Source: Candidatus Heimdallarchaeota archaeon (GTDB lineage Archaea > Asgardarchaeota > Heimdallarchaeia > Heimdallarchaeales > Kariarchaeaceae). Taken from it: a stretch of 64,000 nt of DNA. The stretch covers positions 548,473-612,472 of the forward strand of contig JASBSB010000007.1 of the NCBI GenBank assembly GCA_030149205.1. Direction: 5' to 3'. Shown piece after piece: positions 1 through 64,000 of the stretch (within the stretch, counting starts at the first letter, position 1; every line of letters begins with the position of its first letter). Under the pieces are notes generated by a model that did not search any database, was not told the DNA's origin, and was given only the letters and a program-made list of their open reading frames with translations. A program made the translations under genes and the position numbers.

Positions 1-159
1 CAACTTGAAAACTTTGATTGGTCTGTGTTTTGGGTTATACCAATCGTTGTTTTGATAATATTTATTCATAGATATTTTTGGAACCGCTTTGTCTGGAAAG
101 GATTTGAAAAAATAGACGTAAAACGCAAATCTATAAAATCCAAGAAAAAGAAACGATAA
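1..159 (+). CDS. C-terminal end of a membrane protein (truncated by window start), one TM helix plus Lys/Arg-rich tail
   Basis: Frame 1 open from base 1: ...NFDWSVFWVIPIVVLIIFIHRYFWNRFVWKGFEKIDVKRKSIKSKKKKR*. Confidence 0.6.
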   Translation, partial: QLENFDWSVFWVIPIVVLIIFIHRYFWNRFVWKGFEKIDVKRKSIKSKKKKR

Positions 160-226
160 CCAAAGTGTTGGATTTCTTGTGGGACAGTGGATAATCTTCT
201 TAAGTGTTGAAAATTTATAGTGTTTA

Positions 227-1411
227 ATGAATCGAACCAAACTGGCTAATACATTAAAACAGTCTTCACCAGAAGAAATCAAAAATGAGATAATTTTGCT
301 GGTTGATTCTCTTGAAGAAGAAACCGAAGTAGACCTGATTAAGTTTACCTCTGAATTGTATAAAGACCGTTCCTTTGATTCATTGAAAATTTTCGTTGAA
401 ACTCTTCTTCAATTTAAAGAAAAGTTAAATCGGGAAACAGTCTACAAACTTCTCAAAATTTATACCCTCTTTGCTTTGCTAACCACTGAGAGATACGAGT
501 ATACTATGTCTCAATGGCTTTGGTTAGGTTCAGAAACCCATCATAAAGACTGGAACTTTCTTAGAGCTCGTGAATGTTTTAGCAATGCATTGCTGTTTTC
601 AGAGAATATTGAAGGCATCTCAAAGGATCAAATTATTCAAAAAAAACTCCTCTCAGAGAAGGAGTTCTTCACCGATCTTGTAAGAAGTACTAACATGTAT
701 TACTACTTACGTTCCAGAGAAAAAAGTGTGTCATACGGCTGGAGAAGTGTCTATATCTCCTTAGAAATCATTTCACAAATGATAGAACATTCTCAGATAG
801 ATACCAAGCTGATAGAAAATATAATTGAACAACTGAAAATTGTAACTAAGGCGTTAACTGAACAAAATATTGAGATAACCAAGGTCATAGAACTCAAAAT
901 GGAAGAACTGCTTAAATTTTATGAATCTATTTTGAATCAGACTATATCAAATGTAGATCATGAATTATCCGTTCATAAAGAATCTATCAAATACCTCATT
1001 CCTGCATCTCAACCAGTTTTTATGTTCTTGACTAAGGATGGGAGAACCTTTTACCAAGGGACTGGGAGGTCTGATGGTGAATCCGCACAAGTGGTTATTG
1101 GTCATTTAGTAGGTGGGGTCATAAGTGTGATCAACACAATATTTGAAGAGGAGTATCTATTTACTGGAGGAAGACCTGAAGAAATTATAACAGAAGAGAA
1201 GTATATTGAGTTGTTTCCATCTGAAGCATTCATAATGGTCGTATTTGCAGATTATGTTTTTGATGACCTCTATCAATTCTCACTTAATCTGACACAAACA
1301 ATTGAAGAGGCTTATGGTGAAAATCTCAAAAATTGGAAAGGTGAGAGGGCAAAAATAGATGATGTTATAAGAACCGTTGAGACCTTAATCATGAACTTCA
1401 TGGATAAGTGA
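227..1411 (+). CDS. Helical N-terminus plus C-terminal longin/roadblock-like domain protein
   Basis: 394 aa ORF; C-terminal pattern PVFMFLTKDGRTFYQGTGRSDGESAQVVIGHLVGGVISVINTIFEE... resembles longin/roadblock-like sensor domains. Confidence 0.6.
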   Translation: MNRTKLANTLKQSSPEEIKNEIILLVDSLEEETEVDLIKFTSELYKDRSFDSLKIFVETLLQFKEKLNRETVYKLLKIYTLFALLTTERYEYTMSQWLWLGSETHHKDWNFLRARECFSNALLFSENIEGISKDQIIQKKLLSEKEFFTDLVRSTNMYYYLRSREKSVSYGWRSVYISLEIISQMIEHSQIDTKLIENIIEQLKIVTKALTEQNIEITKVIELKMEELLKFYESILNQTISNVDHELSVHKESIKYLIPASQPVFMFLTKDGRTFYQGTGRSDGESAQVVIGHLVGGVISVINTIFEEEYLFTGGRPEEIITEEKYIELFPSEAFIMVVFADYVFDDLYQFSLNLTQTIEEAYGENLKNWKGERAKIDDVIRTVETLIMNFMDK

Positions 1412-1431
1412 AGCACAAGAATAATTGATTG

Positions 1432-2469
1432 TTATTTTTTGGCAGGATAAGCCTGAGCTAACAGGTTATCCAGCTTTTTAAATCTATCTTGTACAGGTTT
1501 AAGTATTTCTAAAAGCAACTCTGCTGTTGTACCTTTTAGATCTGCAGGATGAATTTTTCCATCATTATATAGGTTTTCAAGCTCATCATAGTTTTTTAAC
1601 TCAAGATTTCCCCCGAACTTTTCAGGTCTTTTGATGAGCATATTTTCACCTTTTCTTTCTAAATAGGGAAAAATTACACTTTTCACAAAAATTAACACAG
1701 GGTTATCTAACACTTCTTTTTCAGGACAAAAGGATTTCTTGTATTTTTTTGTAATCTGCTTTGGTTCATCCAAGCAATCTATCTTTGATGCTTCAACAGA
1801 GGCACTCATTTTATTACCTGATATACCGGGTAATAAGGGATTAAAGATACATATTGGTTTTTCATATCCAATCTTAGGTAGAATCTCTCTACTTAGCATA
1901 TAGATCCCTCTCTGGTCAATTCCCCCGAACGCAAAATTACAGTCTAGATGAGGTACATCAAGACTTTGCATTAGAGGATAAACAAACGAACCCAACTTGG
2001 GGTCATCTGACGTTCTAACCACCTCAGCTCCAGCTCTTCTTGATCTGTTCAATGTTACTATCGCTGATAATTTAAGAAGCTCTAACGCGTATTTATCGGT
2101 CAGTTCAAAATCCGTTCCTGTGACAAAAGAAAGTTTTTTGGTGTCAACCAGCAACCCTTCAAGTAATCCGAGTACTATCTGTTTGTAATACTCTGTCCTT
2201 GCATCTAAAACAGAAAAATCACTTTTCATGTCGTCTAGATGTGCATGCAAGTTTGCAAGTAATATTTTAAAATGAGAACCAGCGTCAAGGAAATCTGCGA
2301 TCTTACTCATTGGGATGAGGTATCCGATATGAACTCTGCCTGTAGGTGCTGTCCCCCAATATCCTCGAAGATCATTTTGTTGAATTGCATTTATAAGTTC
2401 TTCATGCTCTACTACCTCTTGAGTGTTCCTTGTGAACAGATTTAGTTTCTCAGAGACCTGGGGTTCCAT
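1432..2469 (-). CDS. tyrS: Tyrosyl-tRNA synthetase, archaeal/eukaryotic type
   Basis: Class I synthetase motifs TAPTGRVHIGYLIP (HIGH-like) and GNKMSAS (KMSKS-like); start likely at MEPQV (2469) rather than the 2547 ORF start. Confidence 0.88.
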   Translation of the reverse strand: MEPQVSEKLNLFTRNTQEVVEHEELINAIQQNDLRGYWGTAPTGRVHIGYLIPMSKIADFLDAGSHFKILLANLHAHLDDMKSDFSVLDARTEYYKQIVLGLLEGLLVDTKKLSFVTGTDFELTDKYALELLKLSAIVTLNRSRRAGAEVVRTSDDPKLGSFVYPLMQSLDVPHLDCNFAFGGIDQRGIYMLSREILPKIGYEKPICIFNPLLPGISGNKMSASVEASKIDCLDEPKQITKKYKKSFCPEKEVLDNPVLIFVKSVIFPYLERKGENMLIKRPEKFGGNLELKNYDELENLYNDGKIHPADLKGTTAELLLEILKPVQDRFKKLDNLLAQAYPAKK

Positions 2470-2580
2470 AATTAGGGTGAATGAAATATGTTTATGTATC
2501 TTTGGAAACTTATCAATCAAAGGATAACTTAGAGTTTCAAAATTCAAAACGTTAATTAAGATTGGACAACAAGTGACATT

Positions 2581-3828
2581 GTGGGAACAAATCGTTCAGC
2601 TATACTGAAATCTGAGGATCAAGAAGAACTGGAAGGATTCGCATCAAAGGCTTGGTCCCTGGAGGATCGGGTTTTAGCAGTTAAAAAAATAAAGGATCAA
2701 GAGTTCCTTACAACCCTTCTTCTTAACGATGTGTCATATAAAATCCGAGAAGCTGCATTTCAAAGAGTGTCAGATGCAACCCAGTTAGCCCGGATTGCTA
2801 GCTTTGGTAAGGATACCACAATGCGAAAAGACGCAGCCAGAAAAATAAAGGATGATGAATTACTATATCGGGTTGTAACAGACACACCTTTTGAAGCTAC
2901 AGTGAACTTCATTCTTAACAATCTTGCAAGTGAGAATTTGTTGAAAAAACTAATCGTCTCTGGACCTTATGATCTTAAGATGAGGGCCTTAACAAAGCTA
3001 GATGACCAAAAAACTCTAGAGTCACTAGGATTAGAACTCCAGAATGATCGTATCATCTATCTGTTGATACCTAAGTTAACCTCTGAAAATACAAGAGAAA
3101 AGCTAGCATCTAACCTCTTGATGAACAATCAAAGTTTAAACCAGCACCTACCCTCTCTAGTTAAATATATCTCCTCAGAAGAAATCTTATATAAGGTTCT
3201 TAACAAACTGTTATCAGAACAAACAGACAGAGAATATGAAACCGTCGAAAGTGAATATCTCTATTTCGATGTACTCAAAAACGTTGTCTCAAGGTTATCT
3301 AATGAAAAATTATCAAGACACTGGAATGAACTTGATGCTGAATCAAAAAAATCTCTAATCAGAGTGTTCACAAGAGAGCAAATGCTTAATATTATATCCT
3401 TGGAGGAAGAAATCAACATTCTCATGGAAATTCTATTCAAATTATCGAGTGTAGAAAACCAACTAAAAGCAATTAGTCTAATGAACGATACGATTCAATT
3501 ATCTCTGTCCAAGCATGAAGAATTTCAAGAACTGTTAAGTGGAGCGATCAGTGCAGAACAAATTAGCAAAATTGGAGATTTAAGTCCAGAGATGGAAAAA
3601 TCACTATCCACGAAATTAAAGCAAGTTAATGAAACAAAACCTACGGATAAAAGTGATAATCTAACAGAATCTGAAGCTTTGGAGATAGCCCTCCATCTTT
3701 CAAATCTAAAGGAATTTAAGTTTATCGTAAACACATTGTCTCAAGAAAGTTTGCTCACACTAAGTATGTTGACTACTGATGAACAAAAGCGTCTAATCAT
3801 AAGAAATCTGTTAGAAACAATGGATTAA
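2581..3828 (+). CDS. HEAT-like helical repeat protein
   Basis: 415 aa, repeated helical units (REAAFQRVSDATQLARIA.., MRKDAARKIKDDELLYRVV..); GTG start. Confidence 0.55.
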   Translation: MGTNRSAILKSEDQEELEGFASKAWSLEDRVLAVKKIKDQEFLTTLLLNDVSYKIREAAFQRVSDATQLARIASFGKDTTMRKDAARKIKDDELLYRVVTDTPFEATVNFILNNLASENLLKKLIVSGPYDLKMRALTKLDDQKTLESLGLELQNDRIIYLLIPKLTSENTREKLASNLLMNNQSLNQHLPSLVKYISSEEILYKVLNKLLSEQTDREYETVESEYLYFDVLKNVVSRLSNEKLSRHWNELDAESKKSLIRVFTREQMLNIISLEEEINILMEILFKLSSVENQLKAISLMNDTIQLSLSKHEEFQELLSGAISAEQISKIGDLSPEMEKSLSTKLKQVNETKPTDKSDNLTESEALEIALHLSNLKEFKFIVNTLSQESLLTLSMLTTDEQKRLIIRNLLETMD

Positions 3829-3889
3829 TCCTTTCAATCATTCTGTCTAAAGAGAAACGACTTAAGAAATACTAACAGAAAATCACACG

Positions 3890-5140
3890 ATGAGAAAATT
3901 TTTGGAGAAGATAAAATTTACTGATGTTGATGAACAGGTTCCATACTCATCAGAAATTAACCAGAAAATAATTTCAAACAAGGAAGAGCCAATTCTGTTC
4001 GAGAACATTAAAGGTTATAAGACCCGTTTAATTGCAGGGATTGTTTCAAGTAGAGAACTTCTTGCATCTTCCATTGGAGTTAAACCTGAGGAACTCTCAG
4101 AAACTGTTGGTAAGGCTCTCGAGTATCCTCTTCCCTTAGAAAAGGTAGACGATGCACCTTTTCTCAAAAATCACTATCAAAATCCAGATCTAGAAAGTTT
4201 AATCCCTATTCCAGAATTTTATGGTGGAAAAAGGTACCTAACTGCATCGATTGTGCTTGCCAAGGATCCCATTTCAGGAAGAAGAAATGCCTCAATACAC
4301 AGGATGATGTATAAAGGTGAAAATAAATTCGCAATCCGTCCAGTACCACAACGTCATTTGCATAATTTTTACACCTCCGCTTTAGAGAAAGGAGCAGACC
4401 ATCTGGACATTATTGTGGTTTTAGGTGTACATCCTGCCTTTGAACTTGCAGCCGCCACATCTTATCCTGACCTTGACGAATTCGCATTCGCCTCAAGGAT
4501 GCTTGGTGGATATCAAGAGGTTGAAATTAACGGAATTGGAGTTCCTGTGGATGCAGAAATCGTCATGGTTGGGAAAATGTTAAGACAAGAGACCGAGGAG
4601 GGGCCTTTTGTCGATTTAACAGGGACTCAAGACCATGTCCGTCTTCAACCCTTGGTTGAGATAACAGATCTTTACATGAGGGAAAATGCGATTTTTAGAA
4701 CAATTCTACCTGGGATGAAAGAACACAAAATCTTAATGGGTGTTCCACAAGAACCACGGATGAAGAAATTGATTGCCAACACCATTCCTACAGTAATGGA
4801 TGTAGTAATGACTGAAGGAGGTGGATCTTGGCTTCATGCAGTTGTGAAAATAAAAAAAAGGACGCATGGTGATGGTAAAAATACCATTCTCGCAGCTCTT
4901 GCAGCCCATCCCTCATTGAAACGGGTGGTTGTCGTGGATGAAGACATTGATATCACTGATCCTGTTGATGTGGAATGGGCCATTGCCACAAGATTTCAAG
5001 CTGACAAGGATATGGTATTAGTTCCAGGTGCTAAGGGCTCAAGTTTGGACCCAAGTGCCGGTGAGATGTCAACAACCTGTAAATGGGGATTGGATTGCAC
5101 TAAACCTTTGGGTGCTCAGGGATTTGATAAGGTTATTTAA
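3890..5140 (+). CDS. UbiD family decarboxylase (short archaeal type; candidate anhydromevalonate phosphate decarboxylase)
   Basis: UbiD-like motifs (SIHRMMYKGENKFAIRPVPQRHLHNFY, GGYQEVEINGIGVPVDAEIV, EGPFVDLTGTQD); 416 aa. Confidence 0.82.
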   Translation: MRKFLEKIKFTDVDEQVPYSSEINQKIISNKEEPILFENIKGYKTRLIAGIVSSRELLASSIGVKPEELSETVGKALEYPLPLEKVDDAPFLKNHYQNPDLESLIPIPEFYGGKRYLTASIVLAKDPISGRRNASIHRMMYKGENKFAIRPVPQRHLHNFYTSALEKGADHLDIIVVLGVHPAFELAAATSYPDLDEFAFASRMLGGYQEVEINGIGVPVDAEIVMVGKMLRQETEEGPFVDLTGTQDHVRLQPLVEITDLYMRENAIFRTILPGMKEHKILMGVPQEPRMKKLIANTIPTVMDVVMTEGGGSWLHAVVKIKKRTHGDGKNTILAALAAHPSLKRVVVVDEDIDITDPVDVEWAIATRFQADKDMVLVPGAKGSSLDPSAGEMSTTCKWGLDCTKPLGAQGFDKVI

Positions 5141-5206
5141 GATTCCTTGGGCAAAAAGAAATCAGTTAAGCGAATCTTCAAAACTAAATAAAATTATACT
5201 GATACA

Positions 5207-6130
5207 GTGGCTCCACCAAGTGTTATAGAAATCATACATTTAGCAGATCAGCTTGCAGATAAAGGTGAGTACATTGAAGCATTAAAACTTTACAACTCCG
5301 CAATAGAAAGAGAACCAAACAATTTGATAGCTCTCTACAATCTGGCAGTATTGTTAACTGAATTAAAGCGCTATGAAGACGCTTTAGACATGTATTCTAC
5401 TCTTACAACCATTGATCCTAATCAAGCAGATGTTTGGTACAATGTTGGTCAGATTCTAACCACGAAAAAAAGATTAAGCCAAGCTCTCACAGCATATGAT
5501 TATTGTTTAATGATCGATGAAAAGTTGGATGATGTTTGGGATCTTAAGGGGCAAATCCTACATCAAATGAATAGATTGAATGATGCTCTAATTGCATATA
5601 ACAAGGCAATTAAATTAAATCCAAATAATTGGGAATATTATTTTCACAAAGGGAATGTTTTATCAGATTTACAAATGCAGAACGAAGCACTTCTGCAATT
5701 TAACAAGGCTTCGGAATTAACCCCCAAAAATGTTGATATATTATACAATATAGCAAACACACTTCTTGACCTTGAAAAAATCGAAGATTCCATTGTATAT
5801 TATTCAAAGGCATTAGAATTACAACCTGAGAACAGTAGTATATTGTTTAATATTGCATACGCCTTCGAACGTCTGAAAAAGTTAGACAAAGCTAAAGGAT
5901 TGTATGTGAAAGCTCTCGAATTAAATCCAAATCTGAATGAGGGACATTTAAACCTCGCTTGCATTTGTTCTAAGTCTGGTGAAGTCGATCAAGCAATAAA
6001 GCATTTGAAATTAGTATTGGAATCTGGGGACACTGAGTTAATTTCAGAGGTATATAGCGATCCAGACCTAAGTTTAGTTAGGAATTCACCTGAATTCAAA
6101 CAAATTTTGATTGACTCCACAAACATATAG
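5207..6130 (+). CDS. Tetratricopeptide repeat protein
   Basis: Multiple tandem TPR units (ALYNLAVLLTELKRYEDALDMYSTLTTIDPNQ...). Confidence 0.9.
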   Translation: MAPPSVIEIIHLADQLADKGEYIEALKLYNSAIEREPNNLIALYNLAVLLTELKRYEDALDMYSTLTTIDPNQADVWYNVGQILTTKKRLSQALTAYDYCLMIDEKLDDVWDLKGQILHQMNRLNDALIAYNKAIKLNPNNWEYYFHKGNVLSDLQMQNEALLQFNKASELTPKNVDILYNIANTLLDLEKIEDSIVYYSKALELQPENSSILFNIAYAFERLKKLDKAKGLYVKALELNPNLNEGHLNLACICSKSGEVDQAIKHLKLVLESGDTELISEVYSDPDLSLVRNSPEFKQILIDSTNI

Positions 6131-6205
6131 CAAAGAAGTCAGAAGTCAAATTACTAGATATTATCACAGTTAAATGCAAAAGTCTTTTTGTTAAATTGCA
6201 GAGGT

Positions 6206-6970
6206 ATGAGTATGACAAAATTTGATGAAGAGATTGAGCATGCTCGTTTTTATGATACAAACCTAAATTGGGAACCTAGAATAAAAAGAGAGGTGCCATT
6301 TTTGCAGAAATATCTAGCGAATAAAAATATCCTAGACATTGCATGTGCTACTGGGAGACACAGTCTGGCTTTAGAGGAGTTTGGAGCTGTATCACTTGGT
6401 ATTGACATTTCACCAGGTATGGTGGCTGTTGCAAATGAGAAAAAGAAGGAGCAAGATGGTAAATCTACCTTTTTTACTGCAGATGTGTCCGCTCTTGATT
6501 TACCAACAAAATTAAAGGAAGCAGGCTTGAAAATGGAATTTGATGGAGGGATCATGCTAGGGAATGCTATCTCAAACTTCGGTTCTCTGATGGCTGGCGT
6601 AAGAGGGATGAGAAATATTTACTCCCTGTTAAAGAAAAATTCAACCTTTATCTGTCAAACAGTAAATAGACCAAACTCCTTCTTTTATTTTCCTCCTCGT
6701 TTTCAACCTGATAAGGTTTTTATCCGGTTAATGGTTCCAAACCAACAAGTTGCAGAAAACAACATGTTTCTCCACGCAGCTCTTATAAACCTTAAAGAGC
6801 AAAAATATGAGTTTCAGAGAGTGTCAAAAACCTTTATGTATTCTGTGGAGGAATTTACTGACCTTGTGACCAGTGTTGGGTTTAAGGTTGTGGAGCAGTA
6901 CTCTAACTATAATGGTGATCCAGTTGATGAGAGTGATGGAGCAACGACCATATGGGTTCTGCTTAAATGA
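6206..6970 (+). CDS. SAM-dependent class I methyltransferase
   Basis: NILDIACATGRHSLALEEFGAVSLGIDIS motif I; start likely at an internal ATG. Confidence 0.8.
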   Translation: MSMTKFDEEIEHARFYDTNLNWEPRIKREVPFLQKYLANKNILDIACATGRHSLALEEFGAVSLGIDISPGMVAVANEKKKEQDGKSTFFTADVSALDLPTKLKEAGLKMEFDGGIMLGNAISNFGSLMAGVRGMRNIYSLLKKNSTFICQTVNRPNSFFYFPPRFQPDKVFIRLMVPNQQVAENNMFLHAALINLKEQKYEFQRVSKTFMYSVEEFTDLVTSVGFKVVEQYSNYNGDPVDESDGATTIWVLLK

Positions 6971-7607
6971 AACGATGTTTTTTGTATAAATAAAAGTATA
7001 CAAAAATAAGAACTAGGACAAAAAAAGAATAAATTAAGAAATTAAACATCATGGGACTGCTGACTAAATTGCTAATAAAATTGGGGGTAGAGGTAACATT
7101 TGTGATATTAGGATGACCAACACCCGATTTTGTGTTAGCAGGGTCTATATAGTTAATCCAAAGTTCAATAGAAAGCGTACCATTTCCCTCTACATGAAAT
7201 CTGACTTTAATTTTATGAAGATCATCACCCAAGGCTTTGGACTGTTCAGGGTTTCTTGTATAATTAAAAAATAGCTGTGAACTCTTATAAGCTGAAGTAT
7301 TAAAAAATGTCCAATTTGTATTCATTTTTGTTGGTTCTGGAAACTTTGGATTCTCACTTTCATTCGCAAGTATAATATAATATAATTTTAGGTTCCCCGA
7401 ACTATTTTGTTGTAGTGGATAAATTTTAAGATGGACACCTGGGTTGCTAAGATTAAGCGTAGCCGTTAAACTGAAATTGAAGTCAAATGTTCCAGGATTA
7501 GAAAATTCAATAGGTTCAACCACTCCCATCTCATTTATCACAGTCGCATGGTTAGAAACTGATAGAATAAGAATTATAAGAATTAGAGTAAAATAGATTT
7601 TGATCAT
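6963..7607 (-). CDS. Secreted/membrane-anchored hypothetical protein
   Basis: N-terminal signal peptide (IYFTLILIILILSVSNHA), C-terminal TM helix and basic tail (FVLVLIFVYFYLYKKHRFI). Confidence 0.6.
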   Translation of the reverse strand: MIKIYFTLILIILILSVSNHATVINEMGVVEPIEFSNPGTFDFNFSLTATLNLSNPGVHLKIYPLQQNSSGNLKLYYIILANESENPKFPEPTKMNTNWTFFNTSAYKSSQLFFNYTRNPEQSKALGDDLHKIKVRFHVEGNGTLSIELWINYIDPANTKSGVGHPNITNVTSTPNFISNLVSSPMMFNFLIYSFFVLVLIFVYFYLYKKHRFI

Positions 7608-8105
7608 ACCTTCTCCTCGTAGCTTACATATGCTTATACATAGTTAAGTTTTTTTTTCAAAATTTCAATTTCTGTATAACAAATTTTTGTGCTATGTATT
7701 GAAATCCCCTAGGGTACCTTTCTCATTATTCCCAAGTAAATGACTTTGCTTAGGAAATAACAGGAATTTGGTTTTAAGATATATTACAATAAATTTGAAT
7801 TTGAGGGAGAATTATTATTAATAATTCTAGTTTAATGTCTAAAATGATCTTTTGAATAGCAAAAAGGATGAAATTCGATAATTTTTCTGTGAATTAAAAG
7901 CTTAATTTTATTCACCACTCTTGTCCAAGTTAGTCTTATTCTCATTGTTAACTTCTGTCGCAAGTTTAGATGCCTTTTCGACAGCCTTTTACTCGTCATG
8001 GTCTTTCTTCTTGCTAGTTTCAACAACTGCATCAGATTTTTTATTTTGTCATCTAGACTAATCTCTTCAACAACTGTTTTTGAAGTTAGTATATTAGTTT
8101 CATAT

Positions 8106-8861
8106 ATGGGTTCTGAAGAAGTAATTTTGAAAGCAGAAACGTTGAAAATCTTTGAACATAAAAATGTTCCAAGAGAAAACATCCTCCCTTTGATTAAAAG
8201 TACAAGAGAGAGAGCCCTTAAGTCTCATTATTACAGATCAATTGACACCTATGATTTTATCTTCCCAAGAATCTCTCTTAACCCCTTCCTCAAAAAGGTG
8301 ATAAAGAAGAAGCCAATTTTAGACGTTGGATGTTCATTTGGAGTCGACCTCAGGTACCTAGAGACGCAGGGAGTCAATCCAACAAATCTCTATGGTGTTG
8401 AGAAGAACTCAGACTTTCTTCAACTAGGGTTTGATCTTTTCGGAGATTATTCCAATGGGATCACCTTCTACTGTGGTGACATACTTCATGATACACATTT
8501 TAAATCGGTTCAACCTGGAAGAAAGGAGTTAATTCTTTCCAAAACTGAGCTGGGATGTGTCCATTCAGGCTCACTTCTCCATCTACTCACAAGAGATGAA
8601 ATCAAGCAGTTTTTTGCCAAGGCATACCAAAGTTTGTCCTCAGGTGGTTTCGTAATTGGAAGAACAGCTAGCTTTGAATCAACAATTCAAAACCCAAGCT
8701 CACAAATGAGAACTGTGTTAAGCCAATCTGACTTTGAGAGTCTTCTACAATCAAGCGGTTTTGTAGAAATTGAGAGCAATTTATCAATGTCTGGTGCTCT
8801 CCCCAAGAAAGGTGATGATCTTATCTTGAAATCCTTACATTTTATTGCAATGAAAGAATAA
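8106..8861 (+). CDS. SAM-dependent methyltransferase-like protein
   Basis: KKPILDVGCSFGVDLRYLETQGVNPTNLYGVEKN; start likely at MGSEE (8106). Confidence 0.7.
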   Translation: MGSEEVILKAETLKIFEHKNVPRENILPLIKSTRERALKSHYYRSIDTYDFIFPRISLNPFLKKVIKKKPILDVGCSFGVDLRYLETQGVNPTNLYGVEKNSDFLQLGFDLFGDYSNGITFYCGDILHDTHFKSVQPGRKELILSKTELGCVHSGSLLHLLTRDEIKQFFAKAYQSLSSGGFVIGRTASFESTIQNPSSQMRTVLSQSDFESLLQSSGFVEIESNLSMSGALPKKGDDLILKSLHFIAMKE

Positions 8862-8950
8862 CAGTTCTTTTTCGATAATTAACAATTTTTGCAAATGAAA
8901 ACATAACTATTAAAATTAACTGAAGAAACTTTGCTTACGGAATTTTAGTT

Positions 8951-10303
8951 ATGAGTTCAAAAGAGAAGAATAACTACATCCATGTTTCGAGAGCCAAAAT
9001 TAAATTTACCTCATCCATATCCGGGATAATAGAGGGTATAAACGAGTTTCCGAAGATGTATCATTCATATAAAGGAGAGCAATATCTAGCTATTGGTTCA
9101 ACAGTTTCAATACAAGATCGAACTCATAATTTTAAGCAACTCTCAAATGAAATTTTTTCATATACCTTTCCAGCTGATTTAAACACACCAGTGTGGTTTG
9201 GTGGATTATCCTTTTATCCAAAGCAAAACGACGAAGAACATACATGGAGGGGTTTTTCAGCTCAACATTTCTTTATTCCAAAGGTCTTACTTAGAATTTC
9301 TACCACAAAATCAGAACTAATTGCATTCTCAAAAGAGTCCAAGGAGAAAGCTAAGGCAGTATTACAAACCTTTCAAAAAAAGATGATGGCTGTTCATAAA
9401 AATCAATCTGAGCCAACATTGGTTTCTGAAATCTCCGAGAGAACTGAAACAGACTTAATTAGTCTTGAACAATGGAAAAAACAAGTAAAGTTTACACTTG
9501 AGTCAATAGAGAAGAAAAAAATATCCAAAATTGTTCTGGTAAGAGGTAAAAGAATTAACATATCAAATTATGAATTTTCAATCTCTGAAACCCTGCACTC
9601 ACTAAACAAGAAATTTCCAGAGTGCATTATTTATGCCTTTCAGGTTGCCAAAAACTCAATTTTCTTTGGAGCAACTCCTGAGATACTCTTTGAAACGAGC
9701 TCAGGGTCACTTCAAACCATGGCACTAGCGGGTTCAATTAACAGAGGAAGCTCAGATCTTACTGATCAAATTCTCACCAAACAGATGTTTGCTTCTATCA
9801 AACTTTCAGAGGAACACAACATAGTAGTTAATTACCTCAAAAAAAATCTTAGTAAGCTATGTGATGAGATAGTAGTTTCTGAGAAGCCAGATGCACTAAA
9901 GCTCAACAACATACAACATCTCAGGACCAGACTCTCAGGTGAACTAAAATCTCAGAAATCAGTTTTTGACATAATTAAGGAGTTTCATCCTACTCCTGCA
10001 GTTGGGGGGATGCCTCCCAAAAAGGCTATAACTACCCTCGGTATGCTTGAAACTTTCGACAGAGGTTGGTATAGCGGAACAATGGGGATAATCTCTCCAA
10101 ACAATGATGCCTTGTTTGGTGTAAATATTCGTGGTGCATTATCCTTGAATAATGGGGTTTGGATGTATGCTGGTGCTGGAATTGTAAAAAATTCTCATGC
10201 AGAGGATGAGTGGAAAGAGGTGGAACTAAAATTTTTAGCTGTTTATAACTCACTATATTATTATAAAAAGAATGAAGGAGAGCAGAATGAAAACACCTCT
10301 TAA
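8951..10303 (+). CDS. menF: Isochorismate synthase (chorismate-binding family)
   Basis: Chorismate-binding motifs (FFGATPEILFE, ALAGSINRG, QHLRTRLSGELK, LHPTPAVGG-like FHPTPAVGGMPP, YSGTMGI); adjacent to menD. Confidence 0.88.
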   Translation: MSSKEKNNYIHVSRAKIKFTSSISGIIEGINEFPKMYHSYKGEQYLAIGSTVSIQDRTHNFKQLSNEIFSYTFPADLNTPVWFGGLSFYPKQNDEEHTWRGFSAQHFFIPKVLLRISTTKSELIAFSKESKEKAKAVLQTFQKKMMAVHKNQSEPTLVSEISERTETDLISLEQWKKQVKFTLESIEKKKISKIVLVRGKRINISNYEFSISETLHSLNKKFPECIIYAFQVAKNSIFFGATPEILFETSSGSLQTMALAGSINRGSSDLTDQILTKQMFASIKLSEEHNIVVNYLKKNLSKLCDEIVVSEKPDALKLNNIQHLRTRLSGELKSQKSVFDIIKEFHPTPAVGGMPPKKAITTLGMLETFDRGWYSGTMGIISPNNDALFGVNIRGALSLNNGVWMYAGAGIVKNSHAEDEWKEVELKFLAVYNSLYYYKKNEGEQNENTS

Positions 10304-11978
10304 TTTAACGTATGCACAGCTCATCGTTGATGAATTGATAAGGCAAGGTGTGACCAGATTCGTATGTTCACCAGGGTCAAGGTCAACCCCACTTGTATTT
10401 GCGATTTCATTAAGAAAAGAGCATATCAAATATCATATTATTATAGATGAGAGGTCTGCTGGTTTTTTTGCCTTAGGACAGGCAAAGGAGACAGCTCAAC
10501 CTGTGGCTTTGATTTGTACTTCGGGTACTGCTGTTGCAAATTATTTTCCAGCAATTGTTGAGGCTCATTACACAAATATTCCAATGATTGTTCTTTCAGC
10601 AGATCGTCCACACAGTCTTCGAGATGCTGGAGCAAATCAAACAATCGACCAAATCAAAATCTTTGGTGGTTATGTTAACCATTTTGTAGATTTACCAACT
10701 CCACAACCTTCAATCACTGATCACGAACGTAAGGTTTTGACAGGGATTGCGGCTAAGGCTTATCATGCATCCCTTTTTCCAACTAAAGGTGTTGTACACC
10801 TGAATCTTCCCTTTGTTAAACCTCTGGAACCCACAGAAGAAGAAACTCTAGAAAATCTTAAATTCGTCAAAGGTTCAAAAATCAAATTTTTTCATCCTAG
10901 GAAACTAAACGGTTTTGAGAATGGGGATGATTCATTTCAAGGAAAGGTTCTAATAATAATGGGAGCAATCATTCCTGATGATTTGGACTTGTTTGACCTT
11001 AAGGCTCTTTTAGAACAAAAAGGGGTTCCTGTGGTTGCAGATGTGTTGACCAACTTCAGATCCTTGGGTTGTTCAACTCTTATTCAATCATTTGAGGGTA
11101 TTTTAAGTAGCTCTAATTTCGTTAAGCGGTTTGATCCTGACACAATTATCCTTATTGGAAAAAATCCCAGCTCAATTTCTGTTAACAAATTTCTCTATAA
11201 AACAAAGGCTCAAAAGATACAACTGAGTACTAACTCTGATTGGAATGATGAGACCTACCAAACAACACTAAAGGTAGAATTGCCAGGCGAGCAAATCCCA
11301 GAGTTTTTGAATAACTCTATAACACAAATAGATACAGGTTATCTTTCATTACTATCCAGTTTAGACAAAAGTCTTGATGATTCTCTTCCGCAATCATTCT
11401 CAGAAATAGGTGTAGCTAATAAACTACTTCAAATGCTGGAAGATTCAACTATTTTCTTAGCTAACAGTTCTGTAATACGTAACTTTGACATTGTGTATCG
11501 TTTCTCTCCTCATAAATCACTAAGATTTCTAGGGAACCGTGGAGTGAGTGGGATTGATGGGAACATTTCTACTGCCGTTGGTGTTGCACTCTCATCGGAA
11601 AACCGAGTTTACGCAATTATGGGTGATCTAGCCTTTCTTCATGACTTAAACTCAATGTCGATTGTACAAAAGTATAAACCTAAAGTTGGGATAATTGTCT
11701 TTAACAATTCTGGTGGAGGTTTATTTAAAAGACTACCCATTTTTCAACACAAAACAGTTTTTTCTGAGTTTTATTCAACCCCCCAAAACTTTAACATTAA
11801 AGACATTTGCGCTGCTTTTTCATTAGACTATTATGAAGTAACAGCCATGGAATCCTTAAATCGTTTCAATTTCGCAGAGATGGAAACCCCCTTTTGTCTT
11901 GAAATCAAATTAATTTCAGACGCAGAGCCTGAAGCCTATTTAGAATACCTGAAGACATGTCAGAATAAAATGGCTTAA
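10287..11978 (+). CDS. menD: 2-succinyl-5-enolpyruvyl-6-hydroxy-3-cyclohexene-1-carboxylate synthase
   Basis: ThDP enzyme; SPGSRSTPLVFAIS, ICTSGTAVANYFPAIVEAHYTNIPMIVLSADRP, GNRGVSGIDGNISTAVGVAL; likely ATG at 10287 overlaps the menF end. Confidence 0.93.
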   Translation: MKTPLNLTYAQLIVDELIRQGVTRFVCSPGSRSTPLVFAISLRKEHIKYHIIIDERSAGFFALGQAKETAQPVALICTSGTAVANYFPAIVEAHYTNIPMIVLSADRPHSLRDAGANQTIDQIKIFGGYVNHFVDLPTPQPSITDHERKVLTGIAAKAYHASLFPTKGVVHLNLPFVKPLEPTEEETLENLKFVKGSKIKFFHPRKLNGFENGDDSFQGKVLIIMGAIIPDDLDLFDLKALLEQKGVPVVADVLTNFRSLGCSTLIQSFEGILSSSNFVKRFDPDTIILIGKNPSSISVNKFLYKTKAQKIQLSTNSDWNDETYQTTLKVELPGEQIPEFLNNSITQIDTGYLSLLSSLDKSLDDSLPQSFSEIGVANKLLQMLEDSTIFLANSSVIRNFDIVYRFSPHKSLRFLGNRGVSGIDGNISTAVGVALSSENRVYAIMGDLAFLHDLNSMSIVQKYKPKVGIIVFNNSGGGLFKRLPIFQHKTVFSEFYSTPQNFNIKDICAAFSLDYYEVTAMESLNRFNFAEMETPFCLEIKLISDAEPEAYLEYLKTCQNKMA

Positions 11979-12041
11979 CCACAGACAGTCTCACTTCAAA
12001 TAAATCAAAAATCTAATTAATCTTAATTTTAATTTAAATTA

Positions 12042-12533
12042 TTGATAGTCAGAGATCTACCTGTTGGAAGTATTAATATTGAATCTAAGGAAGTTAAGGT
12101 CATAAACCAAGTAAACTTTACCTGTCAAAGTAGCACAGAATGCTGCAGAAAGCATGATATTCCCGTTACACCAAAAGAGGTAGAAAGGATCACAGATAAT
12201 GGGTTTGAACCAGATCAGTTTCTTATAAATTTCACTCCGATCTTAATTAACAGTAAGACTGGGAAGAGTAAGATCAAAGCATACGTTCTCAAGAAGAAAC
12301 CATTTTCTCATGATTGTGTGTTTCTAAACGAGAAGAACCTCTGCTCAATACATGAGTTTAAACCTTTTGCATGCAAAATTTATCCGTTTACCTATGAAAT
12401 AAAGGATACAGAAAATATTGAGGTTCGAGTACATCAAGATAGTGTGTGTAGCTCTGTCAGTGTTGGATTAAATGCTCCCTCGGATTCTATCAATATTATC
12501 AGAGATGTCTATTCCAAAGTTAAAATGCTCTGA
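12042..12533 (+). CDS. YkgJ-like Cys-cluster protein
   Basis: Cys pattern FTCQSSTECCRKHDIPVTPKE...HDCVFLNEKNLCSIHEFKPFACKIYPF. Confidence 0.75.
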   Translation: MIVRDLPVGSINIESKEVKVINQVNFTCQSSTECCRKHDIPVTPKEVERITDNGFEPDQFLINFTPILINSKTGKSKIKAYVLKKKPFSHDCVFLNEKNLCSIHEFKPFACKIYPFTYEIKDTENIEVRVHQDSVCSSVSVGLNAPSDSINIIRDVYSKVKML

Positions 12534-12628
12534 AGATTTTATTGATGACAAATAATAATTAGAGTCTGAATTTACTTCTCTAATATTTTTATCAACTATC
12601 TTTTATAGAATTAAGAAAATAAACGTCT

Positions 12629-13486
12629 ATGTTAATTGGGGTACATTGCTCAATAAGTGGAGGATTAGTAAATGCTCCTCTTGAAGCTCAATCATTGTCA
12701 TGTAGCACTTACCAAATTTTTACCAGGTCCTCACGGTCTTGGAAAACACCCGAATTGAAGTCGGAACAGGTCGAACTATTTAAGAGAAAGAACAAAGAGT
12801 TAGGATTTAGTAATCTTGTAACTCATTTACCCTATCTCCCAAATTTTGCTAATCCGGACAAAGAAATTTATAGTAATTCTCAACATAATTTAATTGAAGA
12901 GGCTAAACGATGTGACATCTTAGAAGTTTCTAACTTGGTGGTTCATATAGGGTCACATAAGGGCTTAGGTTCTAAAAAGGGTATTTTGACAGTGCAATCA
13001 CATTTAGAAAAATTTATTCAGTCTGAATTTAAGGTCAACATCTGTCTTGAGATTTCAGCAGGTTCCAAAAATTCAGTGGGGAGTACTATCGAAGAATTGC
13101 AGCAGATCCGCGATGGATTATCTGAAACTTCTCAGATCAAAATCTGTCTTGATACAGCTCATGCTTTCGCCTCAGGATATGATTTTAGAAATAAAGAAGC
13201 TGTAGATACTTTTACTGATGAGTTTGAGTCTTTGATTGGATTCAAAAATCTAGCAGTTATTCATGTGAACGATTCTAAAGTTGATGTAGGTGGAAAGGTG
13301 GATCGTCATGAACATCTTGGAAAAGGCTATATTGGAATGCAGGGCTTACAAAACCTCCTTAGGCACAAAAAAATTGTAGACCTTCCTATACCAAGAATTC
13401 TTGAGACACCTCGTGATACTAAAGAAGCGGATAAAATTAATTTAAAGATATTATCAGAAATTGTTAATGGGCCATGGCAGATTTGA
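12629..13486 (+). CDS. nfo: Endonuclease IV (AP endonuclease)
   Basis: GVHCSISGGLVNAP, FTRSSRSWKTP, VVHIGSHKG, CLDTAHAFASGYD, VIHVNDSK, HEHLGKGYIG motifs. Confidence 0.92.
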   Translation: MLIGVHCSISGGLVNAPLEAQSLSCSTYQIFTRSSRSWKTPELKSEQVELFKRKNKELGFSNLVTHLPYLPNFANPDKEIYSNSQHNLIEEAKRCDILEVSNLVVHIGSHKGLGSKKGILTVQSHLEKFIQSEFKVNICLEISAGSKNSVGSTIEELQQIRDGLSETSQIKICLDTAHAFASGYDFRNKEAVDTFTDEFESLIGFKNLAVIHVNDSKVDVGGKVDRHEHLGKGYIGMQGLQNLLRHKKIVDLPIPRILETPRDTKEADKINLKILSEIVNGPWQI

Positions 13487-13554
13487 ACTGCCGACCTCAC
13501 GGTTTCAAACAAAGTTATCAGCCGTGCGCTCTAACCAAGCTGAGCTAATAGCCC
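13468..13554 (-). tRNA. tRNA-Ile(GAT) with a 12-nt intron
   Basis: Reverse complement GGGCTATTAGCTCAGCTTGGTTAGAGCGCACGGCTGATA[ACTTTGTTTGAA]ACCGTGAGGTCGGCAGTTCAAATCTGCCATGGCCCA folds as a cloverleaf; 7-bp acceptor stem, TTCAAAT T-loop, GAT anticodon; no encoded CCA. Confidence 0.92.
13504..13515 (-). other. tRNA intron (12 nt) at canonical position 37/38
   Basis: Removing ACTTTGTTTGAA restores a 5-bp anticodon stem CACGG/CCGTG with 7-nt loop CTGATAA. Confidence 0.85.
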
Positions 13555-13724
13555 ATTCTATTGGTGCTTACACCTGTAACCCTGAGTCCGTAGTCAATTG
13601 TTTAAAGATATCGGTTCTGACCCGTTTACTAAAATAATTATTAACTGAAATTACTTTTGATAAAGCGAATCTAAATCCCGAAACCGAACTAGAATTTATT
13701 AAACCAAAAATCGATTATTATACA

Positions 13725-14423
13725 GTGAGCTTAGATAAAACCCCTCAAAAAATATCAAAACTTTTTGATGGAGTTGCCTATCGATATGATCTTTTAAATG
13801 ATGTGATGACAGGCTTTAGTCATCGTATCACTAGAAAGCTAGGGTTAAACTTAGTAGGGGTGAAACCAAATAGTAGGATTTTAGATGTTGCTACAGGAAC
13901 AGGGGATTTCCCAATCCTGCTAACTAAATCTCATAATGTCAAACAAGTTATTGGTATAGATATATCGGAAAATATGCTTCATTTTGCAAAGCTGCGTACT
14001 AAGAATCAGTCGAAAATAGTTTATGAATATGGAAATGCTTTAGAACTTAATTTTGAGGCAAATCAATTTGACTTAATAACGATAGGATACGGGATTAGAA
14101 ATGTCCCCGATACCTTGAAAGTTCTTACAGAGATGAATAGAGTTACGAAATCAGGTGGAAAACTGTTAATAGTAGAAGCTACACCCCCACAATCAAAATA
14201 TCTTAATTTTCTCACACATTTTTATTTTAAATCGATTGTTCCACTGGTGGCATCTCTTTTAGCACATAATGGGGAAGCTTATAGATACTTTGCAGAAAGT
14301 GTTTATCAATTTCCCATTGCACCCAAATTTTGTAAAATTATAAATTCTGCAGGGTGGGTAAATATCAAATATAAGCCTTTATACTTTGGAACAGTGACTA
14401 TTTTTCTAGCAGAGAAACCATAA
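13725..14423 (+). CDS. menG: Demethylmenaquinone methyltransferase (UbiE/MenG)
   Basis: FDGVAYRYDLLNDVMTGFSHR, ILDVATGTGDFPILL, GYGIRNVPDTLKVLTEMNRVTKSGGKLLIVE motifs; GTG start. Confidence 0.9.
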   Translation: MSLDKTPQKISKLFDGVAYRYDLLNDVMTGFSHRITRKLGLNLVGVKPNSRILDVATGTGDFPILLTKSHNVKQVIGIDISENMLHFAKLRTKNQSKIVYEYGNALELNFEANQFDLITIGYGIRNVPDTLKVLTEMNRVTKSGGKLLIVEATPPQSKYLNFLTHFYFKSIVPLVASLLAHNGEAYRYFAESVYQFPIAPKFCKIINSAGWVNIKYKPLYFGTVTIFLAEKP

Positions 14424-14482
14424 TTGGTAATTGACTTTTTCAGATAAGCCACCTTTTATTTAGGAATTGATGAAAATAGAAA

Positions 14483-15895
14483 ATGTTGCTTCGCTACCAG
14501 TATCGAAGATTATTCAAGGTTGTCTCGATCTTCTTCCTAGTTACATTAATCTTGAGTTCACTCATTTTCTTTATTCCGCTTCTTTTCCCACCACCCACAT
14601 ACAATGTTTCCAATTACTTAATCAAGGAAACTCAAGATGGATTTGTTAGTGATGAGGTCTCGGGAAACAACACCATATATGTTTTAACAAAACCTGATTT
14701 GAATAACCTAACGATAAATAAGATTAACGCCATCAACAAAAATGGGAAGCTTTTATGGTCATATCCTATCGCAGATCCATTTTCTAGCACACAACTACTT
14801 GCTGGATCAGACAACCAAGTGTTAGCTTTGGTTTATAAAAACCTCCTCCCCACAATCGAGCTTTATGGACAATTTGGGCAGGTATGGAACCTAAACATCA
14901 GTTCGCTTGTTCCTGATTCGCTGGTCTCTCTGGTTGTTGCTAATGCCATCTCAAGAGGGTTCGCTGTGAGTTTTGTAAGTGTAAGCAGAACGACAGATGG
15001 AAATATTGTGGAAGCCACATTAAACTACTTTGAAATTGGAACTGCACCTAAAATTTTGAATACCCTGTCAATTAAAGCCCAAGGTGTCACAAAACTTGTA
15101 AGACCCACAGAAAAAGGTGACTCCGTTAAATTTGGGTATATTAGTAAAGGTGTATCAGAGCTACTCTACCAGTTCAATTCGACAACAAAGCGGGGGAAAT
15201 TTCTACAGACTGTAAATTTTTCCAACTTTGCCTTTGGGAAGACGTACATAGGAAAAATAACAACAAAAGAAGGTGAAATCCGTGTATTTGGGACATTTAA
15301 TCTGACTCAGATAGAATTTTGGAAAAATGATCAGATGTTCGCAAGTATCGATAACTCAGTTGCGAAGATCTATCAATCATTTGCTCAAAAGGGCGATTCA
15401 ATACAACATGTTGAATTTCTTCCTGGTAGGGTTCTTTTCACTGCTTACAGTGAGTTTAATCATTTCGCCCAATCATCATTTGGTGTAGTATTATTAAATC
15501 AAAATGGGTTGACAAAGATAACCAAGTTAAATCTCCCTGAAGCGGACCCAAACTTTCTGATCAGCTCTCGAGCTGTTTATTATATTAACTCAGAGGTTGT
15601 TATATTACAAGAACTGTTCAATCCTTTAAATAAGACCTTAAAATATCGAACAGTAATATCTACCCCTTCAACTACTAATCCAGTTGACTTTATTGATACC
15701 TTATCACTTTTGGAAAAATTCTCTTTACCAATTTTTATTGGTATCCTATTTTCCGGGGTTACTGTCATAAGAACCAGAGGCCCAATTATTGATGAACATC
15801 TCTATCCTTCTGAGAATAAAAATTACAAAGAGTACGTTGAAAAACTAAACAAAATTGAGAAAATAGCTGATGAATCTGAAAATAATGATATTTGA
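14483..15895 (+). CDS. Membrane-anchored extracytoplasmic protein, beta-propeller-like
   Basis: N-terminal TM (FKVVSIFFLVTLILSSLIFFIPLLF), repetitive beta-rich middle, C-terminal TM. Confidence 0.5.
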   Translation: MLLRYQYRRLFKVVSIFFLVTLILSSLIFFIPLLFPPPTYNVSNYLIKETQDGFVSDEVSGNNTIYVLTKPDLNNLTINKINAINKNGKLLWSYPIADPFSSTQLLAGSDNQVLALVYKNLLPTIELYGQFGQVWNLNISSLVPDSLVSLVVANAISRGFAVSFVSVSRTTDGNIVEATLNYFEIGTAPKILNTLSIKAQGVTKLVRPTEKGDSVKFGYISKGVSELLYQFNSTTKRGKFLQTVNFSNFAFGKTYIGKITTKEGEIRVFGTFNLTQIEFWKNDQMFASIDNSVAKIYQSFAQKGDSIQHVEFLPGRVLFTAYSEFNHFAQSSFGVVLLNQNGLTKITKLNLPEADPNFLISSRAVYYINSEVVILQELFNPLNKTLKYRTVISTPSTTNPVDFIDTLSLLEKFSLPIFIGILFSGVTVIRTRGPIIDEHLYPSENKNYKEYVEKLNKIEKIADESENNDI

Positions 15896-15942
15896 CATCA
15901 AAATAGGCTAATTAATATAAATATCTCCTAAATTTATTAGTT

Positions 15943-16302
15943 ATGACATTAATAAAATCAATCCATCATGTGGTCATATATGTAACAAACATGAATGAAG
16001 CTATCAATTTTTACACAGAGATTTTAGAGATGAAATTAGGATACAAAAGTGATATGTGGACCGAAGTTTCATTTCTGACCCCAGGGTCTTATATTGGATT
16101 GCATTATACGAAGGAAGGAAATTCTAAATCTATTGGAACTGAAGTCTCTTTTGAAGTAACAGACATCCATTCAGTGAGGGAAAGGTTACTCCAGAACAAA
16201 GTAAATTTTACGAGTGATGTGCTTGAAGCAGCACCTGGTAAATTAATTGCTAACTTCTTGGATCCATTTGGAAATCCATTATCTATCTATGAAACTATCT
16301 AA
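15943..16302 (+). CDS. VOC/glyoxalase-like protein
   Basis: IHHVVIYVTNMNEAINFYTEILEMKLGYKSD...NFLDPFGNPLSIYE. Confidence 0.85.
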   Translation: MTLIKSIHHVVIYVTNMNEAINFYTEILEMKLGYKSDMWTEVSFLTPGSYIGLHYTKEGNSKSIGTEVSFEVTDIHSVRERLLQNKVNFTSDVLEAAPGKLIANFLDPFGNPLSIYETI

Positions 16303-18127
16303 CAAAAAATTTGAATTTAGAGCTTTTGCGTAAAATAATTAGAGCTAACACCATGGGCATAAATACATAAATTCCAGAATTGTTTTTAGATGTAGTTGGA
16401 ATCCCTGTATTAGTGGCACTAGTCTTAGTGGCTGTTGATATATACTTCTTAACAAATGAAAGATCCTTAGTTGCAAAGGTCAAGTAAATTGCTTTGAAAT
16501 AGAGTGCTGAGACATTGAATCTTCTTGCTTCAAATTCAGAATTTGCTAGTCCAAGTAATGAAAATGCCTGTTGAAAACTTGAATTATCCACAAATGTAGG
16601 TGAGATTTGATCTATCAGATTTTTATAATAAAGGCTATAGAGTCTCCCAAGTTTGAAAAAATCATACTGGGAAAATCTGTTGCCGTTGGGAAAATACCCC
16701 ATAATGCTGTCAACAAAATCAGAACCCCACATATTATAAATGTTAAAAGGGTGGGGTAAACCCAAAGAATGACCAATCTCATGAGCCAGGACTTGTGACA
16801 TCCCTCTGCTTTTGTTGATACCTTCATAAACTCGAGTTGGTTGGATCCCCTGTAATTGCCATCCCATTCCGCCTAATCCTGCAAACCTGAGGTCACCCCA
16901 ACTAAATACAACCTTATCTAAGAGGAAAGTCAGACTTGGAAGGTTTGTGGTGTTTTTTTCATGCTGAATGAACAAGGGGAGAATGTTTGTTTCTAAGTAG
17001 GTTAAAAACCCCTTACTTACATCAAGCAGATATATATCTTCAGCAGGGATATAAGTCATAAAACTCTTCATCTCATTAACAAGGGTTCTGTAGTCAGAAA
17101 GATTGAACCATTGGGTTGATACATTAAAATTCCACCAAGAGAAACTTTCAGATAGCAATTTCTGTATTCTTTTATCATGAACTACCCATTGAATGTCTGA
17201 TTGGTTTGGATACAGTCTTGTCCAATTGTTAAAAATTATATTGTTCACTTGAATTGTATCTGAAGTGATCATCTGTCCCATCACAGGTTCACTAAATAGA
17301 TTTTCCATATAAGTATTAATCACTCCATTTATCCAGTTGTTAAACTCTGGGGAAGTAAAATTTGACCTGTTCCACACCCCCAACGGTCTGGTCAGTATGT
17401 TGTCATAATATCCATTTGATCCCCAAGCTGTGTTTATAAAATTCCCATACCATGTAACCGATGAGAGGTCCACAAACTGTAGGGGGTACTGTTGTATTCC
17501 ACCCCATCCATTCGTTTGTCTCCCGAGATTGAGACCTCCAGTTCCAGAAAAGAAAGAAGGGGTGAGTTTTTGAGTATCAATATCTTTTGGATACACATTA
17601 AACCAATGAGGGCCTGCTTTTGTTACATCTGTCAGATTAAAGAGGAATAAGTTATAATCTGCTGTAGATATCTTTGTCTGAAACTTGTTATATAACCATT
17701 TTACAGTGTCAACAGCATTAAAGGACGTTCCTACCCTGGGAACAAAACTGTCATTTTTCAGACCTCCATTGAATGCAGTGGAGTTAAATGAGTAACCATT
17801 AGGTGTGCTAGTAGACTCATTTGCTACAAGTGCTTTAACTAAATCTTGATGATCTTTATCTGTAAAAGGTAAAATTTTTACTTGAAACTTATAATTTAAT
17901 GTGAAACCCAAACCAGCTCTAGATCTATCATATACTCGATTGTTATATGTCAGTAACCTGTTTTCAATGTTAATAGACGAGTCAAATTTGGAATCGACAA
18001 AAACATTCACCGTAATTGGGACGATTTTGTCAGCGATCGATGTTTGGTGATACATGGTGTCCCCCCCTACCCCCATTGTACTCAAAGTTAGTGAAAAAAT
18101 GATAATTATGGTTATTTGAGTCCTCAT
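16295..18127 (-). CDS. Secreted, C-terminally anchored metzincin-like zinc metalloprotease
   Basis: Signal peptide; HEIGHSLGLPH (HExxHxxGxxH); Ser/Thr-rich linker then TM (VFMPMVLALIILRKSSKFKFFVR). Confidence 0.75.
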   Translation of the reverse strand: MRTQITIIIIFSLTLSTMGVGGDTMYHQTSIADKIVPITVNVFVDSKFDSSINIENRLLTYNNRVYDRSRAGLGFTLNYKFQVKILPFTDKDHQDLVKALVANESTSTPNGYSFNSTAFNGGLKNDSFVPRVGTSFNAVDTVKWLYNKFQTKISTADYNLFLFNLTDVTKAGPHWFNVYPKDIDTQKLTPSFFSGTGGLNLGRQTNGWGGIQQYPLQFVDLSSVTWYGNFINTAWGSNGYYDNILTRPLGVWNRSNFTSPEFNNWINGVINTYMENLFSEPVMGQMITSDTIQVNNIIFNNWTRLYPNQSDIQWVVHDKRIQKLLSESFSWWNFNVSTQWFNLSDYRTLVNEMKSFMTYIPAEDIYLLDVSKGFLTYLETNILPLFIQHEKNTTNLPSLTFLLDKVVFSWGDLRFAGLGGMGWQLQGIQPTRVYEGINKSRGMSQVLAHEIGHSLGLPHPFNIYNMWGSDFVDSIMGYFPNGNRFSQYDFFKLGRLYSLYYKNLIDQISPTFVDNSSFQQAFSLLGLANSEFEARRFNVSALYFKAIYLTFATKDLSFVKKYISTATKTSATNTGIPTTSKNNSGIYVFMPMVLALIILRKSSKFKFFVR

Positions 18128-18288
18128 AAAAAAATGATTCTTTTATAATTATTTTAACATTTCTCTTTTTTTAAATTAACTAATCTAACTCTTTTCAATT
18201 CCAGTTTAGTATACAGAGAATCCATAATAACTATAAAACATCCAAATTATATAATAATATTTTTAGAGCTACGAAATAAATTAAACCA

Positions 18289-19344
18289 TTGAAAATTCTA
18301 GAAATAACTGAATCATTTCCAGATGCCCGGGTTGAAAAAACAATACAAAGTGAGCTAAAATTTGGTCATAAAGTGTCTGCACTAGGTATCAACCTTCATA
18401 AGAAAGAAGTTGTTCCTGATCAGCATGAGGTAAACGTAAGTACAAAAGAGATTGTTTTTAATACTAAAAAAGCAAATAAGAAAATTCAGGATAAAATCAA
18501 GGAGATCGATCCTGATCTGATACACGTCCATAATATCTTCTTTGCACAGTCGGTTGCTGAATTAAACTTCCCATTTATTTATAATGATCATGAAGCTTGG
18601 TCTCTTCAAGAAAGAGCAAATCACTCATTAATTCTCCCTTGGAATAAAGAATTTTTGAAGAAAAAGTTTACTATGCCCTATCGGTACTTAAAGTTTAAAC
18701 ATTGGGAAAAGCGGATTTTTAAAAAGGCTAAGGCTGTCATTGTTGTTAACGTTAACCTGCAATCCATATATGAAACCAAGTGTAAAAATGTCATAACTAT
18801 TCCGAACTGCCCACCCTTATCTGAGGTCAAACCAGTTTGGAAGAAAGCGTTAGAAAGTCAACGGGATTTTGATACAGTATATGTTGGAAATGATTTCAGA
18901 AAAAAATCTATGCCCATGCGTCAGAGCTTTGACGCGTACAAAGCCCTACAAAAGAGTAACCTTAAAGTTTTATTAGTTGGGGAAAAAATTGCAGGAAGAA
19001 CAAAAAACTTTGAATCTGTAGGGTGGGTTGATCATTCTAAAATTTATGAATACTTGGTCAGAGCAAAAACAGGTTTGATACCATGGAAACACAATGATTT
19101 TCATAAGTACATCAACCCTAACAAATATTATATGTATCTACACTCGGGAGCATTGCCCTTGCTTCCAATGGGGATGCAAACGCTCAATGATCCACTAAGT
19201 GTGAAAATCAATGACACAAAAAATATAGTTGAAATAATAAACCAAAATAAAAACTCTCATGAACCTGAAGATATGATCAAGATTGCAAAGATAGTGGGGA
19301 TTTGGGAGAATTACGAAGATCAACTTAAAGATGTACTTTCCTAA
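18289..19344 (+). CDS. Glycosyltransferase family 4-like protein
   Basis: PDLIHVHNIFFAQSVAEL; DTVYVGNDFRKKSM...; GLIPWKHNDFHKYINPNKYYMYLHSGALPLLP. Confidence 0.7.
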   Translation: MKILEITESFPDARVEKTIQSELKFGHKVSALGINLHKKEVVPDQHEVNVSTKEIVFNTKKANKKIQDKIKEIDPDLIHVHNIFFAQSVAELNFPFIYNDHEAWSLQERANHSLILPWNKEFLKKKFTMPYRYLKFKHWEKRIFKKAKAVIVVNVNLQSIYETKCKNVITIPNCPPLSEVKPVWKKALESQRDFDTVYVGNDFRKKSMPMRQSFDAYKALQKSNLKVLLVGEKIAGRTKNFESVGWVDHSKIYEYLVRAKTGLIPWKHNDFHKYINPNKYYMYLHSGALPLLPMGMQTLNDPLSVKINDTKNIVEIINQNKNSHEPEDMIKIAKIVGIWENYEDQLKDVLS

Positions 19345-19536
19345 TCTCTTCTTTGCACAACAACCAGGCAAACAGAAAATGAATGTTGAAATTTAGGTTT
19401 GTTAAATCTTCCTAAAATTAATTAATTTACAGGATATAACAACTGACGACCTAATTTAAAAGGTTTAATCATAATACTTTTATCCATAACCCAATTCGTA
19501 AATCATTGAACATACAGCAGTTTACAAAAATCCTTA

Positions 19537-19749
19537 TTGAACGACCTAGTAGTGGAAGATACCTATTACATTTCAGATAATGATTGGTCAATTAAATTTT
19601 TGAAATATGATAGAAGTCCAAAAGAGGCAGTTAAAAAGGATGAGAAGAAGGTTTATTTTCTCACTCACCCCGTATCATGGAATAATTCTTTGCTTAGAAG
19701 GCTTTCAATTAAAAACTACATTCGCTATTGTGGTCAAGATAATGTCTAA
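19537..19749 (+). pseudogene. Possible C-terminal remnant of a larger (carbohydrate-deacetylase-like?) protein
   Basis: 70 aa ending KKVYFLTHPVSWNNSLLRRLSIKNYIRY; small ORF flanked by long non-coding sequence. Confidence 0.3.
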
Positions 19750-19763
19750 GGGTTTTGATCAGC

Positions 19764-19934
19764 TCAAATTAATAACTGTTCTATTGTTCTTTGATTTTTG
19801 AGGACTTCTAGCTCATAAATCAAATACTCAATTAGGCTTGACCGCTCATTTTCATCAAGACTTAGTGAGGTAAGCTCCTCCTTAACTATCTTAATAATAT
19901 TGAGCATTGTAATAAATTTGTCTTTTTCGTTCAT
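19764..19934 (-). CDS. Small charged helical hypothetical protein
   Basis: MNEKDKFITMLNIIKIVKEELTSLSLDENERSSLIEYLIYELEVLKNQRTIEQLLI; immediately downstream of the exonuclease gene. Confidence 0.4.
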   Translation of the reverse strand: MNEKDKFITMLNIIKIVKEELTSLSLDENERSSLIEYLIYELEVLKNQRTIEQLLI

Positions 19935-19998
19935 ACAAAATATATCCACATTGTTAATATAAAAAAATCTGAAACTCAGAGAGAATTGAAACTGAATT

Positions 19999-20571
19999 TT
20001 ACGTGGTATATTCATATCTATCAACTAATACAGACAAGATCTCTGCGGAATAATATGCATCGTCTACCGCACGATGTCCAACAAACTTATTTAATTCTTT
20101 TCCAGTAAGAAGTTTCCAAGCTTCCTTCAAACGTGGATACTTCAGTCCGTGATATCTATGCCTGATATTACATATTGGTGTGCAGAATTCCATGAGGCAG
20201 GGCTGGAGAATGATGCCCATTGATTCTAAGCTGAAAGGCTCATATCGAAGGAACTTACCTAGATCATAGGCAACATTATACATCGTCACTCTCTGTCCCG
20301 ATAGCAGGGATTTTAACTCATTTACAACTGTATTTATATCTGTGCCATTGTAAACATCACTTAGATCTAAGGATGAATGTTTAAATATCCAGGCATTTTT
20401 CTGTTCATCAGTTAGTTCTGCAGAATTGTACTTTATAACAGTATTATACTCTCTCTCAATTGCTCCAGTTTGGATATTATATGAGCATATACCCACTTCG
20501 AAAACCCTGTCTCGCGGAAAGCCATATAATCCAGAAGTTTCTGTGTCAATCACATAAATTTTGTTGTTCAG
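19999..20571 (-). CDS. DEDDh 3'-5' exonuclease (DnaQ-like)
   Basis: (L)NNKIYVIDTETSGL Exo I, NVAYDLGKFL, GHRAVDDAYYSAEIL Exo III; homology suggests start upstream of the GTG at 20553, but only CTG/ATA/ATT available. Confidence 0.8.
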   Translation of the reverse strand: MNNKIYVIDTETSGLYGFPRDRVFEVGICSYNIQTGAIEREYNTVIKYNSAELTDEQKNAWIFKHSSLDLSDVYNGTDINTVVNELKSLLSGQRVTMYNVAYDLGKFLRYEPFSLESMGIILQPCLMEFCTPICNIRHRYHGLKYPRLKEAWKLLTGKELNKFVGHRAVDDAYYSAEILSVLVDRYEYTT

Positions 20572-20708
20572 TATAATCCCCCCTTGGAGATAAAGTTTCT
20601 TCGGACTTCTAAGTTAAAATTGTTGCTTAATTTCAGTAGTAATTTAATAAATTTCTGAATATAATTAGATCATTATTAGAGAAATAGTGTAAAAAATGTG
20701 GGTTTATT

Positions 20709-21344
20709 TCACAGGGTGTTAAAGGCCCTGTCTCCTGCATCTCCAAGTCCTGGGACAATGTAGCCATGATCATTGAGGATGTCATCGACAGCTCCTGCAT
20801 AAATTTCAATATCTGGAAAAGCCTTCTCCAGTCTCTGAATACCAAACTTTGCTGCAATAGCGCAAAGTATGATCACTTTCTTAGGTTTATTGGCCTTTAT
20901 CTCAGCCATTGCAGAGAGTAAGGTAGACGCTGATGCCAACATAGGGTCAACAAGGAATACAATGTGATTTTCAATTGGTGGTATCTTAGAATAATTTGTC
21001 AGGATCTCAAAATTCTTTCCATTTTCATCTAACATCTTTCCCCTTGAAGCAGAAATAAGGCCAATATGGGAGGCAGGAAGCTCTTCTACAACCCCGTCAA
21101 TCATTGGAAGCGCAGCTCTTAAAATACCCACAACGGTTATCTGATCCGCTAATTTGTTATAAGTCGCGACCCCTAGAGGTGTTGTGACCTGTTCGCTCTT
21201 GACATCAATGGATGTCACTGCTTCATAAATCAAAAACCTTCCTAATTTGAATAGAAAGTAACGAAAATCCTGTGGAGGTGTATTTTTATCCCTCAACCTC
21301 GCCACTATAGTCGATGCCAGTGGATTTGATAAAATTTTGTACAT
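20709..21344 (-). CDS. upp: Uracil phosphoribosyltransferase
   Basis: TTPLGVATYNKLADQITVVGILRAALPMIDGV; VDPMLASASTLLSAM PRPP motif. Confidence 0.92.
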   Translation of the reverse strand: MYKILSNPLASTIVARLRDKNTPPQDFRYFLFKLGRFLIYEAVTSIDVKSEQVTTPLGVATYNKLADQITVVGILRAALPMIDGVVEELPASHIGLISASRGKMLDENGKNFEILTNYSKIPPIENHIVFLVDPMLASASTLLSAMAEIKANKPKKVIILCAIAAKFGIQRLEKAFPDIEIYAGAVDDILNDHGYIVPGLGDAGDRAFNTL

Positions 21345-21519
21345 TATGTCGTCTGTAAATTAAGGACTTTGAATATTTCTGTTGATTTTGTGGATAAATG
21401 TGTTTTAACTTTATTGATTTAAGGAAAGGCAAATTATCTGGTTTCCAGATCCCCATTCATAAGCTATACAAATAGAAATTACAACATCGTTGTACTTTTT
21501 AGATTTATATCTCACCTAT

Positions 21520-22893
21520 CTACTGTTCTGAAAGGTTCATGATCAATTTTGCAGTTGATACAACCCCAAATTTAAAAAAATTTAGATCCAAATTCTCATT
21601 AGGTGCGTGATTGTTTTCGTCTGGCAAAGCGTAAGGAACCAAAAAGCTTGGGATTTTGAGGTGTTCTGGAAACAGATAGATAGGAAGTGACCCCCCTAAC
21701 CGTGGTACAATCAGGGGTTCCACTTCGAATCCACTCCTCACAGCATCAACAATGATATTTAGGTAAGGTGAACTGAGTGTAGAATTAACCGCCTCCATTG
21801 GTTGTTCCCACTCTATGCTGAAACTTCCCTCTTTAATTTCGTGTTCTCTTTGCCAATTTGTGATAAAGGTCGAAATTAGTTCTTTCACCTCAGAAGACCT
21901 AAGATTTGGTACAAGCCTACAATCTATACTTGCCGTCACTTCAGAGGGTATAATGGTTCTTCTATCTAATTCCACTCCACCACCTCTGATTCCATTGATA
22001 TTGAAAGTGGGTAAAAATTGATTCATTTCCATCAAGCTTGCAGCTCTTATTGGTCTAGCCCTGTTGATACCTTTTTCCTCGATTATTTTGTCATAAATTT
22101 CTTTCAAATTCCTCAAAGCCTCCCTCTCCTTACTGGTGGGTGGCAAAACCTTATCGTAAAAACCATGTATCTTAGACTCACCATCTGGATTTATCATATC
22201 TGTTAAGAGGTCAAGCATAGTTCGAATAGATGATCTTGCCAAACCACCGAAATTACCTGAATGTATATCTTCCCTATTTAATTTCAATTTGATCTGAAAT
22301 CCAAGAATTCCTCTGACTGATCCAACGACGCTTGGCTTATCCATACTTAGAGAAGGGCCATCCGAAATATAGACAAAATCAGCATGAAGCAGGTCACCAT
22401 GATTGGCAAAGAAGTGTGGGAGTGAGTAACTCCCCACCTCTTCGTCACCATCTAAAACAAATTTTATGTTTATCTTATCAAAAACCTCAAGATATTTTTC
22501 ATTCAGAAACCTAAGTGCTAAGATATGAGCATAATGTTGACCTTTGTTATCTGCTGACCCTCTCCCAAACAATTTGCCATTTTCGTCCCACGGAACAAAT
22601 GGATCTTTTTTCCAAAGTGATAGATCACCCTCAGGTTGTACATCATAATGACCATATACCAAAATAGTTGGGTTCTCAGGTGACGAAAGCCTTTCACCAA
22701 AAACCACAGGGTTCCCATTCGTCTCATAAAGCCTAGTCTTAAGATTACAACTCTCTAGTAATGATTTAGCATATTTAGCACATTCTAAGACTTCTTCTTT
22801 ATGTTTGGATCGGCTTTTCAATTTGATATATGTTTTTAATTCCTTTTTATATTCCGTTTTATCTATCCATTCAAGCACTTCTTGTCTAAGCAT
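21520..22893 (-). CDS. M20 family metallopeptidase (dipeptidase-like)
   Basis: VYGHYDVQPEG; GRGSADNKGQ; LDGDEEVGS motifs. Confidence 0.9.
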   Translation of the reverse strand: MLRQEVLEWIDKTEYKKELKTYIKLKSRSKHKEEVLECAKYAKSLLESCNLKTRLYETNGNPVVFGERLSSPENPTILVYGHYDVQPEGDLSLWKKDPFVPWDENGKLFGRGSADNKGQHYAHILALRFLNEKYLEVFDKINIKFVLDGDEEVGSYSLPHFFANHGDLLHADFVYISDGPSLSMDKPSVVGSVRGILGFQIKLKLNREDIHSGNFGGLARSSIRTMLDLLTDMINPDGESKIHGFYDKVLPPTSKEREALRNLKEIYDKIIEEKGINRARPIRAASLMEMNQFLPTFNINGIRGGGVELDRRTIIPSEVTASIDCRLVPNLRSSEVKELISTFITNWQREHEIKEGSFSIEWEQPMEAVNSTLSSPYLNIIVDAVRSGFEVEPLIVPRLGGSLPIYLFPEHLKIPSFLVPYALPDENNHAPNENLDLNFFKFGVVSTAKLIMNLSEQ

Positions 22894-23022
22894 ATACTCT
22901 CAGAGTAAGAGAATTTTATAATTCTTCTGCATTGGCTAATATTTGAAAAAAAATGCAAATTTAGAGAAAGAGAAACGGTTAAATACTGGCATAAAATACT
23001 AAACCATCATATAGGTGATACT

Positions 23023-23397
23023 ATGGATGAGGAATGTTATTCAGATCATTTAGAATTTCCAGTAACAGATATTCTTGAAGCTAAGGAATTCTATTCAGAG
23101 GTTTTTGGATGGGGAGACAAGATGCAGGACTGGGGAGATGAATATGTACTTGTAACGGTTAAACCTGACACCCCAAGTTTTGGAATTGGTCTGGTGAAAA
23201 AGATGCCTAAAGAGAAAAATCAGGTGATAATAGTTATGCGAACACCAGATATTGAGGAGACCCTAAAGAGGGTTAAAAAAGCAGGTGGCAAGATCACTCG
23301 AGAAAAGTTTGAGATTGATCCGGAGGTTGGGCATGGTGCTTATTTTGAGGATATCTTCGGAAATGTCTGGGGGCTTCATTCACCCCCAAAACAATAA
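23023..23397 (+). CDS. VOC family protein
   Basis: HLEFPVTDILEAKEFYSEVFGWGDKMQDWGDEY...GAYFEDIFGNVWGLH. Confidence 0.85.
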   Translation: MDEECYSDHLEFPVTDILEAKEFYSEVFGWGDKMQDWGDEYVLVTVKPDTPSFGIGLVKKMPKEKNQVIIVMRTPDIEETLKRVKKAGGKITREKFEIDPEVGHGAYFEDIFGNVWGLHSPPKQ

Positions 23398-23479
23398 GTG
23401 GTTGTCAACTATAGGAAATTATCAGAAAAATATGCCTTGATTAAGTGAGTTTAAAAATTCATCTTATCTCAGACTCGTA

Positions 23480-24652
23480 ATGCTATCTGACGTCACAGAA
23501 GTTTGGAAACAAATTCAAATAAATTTTAAATTTTCCTTTACGTTGTTTGTGTTTACCATAATCCTAGGTATTTGGAACAGCGAATCCCCTGCAACTCTCC
23601 CAGCAGGCTTTTTACTTATTCATATTCACACAGGTACCCTCGCCTGGATCTTTTTCCTTTTATTTACGTTATTTGTAAAATATGCCAATGATTTATCCGA
23701 ACTGACTGAAAAACAATTAAAGCAGTTCAAGATGTTTTCTTACTACAACATTGTTGTATTTACACTTTATATTCTTAGTTTCTACTTAGCCTTAAATTTC
23801 AACAGTTTAGTTATGTTATTGGCTATAATGGCACTACTGGCCTGGGGTGGGATTGTACAGGCAGCAGTACTCACATTCACAATTCTAAGAGGTTTATCAA
23901 AGAAGAATACTGGCTTTTATGAGGTTTTTGCCTCAATGGTCATGGCAGTCTTAGCTGGGGCAGTTGGACTAGAACGAGCAGTCATGCTTGGTTTAAACCG
24001 TATGGGTTCTGGTACAGGAGATATCGCACTGAGTCATGCAGTTTTTATGAACGTTGGACTTGTTCTTCTTGGTGTTATCGGTTTTCTTCACCTTGCTCTA
24101 ATTTCTAGAGAAAATTCATTCCTAGGTAAAATCGAAATGTATTCTCTTATCTTTGCGGCTGTAATGCTTAGTACTTCTTATCGGGTTTATTCCATCCCAA
24201 TGTTTGTGGTAGGGTATATTCTCTTACTTTTAGGTCTTGGCCTGTTTTTCTTAGCTTTGATAAAGGAGGGAAACTTATTTGGAAAACTAATGGAAGTTGG
24301 AGAGAGCTATCTTGGATGGTCAACCTTGTTCATAATCATTTATTTTGGAATTCAAACCTACATTTTAACTCTACTACTCAATTCTGGCTTTCCTCTTGTA
24401 TCAAATATTAACACAGCAGCTTTTCATAGCTTATATTTGGGTGTGGCTACCAATTTTCTCCTTGGTGCATTTGTGGTTGATTATCTCTCAGAATTAAAGA
24501 TGTCTAAAATTGTTCTAGCTCTTGTGATAATCTTCAATCTTTCATTGTTAGGGTTTATCATTAGTTTACTCTTGAGTACATCATTACATATCGCAGCTCT
24601 CATGGGAATAGCATTGTTAATACTGATAGGTTATTACTTTTCTCAATCATAA
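23480..24652 (+). CDS. Polytopic (about 12 TM) membrane protein, heme-copper-oxidase-subunit-I/NnrS-like
   Basis: His-bearing TM segments (FLLIHIHTGTLAWIFFLLF, IALSHAVFMNVGLVLLG, AAFHSLYLGVATNFLLGAF). Confidence 0.45.
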   Translation: MLSDVTEVWKQIQINFKFSFTLFVFTIILGIWNSESPATLPAGFLLIHIHTGTLAWIFFLLFTLFVKYANDLSELTEKQLKQFKMFSYYNIVVFTLYILSFYLALNFNSLVMLLAIMALLAWGGIVQAAVLTFTILRGLSKKNTGFYEVFASMVMAVLAGAVGLERAVMLGLNRMGSGTGDIALSHAVFMNVGLVLLGVIGFLHLALISRENSFLGKIEMYSLIFAAVMLSTSYRVYSIPMFVVGYILLLLGLGLFFLALIKEGNLFGKLMEVGESYLGWSTLFIIIYFGIQTYILTLLLNSGFPLVSNINTAAFHSLYLGVATNFLLGAFVVDYLSELKMSKIVLALVIIFNLSLLGFIISLLLSTSLHIAALMGIALLILIGYYFSQS

Positions 24653-24725
24653 AATATTGTAACTGAATATTTGATACATCTTTGGACTGAAACATATTTA
24701 ACATAAAGTTTAAACCCTTAAGTAA

Positions 24726-25142
24726 ATGAACAAAAAAGTTCTTTTTATCTGTACGCATAATTCCGCCCGTTCTCAGATGGCTGAGGGATTAACCAATCAT
24801 TTCTTTCCAGATGTTCAAGCCTTTAGTGCAGGAACAGAAAAGACTCGTGTGAAACCTGAAGCAATAGAGGCACTGAAAGAAATTGATATAGATATCAGCC
24901 ACCACACCTCCAAAACGACCGAGGCCTTTCTTAATGATCAATTTGATCTGGTTGTCACTGTCTGTGATAGCGCAAAGGAATCTTGCCCTTTCTTCCCAAA
25001 TGCAAAATTGCGGGCTCATGCTGGGTTTAAAGATCCCTCTGATATTACAGATCCGAAGGAGAGACTTTTAGCATTTAAAAGAACCCGAGATGAGATTTTA
25101 GACTGGTTACATGATAACCTTATGGATTTACTCGAGGACTGA
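24726..25142 (+). CDS. arsC: Low-molecular-weight phosphatase-type arsenate reductase
   Basis: VLFICTHNSARSQMAEG P-loop; VVTVCDSAKESCPFFP; FKDPSD. Confidence 0.88.
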   Translation: MNKKVLFICTHNSARSQMAEGLTNHFFPDVQAFSAGTEKTRVKPEAIEALKEIDIDISHHTSKTTEAFLNDQFDLVVTVCDSAKESCPFFPNAKLRAHAGFKDPSDITDPKERLLAFKRTRDEILDWLHDNLMDLLED

Positions 25143-26118
25143 AAAACTGAAGAAATACATCCCACGTTAACTTACTAGTCATTAGATCATATTTTGCATC
25201 AAAATTTGGGGATGTACACCCTGGGGAAATAACTCTAACAAATTGAAATCTGATAGTATGGTTGTTTTTCTCCGCATTCAACATCATTTTATAATCATTG
25301 ATTGAATCCCCAAACATCACAAGCTGTCTGATTTCTGGATTCTGGTAAATAAGTTGGTTTAAGGCATAAGGATTAGGTTTAAGCAGGCTTTGTCCATTTT
25401 CAACACAATTTTCTATGAAGAATCGAGAATCTGGCAAGAATAAATCTTCAATCATATTACTCTCAAGAAATAAGTCTAAATCAACCTTGGGTCTTCCAGT
25501 TACCACAGCAAGCTTTACCATTGAAGAGAGCCTCCTCAAATCATTAAAGTCAACCAATAATTGTTCCTTCATGTACAAGGGGTCCGGGTTAAGGTGTTTC
25601 AGATAAGGTATGTTTCCATAAATTTTCTCAAACATCTCATTACCGTAATAAAACTGCTGGAAAATGTTTTCCAATAAATTTGTTGCCAAAATATCACCAT
25701 TGTTTTTGAGAAAGACCGGTGGATTAGCTTGAATTAGGGATAAGTAGCTCTCAGGTTTTGATCCAACTCCATTCAAAAATATCTGAAATTTCTTTACAAA
25801 GTCTCCTGTAAGATTTTGTTCTTTGAAATTCATCTTTTCATACTTTAATCTATCGAATCGACTGTTATTCCCAGATACAATAGAGATCATAAACAGAATA
25901 AACAATGATGCAACATCATAATCTGAATTGAATCCTTCAATCTCTTTCACCCTGCAATAATCATCGAGGTTAAAGAGTATATCTGGGATGTTGTTCCATC
26001 CTAAGACCTCTGTAAGATAAGTTTCAGCGGTCTTAATAGCAGCTACACCATAAGAATGCAATGTGCTGACTAAGGTCTCATCCACATCAAATACAAACAT
26101 GGTGTCAAAATCAGGCAA
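25120..26118 (-). CDS. HAD superfamily hydrolase
   Basis: FVFDVDETLVST motif I; VVTGRPK motif II; MFGDSINDYKMMLNAEKN motif IV. Confidence 0.85.
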   Translation of the reverse strand: MPDFDTMFVFDVDETLVSTLHSYGVAAIKTAETYLTEVLGWNNIPDILFNLDDYCRVKEIEGFNSDYDVASLFILFMISIVSGNNSRFDRLKYEKMNFKEQNLTGDFVKKFQIFLNGVGSKPESYLSLIQANPPVFLKNNGDILATNLLENIFQQFYYGNEMFEKIYGNIPYLKHLNPDPLYMKEQLLVDFNDLRRLSSMVKLAVVTGRPKVDLDLFLESNMIEDLFLPDSRFFIENCVENGQSLLKPNPYALNQLIYQNPEIRQLVMFGDSINDYKMMLNAEKNNHTIRFQFVRVISPGCTSPNFDAKYDLMTSKLTWDVFLQFFSPRVNP

Positions 26119-26218
26119 TGTTAATTTTTTAATGTAAACATCTGTTAATTAGGTTCCTATTCACTCATAACTAATCAAAAAAGATGTTCGTTCTTTGTTT
26201 GTTAGACAAGAAACAAGT

Positions 26219-26227
26219 GTTTAAATC
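26219..26227 (+). promoter_or_regulatory. Candidate TATA box of the histidine operon transcript
   Basis: GTTTAAATC about 32 nt upstream of the His-rich short ORF; archaeal spacing predicts a TSS at or next to its ATG. Confidence 0.45.
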
Positions 26228-26251
26228 TTAGTATGAGCAGAACATATTAAC

Positions 26252-26353
26252 ATGAAATGTGGCATTATCAAAGCAAGAGGAAATTTGAACAGTCGAATTC
26301 AGAATCTAATTGACCTGGTAAGCCACCATCATCATATACATCATCATTTATAA
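26252..26353 (+). CDS. Candidate his operon leader peptide: MKCGIIKARGNLNSRIQNLIDLVSHHHHIHHHL
   Basis: 33-aa ORF not in the supplied track; 7 His codons in 8 positions, about 95 bp upstream of hisIE, about 25-30 nt downstream of a TATA-like element. Confidence 0.7.
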   Translation: MKCGIIKARGNLNSRIQNLIDLVSHHHHIHHHL

Positions 26354-26409
26354 TTTAACGAACTGCATAAAAGAATCAAAAATTATTTTCTATAAAACCA
26401 ATGTTTGAT

Positions 26410-26436
26410 CTTCTCTGGCTGATAATGCCACAGAAG
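26410..26436 (+). promoter_or_regulatory. Inverted repeat/hairpin directly before hisIE
   Basis: CTTCTCTGGC-TGATAAT-GCCACAGAAG: 10-bp stem with one mismatch; followed by AAGG and the ATG at 26448. Confidence 0.65.
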
Positions 26437-26447
26437 AAGGTACCAAC

Positions 26448-27500
26448 ATGATATCGTTAGTCATAGAACAGAATCTTTACGCTTCACTAGAACCTAATAT
26501 TCGAGAGGTTCTATATATCTGCTTCCCACTCACAATTGAAAAGGGGTCTGCTTCATATCCTCTTCCGGAAGATTTCAAAGTTAGATCTGAGAAAAGCCCT
26601 GAAGATTGGATAAAAGTCGGAGCAACGGAAATTTATCTCGATAATACTCAAGAGACGAACTATGGACAATGGAAAGAGATCTACAGTATCGAAGATTTGA
26701 AAAATCTCGTCAATCACATCTCAGTCCCAACAGTAGTTGATTTTCAATCTACTAATTTTGACCCTGTGCTCCTTGAACAATCAATCAAGAATCTACCATC
26801 TTTAATCCCTGTAACAATAGTGTTTGATTATAAATCGTTAGATACTCTTTTAACCCTTATATCACTGGATCTCGATCTAGGGATACGTGTAAGAAATACT
26901 CAAAGCATTACTGAATTGTTGAGGAATTATACAAACCTTCTGAAATTTAATTCTGAGAAATTGATTCCTACTGTCACCTTAGATCAAGACTCTCGCTTTC
27001 TTATGATGGCCTACTCAAGCCGTGAATCAGTAGATCTTACAATTGACACTAGGTATGCAACTTATTTCAGTCGATCCAGATCAAGACTTTGGAAAAAGGG
27101 TGAAACCTCAGGAAACTTACAACAGATCACTAAGATTAGGATGGACTGTGATAGGGATACCTTGGTCTTCTATACCACCCCTCTTGGTCCAGCTTGTCAC
27201 AGAGGCACATACAGTTGCATTGGAGGGAAGCAGTTAAGATATAAGGATTTCTTTACAAGAGTCCAAAAGAGAATTATAAACCCAGATCCCAATTCTTATA
27301 CTCAGAGGTTGATCAAAGATCCAAAACTTCTTTCAGACAAGATAGCAGAAGAGAGTAACGAAGTAATAAATTACACAGACAAAATGAACTTAGTTTGGGA
27401 GATTGCTGACCTCACATATTTTGTATCTGTACTTATGATCAGGGAAGGTATACGGGCAAAAAACGTTTTACGTGAATTGAAATCTAGGGAGAGAAATTAG
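26448..27500 (+). CDS. hisIE: Bifunctional phosphoribosyl-AMP cyclohydrolase / phosphoribosyl-ATP pyrophosphatase with about 185-aa N-terminal extension
   Basis: YFSRSRSRLWKKGETSGN, DCDRDTL, GPACHRGTYSC (HisI); SYTQRLIKDPKLLSDKIAEESNEVI..WEIADLTYF (HisE). Confidence 0.92.
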   Translation: MISLVIEQNLYASLEPNIREVLYICFPLTIEKGSASYPLPEDFKVRSEKSPEDWIKVGATEIYLDNTQETNYGQWKEIYSIEDLKNLVNHISVPTVVDFQSTNFDPVLLEQSIKNLPSLIPVTIVFDYKSLDTLLTLISLDLDLGIRVRNTQSITELLRNYTNLLKFNSEKLIPTVTLDQDSRFLMMAYSSRESVDLTIDTRYATYFSRSRSRLWKKGETSGNLQQITKIRMDCDRDTLVFYTTPLGPACHRGTYSCIGGKQLRYKDFFTRVQKRIINPDPNSYTQRLIKDPKLLSDKIAEESNEVINYTDKMNLVWEIADLTYFVSVLMIREGIRAKNVLRELKSRERN

Positions 27501-27502
27501 CT

Positions 27503-28495
27503 ATGAATGGTAAGACAAGTTCAACAATTAAAATTGGCATTCCATCTAAAGGGAGAATGGGAGAAGAAACCATTGAGTTCCTCAAAAAATGTGGTTTGGA
27601 AGTAAAGAGAACAAGACGTAACTATTTTGCTTCTATTCCAGCCTATCCTGACATCAAGGTGGTTTTACAAAGGCAAGAAGACATTGTAAAAGGGGTCACC
27701 TCAGGTCTGCTTGAGATGGGTATCATCGGATTTGATTTATATACTGAAATTTTGAATAGTGAGGAGAAGAGACAAACAATAGTATTGTTTGACGACCTTG
27801 AGTTTGGAAAATGTGACTTAGCAATCGCAGTTCCTGAGGAATGGGAAATTTCTGATATTACAGAATTTGATCGGTCAAAGGGGTATAGAGTTGCAACAAA
27901 ATTCACTAACACAACCCAGGAATTTTTGGATACGCAAAATATCGCTTTTCAATTTGTTGAAGGTGCAGGAACACTCGAAATCTCACCAGCTTTGGGAAAT
28001 GCAGATTTCATTGTTGATTTGGTATCAACGGGCCAAACGCTCAAAGATAACAGGTTGAAACAGATTAACAACGGAAAGATACTCAGTTCACAAGCGATAT
28101 TTGTTGGAAACAGGACAATCCTGAAATCAACCCCTGAGGCTTTACACATAGCTAGCGATTTAATAGAAATATTTGCCGCAACATTAAGAGCAGAAAAATT
28201 TGTATCTGTATTTGTTAATATGAGGGGAAATAACAGGCAGGAGATAATTGATCAATTTTTTACTGTGGATGGATTAGAGGGTTTACAAGGTCCTACAGTG
28301 TCAGATGTATACACAAAGGACAACGGGGACTGGTTTGCGGTTCATCTTGTGGTGGCAAAGAGAAACTTACTCACAGCAATAAAAAACATCAGACAACTCG
28401 GAGGTTCTGGGGTTGTTGTTTCGGAGACTAATTATATCTTTGAGGAGGAACCAAAGCAGTACACTCTCCTTAAAGAACAGCTTAGGGGTGAATAA
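27503..28495 (+). CDS. hisG: ATP phosphoribosyltransferase, long form
   Basis: IGIPSKGRMGEETIEFLKKCGL; VEGAGTLEISPALGNADFIVDLVSTGQTLKDN; C-terminal regulatory domain. Confidence 0.93.
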   Translation: MNGKTSSTIKIGIPSKGRMGEETIEFLKKCGLEVKRTRRNYFASIPAYPDIKVVLQRQEDIVKGVTSGLLEMGIIGFDLYTEILNSEEKRQTIVLFDDLEFGKCDLAIAVPEEWEISDITEFDRSKGYRVATKFTNTTQEFLDTQNIAFQFVEGAGTLEISPALGNADFIVDLVSTGQTLKDNRLKQINNGKILSSQAIFVGNRTILKSTPEALHIASDLIEIFAATLRAEKFVSVFVNMRGNNRQEIIDQFFTVDGLEGLQGPTVSDVYTKDNGDWFAVHLVVAKRNLLTAIKNIRQLGGSGVVVSETNYIFEEEPKQYTLLKEQLRGE

Positions 28496-29836
28496 ATGAA
28501 GATACTAAACGTTGATGAGGCTCGTAAGAGCATATTACTAAGAAGGCCTCTGATTGATTATGAATTGCCAGACAGACTAAAAGATGCGATTAAATCAATC
28601 TTTGGAAAAGATCTGGATGCAAGGGGTGTTGTGCTTCAAATAATTGATGATGTTATAAATGATGGAGATAAGGCACTAAAAGACCTAACCAACAGAATTG
28701 ATGGTGTTCAGATGTCGAATTTCAAAGTTCAGAGTGATGAATTTGAGAATGCTGAGTTTAACACAGAAAATGACATTTTAGTCGCATTAAAAGAATCAAT
28801 AACCCGAGTATATAGATTTCATCAGCAACAACCTGTTAACTCATGGGTTACTCAGGAGTTAGGTGGAACTCTTGGTCAACTTATACGACCAATTGAAAGA
28901 ATTGGCTGTTATGTCCCAGGTGGCTCAGCTCCTCTTCCCTCAACAGTCATAATGAGTATAATTCCTGCAATTGTTGCGGGGGTTAAACAAATTGTTATCA
29001 CAACTCCTCCTCAAAAATCTGGAGAAGTTTCCACAGTAATTCTTACAGCAGTGCAATTAATAAGAGAACAATTCCCTGATATAGAACTATCTTTATACAA
29101 GGTCGGTGGTGCTCAAGCAATCGCTGCTATGGCGTTTGGAACACAAACAATCCCCAAGGTCGATAAAATAGTAGGGCCCGGTAATATTTTTGTCTCGATA
29201 GCAAAAAAAGAGGTATTTGGGGTTGTTGGAATTGATGGAATTGCTGGACCAACAGAGGCCATGATTCTTGCAGATGAATCTGTAAATGCTGATCTGATAG
29301 CTGCTGATCTTCTTGCACAGGCAGAACATGATCCGATGGCAGTACCCATTCTGGTTACGACCAGCCTAGACTTTGCTTTACTGGTCAACAAATGTGTTGA
29401 GAAGCAAGTTGCAGACCTTTCCAGATCAGAGATAATCAAATCATCTATAAACAACAGGGGTGGAATCGTGTTAGTTGACAGCATTGAACAAGGAATTGTT
29501 ATAGTCAACGAATTTGCACCAGAACATCTTTCACTTGCAGTGAAAGGTTATTGGGACATTATTCCCAAGATTCATAATGCTGGAGGTATATTTCTTGGTG
29601 AGCTTTCTTGTGAGGTTCTAGGTGATTACATCGCGGGACCAAGCCATGTGATGCCCACAGGTGGTTCTGCTAAATATGCCTCACCTTTGAATATATTAGA
29701 CTTTGTGAAGATCGTCAGTCTCGTTGGACTCGATAAGTCAACAGTCCAAAAAATATCTACGCAAGCAGAAACAATAGCCCAATCCGAAAAGCTGACTGCA
29801 CACGCAGCAGCAGCTAAACTTAGGAGTCAGATATAA
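28496..29836 (+). CDS. hisD: Histidinol dehydrogenase
   Basis: RPIERIGCYVPGGSAPLPSTVIM; KVDKIVGPGNIFV; IDGIAGPTEAMILAD; GDYIAGPSHVMPTGGSAKYASPL. Confidence 0.95.
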   Translation: MKILNVDEARKSILLRRPLIDYELPDRLKDAIKSIFGKDLDARGVVLQIIDDVINDGDKALKDLTNRIDGVQMSNFKVQSDEFENAEFNTENDILVALKESITRVYRFHQQQPVNSWVTQELGGTLGQLIRPIERIGCYVPGGSAPLPSTVIMSIIPAIVAGVKQIVITTPPQKSGEVSTVILTAVQLIREQFPDIELSLYKVGGAQAIAAMAFGTQTIPKVDKIVGPGNIFVSIAKKEVFGVVGIDGIAGPTEAMILADESVNADLIAADLLAQAEHDPMAVPILVTTSLDFALLVNKCVEKQVADLSRSEIIKSSINNRGGIVLVDSIEQGIVIVNEFAPEHLSLAVKGYWDIIPKIHNAGGIFLGELSCEVLGDYIAGPSHVMPTGGSAKYASPLNILDFVKIVSLVGLDKSTVQKISTQAETIAQSEKLTAHAAAAKLRSQI

Positions 29837-30942
29837 TGATCCCTAGAATTGCAGTACAGTCAATGGAAGCTTATTCTCCATTAAAAAGTCTAAAAGAAAT
29901 TTCAGAAGAGATAAAGCTCGATGTCAATGAAATCGTCAAACTCAATGGGAACGAGAACCCATTTCCATTATCATTTCAAATGACTGATACCATAAACTTA
30001 GAAGTATATCCAGACCCAGAGTCGAAGGTTCTCACTCAAAAGATTGCAAATTTTGTTGGGTTAGCACCAGATCAGGTCTTTGTTGGTGCTGGTGCGGATG
30101 AAATAATTGATCTGATACAACGGGCATTTCTCAATCCAGGTGATAGAGTAATCAGCTTAGAACCAACATTCAGCATGTACGAGTTTTTCTGTAATCTGAA
30201 CTCGGGAAATTTTATATCAATCCCCATGAGGAAGGTGGTTAATCTCAACCTATCAGAATATCAAATCCCCACAGACAAGGTGCTGAAGGAGGCAGATAAT
30301 GCAAAGATGATTTTTCTTAGCTCACCTAATAATCCAGATGGGAAGCTGGTCAACAATAATCTTATCTTAGAATTACTACGGAAAGGGGTGCTCGTTGTAC
30401 TGGATGAGGCCTATATTGAATTTTCACATCAATCACCAACAATAAACTTAGTAAATGAGTATTCAAATCTGATTGTCTTAAGAACCTTCAGCAAAGCGTT
30501 TGGACTGGCTGGCATGAGAATTGGGTATGCACTTCTAAACCCAGAGTTAAAGTTCATCCTCCAGAAGATCAAGCAACCTTATAATGTTACAACATTGTCT
30601 CAAAATCTCGCAATAAATGCATTGGAAAGAATTAAGGAGATACAAGAGAATGTAGAAGTTATAAAAGAGATCAGAGATGAATACTTTCAAAAATTTTCTG
30701 AGCTGACTATTCAAACCGACCAATTGAAAATTCACAGATCAGATGCAAATTTCATTCTAATGGACTTTACTACTCCAAAAATTGCAAGTGAGATTTTCCA
30801 GTATCTGAAGCAAGAGGGAGTTCTCGTAAGATATTACAATAATGAAATACTTAACAGCTCAATACGTGTATCAATCGGGAGAAGGGAACAGATGGAGAAG
30901 GTTTATTCTCTTCTCTCAAAAAAACTAGCGGTGATAAAATGA
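29836..30942 (+). CDS. hisC: Histidinol-phosphate aminotransferase
   Basis: LNGNENPF; VFVGAGADEIIDLI; FLSSPNNPDG; TFSKAFGLAGMRIGY. Confidence 0.93.
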   Translation: MIPRIAVQSMEAYSPLKSLKEISEEIKLDVNEIVKLNGNENPFPLSFQMTDTINLEVYPDPESKVLTQKIANFVGLAPDQVFVGAGADEIIDLIQRAFLNPGDRVISLEPTFSMYEFFCNLNSGNFISIPMRKVVNLNLSEYQIPTDKVLKEADNAKMIFLSSPNNPDGKLVNNNLILELLRKGVLVVLDEAYIEFSHQSPTINLVNEYSNLIVLRTFSKAFGLAGMRIGYALLNPELKFILQKIKQPYNVTTLSQNLAINALERIKEIQENVEVIKEIRDEYFQKFSELTIQTDQLKIHRSDANFILMDFTTPKIASEIFQYLKQEGVLVRYYNNEILNSSIRVSIGRREQMEKVYSLLSKKLAVIK

Positions 30943-31535
30943 CAAGACAAGGAGAAATCAGTCGAAAGACAAAGGAAACAGAAATCAAAGTTGTAATAAA
31001 CTTGGATGGAGAGGGAAACACGAACATATCAACAGGTATTGGGTTCTTGAACCACATGCTCACAGCATTCGCTGTTCATGGAAAATTTAACCTAGAGGTA
31101 AAAGCAATTGGGGATCTAGATATTGACACACATCACACAGTGGAAGATATAGCCATCTGTCTGGGGCTAGCAATACAACAAGCAATAGGAGAAAAAAGAG
31201 GGATTGAACGAATGGCAGATTCCTTTGTTCCAATGGATGAATCTCTGGTTCGTGTAGTCTTGGATCTATCAGGAAGACCATATTTTGTTAGTGACTTCAA
31301 ATGGGATTCTCCCTTAATTGGAAGTATCAGCTCTCAGATCATTAAAACCAGTGAGATTGAACATTTTCTAGAAACCCTTGCCTTCAGATCACTTACCACA
31401 CTTCACATAAAGGTGTTCTATGGGAGAGATGACCATCACATGTCTGAAGCTGTTTTCAAGGCACTTGGGAGGGCATTGTATAAAGCAACTAGGATTGTTG
31501 GCACTACTGTTCCCTCATCAAAGGGAATACTGTAA
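30939..31535 (+). CDS. hisB: Imidazoleglycerol-phosphate dehydratase (monofunctional)
   Basis: GIGFLNHMLTAFAVHGKF; DTHHTVEDIAICLG; NDHHMSEAVFKALGRAL-like DDHHMSEAVFKALGRAL. Confidence 0.95.
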   Translation: MTRQGEISRKTKETEIKVVINLDGEGNTNISTGIGFLNHMLTAFAVHGKFNLEVKAIGDLDIDTHHTVEDIAICLGLAIQQAIGEKRGIERMADSFVPMDESLVRVVLDLSGRPYFVSDFKWDSPLIGSISSQIIKTSEIEHFLETLAFRSLTTLHIKVFYGRDDHHMSEAVFKALGRALYKATRIVGTTVPSSKGIL

Positions 31536-31546
31536 GAGGATAAAAG

Positions 31547-32149
31547 ATGATAGCAATAGTTAATACTGGCTCTGGAAATCTAAGATCAGTTCAAAAAGCA
31601 CTTGAATTATTTTATCCAGAGATTAAGATAATTGATACCCCAAAAAGCATCAGTTCAGCAGATGGGATGGTCTTGCCTGGGGTAGGTTCCTTTGGTGATG
31701 CAGTTGATACATTAAATGAAATAGATCTTTTTGAGGAAGTTAAGGAGTTGGGAAAATCCATACCGGTACTTGGAATTTGTCTGGGAATGCAGATTCTTTT
31801 TGAGCGATCTGAAGAGTCACCAGATGCTACAGGTTTAGGATTGTTAAGAGGAGAGGTTTTAAAACTTCATCCTCTCAATGATACTAATGTCCCACATACT
31901 GGTTGGAATCGTTTAATTCCACAGCAAAAGGAACAGAAGATTGAGAACCTTAAGTACGCCTATTTCAATCACTCATATTACTGCCACCCTGAGGATGAAA
32001 ATGTTATTGATTATTCTGTTATCCATGGGGGAAAATATCCCGCGATTATCCAGAAGAGAAATATCTTAGCAACACAGTTTCATCCAGAAAAGAGTAGAGA
32101 GAGTGGTGAACAGGTGTTGAAGTATTTTGTGAGGTCGGTTAGACAGTGA
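31547..32149 (+). CDS. hisH: Imidazole glycerol phosphate synthase glutaminase subunit
   Basis: NTGSGNLRSVQKAL; GICLGMQILFERSEE; FHPEKS. Confidence 0.94.
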   Translation: MIAIVNTGSGNLRSVQKALELFYPEIKIIDTPKSISSADGMVLPGVGSFGDAVDTLNEIDLFEEVKELGKSIPVLGICLGMQILFERSEESPDATGLGLLRGEVLKLHPLNDTNVPHTGWNRLIPQQKEQKIENLKYAYFNHSYYCHPEDENVIDYSVIHGGKYPAIIQKRNILATQFHPEKSRESGEQVLKYFVRSVRQ

Positions 32150-33738
32150 AGAAAATACTTGTAGCAATAGATCTCATGAACGGAGAGGTAGTCAGACTTA
32201 GCCAAGGTGAATTTTCAAATAAGACAGTCTATTCAAAGACGCCTCTAGATGTAATGAAGAAGTTTGTCTCAGAAGGGGTCGAATGGTTTCATATTGTAAA
32301 CCTTGATGGAACACAAGCAGAACCGAAAATACAACCCAATAATGGAACCAATAATGGAACCAAAACAGGAACTAATAATGAGACTGACGATGACAGTAGG
32401 TCTGCCAATTTAACCGTCATAAGACAACTGATCAAGTATGGAAAATCAGTTGGGGTCAGTATTCAAATTGGTGGAGGGGTAAGAAATTATACCCAGGTCA
32501 AAAAATACCTTGAAATTGGTGTTGACAGGGTTGTGATTGGAACCTTGGTGTTCAGTGATCCAACTGAATTTAAAAAAATATTATCCGCGTATTCGACTCA
32601 AGTAGTCGTTGCTCTTGATGTCTTGGATGGAATTGTAAGGGTTCATGGTTGGACTAAATCAACAGAGACAAGCATTGAAACTGCAATCTCTGACCTTCTT
32701 TCTCTTGGTGTATCCAACTTTCTTGTGACAGACATCAAGAAGGATGGAATGCTGTCAGGAATTAATACTGAACTTTACAGAAAAATTCAATCCCTTTTAG
32801 ACAGTTCGGAGAGTAAAAAATCAGGGAATCACATTGAGATTATTGCTTCTGGGGGTGTAAATTCTCTTGACTCAATTAAATCTGCATTAGAGGTCTGTGG
32901 ATCTGTTGTCGTAGGTAGGAGTCTATATGAGGGAACAATTAACCAAGCTCAACTTGGAAACATAATTTTGGCGTATAACAAAAGCTATCTGACAAAACGA
33001 ATCATTCCATGTCTTGATGTAAAAAATGGGAAGGTTGTCAAGGGGGTCAACTTTCTCAATCTCAAAGATATAGGTGATCCAGTCGAGATGGCAATGTACT
33101 ACAATGAAAAAGGGGCTGATGAGCTTGTGTTTTTAGATATTACTGCCACAGTTGAAGGTCGAAAAGCAACACTTTCCAAGATACGTGAGGTTGCAGAGAC
33201 TGTATTCATCCCATTCACAGTTGGTGGAGGGGTCAAGACACTTGCCGATATTCAAGATATCATTAATGCAGGAGCAGAGAAGGTCGCCATTAATTCGGGA
33301 GCGATAAGCAACCCAGAAGTTCTGACTCAGGGTGCACATAAATTTGGCTCTCAATGCATAGTCTTAGCTGTCGATGTTAAACAAAAAGGTGACACTTGGG
33401 AGGTTTACTCTCAGGCAGGAACACAACCAACAGGGCTTGATGCATTTAGATGGATTGAGAAAGCCATATCTAAGGGAGCAGGTGAAATTCTTGTCACAAG
33501 TATAGACAGAGACGGAACCAAACAGGGTTTCGATTTACAGCTGTTGTCAGAGCTACGAGCAAGATTCAAGGTACCCATTATTGCTTCTGGTGGTGCTGGT
33601 CAAGTAGAGCATTTTGCAGAGATATTTGACATTGGGATTGATGCAGGATTGGCTGCATCCATCTTTCATGAGAGAGAGATTGAGATTCATACCCTGAAAA
33701 GGCTATTGAAAAGTCGAAATGTTAGAGTAAGAATCTGA
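32146..33738 (+). CDS. hisAF: HisA-HisF fusion protein: ProFAR isomerase (about residues 1-280) + IGP synthase cyclase (about 282-530)
   Basis: Uninterrupted 530-aa [32 protein letters not shown].. then [62 protein letters not shown] start. Confidence 0.95.
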
Positions 33739-33830
33739 GGGCTCTGGGGTAATATATAAAATATAAACGGTTAAAATAATACAACCTCCAACGGAACAAG
33801 ACTTTTAAATTCGGGCTGAGAATCAGATTA

Positions 33831-36059
33831 GTGACCATCAAGTCTTTACTCATCATCATACTCGTGCTGTTCAGTCCAGTTATCATTGTGGAAAGCTTAC
33901 CAACACCAAGTCAGAATGGTAAAATCATAATAATGTCTCCCTCAGGTCCTATACTAGTACCAAATTCTGTTAACAAAAGCAAAGTCATTCCTATTGGGAA
34001 TAAGGTTCTATTGCAGCCGTATTTTTGGTTAATGCCAGACACTGGAACCCTTTGGACACAGTTGACAGACTACATTCCTTACTTTAAACAGATAGGCTTT
34101 GACTCCCTCTGGTTACCACCTGTGGCAAAAACACAATCTGGTGATATTGCAAGAGGTGGGTACGAACCCTATGATTATTATGATCTTGGACAATACAATC
34201 AAAAAGGAGCTGTTCAAACACGTTATGGTTCCAGAGCAGAGTTAGAACAGCTAATTCAGGCAGCCAATGACGCAGGCATTGGGACAATCGCAGATGTCGT
34301 CATAAACCACAGAGTTGGTGGGTTCCCAGAAAATAATACATTTACCGGTACAGTCACGAATACAAATTTCATGGAGGTACTCAGCGGAAAGCTGAAGATG
34401 AACTATACTGATTTCTGGCCAAACAAGTACGGAACTGGCGACAGGTTCCAGTATGGCTCTCTACCTGACATCTCACACTCTGTACCTTATGTCCAATCAG
34501 AGTTCGTAAAATATGGGCTCTGGTTAAGGGATGTCATTGGATTTGACGGATACAGGTTTGATACCGCTCTGGGGATTCCTCCCTTCATGCTTCGATACTG
34601 GATGCAAAACGTGACAGGCACTTGGGGAGCAGCTGAGTATTGGGCAAGATACCCAGAGAGGAATGATATCATGTCTTACATCAAGCAAACAAACAACACA
34701 GTTACTGCCTTTGATTTTCCGCTTCTTGCTCACCTCAGGGATATGACAAATTTCAATGGCTCGTATGACATGAGGATGCTCCCCTTCTCTGGCTTATCTT
34801 GGATAAACCCAAAGGCTGTGACGTTTGCAGTTAACCACGATACATACAGAGATTCGTTCAATATCAAGGCAAACAGACAACTTGCGTATGCATACATCAT
34901 GACACATCAAGGATACCCTTCTGTTTTTTGGATGGACTACCTCAATCCAAACCTACATGGGTTTCTCAACACCATAGTTCAGATACACAACCTCTATGCA
35001 AAAGGTGACACCAAGCTGCTGTATGTTGATCAAGATAATTATGTTGCTCAGAGAATGGGTGATCCTGGGCTGATTATAGCCATCAATGATAACCCCATAA
35101 CCTCAAAAAGTATTCAGATTCATACCAAGTGGAACAGTTCGACTCTTCATGAGTTGACTGGGAGATTTGGAAGCATCAAGACAGACAGTTTTGGAAATAC
35201 AACACTTCAAATACCTCCATCCAACTTTCTGATTTATTCCACAGGGCAGCCAGTTTCAAATTTGAGCCGGATTGTAGATATCAACTCATTTAGGAGTCCA
35301 ACAGCTCTAGAGAAAAGAACTGTGGATCTAACATCTCCCTTCGATGACAAGTGGGGAAATCCAGTATACATGGATAAGATCGGAGATGCGTTTGAAGCAC
35401 CATTCGATCTTAGTAATCTTTACGCGAGATATGATAACAATAACCTGTATGTATCACTAAACTATGACAATCTCTATGATGGACATCAGGGGAAGATCGA
35501 CTATGGACTTGCCCTCAGCAACAAATTTGGAGGTGCAATAGATGACCCTGGGCTCCACCCAGACATCAAGTGGGCAGGAACAGACAACAGACCAGATTTC
35601 CTGATATATGTTCACACAGATCAAAAATCTGATTCATACAAGAGGTACATAACAGGCATCTCCAGTTATGAATGGACTGGAAATGCTTGGAAGAACTCCT
35701 CGTTGACATTGACAACAAAAATGGATAAAATTATTGGAAATGTAGAATTTAAGATTCCTTTGCAACAGCTACAAATTGAGGGACAGGTCTCTCTCAAAGG
35801 ATTTGCAACCCCCTCGAATTTCACCGGTGTAAAGGACTCTGTTCCACAGGATCAAACAATAGCAATCCATGGTGGAGAAACATCATGGTTGTTCATGCCA
35901 CCTTCATTGACACTTGATTATTACTCTTCCAATTCAAGTGTCACTAGCAAAACATCTAGAAGTTCAACTTCCACGTCGGGAAACCCAATATCTGTTTCTT
36001 ATGTTGTATTTCTATCACCTGCTATCATGATTATTGTTAAGAAAAGGTTATTTAGATAA
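33831..36059 (+). CDS. Secreted alpha-amylase (GH13) with C-terminal beta domain and TM anchor
   Basis: Signal peptide; GIGTIADVVINHRVGG; GFDGYRFDTALG; FAVNHDTYRDS; C-terminal Ser/Thr-rich linker and VSYVVFLSPAIMIIVKKRLFR. Confidence 0.9.
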   Translation: MTIKSLLIIILVLFSPVIIVESLPTPSQNGKIIIMSPSGPILVPNSVNKSKVIPIGNKVLLQPYFWLMPDTGTLWTQLTDYIPYFKQIGFDSLWLPPVAKTQSGDIARGGYEPYDYYDLGQYNQKGAVQTRYGSRAELEQLIQAANDAGIGTIADVVINHRVGGFPENNTFTGTVTNTNFMEVLSGKLKMNYTDFWPNKYGTGDRFQYGSLPDISHSVPYVQSEFVKYGLWLRDVIGFDGYRFDTALGIPPFMLRYWMQNVTGTWGAAEYWARYPERNDIMSYIKQTNNTVTAFDFPLLAHLRDMTNFNGSYDMRMLPFSGLSWINPKAVTFAVNHDTYRDSFNIKANRQLAYAYIMTHQGYPSVFWMDYLNPNLHGFLNTIVQIHNLYAKGDTKLLYVDQDNYVAQRMGDPGLIIAINDNPITSKSIQIHTKWNSSTLHELTGRFGSIKTDSFGNTTLQIPPSNFLIYSTGQPVSNLSRIVDINSFRSPTALEKRTVDLTSPFDDKWGNPVYMDKIGDAFEAPFDLSNLYARYDNNNLYVSLNYDNLYDGHQGKIDYGLALSNKFGGAIDDPGLHPDIKWAGTDNRPDFLIYVHTDQKSDSYKRYITGISSYEWTGNAWKNSSLTLTTKMDKIIGNVEFKIPLQQLQIEGQVSLKGFATPSNFTGVKDSVPQDQTIAIHGGETSWLFMPPSLTLDYYSSNSSVTSKTSRSSTSTSGNPISVSYVVFLSPAIMIIVKKRLFR

Positions 36060-36218
36060 TTCTAAGGAGGTTTTCCCCCTCACATCAATGCGTTACTGTG
36101 CTTTATTCAATTATTAATCTAGTATTATCCAACAGATTAAAGCTTTAGATGACCAGAGGAACATTTACAGATATTTGAACCAAAATGGGTATTGAATTTT
36201 TGGTCAAGTTTGAACGGA

Positions 36219-36236
36219 TTGTTAGAGCTCTAACAA
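36219..36236. promoter_or_regulatory. Perfect 18-bp palindrome, candidate operator
   Basis: TTGTTAGAGCTCTAACAA is identical to its reverse complement. Confidence 0.7.
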
Positions 36237-36391
36237 CTGCTTGGTTGCTTCAATTTTTTGCCTGGTTTAAGTTAAGCTCTTCACAAATGATTTCATTAGA
36301 AACATAAATTAAATTGTTTGTGTTCTTACATCAATCGCTATATTTATATACTTGTTCTCCCTATCTATAATTAATCAATTGGATGCTCATA

Positions 36392-36406
36392 TTAGAGCTC
36401 TAACAA
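36392..36406. promoter_or_regulatory. Second copy of the operator (TTAGAGCTCTAACAA), just before the padR ATG
   Basis: 15-nt identity with the upstream palindrome; 12-bp perfect core TTAGAGCTCTAA; downstream of a TATA-like TATATTTATATA (about 36342). Confidence 0.7.
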
Positions 36407-36417
36407 TTGGTGGTAAT

Positions 36418-36903
36418 ATGTGGCTTGGAATAATAAAACATAATGGAAAAGTGCTATCCCCTGTTGAACTCATCACACTGATGGAAGTTCCAAACTCTGA
36501 GGTGATTTCAGCAAAACAGCTTATGGAGAAAATAGAGATGGAAACATCTTACTGGAAACCAGAGAGAGGAACCATCTATCCCATAATGCACAGGTTAACT
36601 GGAATGGGTCTGCTCAAGAAAACAAAGACTGAGGGAAACACCCTGGGATTCAGAAGAACTCAGGAGGGAACTGCATTTCTAAGATCAAGCTTTGATGAGA
36701 TTGCCATCCAATTGGAGGTCTTCGTTAAGTATTTCAGCTCTGTAGCAGACAGTGCCGTTAAAATCGACCCAATCAAATCTTTGAGGTTTATTGAAAAAAT
36801 GGAAACGCTGGCTGATGAACTGAAAGTTAAACTTGCTAAGATCAAGACCAGAGCACATGAAATCGTTGAAGAAGACGACTGGCATGAAATATCAATTGAA
36901 TAG
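36418..36903 (+). CDS. PadR-family transcriptional regulator
   Basis: ISAKQLMEKIEMETSYWKPERGTIYPIMHRLTGMGLLKKTK; likely ATG at 36418 rather than the ORF start at 36352. Confidence 0.85.
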   Translation: MWLGIIKHNGKVLSPVELITLMEVPNSEVISAKQLMEKIEMETSYWKPERGTIYPIMHRLTGMGLLKKTKTEGNTLGFRRTQEGTAFLRSSFDEIAIQLEVFVKYFSSVADSAVKIDPIKSLRFIEKMETLADELKVKLAKIKTRAHEIVEEDDWHEISIE

Positions 36904-36912
36904 GTGAATACA

Positions 36913-37461
36913 ATGGAAAAAGATGACATTGAAATTGAAACTGAAGTAGAAGAGACCTTTGAAGATGAAGAGGTCTTTGATGAAATACATGAACACGGCC
37001 CCCACGGGCCACACTCCGGCAAGCATGTCTTTGTGAGAAAAATGAAGGGACCAAGGGGTCCTAAAGGGCCAATGGGTCCAATGGGATTCGAATTTGGATT
37101 TAAGGGGCGAAGAGGAGGCAAAGGGAAAATGGGTTGCCAATGCATGTCTGGACAAGGAAGAAGAGGTAAGAATTTCCCTGTTAGAGTGGAACAATTACTC
37201 AAAGGTGATGATCTAAAAGTCGTTATCTTTCTCCCAGGAATTGACAAGACAAGTCTCAAGATCAGAGCAAAACCCACACAGTTGGTTGTTGAGGCAAAAA
37301 ATGCTGAAGAATTCAAAGAGACATTAGGTGAGGAAGAAATCTCAATACAGCTCAACCTTAAGGATCAGGTAACACCTGAAATGATCAAGGCAAAGTACGA
37401 GCTTGGAATTCTCACACTGACAGCTCCAAGAGTGCTAGGTAAAGAAGTACCTGTGGAATAA
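36913..37461 (+). CDS. Hsp20/alpha-crystallin-like protein with acidic and collagen-like N-terminal region
   Basis: DDLKVVIFLPGIDKTSLKIRAKPTQLVVEAK...GILTLTAPR; N-terminal EEETEV..; GPRGPKGPMGPMG. Confidence 0.8.
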   Translation: MEKDDIEIETEVEETFEDEEVFDEIHEHGPHGPHSGKHVFVRKMKGPRGPKGPMGPMGFEFGFKGRRGGKGKMGCQCMSGQGRRGKNFPVRVEQLLKGDDLKVVIFLPGIDKTSLKIRAKPTQLVVEAKNAEEFKETLGEEEISIQLNLKDQVTPEMIKAKYELGILTLTAPRVLGKEVPVE

Positions 37462-37607
37462 TCCTCAAAGGCAATAAATACCACGTAAAATAAGAAAAAT
37501 AATTAGAATATATTAAATTTTACACGATAAATTCAAATTAATATTTCAAATTATAAATCCAAATTACTAATAAAAAAATACCCATTACTTAGTTAAAACT
37601 TGAATTC

Positions 37608-37913
37608 TCAAAAATCAAGGTCTTCAAGATGTTTGATCACCTTGATCAGAGCTTGGAGCACCTCATATTCATCATGGCTGAGATGCCCATCTGATAATGC
37701 CTCTGAAAAGGCTGACATCCACATTTCATTTCTTAGTTTCTCAAGCCCTAACCTTTCAAAATCTGTGATGATGCCGTCACCCCATGCCTTGTCTAAGATA
37801 AGAGCATAGTTAATCAGGGAATCTGTGACTACATCCATCAGTCGTGCCTCCTCTTCGGTGATCATTCCATCTCTGAGTACTGGCTCTTTCAGCATCCTCC
37901 AGATTTCATCCAC
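37608..37913 (-). CDS. Small TerB/EF-hand-like helical protein
   Basis: Three DGxI/L-(S/T)-x2-E type units: DGMITEEEARLM, DGIITDFERLGL, DGHLSHDEYEVL. Confidence 0.55.
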   Translation of the reverse strand: MDEIWRMLKEPVLRDGMITEEEARLMDVVTDSLINYALILDKAWGDGIITDFERLGLEKLRNEMWMSAFSEALSDGHLSHDEYEVLQALIKVIKHLEDLDF

Positions 37914-38005
37914 GTATTTGTAAAAGAATTGGTGATTATAAATCTTACTTAGGAAAGATTGATGTGATCATAAGTTTCTAAGATTATTCCTTAATCCAAG
38001 AATCG

Positions 38006-38449
38006 CTAGTTTAGCACTAGCTGACTGATCTCAGCCTGGAGATTATACACAACCTGTTTGTTCTTACTAATTTTATAGACGAACGGGTTCGGGGTACTTC
38101 TCACCCACATCTTAAACTCCACATCCATATCGAAAGTTCCTGCAGATTCAACACTAAACCTGACAATTGATGAAATTGGTATGGAGTGATACTCCTTCTT
38201 ACTTCCAGTGAGACCTTGTACGTCGACATGAATGACCCGTTTGTCTGTTATCACGAAATAATCCCGAATGAACTTAAATCCCATTCTTATACTCTCTGTT
38301 GGTATAAGCAGACTGTTAACCAGTGATTCTGCCTCTTTGTTCGATATCTGACTTGAATTTCCCATTAAGCGTCCAAGCATAATAACACCCCTGAATCCGT
38401 AAACCTTAAGGTTTGTGATGAGATTGAAGTCAAGGGGATTGTTTGCCAA
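38006..38449 (-). CDS. Bacterial-type PH domain protein
   Basis: ESIRMGFKFIRDYFVITDKRVIHVDVQGLTGSKKEYHSIPISSIVRFSVESAGTFDMDVEFKMWV. Confidence 0.75.
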   Translation of the reverse strand: MANNPLDFNLITNLKVYGFRGVIMLGRLMGNSSQISNKEAESLVNSLLIPTESIRMGFKFIRDYFVITDKRVIHVDVQGLTGSKKEYHSIPISSIVRFSVESAGTFDMDVEFKMWVRSTPNPFVYKISKNKQVVYNLQAEISQLVLN

Positions 38450-48406: not shown

Positions 48407-50218
48407 ATGTGTGGAATTGCAGGTGTCTTTGGAACAGATGACAAGACCCTAGTAACAGATATGGTCTCAACCTTTCAAAATAGGGGGCCAGATCACAAAG
48501 GTTTTGCAACTACAGATATTGCAGTTCTGGGGAATGCAAGGTTATCAATTATTGATGTTGCAGGGAGTGATCAGCCAATTTGGGATGAACAAGGGCAAGT
48601 CTGCATCGTAGCAAACTGTGAGATTTACAATTTTAAATCTGTTAAAGCCACACTATTGGAGAAAGGTCATCATTTTATGACTAATGGTGATACAGAAGTT
48701 ATTCTTCAAGCTTACCTAGAATATGGATTAGATTTTGCTCAATATATTGATGGTATATTTGCAGTCGCTATCCTTGACCTAAACAAGAAAAGATTGGTAC
48801 TTGCCAGGGACAGGTTAGGAATAAAACCCCTGTATTACACCTTTGTTAAAGATAAACTATTGTTTGCCTCAGAAATCAAAGCTATTCTTAAATTTCAAGA
48901 GATCACTCCAACTTTAAATTATCCTGCTCTCCAGTGGTTTTTAGAATTAGGATATATTAGCGGGGTTCATTCTCTGTTTGAGGGAATTCAACAATTGCTT
49001 CCTGGAACAGTTATGTCTGTGGATCCCTCTGGGAAAACGATGAAGAAATACTTTAAATTACAAAACGGAACAACAGGTAAATTAGATATAAATATCTTGG
49101 ACACCTTGATTGATGAGGCAGTAAACTCACAACTGATATCAGAAAGACCTTTAGGAATTTATTTATCAGGTGGATTGGATAGTTCCATTGTCGCTTCTTA
49201 TGCAGCCAAGCATCTTGATAAGGTCATGACATTTACACAGAATTTTGGGGAGGTCAATGAAACGGCAAACGCTAGGTTGTTATCTGAGCAAATTGGTGCA
49301 GAACATTTTACGCTTAACCATGACCCTGATACTGAGATCCGAGATGTGAGGAAGATGCTTTATTTTATGGAACATCCAACTTTTGGAATGTCGGCAACTT
49401 ACGAATTAGCGCAGTTTGCCAAATCCAAGGGTAATGTGGTGATGCTTTCTGGTCTTGGCGGTGATGAAATCTTTGGAGGGTACGTCCAACATGCCAGAGC
49501 TGCTAAAATTTCTGCTTTTCCTAACATCCCCCTACTCAGCCGTTCTACAGGCAAGTTATTTGAAAGCTTCAATCAAATGAAACTCTCAAGGTATGCATAT
49601 TCAATGGGTTCAACACTTGATAAGATCAGGGCAGTAAAATACTCGGAATCACCAAAGGTGATGAAGGCATTAATCTCAAAAGAATTCAGAGAGGTTCCTG
49701 AAACAGAGGTTTTCAATTACAACCCAAATAAGGATTTTTTCAAGGTAATGGAGTCTGAGTTGATCTATGGGCAACTTGATGGTAACTACCTGAAGATCGC
49801 AGATAGAATGTCTATGGCGGCTTCAATAGAAATGCGAGTTCCGTTTCTCGATACACCACTTTTGCAATACTCATTAAATCTGCCTCGTACGGACAAAATC
49901 AGGAATAATGTGTCAAAATTTGGGTTAAGAAAGTTAGCTGGTGAACAACTAAGCCTTCCTAAACAGATCATTAAGAAGGGTGAGGATGCTTCGAACAAGG
50001 GTGGCTACGGTTTCTCGGCAGCAGAGTTTTGGAAAGAAAGTCTCGGAGAGTATGTTAAAACCCAATTAGATTCGTCTATAATTCGTGAATACAAGGTTTT
50101 TGATGAAAATCAGGTTAAAAATTATCTTTCCAAGGTGCGTTCCTATGCCCAGATAAGGACACTGTGGCATATTGCCACAACACATGAGCTAATAGATATT
50201 TTCCAAATGCAAATTTAA
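48407..50218 (+). CDS. asnB: Asparagine synthase (glutamine-hydrolysing)
   Basis: MCGIAGVFG; NRGPDHKG; RLGIKPLYY; LSGGLDSSIVAS; MLSGLGGDEIFGGY. Confidence 0.94.
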   Translation: MCGIAGVFGTDDKTLVTDMVSTFQNRGPDHKGFATTDIAVLGNARLSIIDVAGSDQPIWDEQGQVCIVANCEIYNFKSVKATLLEKGHHFMTNGDTEVILQAYLEYGLDFAQYIDGIFAVAILDLNKKRLVLARDRLGIKPLYYTFVKDKLLFASEIKAILKFQEITPTLNYPALQWFLELGYISGVHSLFEGIQQLLPGTVMSVDPSGKTMKKYFKLQNGTTGKLDINILDTLIDEAVNSQLISERPLGIYLSGGLDSSIVASYAAKHLDKVMTFTQNFGEVNETANARLLSEQIGAEHFTLNHDPDTEIRDVRKMLYFMEHPTFGMSATYELAQFAKSKGNVVMLSGLGGDEIFGGYVQHARAAKISAFPNIPLLSRSTGKLFESFNQMKLSRYAYSMGSTLDKIRAVKYSESPKVMKALISKEFREVPETEVFNYNPNKDFFKVMESELIYGQLDGNYLKIADRMSMAASIEMRVPFLDTPLLQYSLNLPRTDKIRNNVSKFGLRKLAGEQLSLPKQIIKKGEDASNKGGYGFSAAEFWKESLGEYVKTQLDSSIIREYKVFDENQVKNYLSKVRSYAQIRTLWHIATTHELIDIFQMQI

Positions 50219-50248
50219 CTTCATGGCTTAACATCAAATAATGCGAAG

Positions 50249-50794
50249 TTGGTGTTACCCAATGTTGAAAAGGTCACATTAAGACTACCTAAATCTCCTT
50301 ATGTCCCTGATGGATACCTTCCGATTGAAAATTTAAATATTCTTGTTAAAAGTCCAGAATTTAAACCCTTAGTCCCTAGAGAAGACTTTTCTAAATTTAG
50401 GGTAGCCTCTAAATTACTCTTCCTTTGGGTCGTTATTATTGTTGTTATCACTATCTTGATAGCTTTAGTTAATTATCTTCCATTATTTCCGACTTACGTT
50501 GCCTTCTTTCTTTTTGTAACTCCAAATGCAATATTGTTGTTTTATATAACAGGAGTAATCACCGCGAATATTATACCAATCTGGTTTGGAACCTTAGAAT
50601 CTGAAACTAATACTGAATTTGTAAAACTAAAGTACACATTCTTAAAAATCAAAACTGTCAAGATTGAAATTTGTAGACTATTTAACCCAGTTTTACTGGT
50701 GAATAGTAATTTGATTTACATGTTGATTTTAACTGAAGATGGAAATATTTTCTACAGGTATACAATTGGAAGATTACTAAATTTAAGTTATTAA
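50249..50794 (+). CDS. Hypothetical membrane protein
   Basis: Two adjacent TM helices (LLFLWVVIIVVITILIALVNYLPLF, YVAFFLFVTPNAILLFYITGVI). Confidence 0.45.
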   Translation: MVLPNVEKVTLRLPKSPYVPDGYLPIENLNILVKSPEFKPLVPREDFSKFRVASKLLFLWVVIIVVITILIALVNYLPLFPTYVAFFLFVTPNAILLFYITGVITANIIPIWFGTLESETNTEFVKLKYTFLKIKTVKIEICRLFNPVLLVNSNLIYMLILTEDGNIFYRYTIGRLLNLSY

Positions 50795-51131
50795 ACTGAG
50801 ACAATTCGTAATAAAAAGCAGTTAATACCATATTTTGATTTACAATAAAATTCAAATATTTTACGAAACAATCAAATCTGAAAACGATTCCTTCATTAAT
50901 TTTTGTCACATGAAAATTTAAAATTGGTAATTTTCCCAATAATTGAATCTTCCCAGACTGTGCTGAAATATGGCTTTTTATAAAATTATATGCGGTTTTA
51001 AAATGGATATAAGATATTTTATGTAATTAATAAGTAACAACAAACTTAAAAGAGTTAAAACTTTGAGGAATGTGCGATTTTATCGACACACGGTGATTAA
51101 ATCAGAAAAAAAGGTACGAGATTTTTCCCGT

Positions 51132-51137
51132 AGGAGG
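51132..51137 (+). promoter_or_regulatory. Shine-Dalgarno site AGGAGG
   Basis: AGGAGG 7 nt upstream of ATG 51145. Confidence 0.8.
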
Positions 51138-51144
51138 ATAAAAC

Positions 51145-54039
51145 ATGAAAGTTACAAAATCAAACATAATACTAGTTATCATGCTCTCACTTGTAACAAT
51201 CGGTATGACGGTGCAGACACTCCCCTTCACCACAAATATCGATCCTGTTAAAGAAGTGATCATAAGCTTTGAACCAGCTCAAAGTAATACTGTTTTAGGT
51301 AAACTTGCGAGCTATGGTGTAAACATAATCGAAAAGTACAACATCATATCTGCTGTTGCTGTGACATTACCGAGTTCTTTGGTTAATGTTGTATCTCAGA
51401 TTCCTGGGGTAAAATATGTCGAGGACAATGCTCATTATACTAAGGATATAACTCCTAATGATCCCCGTTTCAGTGAATTATGGGGTATGTCAAGAATAAA
51501 AGCCCCTCAAGCCTGGGATCTAACCACTGGTTCGAGTTCAGTTCTTGTGGCAGTAATTGATGAAGGAATCGATATCAATCATCCTGATTTAGCTGCTAAC
51601 ATATGGACAAACCCAGGTGAAATTCCAAACAATGGAATTGACGATGACAACAATGGATACATAGATGATATTAATGGCTGGAACTTTTTGGACAAGAACA
51701 ATCTTGTTTATGGTGGAGATCCAACCAAGGACACCCATGGGACCCACGTTGCAGGGACAATTGGCGCTGTTGGGAACAATGGAATAGGTGTTGTTGGGGT
51801 AAACTGGAATGTGAAAATCATGTCCCTTAAGTTTCTAGGGGCGACCGGTGGTTCTACCACAGATGCAATCTCAGCTGTACAGTACGCTTCAGCTATGGGG
51901 GTAAAGATTATCTCAGCATCTTGGGGTGGTGGTCCATACAATCAAGCTTTGAAGGATGCAATTGATGCTTTTCCTGGTTTATTTGTTGCAGCAGCAGGGA
52001 ACTCCGCAGCAGACAATGATGCAACACCTCACTACCCATCTTCTTATACATCAACAAATTTGATATCAGTTGCTTCAAGTACATCAACTGATGGGATGTC
52101 ATCATTTTCAAATTATGGTGCTACATCTGTAGATATAGCTGCACCAGGATCCAATATCTTGAGTACCTACCCAGGTAACTCATATAACACAATTTCAGGA
52201 ACTTCTATGGCAACACCTCATGTTTCAGGGGCTGCTGCTTTATTGTTGGCTAGGGATCCAACATTAACCACCGCTCAGCTAAAACAGAAACTGATAGATG
52301 GAGTTGACGTTGTACCAGCATTTCAAGGGAAGGTTGTTTCTAACGGTATTTTGAACGTTTATAAGTCAATGACTGGTTCTACCCCACCTCCATCATCAAC
52401 AAAGACCAGTACATTCACAGGTACAGTGTCAAGCACAACTGTAGATCAGGTTCACTATTTCGACCTTACAGCAACCGGAACAATCAGTGCTACTCTCTCC
52501 TGGCCAGCAGGTCCTGATGTGGACATGTATCTATACGCTCCAGGAGTTAACGTATATGGGACTGGGTATGTCACAAGGGCATATACCACCGCAAATCCTG
52601 AGACACTTTCCTACTCAGCAACAATAACTGGTACATGGGCTATTCGTGTCAACTACTACAGTGGCTCATCTGCCAGTTACACATTATCTGTTACATACCC
52701 CGTCTCTGGAACAGTTGATACAACACCTCCAGCTCAGGTGACTGGTCTGACTGCAAATGCTGTCTCTACATCCCAAATCAACCTGGCATGGAATGCAAAC
52801 ACTGAACCAGATCTTGCAAACTACAAGATTTACAGAGGTGGTATTCTTCTCACAAGCACTACAGTTACTTCATACAGTGATACTGGATTGGCTTCTGGCA
52901 CCAGTTACTCCTATCAGGTCTCTGCTGTAGATACCTCTACAAATGAGGGACTAAAATCAACAACAGCAACTGCTACAACTCTAACTCCTTCAGATACAAC
53001 CCCACCAAGTGTGACCATTGTCACTCCAACAGGAACAGTATCTGGAACAGTTGTCGTGGAGGCAACAATTACTGATAACATAGGTGTATCCTCAGCAGAT
53101 TACAGAATTGATACAGGTGTATGGGTTGCACTTATCAAAGGAACGGGCTCCTCATGGACCGCAAATCTAGATACGACAACTTTGACAGATGCTAATCACA
53201 CCATTGAGGTCCGAGGACTTGATGCAGCAGCAAACACTGGAACAGCAACTGGGACTTTCACAGTAAGCAATACTCCACCATCAACTCCTGGTAAATACAC
53301 CTTCACAGGAACTGTTTCGAGCACATCTCCTGATCAGGTATTTTATTTTAATGTTACCACAACTGGAACAATCAGTGCAACTCTATCATGGCCAGCAGGT
53401 CCTGATGTGGATATGTATCTGTACGCACCTGGTGCAAATGTCTATGGGACTGGGTATGTCACAAGGGCATATACCACCGCAAATCCTGAGACACTTTCCT
53501 ACTCGGCTACTACAACAGGTAAATGGGCAATCCGTGTCAATTACTACAGTGGAGCATCCGCAAGTTTCACACTTGATGTTACAGTCCCTGTACCTTCAAC
53601 CACAAAAACCAGTACATTTACTGGAATAGTGTCAAGCGCAACTGTGGATCAAGTCTATTATTTTGACCTTACGGCAACCGGGACAATCAGTGCAACTCTA
53701 TCATGGCCAGCAGGTCCTGATGTGGATATGTATCTATACGCCCCTGGTGTTAATGTGTATGGAACAGGTTATGCAACCCGAGCATACACGACTGCCAATC
53801 CAGAGACATTATCTTTCTCAGCCACCACAACAGGCACTTGGGCAATCCGTGTCAATTACTACAGTGGAGCATCAGCTAGCTTTACTTTAAGTGTTACTTA
53901 TCCTGTTGCTGCTGCAACTCCTGCTAATGTAGGATCAGTTTATGGGACATCATCAATTACTGCACAGTTACCTTCTGGTTCCTTTGGAAGTGATATGGTA
54001 GGCACCTATAGTCCAGCTGTTATTTGGAATTACATCTAA
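51145..54039 (+). CDS. Secreted subtilisin-like serine protease with three PPC domains, an FN3 domain and an Ig-like domain
   Basis: VAVIDEGIDINHPDL; DTHGTHVAGTIGA; GTSMATPHVSGAAALL; three ATLSWPAGPDVDMYLYAPG..TWAIRVNYYSG repeats. Confidence 0.95.
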   Translation: MKVTKSNIILVIMLSLVTIGMTVQTLPFTTNIDPVKEVIISFEPAQSNTVLGKLASYGVNIIEKYNIISAVAVTLPSSLVNVVSQIPGVKYVEDNAHYTKDITPNDPRFSELWGMSRIKAPQAWDLTTGSSSVLVAVIDEGIDINHPDLAANIWTNPGEIPNNGIDDDNNGYIDDINGWNFLDKNNLVYGGDPTKDTHGTHVAGTIGAVGNNGIGVVGVNWNVKIMSLKFLGATGGSTTDAISAVQYASAMGVKIISASWGGGPYNQALKDAIDAFPGLFVAAAGNSAADNDATPHYPSSYTSTNLISVASSTSTDGMSSFSNYGATSVDIAAPGSNILSTYPGNSYNTISGTSMATPHVSGAAALLLARDPTLTTAQLKQKLIDGVDVVPAFQGKVVSNGILNVYKSMTGSTPPPSSTKTSTFTGTVSSTTVDQVHYFDLTATGTISATLSWPAGPDVDMYLYAPGVNVYGTGYVTRAYTTANPETLSYSATITGTWAIRVNYYSGSSASYTLSVTYPVSGTVDTTPPAQVTGLTANAVSTSQINLAWNANTEPDLANYKIYRGGILLTSTTVTSYSDTGLASGTSYSYQVSAVDTSTNEGLKSTTATATTLTPSDTTPPSVTIVTPTGTVSGTVVVEATITDNIGVSSADYRIDTGVWVALIKGTGSSWTANLDTTTLTDANHTIEVRGLDAAANTGTATGTFTVSNTPPSTPGKYTFTGTVSSTSPDQVFYFNVTTTGTISATLSWPAGPDVDMYLYAPGANVYGTGYVTRAYTTANPETLSYSATTTGKWAIRVNYYSGASASFTLDVTVPVPSTTKTSTFTGIVSSATVDQVYYFDLTATGTISATLSWPAGPDVDMYLYAPGVNVYGTGYATRAYTTANPETLSFSATTTGTWAIRVNYYSGASASFTLSVTYPVAAATPANVGSVYGTSSITAQLPSGSFGSDMVGTYSPAVIWNYI
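52402..52701 (+). repeat. PPC repeat 1 in subtilase
   Basis: TSTFTGTVSSTTVDQVHYFDL...IRVNYYSGSSASYTLSVTYP. Confidence 0.85.
53292..53591 (+). repeat. PPC repeat 2 in subtilase
   Basis: KYTFTGTVSSTSPDQVFYFNV...IRVNYYSGASASFTLDVTVP. Confidence 0.85.
53601..53905 (+). repeat. PPC repeat 3 in subtilase
   Basis: TKTSTFTGIVSSATVDQVYYFDL...IRVNYYSGASASFTLSVTYP. Confidence 0.85.
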
Positions 54040-54102
54040 GAATCCTGTAGAATTTAAATAAAATCAAACTATTAATATAAACAAAATAAACTTAATAATT
54101 AT

Positions 54103-54990
54103 GTGAATGACATTATAGAAATCAATATGGTAAATTTACGTTTTTTTTGGAATTATGTCGATGAAAGATACCTCATTCTTCACAAAAGAAAGCAAGGTCA
54201 CCTTCCACCATGGACTGAGGATTCAATTTTGCGAAAATACAAATTCACCAATGTGTTTAGACGTGATGATCCGGGGACTCAATTTGTTCTTAACAAAATT
54301 ATTCCCTTTTATACAGAGGATATACAAAATCTCTTATTTAACATAATTCTTTATAGACTTTTTAACAAGATTGAAACTTACGAGCTTATAGGTGGTCAAA
54401 ACCATAAAAAATTCGATAAGCTAGAAATTAGGCATGCCCTTGAAGAAACAAGGCACCCTGTCTTTACGAATGCATTTATAGTTTCTCCTTATAATTTTTT
54501 GAAAGAAGAAGGTACTAAAATTGCTCGAGTTGTTAAGTTGTTGGAACTTATAGCCAAAGATATTCCTATTGTAACAGAAAAAATCATAAGGAACAGAGCG
54601 TCAGAAGTTACCTACTCTGTTCTCAAATCCTTACCGGGAATAGGTGAATTTCTTGCATATCAAATTTGCGTGGACCTCGGCTATTATTCACATGAATTTT
54701 ATGATGAAAACAAACATGTGGTTGCAGGAAAAGGGGCTTTAAATGGTCTTAACTTTCTATTCCCTAATTCATTTAAGCGTCATTCAACATATCTCATAAA
54801 ATTTTTAGTTGATACACAATCTTATTGGCTTAGAAGACTTTCTCAATCTAATTCTCCCCTTATCAGAGACTATGGATATAAACCCTTGAATTTAATGGCA
54901 GTAGAAAACTGTCTCTGTGAGATTTCTAAGTATCTCAAGGCATTGTATGGATTGGGGCGTCCCCGTGTAAGGTATAAAATCAAGTATTAA
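54103..54990 (+). CDS. Homolog of the 5-hmdU DNA kinase helical domain / alpha-glutamyl-putrescinyl-thymine pyrophosphorylase family (DNA thymine hypermodification-like)
   Basis: FFWNYVDERYLILHKRKQGHLPPWTEDSILRKYKFTNVFRRDDPGTQFVLNKI; LYRLFNKIETYE; LPGIGEFLAYQICVDLGYY; GKGALNGLNFLFP. Confidence 0.7.
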   Translation: MNDIIEINMVNLRFFWNYVDERYLILHKRKQGHLPPWTEDSILRKYKFTNVFRRDDPGTQFVLNKIIPFYTEDIQNLLFNIILYRLFNKIETYELIGGQNHKKFDKLEIRHALEETRHPVFTNAFIVSPYNFLKEEGTKIARVVKLLELIAKDIPIVTEKIIRNRASEVTYSVLKSLPGIGEFLAYQICVDLGYYSHEFYDENKHVVAGKGALNGLNFLFPNSFKRHSTYLIKFLVDTQSYWLRRLSQSNSPLIRDYGYKPLNLMAVENCLCEISKYLKALYGLGRPRVRYKIKY

Positions 54991-55048
54991 CTGATACTCA
55001 TCTTTGGTATTATCGAGTGTTATTTAAACCTGCAAACATAGGTAATAT

Positions 55049-56896
55049 ATGGAGCAGCTTCAGATCGTAAAGGATTTGATTGGGGCTGATAAACTTAGTG
55101 AGGCAGAGAAAAAGCTAAATGTAATCCAAGATCAGATTTCTGAGTTTGAATATATTAACCAAGTCTCAATCATTCAAGAAAAAAGAGGGTTAAATGATGA
55201 CCTTTTCAAATCTGCTCTGAAGCTATATGAACTTGCACAGCATTCTAAACTTGATGCTGAACTACTACAATCCTATATTCGGTTGATCTATGCCAATTGG
55301 AGGCTAGACAAACTTGAAGAAGCCCAGTCGTTTATAGATCTAGGGGTTAAATTACTAGATGGGGCAAATGATGATACATTACTTCCATTAGCTGGGGAAC
55401 TCTATTACCTTGCGGGAGTAATTAATCATGTTATGGGAGAGTCACTGGTTTTGATCAAAAGTTGGTTTGATAAATCTTTAGAGATTAGGCTTGAACTCGA
55501 TGATGAACTGTTGTTATCATATACCTTAAATGCTCTTGCAATCGTTGAAGAGGACTTAGGGAATATTAGAGCAGCTATTTCCTATTATTTGAGTAGTCTG
55601 GAAATAAAAGAAAAGTATTCTAACAGCTTGGGACTTGCCCGGGGTTATTTTAATTTGGCTCAATTATATATCTCTACAGGAGACCTGAATAGAGCGAGAG
55701 AATTAGTTCCTAGGGTGGAGGAATTTTATTCTAAAGTTGAGCATAAAACAGAGAGGCGGATGGTTCGCGAATTGAAGGCTCAAATTGCATATCAATCTGG
55801 TGACATTAAATCTGCTATTAATGAAAGAAAAACCAAAATCAATATTGCAGGTTTAAAACCTGATACGGATCAATATTTCGCTGAACTGCAAAAGTTGATA
55901 GATCCTTATATGTTGTTAGGACAGCGATATGACGCAGAAAAGATATTACAAGAGATAGCAAACTTCTACAATTCTGATGAGAGTAAGTTAACATATTTAT
56001 TAGCATTACAATCCTATTATGCAAATCATCCATCTACTCGTGAAAAGCTTAAATCGAAACCGATAGCCTACAAAATCTTAAACCATAAAGATTCTGGCAA
56101 TTATTTGAAAATAAATACAATCTATACTATTTTGACTGTAACTTTTTTGGAGATTTCCTTATTTTCAGAACCTGAGAAGATTCAAGAGGTGAGGGGACTT
56201 CTTAACAAATTGGAAGATTATTTTATTCAACCAACCATTCATGTTAAGGTAATAAGAGACTATATTTTAGGAAAAATAGCTTATTTTGACCAAAATTCAC
56301 TTGAAATGCAATATAGATATAACAAAGCGCAAAAGTTAGCAGAAAAGAATGGACTGACTGCCCTTGCAACACAGATTTCGAAGGATTTCTACTCAAACAC
56401 GGTTCATCTGTCTCCAGAGATGAACAATGCATTTTCTGCCAACCATAACCAAACAAGGTACTTTGGTTCTGATCTTCAGTCTCTTAATTTAATCAGACCA
56501 TTAAGGATATCTGAGCCACCTCGAGCATTTTACATTATTGACTCATCTGGATTGTTAAGATACCAAAAAAATTTTAGCATGAATCTAAAAGTGAGTTCTT
56601 CTCTATTTTCAGCTTTCATAACGGCTATCAAGCAATTCGGTGAGGAAGCATTAGAATCAGACCAGTTGAAGCGAATATGGATTGAAAATTACGTAATTGT
56701 ATTCGATCAATGGGAGCAACTGACTCTTTGTCTTATCGTAGGGGGAAACTCATCAAACTTGGAGGAGAAAATCAGAAGATTTAAAGAAAAAATCGATAAC
56801 GATCTGGAACTAAAAGAGTTGCTTATCAACTCTAAATCAAAAATCATCTCTAATGACAAATTGGAGCTTCTCTCAGAATCAATTTTTATTCGCTAA
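55049..56896 (+). CDS. TPR-like solenoid protein with C-terminal longin/roadblock-like domain
   Basis: N-terminal TPR-like helices; C-terminus PRAFYIIDSSGLLRYQKNFSMNLKVSSSLFSAFITAIKQFGEEALESDQLKRIWIENYVIVFDQWEQLTLCLIVGG. Confidence 0.7.
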   Translation: MEQLQIVKDLIGADKLSEAEKKLNVIQDQISEFEYINQVSIIQEKRGLNDDLFKSALKLYELAQHSKLDAELLQSYIRLIYANWRLDKLEEAQSFIDLGVKLLDGANDDTLLPLAGELYYLAGVINHVMGESLVLIKSWFDKSLEIRLELDDELLLSYTLNALAIVEEDLGNIRAAISYYLSSLEIKEKYSNSLGLARGYFNLAQLYISTGDLNRARELVPRVEEFYSKVEHKTERRMVRELKAQIAYQSGDIKSAINERKTKINIAGLKPDTDQYFAELQKLIDPYMLLGQRYDAEKILQEIANFYNSDESKLTYLLALQSYYANHPSTREKLKSKPIAYKILNHKDSGNYLKINTIYTILTVTFLEISLFSEPEKIQEVRGLLNKLEDYFIQPTIHVKVIRDYILGKIAYFDQNSLEMQYRYNKAQKLAEKNGLTALATQISKDFYSNTVHLSPEMNNAFSANHNQTRYFGSDLQSLNLIRPLRISEPPRAFYIIDSSGLLRYQKNFSMNLKVSSSLFSAFITAIKQFGEEALESDQLKRIWIENYVIVFDQWEQLTLCLIVGGNSSNLEEKIRRFKEKIDNDLELKELLINSKSKIISNDKLELLSESIFIR

Positions 56897-56948
56897 TTAT
56901 AATTGCCTAAATTAATTGAATGATGATTTTATTATATTATTATGTGTT

Positions 56949-58277
56949 CTATTTATCATTAAATTTGTGCCAGAAGTGCTGTGCCTCTTGCCATCCGATA
57001 TCCTTTCTATAATGAAGGTTATTTCCTTCTATAAAAATTTTTGATATTTCTCTGTAAATCTTTGATCTGAGATCGATGATGTCTTCTCCTTGTGCAACAA
57101 GGCTAAAGAGTCTCCCCCCATTAACAGTTGGTAAAGGGTCGAGTGCTATACCTCCACTGTAGAGAGAGACATTGTTTGCAACCTTTTCTAACCCATAGAT
57201 CTGTTTGCCTTTGACATTTCTATAGTCTCCAGGATATCCTTTTGAAGCTCCTACAACACAGAGTCGTTTGATTTCGTCGTGAAACTTCTGTGATTGTGTA
57301 AGGTTTCCTTTAATACATCTCTCTATCATCTCATAATATGATCCTAGAATACCCGGAATAACCACCTGACTTTCAGGGTCTCCCCACCTGGCATTGTATT
57401 CAATCGCTTTGATCTCCCCTGAGGGTAGAACTATCCCACTGAAGTATAATATCCCAACAAAAGGTTCTCCTTCATCTTTTAATCCCTTGATAACTGGTTG
57501 TACAAATACTTTCACAATTTCATCAATGCGGTTCTTAACTATATATGGGTGAGAGATTGACCCCATTCCCCCAGTTTGTTCACCCGTATCGAAATCATCT
57601 GCCAATTTAAAATCTTGAGCAGGTGGGAAAACGATGAAATTTTCACCATCAGATAATGCATAAACAGAGAATTCCTCTCCAATTAATCCTTCTTCAATAA
57701 GAAAGGTTTTTCCGGAATCTCCAAAGTTTTTCATTTTTCGAATATTTTGTTCTGCCTCTTTGAAGTTCGTTGATTTTAATGCCCCTTTTCCTGCAGCGAG
57801 TCCACTCGCTTTGACAAACAGAATTTTATCCTTTTGATTACCGTAAGCTTCAGAAATATATTGAAGTGCGTCTTTTTCTGATGTGAATACCTCAAAATTT
57901 GGGTGTGGGATGTTATGTGTCTTCATAAATCGTCTTGACCATGCCTTGTCCCACTCTATTCTTGCTGAGTTTCGCCTTGGACCAAATACCTTGTATCCAT
58001 AGGTTTGTAACAGATCAACGGTTCCATGTGCCAGAGCATCATCCTGGGCGACGTCCACAAGGTCTGGTTTGTATTTTTCTGCAATTTTTAAAATGCTTTC
58101 GGGCTGTTTTAAATTAGAATTTTTCTCAATTATTATAGTTTTATTTCGCTTAAAACCGATATAGTCATTCCCTGGGCTTATAATTATTGTGCCGACTTCA
58201 GGACTGTTTTCATATGCTTCTGAAAGTACATGTTCTCTGGCTCCGCTCCCCACTATCAGTACAGTTTTTAAACTCAA
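56949..58277 (-). CDS. purD: Phosphoribosylamine-glycine ligase
   Basis: VLIVGSGAREHVLSEA; DTGEQTGGMGSISHPY; EYNARWGDPESQVV. Confidence 0.94.
   Translation of the reverse strand: MSLKTVLIVGSGAREHVLSEAYENSPEVGTIIISPGNDYIGFKRNKTIIIEKNSNLKQPESILKIAEKYKPDLVDVAQDDALAHGTVDLLQTYGYKVFGPRRNSARIEWDKAWSRRFMKTHNIPHPNFEVFTSEKDALQYISEAYGNQKDKILFVKASGLAAGKGALKSTNFKEAEQNIRKMKNFGDSGKTFLIEEGLIGEEFSVYALSDGENFIVFPPAQDFKLADDFDTGEQTGGMGSISHPYIVKNRIDEIVKVFVQPVIKGLKDEGEPFVGILYFSGIVLPSGEIKAIEYNARWGDPESQVVIPGILGSYYEMIERCIKGNLTQSQKFHDEIKRLCVVGASKGYPGDYRNVKGKQIYGLEKVANNVSLYSGGIALDPLPTVNGGRLFSLVAQGEDIIDLRSKIYREISKIFIEGNNLHYRKDIGWQEAQHFWHKFNDK

Positions 58278-64000: not shown

What the first reader, a model, noticed from the sequence alone, without database searches (positions are those of the whole stretch)
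26252..26353. His-codon-rich leader peptide (SHHHHIHHHL) directly upstream of an archaeal histidine operon
A 33-codon ORF absent from the supplied track, MKCGIIKARGNLNSRIQNLIDLVSHHHHIHHHL*, has 7 His codons in 8 consecutive positions. It lies about 95 bp before hisIE and about 32 nt downstream of a TATA-like GTTTAAATC, so it should be the first ORF on the his transcript and nearly leaderless. A run of His codons near the end of a short upstream ORF is the hallmark of the enterobacterial hisL attenuator (MTRVQFKHHHHHHHPD). Ribosome-mediated his attenuation is not, to my knowledge, established in archaea.
Basis: partly seen in the sequence, partly recalled or inferred. Interest (0 to 1): 0.92.

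Follow-up and report, generated by a model that had tools for sequence, protein, structure and literature searches.

The report
Histidine leader-peptide switch in Asgard archaea
An Asgard archaeon, and several of its relatives, carry a short histidine-rich "leader" reading frame just ahead of their histidine-making genes, laid out so that a ribosome stuck for lack of histidine would refold the messenger RNA; that kind of control is textbook in bacteria and I found no report of it in archaea.

Summary
Window 26252-26353 encodes MKCGIIKARGNLNSRIQNLIDLVSHHHHIHHHL*, 94 nt before hisIE of a hisIE-G-D-C-B-H-AF operon in a Heimdallarchaeia-type Asgard genome. It is the only in-frame His run of its kind found in the 3.3-Mb genome. 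Ten Asgard relatives, including the complete Lokiarchaeum ossiferum chromosome, have short ORFs ending in a His cluster at or next to the stop codon, directly before the first his gene (hisIE or hisC). His is the only amino acid consistently enriched there. The window's leader RNA contains a 13-nt perfect inverted repeat (0 of 1000 shuffles) and three mutually exclusive helices. Computed folding with a ribosome on the His codons flips it from a form that buries the hisIE Shine-Dalgarno to one that opens it. I read it as a histidine-sensing leader peptide acting on translation initiation. The ORF family is well supported; the switch is computed; nothing is measured. Loki leader RNAs are conserved in structure but did not show the same SD switch. 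Loki genomes also have Leu-rich leaders before leuA and (L. ossiferum) an Ile-rich one before cimA. Chloroflexota with the closest HisG have His leaders plus classical terminators; direction of transfer is unresolved.

The parts
26219..26227 (+). TATA-like box GTTTAAATC, candidate promoter of the leader/his transcript
   Evidence: sequence; consensus resemblance only, not tested
26252..26353 (+). leader ORF (proposed hisL-like leader), MKCGIIKARGNLNSRIQNLIDLVSHHHHIHHHL*
   Evidence: His enrichment p=0.0025; counterparts in 10 other Asgard loci
26258..26270 (+). RNA region 1, TGTGGCATTATCA: pairs with region 2 or with region 4
   Evidence: 13-nt perfect inverted repeat with 26420-26432; 0/1000 shuffles
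26316..26332 (+). RNA region 2, immediately before and over the first His codons; pairs with region 1 and the leader start codon (1:2 hairpin, -21.0 kcal/mol)
26324..26347 (+). regulatory His codon run CAC CAT CAT CAT ATA CAT CAT CAT
26401..26419 (+). RNA region 3, 5' arm of the hairpin that covers the hisIE Shine-Dalgarno and start codon
   Evidence: 3:4 hairpin -14.9 kcal/mol
26420..26449 (+). RNA region 4: loop and 3' arm of the SD hairpin; its first 13 nt are the exact complement of region 1
26436..26441 (+). hisIE Shine-Dalgarno-like GAAGGT
   Evidence: sequence; accessibility computed
26448..27500 (+). hisIE (first gene; PRA-CH + PRA-PH domains, N-terminal extension of about 160 aa)
27503..28495 (+). 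hisG
28496..29836 (+). hisD
29836..30942 (+). hisC
   Evidence: ORF; tblastn synteny
30939..31535 (+). hisB (imidazoleglycerol-phosphate dehydratase)
   Evidence: ORF; synteny
31547..32149 (+). hisH
   Evidence: ORF; synteny
32146..33738 (+). hisA-hisF fusion
   Evidence: PF00977, three stretches

Best explanation
The ORF is the leader peptide of a histidine attenuator that, in this genome, most likely works at the level of hisIE translation initiation. With enough His-tRNA a ribosome reads through to the stop and leaves; region 1 folds back on region 2 (the stretch just before and over the first His codons), region 4 is left to pair with region 3, and that hairpin buries the hisIE Shine-Dalgarno and start codon: low expression. 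When His-tRNA is scarce a ribosome waits on the His codons and covers region 2; region 1 then pairs with its exact 13-nt complement in region 4, the 3:4 hairpin cannot form, and the Shine-Dalgarno is more exposed: higher expression. Shown: the ORF, its position, the His run, its counterparts in relatives, and the inverted repeat. Computed: the alternative pairings and the switch. Inferred: translation of the ORF, stalling, and the effect on expression.
For: Unique His run in the genome placed exactly at the his operon. Ten other Asgard loci with a short ORF ending in a His cluster at the stop or 1-2 codons before it, directly before the first his gene, whether hisIE (7 Loki genomes; spacer 83-87 nt) or hisC (3, including L. 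ossiferum CP104013.1); ORF bodies drift, the C-terminal His cluster stays. His at p 0.0025-0.005 in all 11, no other residue consistently. 13-nt perfect inverted repeat between leader codons and the SD region, 0 of 1000 shuffles. Ribosome-position scan: P(1:4) 0.09 free, about 0.95 with the ribosome on codons 16-30; P(3:4) 0.57 to 0.00; SD unpaired 0.24 to 0.54; that gain was reached in 16 of 600 shuffles. Leu-rich and Ile-rich leaders before leuA and cimA in related genomes match the product of the pathway.
Against: No expression, TSS or ribosome data. The same SD-opening behaviour was not found in the 7 Loki hisIE leaders, so the downstream step is not conserved or my fold model misses it. 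In the window, a ribosome on the stop codon still favours 1:4 (0.66-0.73), and the start codon itself stays about 22-29% unpaired in all states; only the released RNA is clearly closed. The same-genus genomes G001/G002 have no His leader. A second ribosome queued behind a stalled one would cover region 1 and spoil the 1:4 pairing.
Confidence: 0.62

Rival explanations
1. Leader-peptide attenuation at the level of transcription: ribosome position on the His codons decides whether archaeal RNA polymerase terminates (at a U-tract, or by FttA/aCPSF1 on uncoupled RNA) before the first his gene.
For: L. ossiferum has a 9-bp hairpin followed by eight U (after UGA) between leader and hisC, formed at P about 0.98. 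Archaeal termination uses poly(U) and aCPSF1/FttA (PMC8116511). Chloroflexota relatives of the operon have classical terminators here.
Against: In the window there is no T-run of 5 or more and no hairpin plus T-run in the 94-nt spacer; none of the 7 Loki hisIE leaders has a strong one. The L. ossiferum hairpin did not respond to ribosome position at equilibrium.
Confidence: 0.2
2. Translational coupling: the leader is a translated uORF whose termination near the spacer hairpins feeds or restricts reinitiation at hisIE, with His codons only slowing passage.
For: Leader-stop to hisIE spacing is nearly constant in Loki genomes (83-87 nt) with conserved hairpins in the spacer supported by paired changes.
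Against: A spacer of over 80 nt is long for reinitiation, and reinitiation alone does not explain why the enriched residue is the pathway product (His here, Leu or Ile elsewhere).
Confidence: 0.1
3. A functional His-rich micropeptide (for example metal binding) that happens to be encoded beside the his operon.
For: His-rich peptides often bind metals (general knowledge); the ORF is in frame with a normal start.
Against: Peptide bodies are not conserved across genera, only the C-terminal His cluster is; the location is the his operon start, and other residues appear at other operons.
Confidence: 0.04
4. Chance ORF.
For: Short ORFs are common; same-genus relatives lack it.
Against: p at the floor of the shuffle test, 11 loci, uniqueness in the genome, inverted repeat.
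Confidence: 0.02

Closest known systems
Enterobacterial his operon attenuator (hisL leader peptide; Rfam His leader)
   Same: Short ORF with a run of His codons near its end, directly before the his operon; alternative RNA helices keyed to the His codons.
   Different: Archaeal host; no intrinsic terminator before the first gene; no Rfam match; helices in the window control the Shine-Dalgarno of hisIE; leader is about twice as long.
Bacterial attenuators in which an RBS-sequestering hairpin replaces the terminator (described for amino-acid operons, PMC9413887; same logic as ermC translational attenuation)
   Same: Leader stall frees a region that opens a hairpin over the ribosome-binding site.
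   Different: In an archaeon; here region 1 (early leader codons) pairs directly with region 4, rather than the usual 2:3 pairing; unproven.
His leaders with terminators before hisG in Chloroflexota (Anaerolineae), found here
   Same: Closest non-Asgard HisG relatives retrieved; many have the gene order G-D-C-B-H-A-F-IE; His-rich leader ORF.
   Different: Ten of ten examined have a hairpin of -16 to -20 kcal/mol with a U-run before hisG; leader precedes hisG, not hisIE or hisC; peptide sequences unrelated.

Membership tests
Bacterial his operon attenuator (hisL type) | Short ORF with tandem His codons directly upstream of the his operon | tested here: met
Bacterial his operon attenuator (hisL type) | Mutually exclusive RNA helices, one of them blocked by a ribosome on the His codons | tested here: met
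   computed only:
Bacterial his operon attenuator (hisL type) | Intrinsic terminator (hairpin plus U-run) between leader and first structural gene | tested here: not met
   none in the window; present in 10/10 Chloroflexota leaders as positive control
Bacterial his operon attenuator (hisL type) | Match to an Rfam leader family | tested here: not met
   no His-leader match even at E = 10
Bacterial his operon attenuator (hisL type) | Derepression on histidine starvation dependent on the His codons | not testable with these tools
   needs experiment
[quoted passage not shown]
   for the window
Translational (RBS-sequestering) leader-peptide attenuator | Ribosome stalled on the regulatory codons opens that hairpin | tested here: inconclusive
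   window: SD unpaired 0.24 to 0.54; Loki leaders: not seen
Translational (RBS-sequestering) leader-peptide attenuator | Leader is translated in vivo | not testable with these tools
   needs Ribo-seq

The most novel reading that the evidence does not exclude
Asgard archaea use a general set of amino-acid leader-peptide attenuators (His before his operons, Leu before leuA, Ile before cimA) adapted to archaeal ribosomes and RNA polymerase, mostly without bacterial-type terminators; the his version may have travelled with the operon between Chloroflexota and Asgard archaea.
Probability: 0.6. Interest if true: 0.93.

Novelty: new variant of a known kind. Interest (0 to 1): 0.87.

Why it matters
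Leader-peptide attenuation is one of the classic bacterial control mechanisms and depends on the ribosome reading the message while the RNA refolds around it. I found no report of it for an archaeal amino-acid operon in the papers searched. Finding it in Asgard archaea, the closest known prokaryotic relatives of eukaryotes, would show that their ribosomes sense amino-acid supply on the mRNA itself, and it can be tested directly in the cultured Lokiarchaeum ossiferum, whose complete genome carries candidate His, Leu and Ile leaders.

Tried and rejected
Same-genus genomes G001/G002 and family member G005: his operons found, no His leader. Phylum-wide search for CAYx4-NNN-CAYx2: of the 29 loci read, nearly all are long His-rich frames or other-frame readings; only the L. 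ossiferum hit, besides the window, sits at a his operon; hits beyond those loci were not read. A promising hit in G008 (MKRFQSTYHNHHHHKHHPKN) lies antisense in another gene and was dropped. SD-opening scan in Loki leaders: no consistent opening with a ribosome on the His codons. L. ossiferum antiterminator 2:3 pairing: complementary by eye (-8.9 kcal/mol) but not populated at equilibrium. Trp leader before trpE in G118 (MIMKKWKQKWWNLFPI): p only 0.03 and inside what reads as the end of an upstream gene, rejected. ilvB-type and homoserine dehydrogenase loci: no convincing leaders. HisG tree: the root position and long window branch leave transfer direction undecided. The search for related loci with the single window HisG found nothing.

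Full report
Observation. The ORF at 26252-26353 is real and reads as quoted. Its His codons, 26324-26347, are CAC CAT CAT CAT ATA CAT CAT CAT, followed by TTA and TAA. It is followed after 94 nt by hisIE and then hisG, hisD, hisC, hisB, hisH and a hisA-hisF fusion. In the 3.3-Mb genome CAYx4-NNN-CAYx2 occurs only twice, and the second place is a proline-repeat gene read in another frame. A shuffle test puts the His run at the floor of the test (p = 0.0025, 400 shuffles) and no other amino acid stands out.

Host. The genome belongs with two same-genus assemblies (G001, G002) whose contigs match records titled Candidatus Heimdallarchaeota (matching contig lengths). The window is thus from an Asgard archaeon; I infer this from kinship, not from a record title of its own.

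Relatives. A HisG search of 232 genomes of the phylum and retrieval of operons showed two layouts with leaders. Seven Lokiarchaeota genomes share the window's order hisIE-G-D (and C-B-H-A-F, with hisA and hisF abutting, where the contig is long enough) and each has a short ORF ending in His codons 83-87 nt before hisIE: for example MIFLKTKGVNLLSLVFVDGSNSFNVIRSEHHHLHYK* (L125)...SMVHHWLHH* (L128)...SYLHHWLHHE* (L126)...SHFHHHQHHE* (L136). Three genomes with hisC first have one too...SEHHHHMHHHC* in the complete chromosome of Candidatus Lokiarchaeum ossiferum (CP104013.1; L190:2377-2475 from a GTG start) and ...NPHHHKQHS* in L139 and L141 (the L141 frame differs upstream by a base). Leader bodies drift between genera while the His cluster beside the stop remains. 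A sister group of six Loki loci (L132, L134, L135, L137, L138, L140) and the same-genus genomes lack it. In all 11 leader loci His is enriched at p of 0.0025-0.005; other residues are not consistently so.

RNA anatomy of the window. A 13-nt perfect inverted repeat joins leader codons 3-7 (26258-26270) to 26420-26432, just before the hisIE Shine-Dalgarno; no shuffle of 1000 had a repeat that long in the 196-nt leader. The same 5' segment can instead pair with 26316-26326, just before and over the first His codon, with the leader start codon pairing to the next His codons (hairpin -21.0 kcal/mol), and the 3' segment can instead form a hairpin with 26401-26419 that includes the SD and start codon (-14.9). 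The 1:4 duplex scores -20.8. In a partition-function scan with a ribosome footprint set unpaired, the free RNA has P(1:2) 0.77, P(3:4) 0.57, P(1:4) 0.09; with the A site on codons 16-30 these become about 0, 0 and 0.9-0.95, and SD unpaired rises from 0.24 to 0.54. Three footprint sizes agree up to codon 30; at codons 31-32 the result depends on the size. A ribosome on the stop codon gives intermediate values (P(1:4) 0.66-0.73), so closure depends on release. The SD gain was matched in 16 of 600 shuffles.

RNA anatomy of relatives. The Loki hisIE leaders are strongly folded (L127 z = -4.0) and share helices with paired changes (8 of 43 pairs changed on both sides in at least one of six sequences), among them a hairpin starting at the leader stop codon and one just before the SD. 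The SD-opening scan did not give the window's pattern there. L. ossiferum has a 9-bp hairpin with a U8 run before hisC. So the peptide sensor is shared but the downstream step may differ between lineages.

Wider pattern. In five Loki genomes a Leu-rich ORF lies before the 2-isopropylmalate synthase gene, e.g. ...FYPFLLLLLNLLLLLL* (L212) and ...LHLQLLVLLLLL* (L. ossiferum, L210); p 0.0025-0.0075. L. ossiferum also has ...IITIISLIILIIIC* before citramalate synthase, p 0.0025. Acetolactate synthase-type and homoserine dehydrogenase loci showed none that I accept.

Origin. The closest non-Asgard HisG sequences retrieved are almost all from Chloroflexota, and many of those loci have His-rich leaders before hisG; all ten examined have a strong hairpin with a U-run. 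A HisG tree puts Asgard and Chloroflexota sequences in one clade apart from the other Asgard HisG type, but rooting is weak and direction of transfer cannot be stated. The Asgard leaders before hisIE lack that terminator.

Literature. In the open-access library I found His leaders described for Proteobacteria and Firmicutes, including attenuators acting on the ribosome-binding site (PMC9413887), and no report of amino-acid leader-peptide attenuation in archaea. One tool paper says in passing that uORF control occurs in archaea (PMC10219788). Subscription journals and preprints were not searchable, so novelty is provisional.

Verdict. A conserved, operon-specific His leader peptide in Asgard archaea is well supported (about 0.9). 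That it senses histidine by ribosome stalling is the natural reading (about 0.85). That in this genome it acts on hisIE translation by the 1:2/3:4 versus 1:4 switch is my preferred mechanism (0.62). These figures are my judgement, not computed.

Noticed in passing
L210, L211, L212, L213, L214 (upstream of leuA): Leu-rich leader ORFs with the Leu run beside the stop codon, before 2-isopropylmalate synthase in five Loki genomes including L. ossiferum; a hairpin starts near the leader stop in some.
   Followed up: partly
L229, upstream of cimA: Ile-rich leader ORF (...IITIISLIILIIIC*) before citramalate synthase in L. ossiferum; the Ile codons can pair with GATAATAATC, which is followed by TCGTTTTT.
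   Followed up: partly
L155, L158, L177, L182, L185, L186, L192, L197, L199, L203: Chloroflexota (Anaerolineae) his operons have His-rich leader ORFs followed by a strong hairpin and U-run before hisG; I found no description of these in the papers searched.
   Followed up: partly
25120-26118 (-): Divergent HAD-family hydrolase next to the his leader; a homologue lies inside the his operon of G045 (L012:2253-3287) between hisC and hisB, so it may be the histidinol-phosphate phosphatase.
   Followed up: no
26448-26950: hisIE has an N-terminal extension of about 160 residues without a Pfam match; Loki homologues have a different N-terminal region of about 110 residues. In other Asgard operons this place is taken by hisA.
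   Followed up: no
9467-10658: Adjacent chorismate-binding (PF00425) and TPP-enzyme (PF02776) genes, probably menaquinone genes menF and menD rather than trpE/ilvB.
   Followed up: no

What the first reader, a model, noticed from the sequence alone, without database searches (positions are those of the whole stretch)
26252..26353. His-codon-rich leader peptide (SHHHHIHHHL) directly upstream of an archaeal histidine operon
A 33-codon ORF absent from the supplied track, MKCGIIKARGNLNSRIQNLIDLVSHHHHIHHHL*, has 7 His codons in 8 consecutive positions. It lies about 95 bp before hisIE and about 32 nt downstream of a TATA-like GTTTAAATC, so it should be the first ORF on the his transcript and nearly leaderless. 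A run of His codons near the end of a short upstream ORF is the hallmark of the enterobacterial hisL attenuator (MTRVQFKHHHHHHHPD). Ribosome-mediated his attenuation is not, to my knowledge, established in archaea.
Basis: partly seen in the sequence, partly recalled or inferred. Interest (0 to 1): 0.92.

Follow-up and report, generated by a model that had tools for sequence, protein, structure and literature searches.

The report
Histidine leader peptide in Asgard archaea
A tiny gene ending in a run of histidine codons sits just in front of the histidine-making genes of this Asgard archaeon and of distantly related Asgard archaea, which points to a starvation-sensing ribosome switch of a kind well known in bacteria and for which I found no report in archaea.

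Summary
Window 26252-26353 encodes MKCGIIKARGNLNSRIQNLIDLVSHHHHIHHHL*, in the gap between divergent genes, 94 nt before hisIE of the operon hisIE-G-D-C-B-H-AF. It is the only place in the 64 kb window where 5 or more of 8 consecutive codons are His. A scan of his-operon upstream regions in 232 genomes of the phylum (Asgard archaea) found short ORFs with His-rich C-termini before ten other his operons, e.g. EHHHHMHHHC*, HFHHHQHHE*, LHHWLHHE*, AHHWHYHL*. Ten of 55 regions have at least 4 His in the last 9 codons, against a mean of 0.04 and maximum of 1 in 200 shuffle sets. No such ORF precedes 28 control genes (hisS, ilvC, trpE-like). The peptide bodies diverge; the frame and the terminal His codons persist. 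All carriers fall in one his-operon clade (support 1.0). The seven Lokiarchaeia leaders are followed by two covarying hairpins. In the window, leader codons 3-7 pair perfectly (13 nt) with the segment before the hisIE Shine-Dalgarno site, and simulated stalling on the His codons favours that pairing. Best explanation: an archaeal histidine attenuator that senses ribosome stalling. The output step (translation or transcription) is inferred, not shown.

The parts
26219..26227 (+). TATA-like box (GTTTAAATC); implies a transcript that starts only a few nt before the leader ATG
   Evidence: Sequence. Distance fits an archaeal TATA box; start site not mapped. No bacterial-type promoter on the plus strand and no hairpin plus U-tract terminator found.
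26252..26353 (+). his leader ORF, 33 codons, MKCGIIKARGNLNSRIQNLIDLVSHHHHIHHHL*
   Evidence: counterparts before ten other his operons.
26324..26347 (+). His-codon run HHHHIHHH (7 of 8 codons), the proposed stall site
   Evidence: same layout EHHHHMHHHC* in L081.
26258..26270 (+). RNA segment A (TGTGGCATTATCA), leader codons 3-7
   Evidence: Exact 13-nt reverse complement of segment D; a perfect stem of 13 or more arises in 4 of 2000 shuffles.
26315..26327 (+). RNA segment B (..AAGCCACC..), just 5' of the His run, alternative partner of A; covered by a ribosome stalled on the His codons
   Evidence: Predicted A:B hairpin.
26400..26419 (+). RNA segment C (AATGTTTGATCTTCTCTGGC), 5' arm of a hairpin that pairs with the hisIE SD and start codon
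   Evidence: Predicted fold of 26346-26450 (z-score -1.5 against shuffles) and of 26398-26450.
26420..26432 (+). RNA segment D (TGATAATGCCACA), partner of A; otherwise loop and 3' arm of the C hairpin
   Evidence: P(A:D) 0.94-0.95 with a ribosome on the first five His codons, 0.33-0.65 free, 0 when A is covered.
26432..26440 (+). SD-like AGAAGAAGG of hisIE
   Evidence: Sequence; distance to ATG inferred as SD.
26448..27500 (+). hisIE (350 aa; HisI+HisE at residues about 156-349, plus an N-terminal extension of about 155 aa without a known domain)
27503..28495 (+). hisG
   Evidence: TIGR00070
28496..29836 (+). hisD
   Evidence: TIGR00069
29836..30942 (+). hisC
   Evidence: TIGR01141
30939..31535 (+). 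hisB
31547..32149 (+). hisH
   Evidence: TIGR01855
32146..33738 (+). hisA-hisF fused in one 530-aa frame
   Evidence: TIGR00007 and TIGR00735

Best explanation
The ORF is the leader peptide of an attenuator-like switch on the his operon. SHOWN by sequence: a short ORF with a terminal His-codon run precedes the first his gene here and in other Asgard his operons, far beyond chance, and the transcripts can form alternative RNA pairings. INFERRED: when charged tRNA-His is scarce, the ribosome translating the leader stalls on the His codons. In the window, a ribosome there covers segment B, so segment A (leader codons 3-7) cannot pair with B. A instead pairs over 13 bp with segment D and thereby breaks the C hairpin that would hold the hisIE SD and AUG, so hisIE is translated and the operon is on. 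When His is plentiful the ribosome runs to the stop codon, A pairs with B behind it or is covered by following ribosomes, and the C hairpin closes the start site. In Lokiarchaeia the same sensing element (His codons at the ORF end) is joined to a different read-out: one hairpin directly after the leader stop codon and a second directly before the SD. An effect on termination (archaeal FttA-type) in place of, or on top of, translation initiation is not excluded.
For: Conservation: ten other leaders, an enrichment of 10 of 55 regions against a shuffled mean of 0.04, and one clade with support 1.0. Specificity: no His-rich tails before 28 hisS, ilvC and trpE-like genes, and several other His runs found in the phylum scan are antisense to Asp-rich coding regions. 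Drift of the peptide body with the His tail and frame kept. Stop-to-ATG spacing of 83-87 nt in all seven Lokiarchaeia leaders. Covariation in the two hairpins: 92.7% of cells paired, 5 pairs changed on both sides, best register at slide 0. Stall simulation in the window and the 13-nt stem with 4 of 2000 shuffles.
Against: No expression, ribosome-profiling or start-site data. The predicted change in SD accessibility in the window is modest and depends on how much 3' sequence is folded (0.63 to 0.81 with 26249-26455, but 0.30 to 0.39 with 26249-26480 and no change with 26249-26520). The A:B/A:D switch is seen in the window only, with no close relative to test covariation. The window's local C hairpin is only mildly more stable than shuffles (z -1.5). 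Six Lokiarchaeia operons of the same order lack the leader, so it is dispensable. In Lokiarchaeia no clear on/off switch of the SD emerged from constrained folds.
Confidence: 0.82

Rival explanations
1. Same sensor, but the read-out is transcription: stalled or released ribosomes change termination (FttA/aCPSF1 or U-tract) before the his genes, as in bacterial hisL.
For: Polarity and FttA link translation to termination in archaea (PMC12548453). L081 has by eye a CTGATTTTC..GAAAATCAG hairpin followed by TGATTTTTTTT between leader and hisC.
Against: No terminator-like hairpin with U tract in the window, and none evident after the first Lokiarchaeia hairpin. The scan tool did not flag the L081 hairpin (its loop is longer than the limit).
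Confidence: 0.3
2. The leader works by termination-reinitiation: ribosomes that finish the leader reach the hisIE start, and the hairpins bring stop and start codons together.
For: In Lokiarchaeia the stop-to-ATG gap is 83-87 nt and the two conserved hairpins take up most of it.
Against: Coupling is reported to fade above about 30-40 nt in archaea and bacteria (PMC12548453). It would predict lower his expression under His starvation, the opposite of what is useful, and does not explain a His run.
Confidence: 0.08
3. The ORF encodes a functional His-rich micropeptide, for example a metal binder, made with the his operon.
For: His clusters can bind Ni, Co or Zn (general knowledge); HisD is a zinc enzyme.
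Against: The peptide body is not conserved, spacing of His residues varies (HHWLHH, HHHLH, NPHHHKQH), and every copy ends within a few residues of the His run, as expected for stalling near a downstream RNA element.
Confidence: 0.04
4. Chance: a CAT/ATC-rich repeat that happens to lie before the his genes.
For: CAT repeats occur elsewhere in these AT-rich genomes.
Against. Expected number of such regions 0.04, observed 10.
Confidence: 0.01

Closest known systems
hisL attenuator of enterobacteria (E. coli and Salmonella)
   Same: Short ORF first on the his transcript with a run of 7 His codons near its end, followed by RNA that can fold in alternative ways.
   Different: Host is an archaeon; no intrinsic terminator in the window; first gene is hisIE; no sequence relation detected; sensing and output not tested.
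Candidate His-leader attenuators of Bacillus cereus group, Eubacteriales and Erysipelotrichales (PMC9413887)
   Same: Short leader peptides with three to five His codons in a row before his operons, predicted by comparison. That paper also notes attenuators that hide the ribosome-binding site in place of a terminator.
   Different: Bacterial; with terminator and antiterminator hairpins in the reported cases.
Histidine T-box riboswitch and the HisR repressor (bacteria)
   Same: Sense His supply at his operons.
   Different: No Rfam family matches in the window's leader region at E up to 1; works without a leader peptide.

Membership tests
Ribosome-mediated amino-acid attenuator (his type) | Short ORF upstream of the first his gene, same strand, same likely transcript | tested here: met
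Ribosome-mediated amino-acid attenuator (his type) | Cluster of codons for the regulated amino acid near the end of the ORF | tested here: met
   7 of the last 9 codons
Ribosome-mediated amino-acid attenuator (his type) | Regulatory codons conserved among relatives while the rest of the peptide drifts | tested here: met
Ribosome-mediated amino-acid attenuator (his type) | Mutually exclusive RNA structures whose choice depends on ribosome position | tested here: inconclusive
   Predicted in the window but not tested by covariation there; in Lokiarchaeia the hairpins covary but the switch is not resolved
Ribosome-mediated amino-acid attenuator (his type) | Expression rises when charged tRNA-His is scarce | not testable with these tools
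   Needs expression data
Transcription attenuator of the hisL kind | Intrinsic terminator (hairpin plus U tract) between leader and first gene | tested here: not met
   None found in 26120-26700; bacterial criterion, may not apply to archaeal termination
Translation attenuator that hides the ribosome-binding site | Hairpin that holds SD and start codon of the first gene and is opened by a stalled ribosome | tested here: inconclusive
   Hairpin predicted; opening on stall seen in short folds, weak in longer ones
T-box riboswitch | Match to the Rfam T-box model | tested here: not met
   No Rfam match at E up to 1 in 26100-26600

The most novel reading that the evidence does not exclude
Asgard archaea use ribosome stalling on a histidine-codon leader peptide to switch on histidine synthesis. 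This would be the first leader-peptide amino-acid attenuator in the archaeal domain, inherited within one his-operon lineage across at least two Asgard classes and joined to at least three different RNA read-outs.
Probability: 0.75. Interest if true: 0.9.

Novelty: new variant of a known kind. Interest (0 to 1): 0.86.

Why it matters
Leader-peptide attenuation is a textbook bacterial mechanism that depends on close contact between translation and gene output. I found no archaeal example in the held literature. Its presence in Asgard archaea, the archaeal lineage nearest to eukaryotes, would show that translation and his mRNA fate are coupled there and give a natural reporter for measuring that coupling. 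It also gives concrete, testable sequences in many genomes, one of them a single-contig 6 Mb genome (G090).

Tried and rejected
Rfam search of the window's leader region: no match; the larger batch of loci was over the size limit and was not run. Trp- or branched-chain-rich leaders before trpE-like and ilvC genes of the same genomes: none, though those genes may not be first in their operons. Named relatives through HisIE in genome contigs: 80 loci, mostly bacterial and not at operon starts, none with a His-rich tail; useful mainly to name one relative as a Lokiarchaeia MAG. Covariance model of the Lokiarchaeia leader end: in 232 genomes it found only its own seven members and no false positives, so it does not extend to the window. 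Classical 1:2/2:3/3:4 scheme for the Lokiarchaeia leaders: GATGATG-like segments can pair with the His codons (CATCATC), but constrained folds gave no consistent SD switch. Similarity of the leader or hisIE region to phage or plasmid records: none.

Full report
Observation. The 33-codon ORF at 26252-26353 is present exactly as described. It is in the gap between a minus-strand HAD-family gene (25120-26118) and hisIE (26448), with 94 nt from its stop to the hisIE ATG. The His run (26324-26347) is the only place in the 64 kb window, in six frames, with at least 5 His in 8 codons, and at least 7 of 8 is expected about 8e-8 times in this gap. In the whole 3.3 Mb genome the pattern CAYx4-NNN-CAYx3 occurs twice. 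The seven downstream ORFs are a complete his set: hisIE, G, D, C, B, H and a fused hisA-hisF.

Relatives. The window belongs to a phylum of which 232 genomes are held. One relative contig (133,037 bases, G149:C112) matches in length a record titled Candidatus Lokiarchaeia archaeon, so the phylum is the Asgard archaea. The pattern scan hit a second his operon, in G090 (a single 6.0 Mb contig): a short ORF ending EHHHHMHHHC* before hisC of the order C-B-H-F-A-I-E-G-D. I then took all hisG loci of the phylum, pulled about 60 regions, mapped his genes and searched upstream of each operon. His-rich ORF ends precede hisIE in L076, L077, L078, L080, L082, L084, L085 (order IEGDCBHAF where the contig is complete, as in the window) and hisC in L081, L092, L093. 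L092 differs from L093 by a one-base indel that moves the start codon of its frame.

Chance. With a uniform rule (at least 4 His in the last 9 codons of a short ORF within 350 nt of the first gene), 10 of 55 his-operon regions qualify; 200 sets of dinucleotide shuffles give a mean of 0.04 and a maximum of 1, and random windows of the same loci give 11 of 3960. L080 has 3 of 9 and is counted as a weaker case. No other amino acid has more regions than His, and the next, Leu, is favoured by AT-rich sequence. The same search before 28 hisS, ilvC and trpE-like genes gave no His, Trp or Ile/Leu/Val cluster. Several of the other His runs in the pattern scan lie antisense to Asp-rich coding sequence.

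Evolution. In a tree of concatenated HisG, HisD, HisB and HisH all leader-bearing operons lie in one clade (support 1.0), and the window is the sister of the Lokiarchaeia hisIE-first operons (support 1.0). The two same-genus genomes carry a hisG-first operon without a His-rich leader, and six Lokiarchaeia operons (L079, L087-L091) have lost or never had it. Within Lokiarchaeia the leader frame is kept, indels are in threes, dN/dS is about 0.3-1.5, and the His codons in the last ten positions persist. That is the pattern expected if the codons, not the peptide, matter.

RNA of the Lokiarchaeia leaders. Seven leaders share a hairpin that starts right after the stop codon and a second right before a strong SD (GGGGG or GAGG), with a stop-to-ATG gap of 83-87 nt. 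Six of seven fold well below shuffles, with z -3.7 to -5.6; L080 has z -2.9. The two hairpins keep 92.7% of pairs, have 5 pairs changed on both sides, and lose pairing when slid by one column. A model of this element finds only these seven sites in 232 genomes. Upstream GATGATG-like segments can pair with the His codons in most of them (seen in folds), but I could not derive a consistent switch of the SD.

RNA of the window. Segment A (26258-26270, leader codons 3-7) is an exact 13-nt reverse complement of segment D (26420-26432) just before the hisIE SD; 4 of 2000 shuffles have so long a stem. D otherwise belongs to a hairpin (C, 26400-26419) that pairs with SD and AUG. A can also pair with B next to the His run. 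Masking a ribosome footprint on any of the first five His codons raises P(A:D) to 0.94-0.95 in every fold length tried, against 0.33-0.65 with no ribosome, 0.66-0.73 at the stop codon and 0 when A is covered. The effect on SD openness is 0.63 to 0.81 in the shortest fold and nearly nil in longer ones, so the last step is weak. No terminator-like site is present.

Mechanism. I take the His-codon run as a sensor of charged tRNA-His, read by a stalled ribosome, as likely (0.82). In the window I favour control of hisIE translation by the A:B / A:D / C:D choice. That particular scheme I hold at about 0.35, because it is a prediction for a single sequence and because queued ribosomes would also cover A. 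Control of transcription by archaeal termination is the main rival: PMC12548453 summarises FttA-based polarity. The confidences of the main explanation and of the transcription rival overlap, since they share the same sensor and differ in the output step.

Known systems. It works like the bacterial his attenuators (PMC9413887 describes His-leader attenuators in several bacterial groups and notes variants that hide the ribosome-binding site). Membership as a hisL-type transcription attenuator fails on the terminator. As a ribosome-sensing attenuator it meets every feature that sequence can test directly; the switch is inconclusive and the response untested. Searches of the held open-access library gave no archaeal leader-peptide attenuator; subscription papers are largely missing there.

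Limits. Genomes are mostly draft MAGs, no expression data exist here, and the ribosome footprint (15 nt behind and 13 nt ahead of the A-site codon start) is an assumption.

Noticed in passing
L009 (G001), L010 (G002), L083 (G005), L094 (G011), L081 (G090), L092/L093 (G096/G098), 40-180 nt before or overlapping the first his gene: A second conserved element: an SD plus ATG (absent in L093) followed by a palindrome AGGTGAAYRYGTTCAC (mini-ORF M..GE(Y/R)VH..), only in the hisG-first and hisC-first branch of the same his clade, not in the window. It could be an RNA hairpin or a regulator site.
   Followed up: partly
26448-26900: HisIE carries an N-terminal extension of about 155 aa without a Pfam match; Lokiarchaeia homologues have extensions of different length.
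   Followed up: partly
32146-33738: hisA and hisF are fused in a single 530-aa frame; in several relatives hisA is instead fused to hisIE.
   Followed up: no
L079, L087-L091: Lokiarchaeia his operons of the same gene order with no leader and a short upstream region, i.e. natural leader-less controls.
   Followed up: partly
L076, L077, L084 upstream of the leader: A conserved stretch AGTTAACTTTTTTAG..TACGGTGCATA precedes the leader, perhaps promoter or regulator site.
   Followed up: no

What the first reader, a model, noticed from the sequence alone, without database searches (positions are those of the whole stretch)
26410..26436. Hairpin at the hisIE translation start that could be switched by the leader peptide
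CTTCTCTGGC-TGATAAT-GCCACAGAAG forms a 10-bp stem with one mismatch, ending about 11 nt before the hisIE ATG and abutting AAGAAGG. There is no poly-T tract after it, so it fits RBS occlusion or a pause better than an intrinsic terminator. AGCCA at 26321-26325, at the start of the His-codon run, is complementary to TGGCT at 26416-26420 inside the hairpin, so a mutually exclusive fold is possible. A ribosome stalled on His codons could change which fold forms. A U-rich stretch (TTATTTTCT, about 26383-26391) lies between leader and hairpin.
Basis: partly seen in the sequence, partly recalled or inferred. Interest (0 to 1): 0.75.

Follow-up and report, generated by a model that had tools for sequence, protein, structure and literature searches.

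The report
Histidine leader-peptide RNA switch in Asgard archaeon
Upstream of the histidine-making genes of an Asgard archaeon lies a tiny gene ending in a run of histidine codons, plus an RNA hairpin over the start of the first enzyme gene that a ribosome stalled on the tiny gene could open; similar histidine and tryptophan mini-genes precede the matching operons of other Asgards, a kind of control known from bacteria that I could not find reported for archaea.

Summary
The hairpin is real (26410-26436) and modestly better than chance (p 0.016-0.05; 3rd most stable of 51 start regions in the window). Extended to 26401-26449 it covers the ribosome-binding site and AUG of hisIE. A better one was missed: leader codons 3-7 (26258-26270) are a perfect 13-nt complement of the hairpin's loop and 3' arm (26420-26432), in 0 of 400 shuffles and with no other exact copy in the genome. 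That strand also pairs with 26316-26326, at the first His codon. In silico, a ribosome on the first five His codons gives the 13-bp helix (1.00) and abolishes the hairpin (0.00); on codons 1-15 the hairpin forms (0.89-0.96). The sign fits induction by His starvation. The genome is an Asgard archaeon. His-tailed leaders precede the first his gene in 11 Asgard loci of three families, Trp-tailed leaders precede six trp operons; among 808 ORFs only two His tails and no Trp tail stood before other genes. In six Lokiarchaeal-type his leaders the hairpins covary. Leader-peptide control is classic in bacteria; I found no archaeal report. No expression data exist; the RNA mechanism is inferred.

The parts
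26220..26227 (+). TATA-like box TTTAAATC, about 28 nt before the leader ATG; would start transcription near 26248-26250 (nearly leaderless leader mRNA)
   Evidence: read from sequence; start site inferred
26252..26353 (+). leader ORF MKCGIIKARGNLNSRIQNLIDLVSHHHHIHHHL*, seven His codons (26324-26335 and 26339-26347)
   Evidence: same kind of leader before his operons of other Asgards
26258..26270 (+). strand 1 UGUGGCAUUAUCA: pairs with strand 2 or, perfectly over 13 bp, with strand 4
26316..26326 (+). strand 2 UGGUAAGCCAC, running into the first His codon; pairs with strand 1
   Evidence: MFE pairs listed
26409..26419 (+). strand 3, 5' arm of the start-site hairpin
26420..26432 (+). strand 4, loop and 3' arm of the hairpin; exact complement of strand 1
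26401..26449 (+). extended hairpin that encloses SD and start codon of hisIE
26434..26441 (+). SD-like AAGAAGGT of hisIE
   Evidence: read from sequence
26448..27500 (+). hisIE (PRA-CH and PRA-PH domains) with an N-terminal extension
   Evidence: Pfam
27503..33738 (+). rest of the operon: hisG, hisD, hisC, hisB, hisH, hisA-hisF fusion

Best explanation
The hairpin is the output element of a histidine-sensing leader-peptide switch of the his operon in an Asgard archaeon. Shown from sequence: a 33-codon leader ending in HHHHIHHHL* precedes hisIE by 94 nt; leader strand 1 is complementary both to strand 2, at the His codons, and to strand 4, the loop and 3' arm of the hairpin. Inferred: with histidine plentiful the ribosome finishes the leader, 1:2 can re-form behind it and 3:4 closes over SD and AUG of hisIE (low expression). 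With charged His-tRNA scarce the ribosome stalls on the His codons and covers strand 2; strand 1 then pairs with strand 4, the hairpin opens, and hisIE and the operon behind it are expressed. Control is probably translational, perhaps carried down the operon by archaeal polarity. The His leader itself is shared among Asgards; the RNA that reads it out differs by lineage.
For: 13-nt perfect complement strand 1:strand 4, 0/400 shuffles, only such match in the window; both exact copies in the 3.3 Mb genome are these two. Ribosome scan: A-site on codons 1-15 gives 3:4 0.89-0.96; codons 17-30 give 1:4 0.99-1.00 and 3:4 0.00-0.01; free ensembles of the two folds differ by at most 2 kcal/mol. His-tailed leaders before the first his gene in 11 Asgard loci of families f1, f18, f19; Trp-tailed leaders before six trp operons; among 808 ORFs only two others had a His tail and none a Trp tail. 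Covariation in the Lokiarchaeal-type his leaders, 8 pairs changed on both sides, 0/500 shuffles.
Against: For transcripts ending at 26487 SD and AUG stay closed in all states through pairing with hisIE coding sequence. After the last His codons and at the stop the prediction is mixed, and without a ribosome the two folds are near balance, so OFF relies on ribosomes over strand 1 or on folding order. A ribosome queue could cover strand 1. The 1:4 helix has no counterpart in other lineages, and the window's nearest relatives G001-G003 lack the leader, so no covariation test of the window's own switch was possible. No transcription, translation or regulation data.
Confidence: 0.55

Rival explanations
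1. The leader is a genuine His sensor, but the decision is transcriptional: the stalled or departing ribosome controls premature termination in the 94-nt spacer, at U-rich sites or by the archaeal factor FttA, and the start-site hairpin only tunes translation or is incidental.
For: U-rich TTATTTTCT at 26383-26391. In another Asgard his leader (L149) a hairpin-like repeat is followed by T8, and Trp leaders are followed by T6-T7 tracts. A review attributes archaeal polarity to FttA (PMC12548453).
Against: No clean T run after any hairpin in the window; the one significant long-range pairing targets the hairpin at the RBS.
Confidence: 0.25
2. The repeated GTGGC-type sequences are DNA operators of a transcription factor near the promoter, not RNA strands.
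For: Copies lie just after the promoter and in the leader region; bacterial his genes can be under a DNA-binding repressor (HisR, PMC9413887, abstract seen).
Against: The only exact copies in the genome are the two in this leader region; the seven one-mismatch copies all lie inside genes. The unit is not palindromic, and the second copy is 170 nt downstream at the hisIE start.
Confidence: 0.08
3. The hairpin at hisIE is incidental and the His leader works without it, or the leader has no regulatory role.
For: On its own the hairpin is only modestly unusual: p 0.016-0.07 by several counts, two other start regions in the window fold more stably.
Against: The exact 13-nt complement in the leader; perfect association of His and Trp tails with cognate operons apart from two ORFs; a covarying hairpin directly before the SD in Lokiarchaeal-type leaders.
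Confidence: 0.12

Closest known systems
Enterobacterial his operon attenuator (hisL; Rfam His_leader) and trpL
   Same: Short leader ORF with a run of codons for the end product, placed before the biosynthetic operon; competing RNA helices whose choice depends on ribosome position.
   Different: Archaeal; no terminator hairpin with T run in the window; the helix that changes covers the start site of the first gene; the switching strand lies behind the stalled ribosome, the control codons lie on strand 2; no Rfam match.
Leader-peptide attenuators of amino-acid operons in Actinobacteria (PMC1262725, abstract only read)
   Same: Amino-acid-specific leaders inferred by comparative analysis.
   Different: Bacteria; the elements here were found in Asgard archaea.
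Translational attenuators of the ermC type
   Same: A ribosome stalled in a leader ORF refolds the RNA and frees a start site held in a hairpin (established knowledge).
   Different: Stall by shortage of charged tRNA instead of antibiotic; the freed strand pairs across the stalled ribosome; archaeal biosynthetic operon.

Membership tests
Rfam His_leader (enterobacterial his attenuator) | match to the covariance model | tested here: not met
   no hit in the window at gathering score, none at E up to 5 for 26180-26520, none in seven Asgard his/trp leader loci
Amino-acid leader-peptide attenuators (his/trp type, general) | leader ORF with clustered codons of the end product before the cognate operon | tested here: met
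   11 his and 6 trp leaders in Asgards, two off-target His tails among 808 ORFs
Amino-acid leader-peptide attenuators (his/trp type, general) | mutually exclusive RNA folds chosen by ribosome position | tested here: met
   in silico only: 1:4 against 3:4
Amino-acid leader-peptide attenuators (his/trp type, general) | intrinsic terminator (hairpin plus T run) before the first gene | tested here: not met
   no T run after the hairpin in the window
Amino-acid leader-peptide attenuators (his/trp type, general) | expression responds to the amino acid or its charged tRNA | not testable with these tools
   no expression data held
Translational attenuators (RBS-sequestering) | SD and start codon enclosed in a hairpin | tested here: met
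   SD open 0.23 and AUG open 0.27 in the local fold
Translational attenuators (RBS-sequestering) | stalled ribosome exposes the start site | tested here: inconclusive
   SD open rises from 0.23-0.27 to 0.69 for 3' end 26462, no rise for 3' end 26487

The most novel reading that the evidence does not exclude
Amino-acid-specific leader peptides (His, Trp) are a widespread way for Asgard archaea to sense charged tRNA through the translating ribosome: ribosome-mediated attenuation in Archaea, with lineage-specific RNA readouts, one of them a translational switch in which a strand behind the stalled ribosome opens the start site of the first gene.
Probability: 0.7. Interest if true: 0.9.

Novelty: new variant of a known kind. 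Interest (0 to 1): 0.8.

Why it matters
Leader-peptide attenuation is textbook bacterial regulation. Finding it at his and trp operons of Asgard archaea, the nearest known prokaryotic relatives of eukaryotes, would show that codon-by-codon sensing of amino acids by the ribosome is not confined to bacteria, and would imply close coupling of translation with RNA folding or transcription in these cells. It is directly testable with short reporters; the strands, codons and compensatory changes to test are given here.

Tried and rejected
Rfam: no match. A long leader-to-spacer helix like the window's in other lineages: none significant. In the Lokiarchaeal type, the H1 3' arm closing the SD when a ribosome sits at the leader stop: seen in some, not consistent across the set. 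Runs CAY3-N3-CAY3 elsewhere in Asgards: apart from the two at his operons, those inspected were mostly without a plausible start or far from a gene, and none stood before an amino-acid gene that I recognised. DNA-operator reading: the seven one-mismatch copies in the genome are all inside genes. Contamination of the bin: HisG groups with the own family. Coding selection by pN/pS: near 1 along the leaders, so only reading frame and tail look conserved. Literature searches gave no archaeal leader-peptide attenuator; the library holds open-licence papers only.

Full report
WHAT IS THERE. The hairpin is in the sequence exactly as stated. The leader ORF 26252-26353 encodes MKCGIIKARGNLNSRIQNLIDLVSHHHHIHHHL*. 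A TATA-like TTTAAATC at 26220-26227 would start transcription near 26248-26250 (inference), so the leader would be read from an almost leaderless mRNA. hisIE starts at 26448; relatives begin at the equivalent residue (MISLVIEQ against MLILKVEM). The operon continues with hisG, D, C, B, H and a hisA-hisF fusion.

CHANCE. The hairpin alone is modestly unusual: z -2.26; p 0.016 for 26397-26452, p 0.048 for the whole spacer, 34/500 shuffles for stem length, 3rd of 51 start regions in the window. Its extended form 26401-26449 includes SD and AUG.

THE REAL ALTERNATIVE FOLD. Instead UGUGGCAUUAUCA at 26258-26270 (strand 1) is a perfect 13-nt complement of UGAUAAUGCCACA at 26420-26432 (strand 4: loop plus 3' arm). 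Shuffles reach at most 11 nt (0/400 reach 13), and among 425 windows of the 64 kb this is the only match of 12 nt or more. The two exact copies in the 3.3 Mb genome are these two; seven one-mismatch copies all lie inside genes. Strand 1 also pairs with UGGUAAGCCAC at 26316-26326 (strand 2), which runs into the first His codon.

RIBOSOME POSITION. I masked a footprint of -13/+15 around the P-site and folded 26248-26462. A-site on codons 1-15: hairpin 3:4 0.89-0.96, 1:4 at most 0.06, SD open about 0.24. Codons 17-30, which include the first five of the seven His codons: 1:4 0.99-1.00, 3:4 0.00-0.01, SD open about 0.69. At the last two His codons and the stop the state is mixed (1:4 0.72-0.90). 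Without a ribosome the two folds differ by at most 2 kcal/mol for 3' ends 26441-26500. So the geometry opens the hairpin when the ribosome stalls on His codons, which is the right sign. Caveats: with the 3' end at 26487, SD and AUG are closed in all states by pairing with hisIE coding sequence; a queue of ribosomes could cover strand 1; footprint and equilibrium folding are simplifications.

ORGANISM. 'Lokiarchaeal-type' for family f19 is likewise my reading. HisG groups with the window's own family (100/99), HisD with the f19 type and near Chloroflexota: a mosaic operon, but not a foreign contig.

RELATIVES. Of 232 genomes of the phylum 74 have a HisIE match. Among some 60 fetched loci, His-rich leader ORFs stand before the first gene of his operons in the window and in L149 (G090), L150 (G135), L153 (G114), L158 (G140), L159 (G120), L160 (G151), L161 (G118), L162 (G096), L163 (G128) and L164 (G098), families f1, f18 and f19. 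First gene (hisIE or hisC) and gene order vary. The L162 frame looks broken next to its close relative L164 and was read from an internal TTG. Several f19 relatives (L151, L152, L154-L157) and the window's own relatives G001-G003 have no such leader. With a strict test (at least four His within 12 of the last 14 residues, gene start within 250 nt) 12 of 808 ORFs have a His tail: ten are first genes of his operons, two are others; L149 drops out only because of where its gene start was set. The same test for Trp finds six ORFs, five trpE and one resembling trpA, all trp operons. The Trp leaders end in TWFWAWRWHA* or close variants, and the nucleotides around their stop codon are strongly conserved in the five aligned.

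LOKIARCHAEAL-TYPE STRUCTURE. Six his leaders were aligned (A1). Four helices: P1 from before the leader ATG into the leader, P2 in the leader, H1 starting at the leader stop, H2 ending directly before the SD. 95.2% of cells paired (shuffles 92.0%), 8 pairs changed on both sides (0/500 shuffles), slid registers 24.6-47.8% paired. With six related sequences this is support, not proof. H2 stands where the window's hairpin stands but does not itself cover the SD. The window's 1:4 helix has no counterpart there: the sensor is shared, the readout is not.

MOST LIKELY MECHANISM. A His-sensing leader-peptide element whose output in this lineage is the start-site hairpin. Shown: sequence elements, their statistics, recurrence of cognate leaders, covariation in the Lokiarchaeal type. 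Inferred: translation of the leader, stalling, refolding, regulation. Rivals: a transcriptional decision in the spacer, DNA operators, an incidental hairpin.

KNOWN AND NEW. It works like bacterial hisL and trpL attenuators and like translational attenuators, but matches no Rfam family and lacks a terminator. Papers found on leader-peptide attenuation concern bacteria. A review attributes archaeal polarity to FttA and reports little coupling by reinitiation beyond about 30 nt in E. coli and Haloferax (PMC12548453), which argues against plain reinitiation across 80-94 nt. The library is open-licence only, so priority is not proven. I rate it a new variant of a known kind.

Noticed in passing
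L249, L250, L251, L257, L260, L263: Trp-tailed leader ORFs (..TWFWAWRWHA* and variants) stand before trp operons of Asgard genomes; 5' UTR strand AAGUUG can pair with CAACUU at the first Trp codon, a hairpin surrounds the leader stop, and T6-T7 tracts follow in several.
   Followed up: partly
window 25120-26118 (-): Divergent HAD-family gene next to the leader; relatives have a HAD domain fused to or next to his genes, so it may be the histidinol-phosphate phosphatase.
   Followed up: partly
window 26448-27500 and 32146-33738: HisIE has an N-terminal extension where relatives G001-G003 have a HisA domain (HisA-HisIE fusion), while the window carries a HisA-HisF fusion at the operon's end; the extension may be a decayed HisA.
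   Followed up: no
window 28496-29836: HisD groups with the f19 type beside Chloroflexota, while HisG groups with the window's own family: a mosaic operon.
   Followed up: partly
L149 4320-4430: After the His leader of G090 a repeat CTGATTTTC..GAAAATCAG is followed by T8, a possible attenuator-type terminator in another Asgard lineage.
   Followed up: no
window 13467-13555 (-): tRNA-Ile (GAT) of 89 nt, longer than usual, perhaps with a small intron.
   Followed up: no
window 8951-11978: Neighbouring genes match isochorismate synthase and MenD, suggesting menaquinone synthesis in this archaeon.
   Followed up: no
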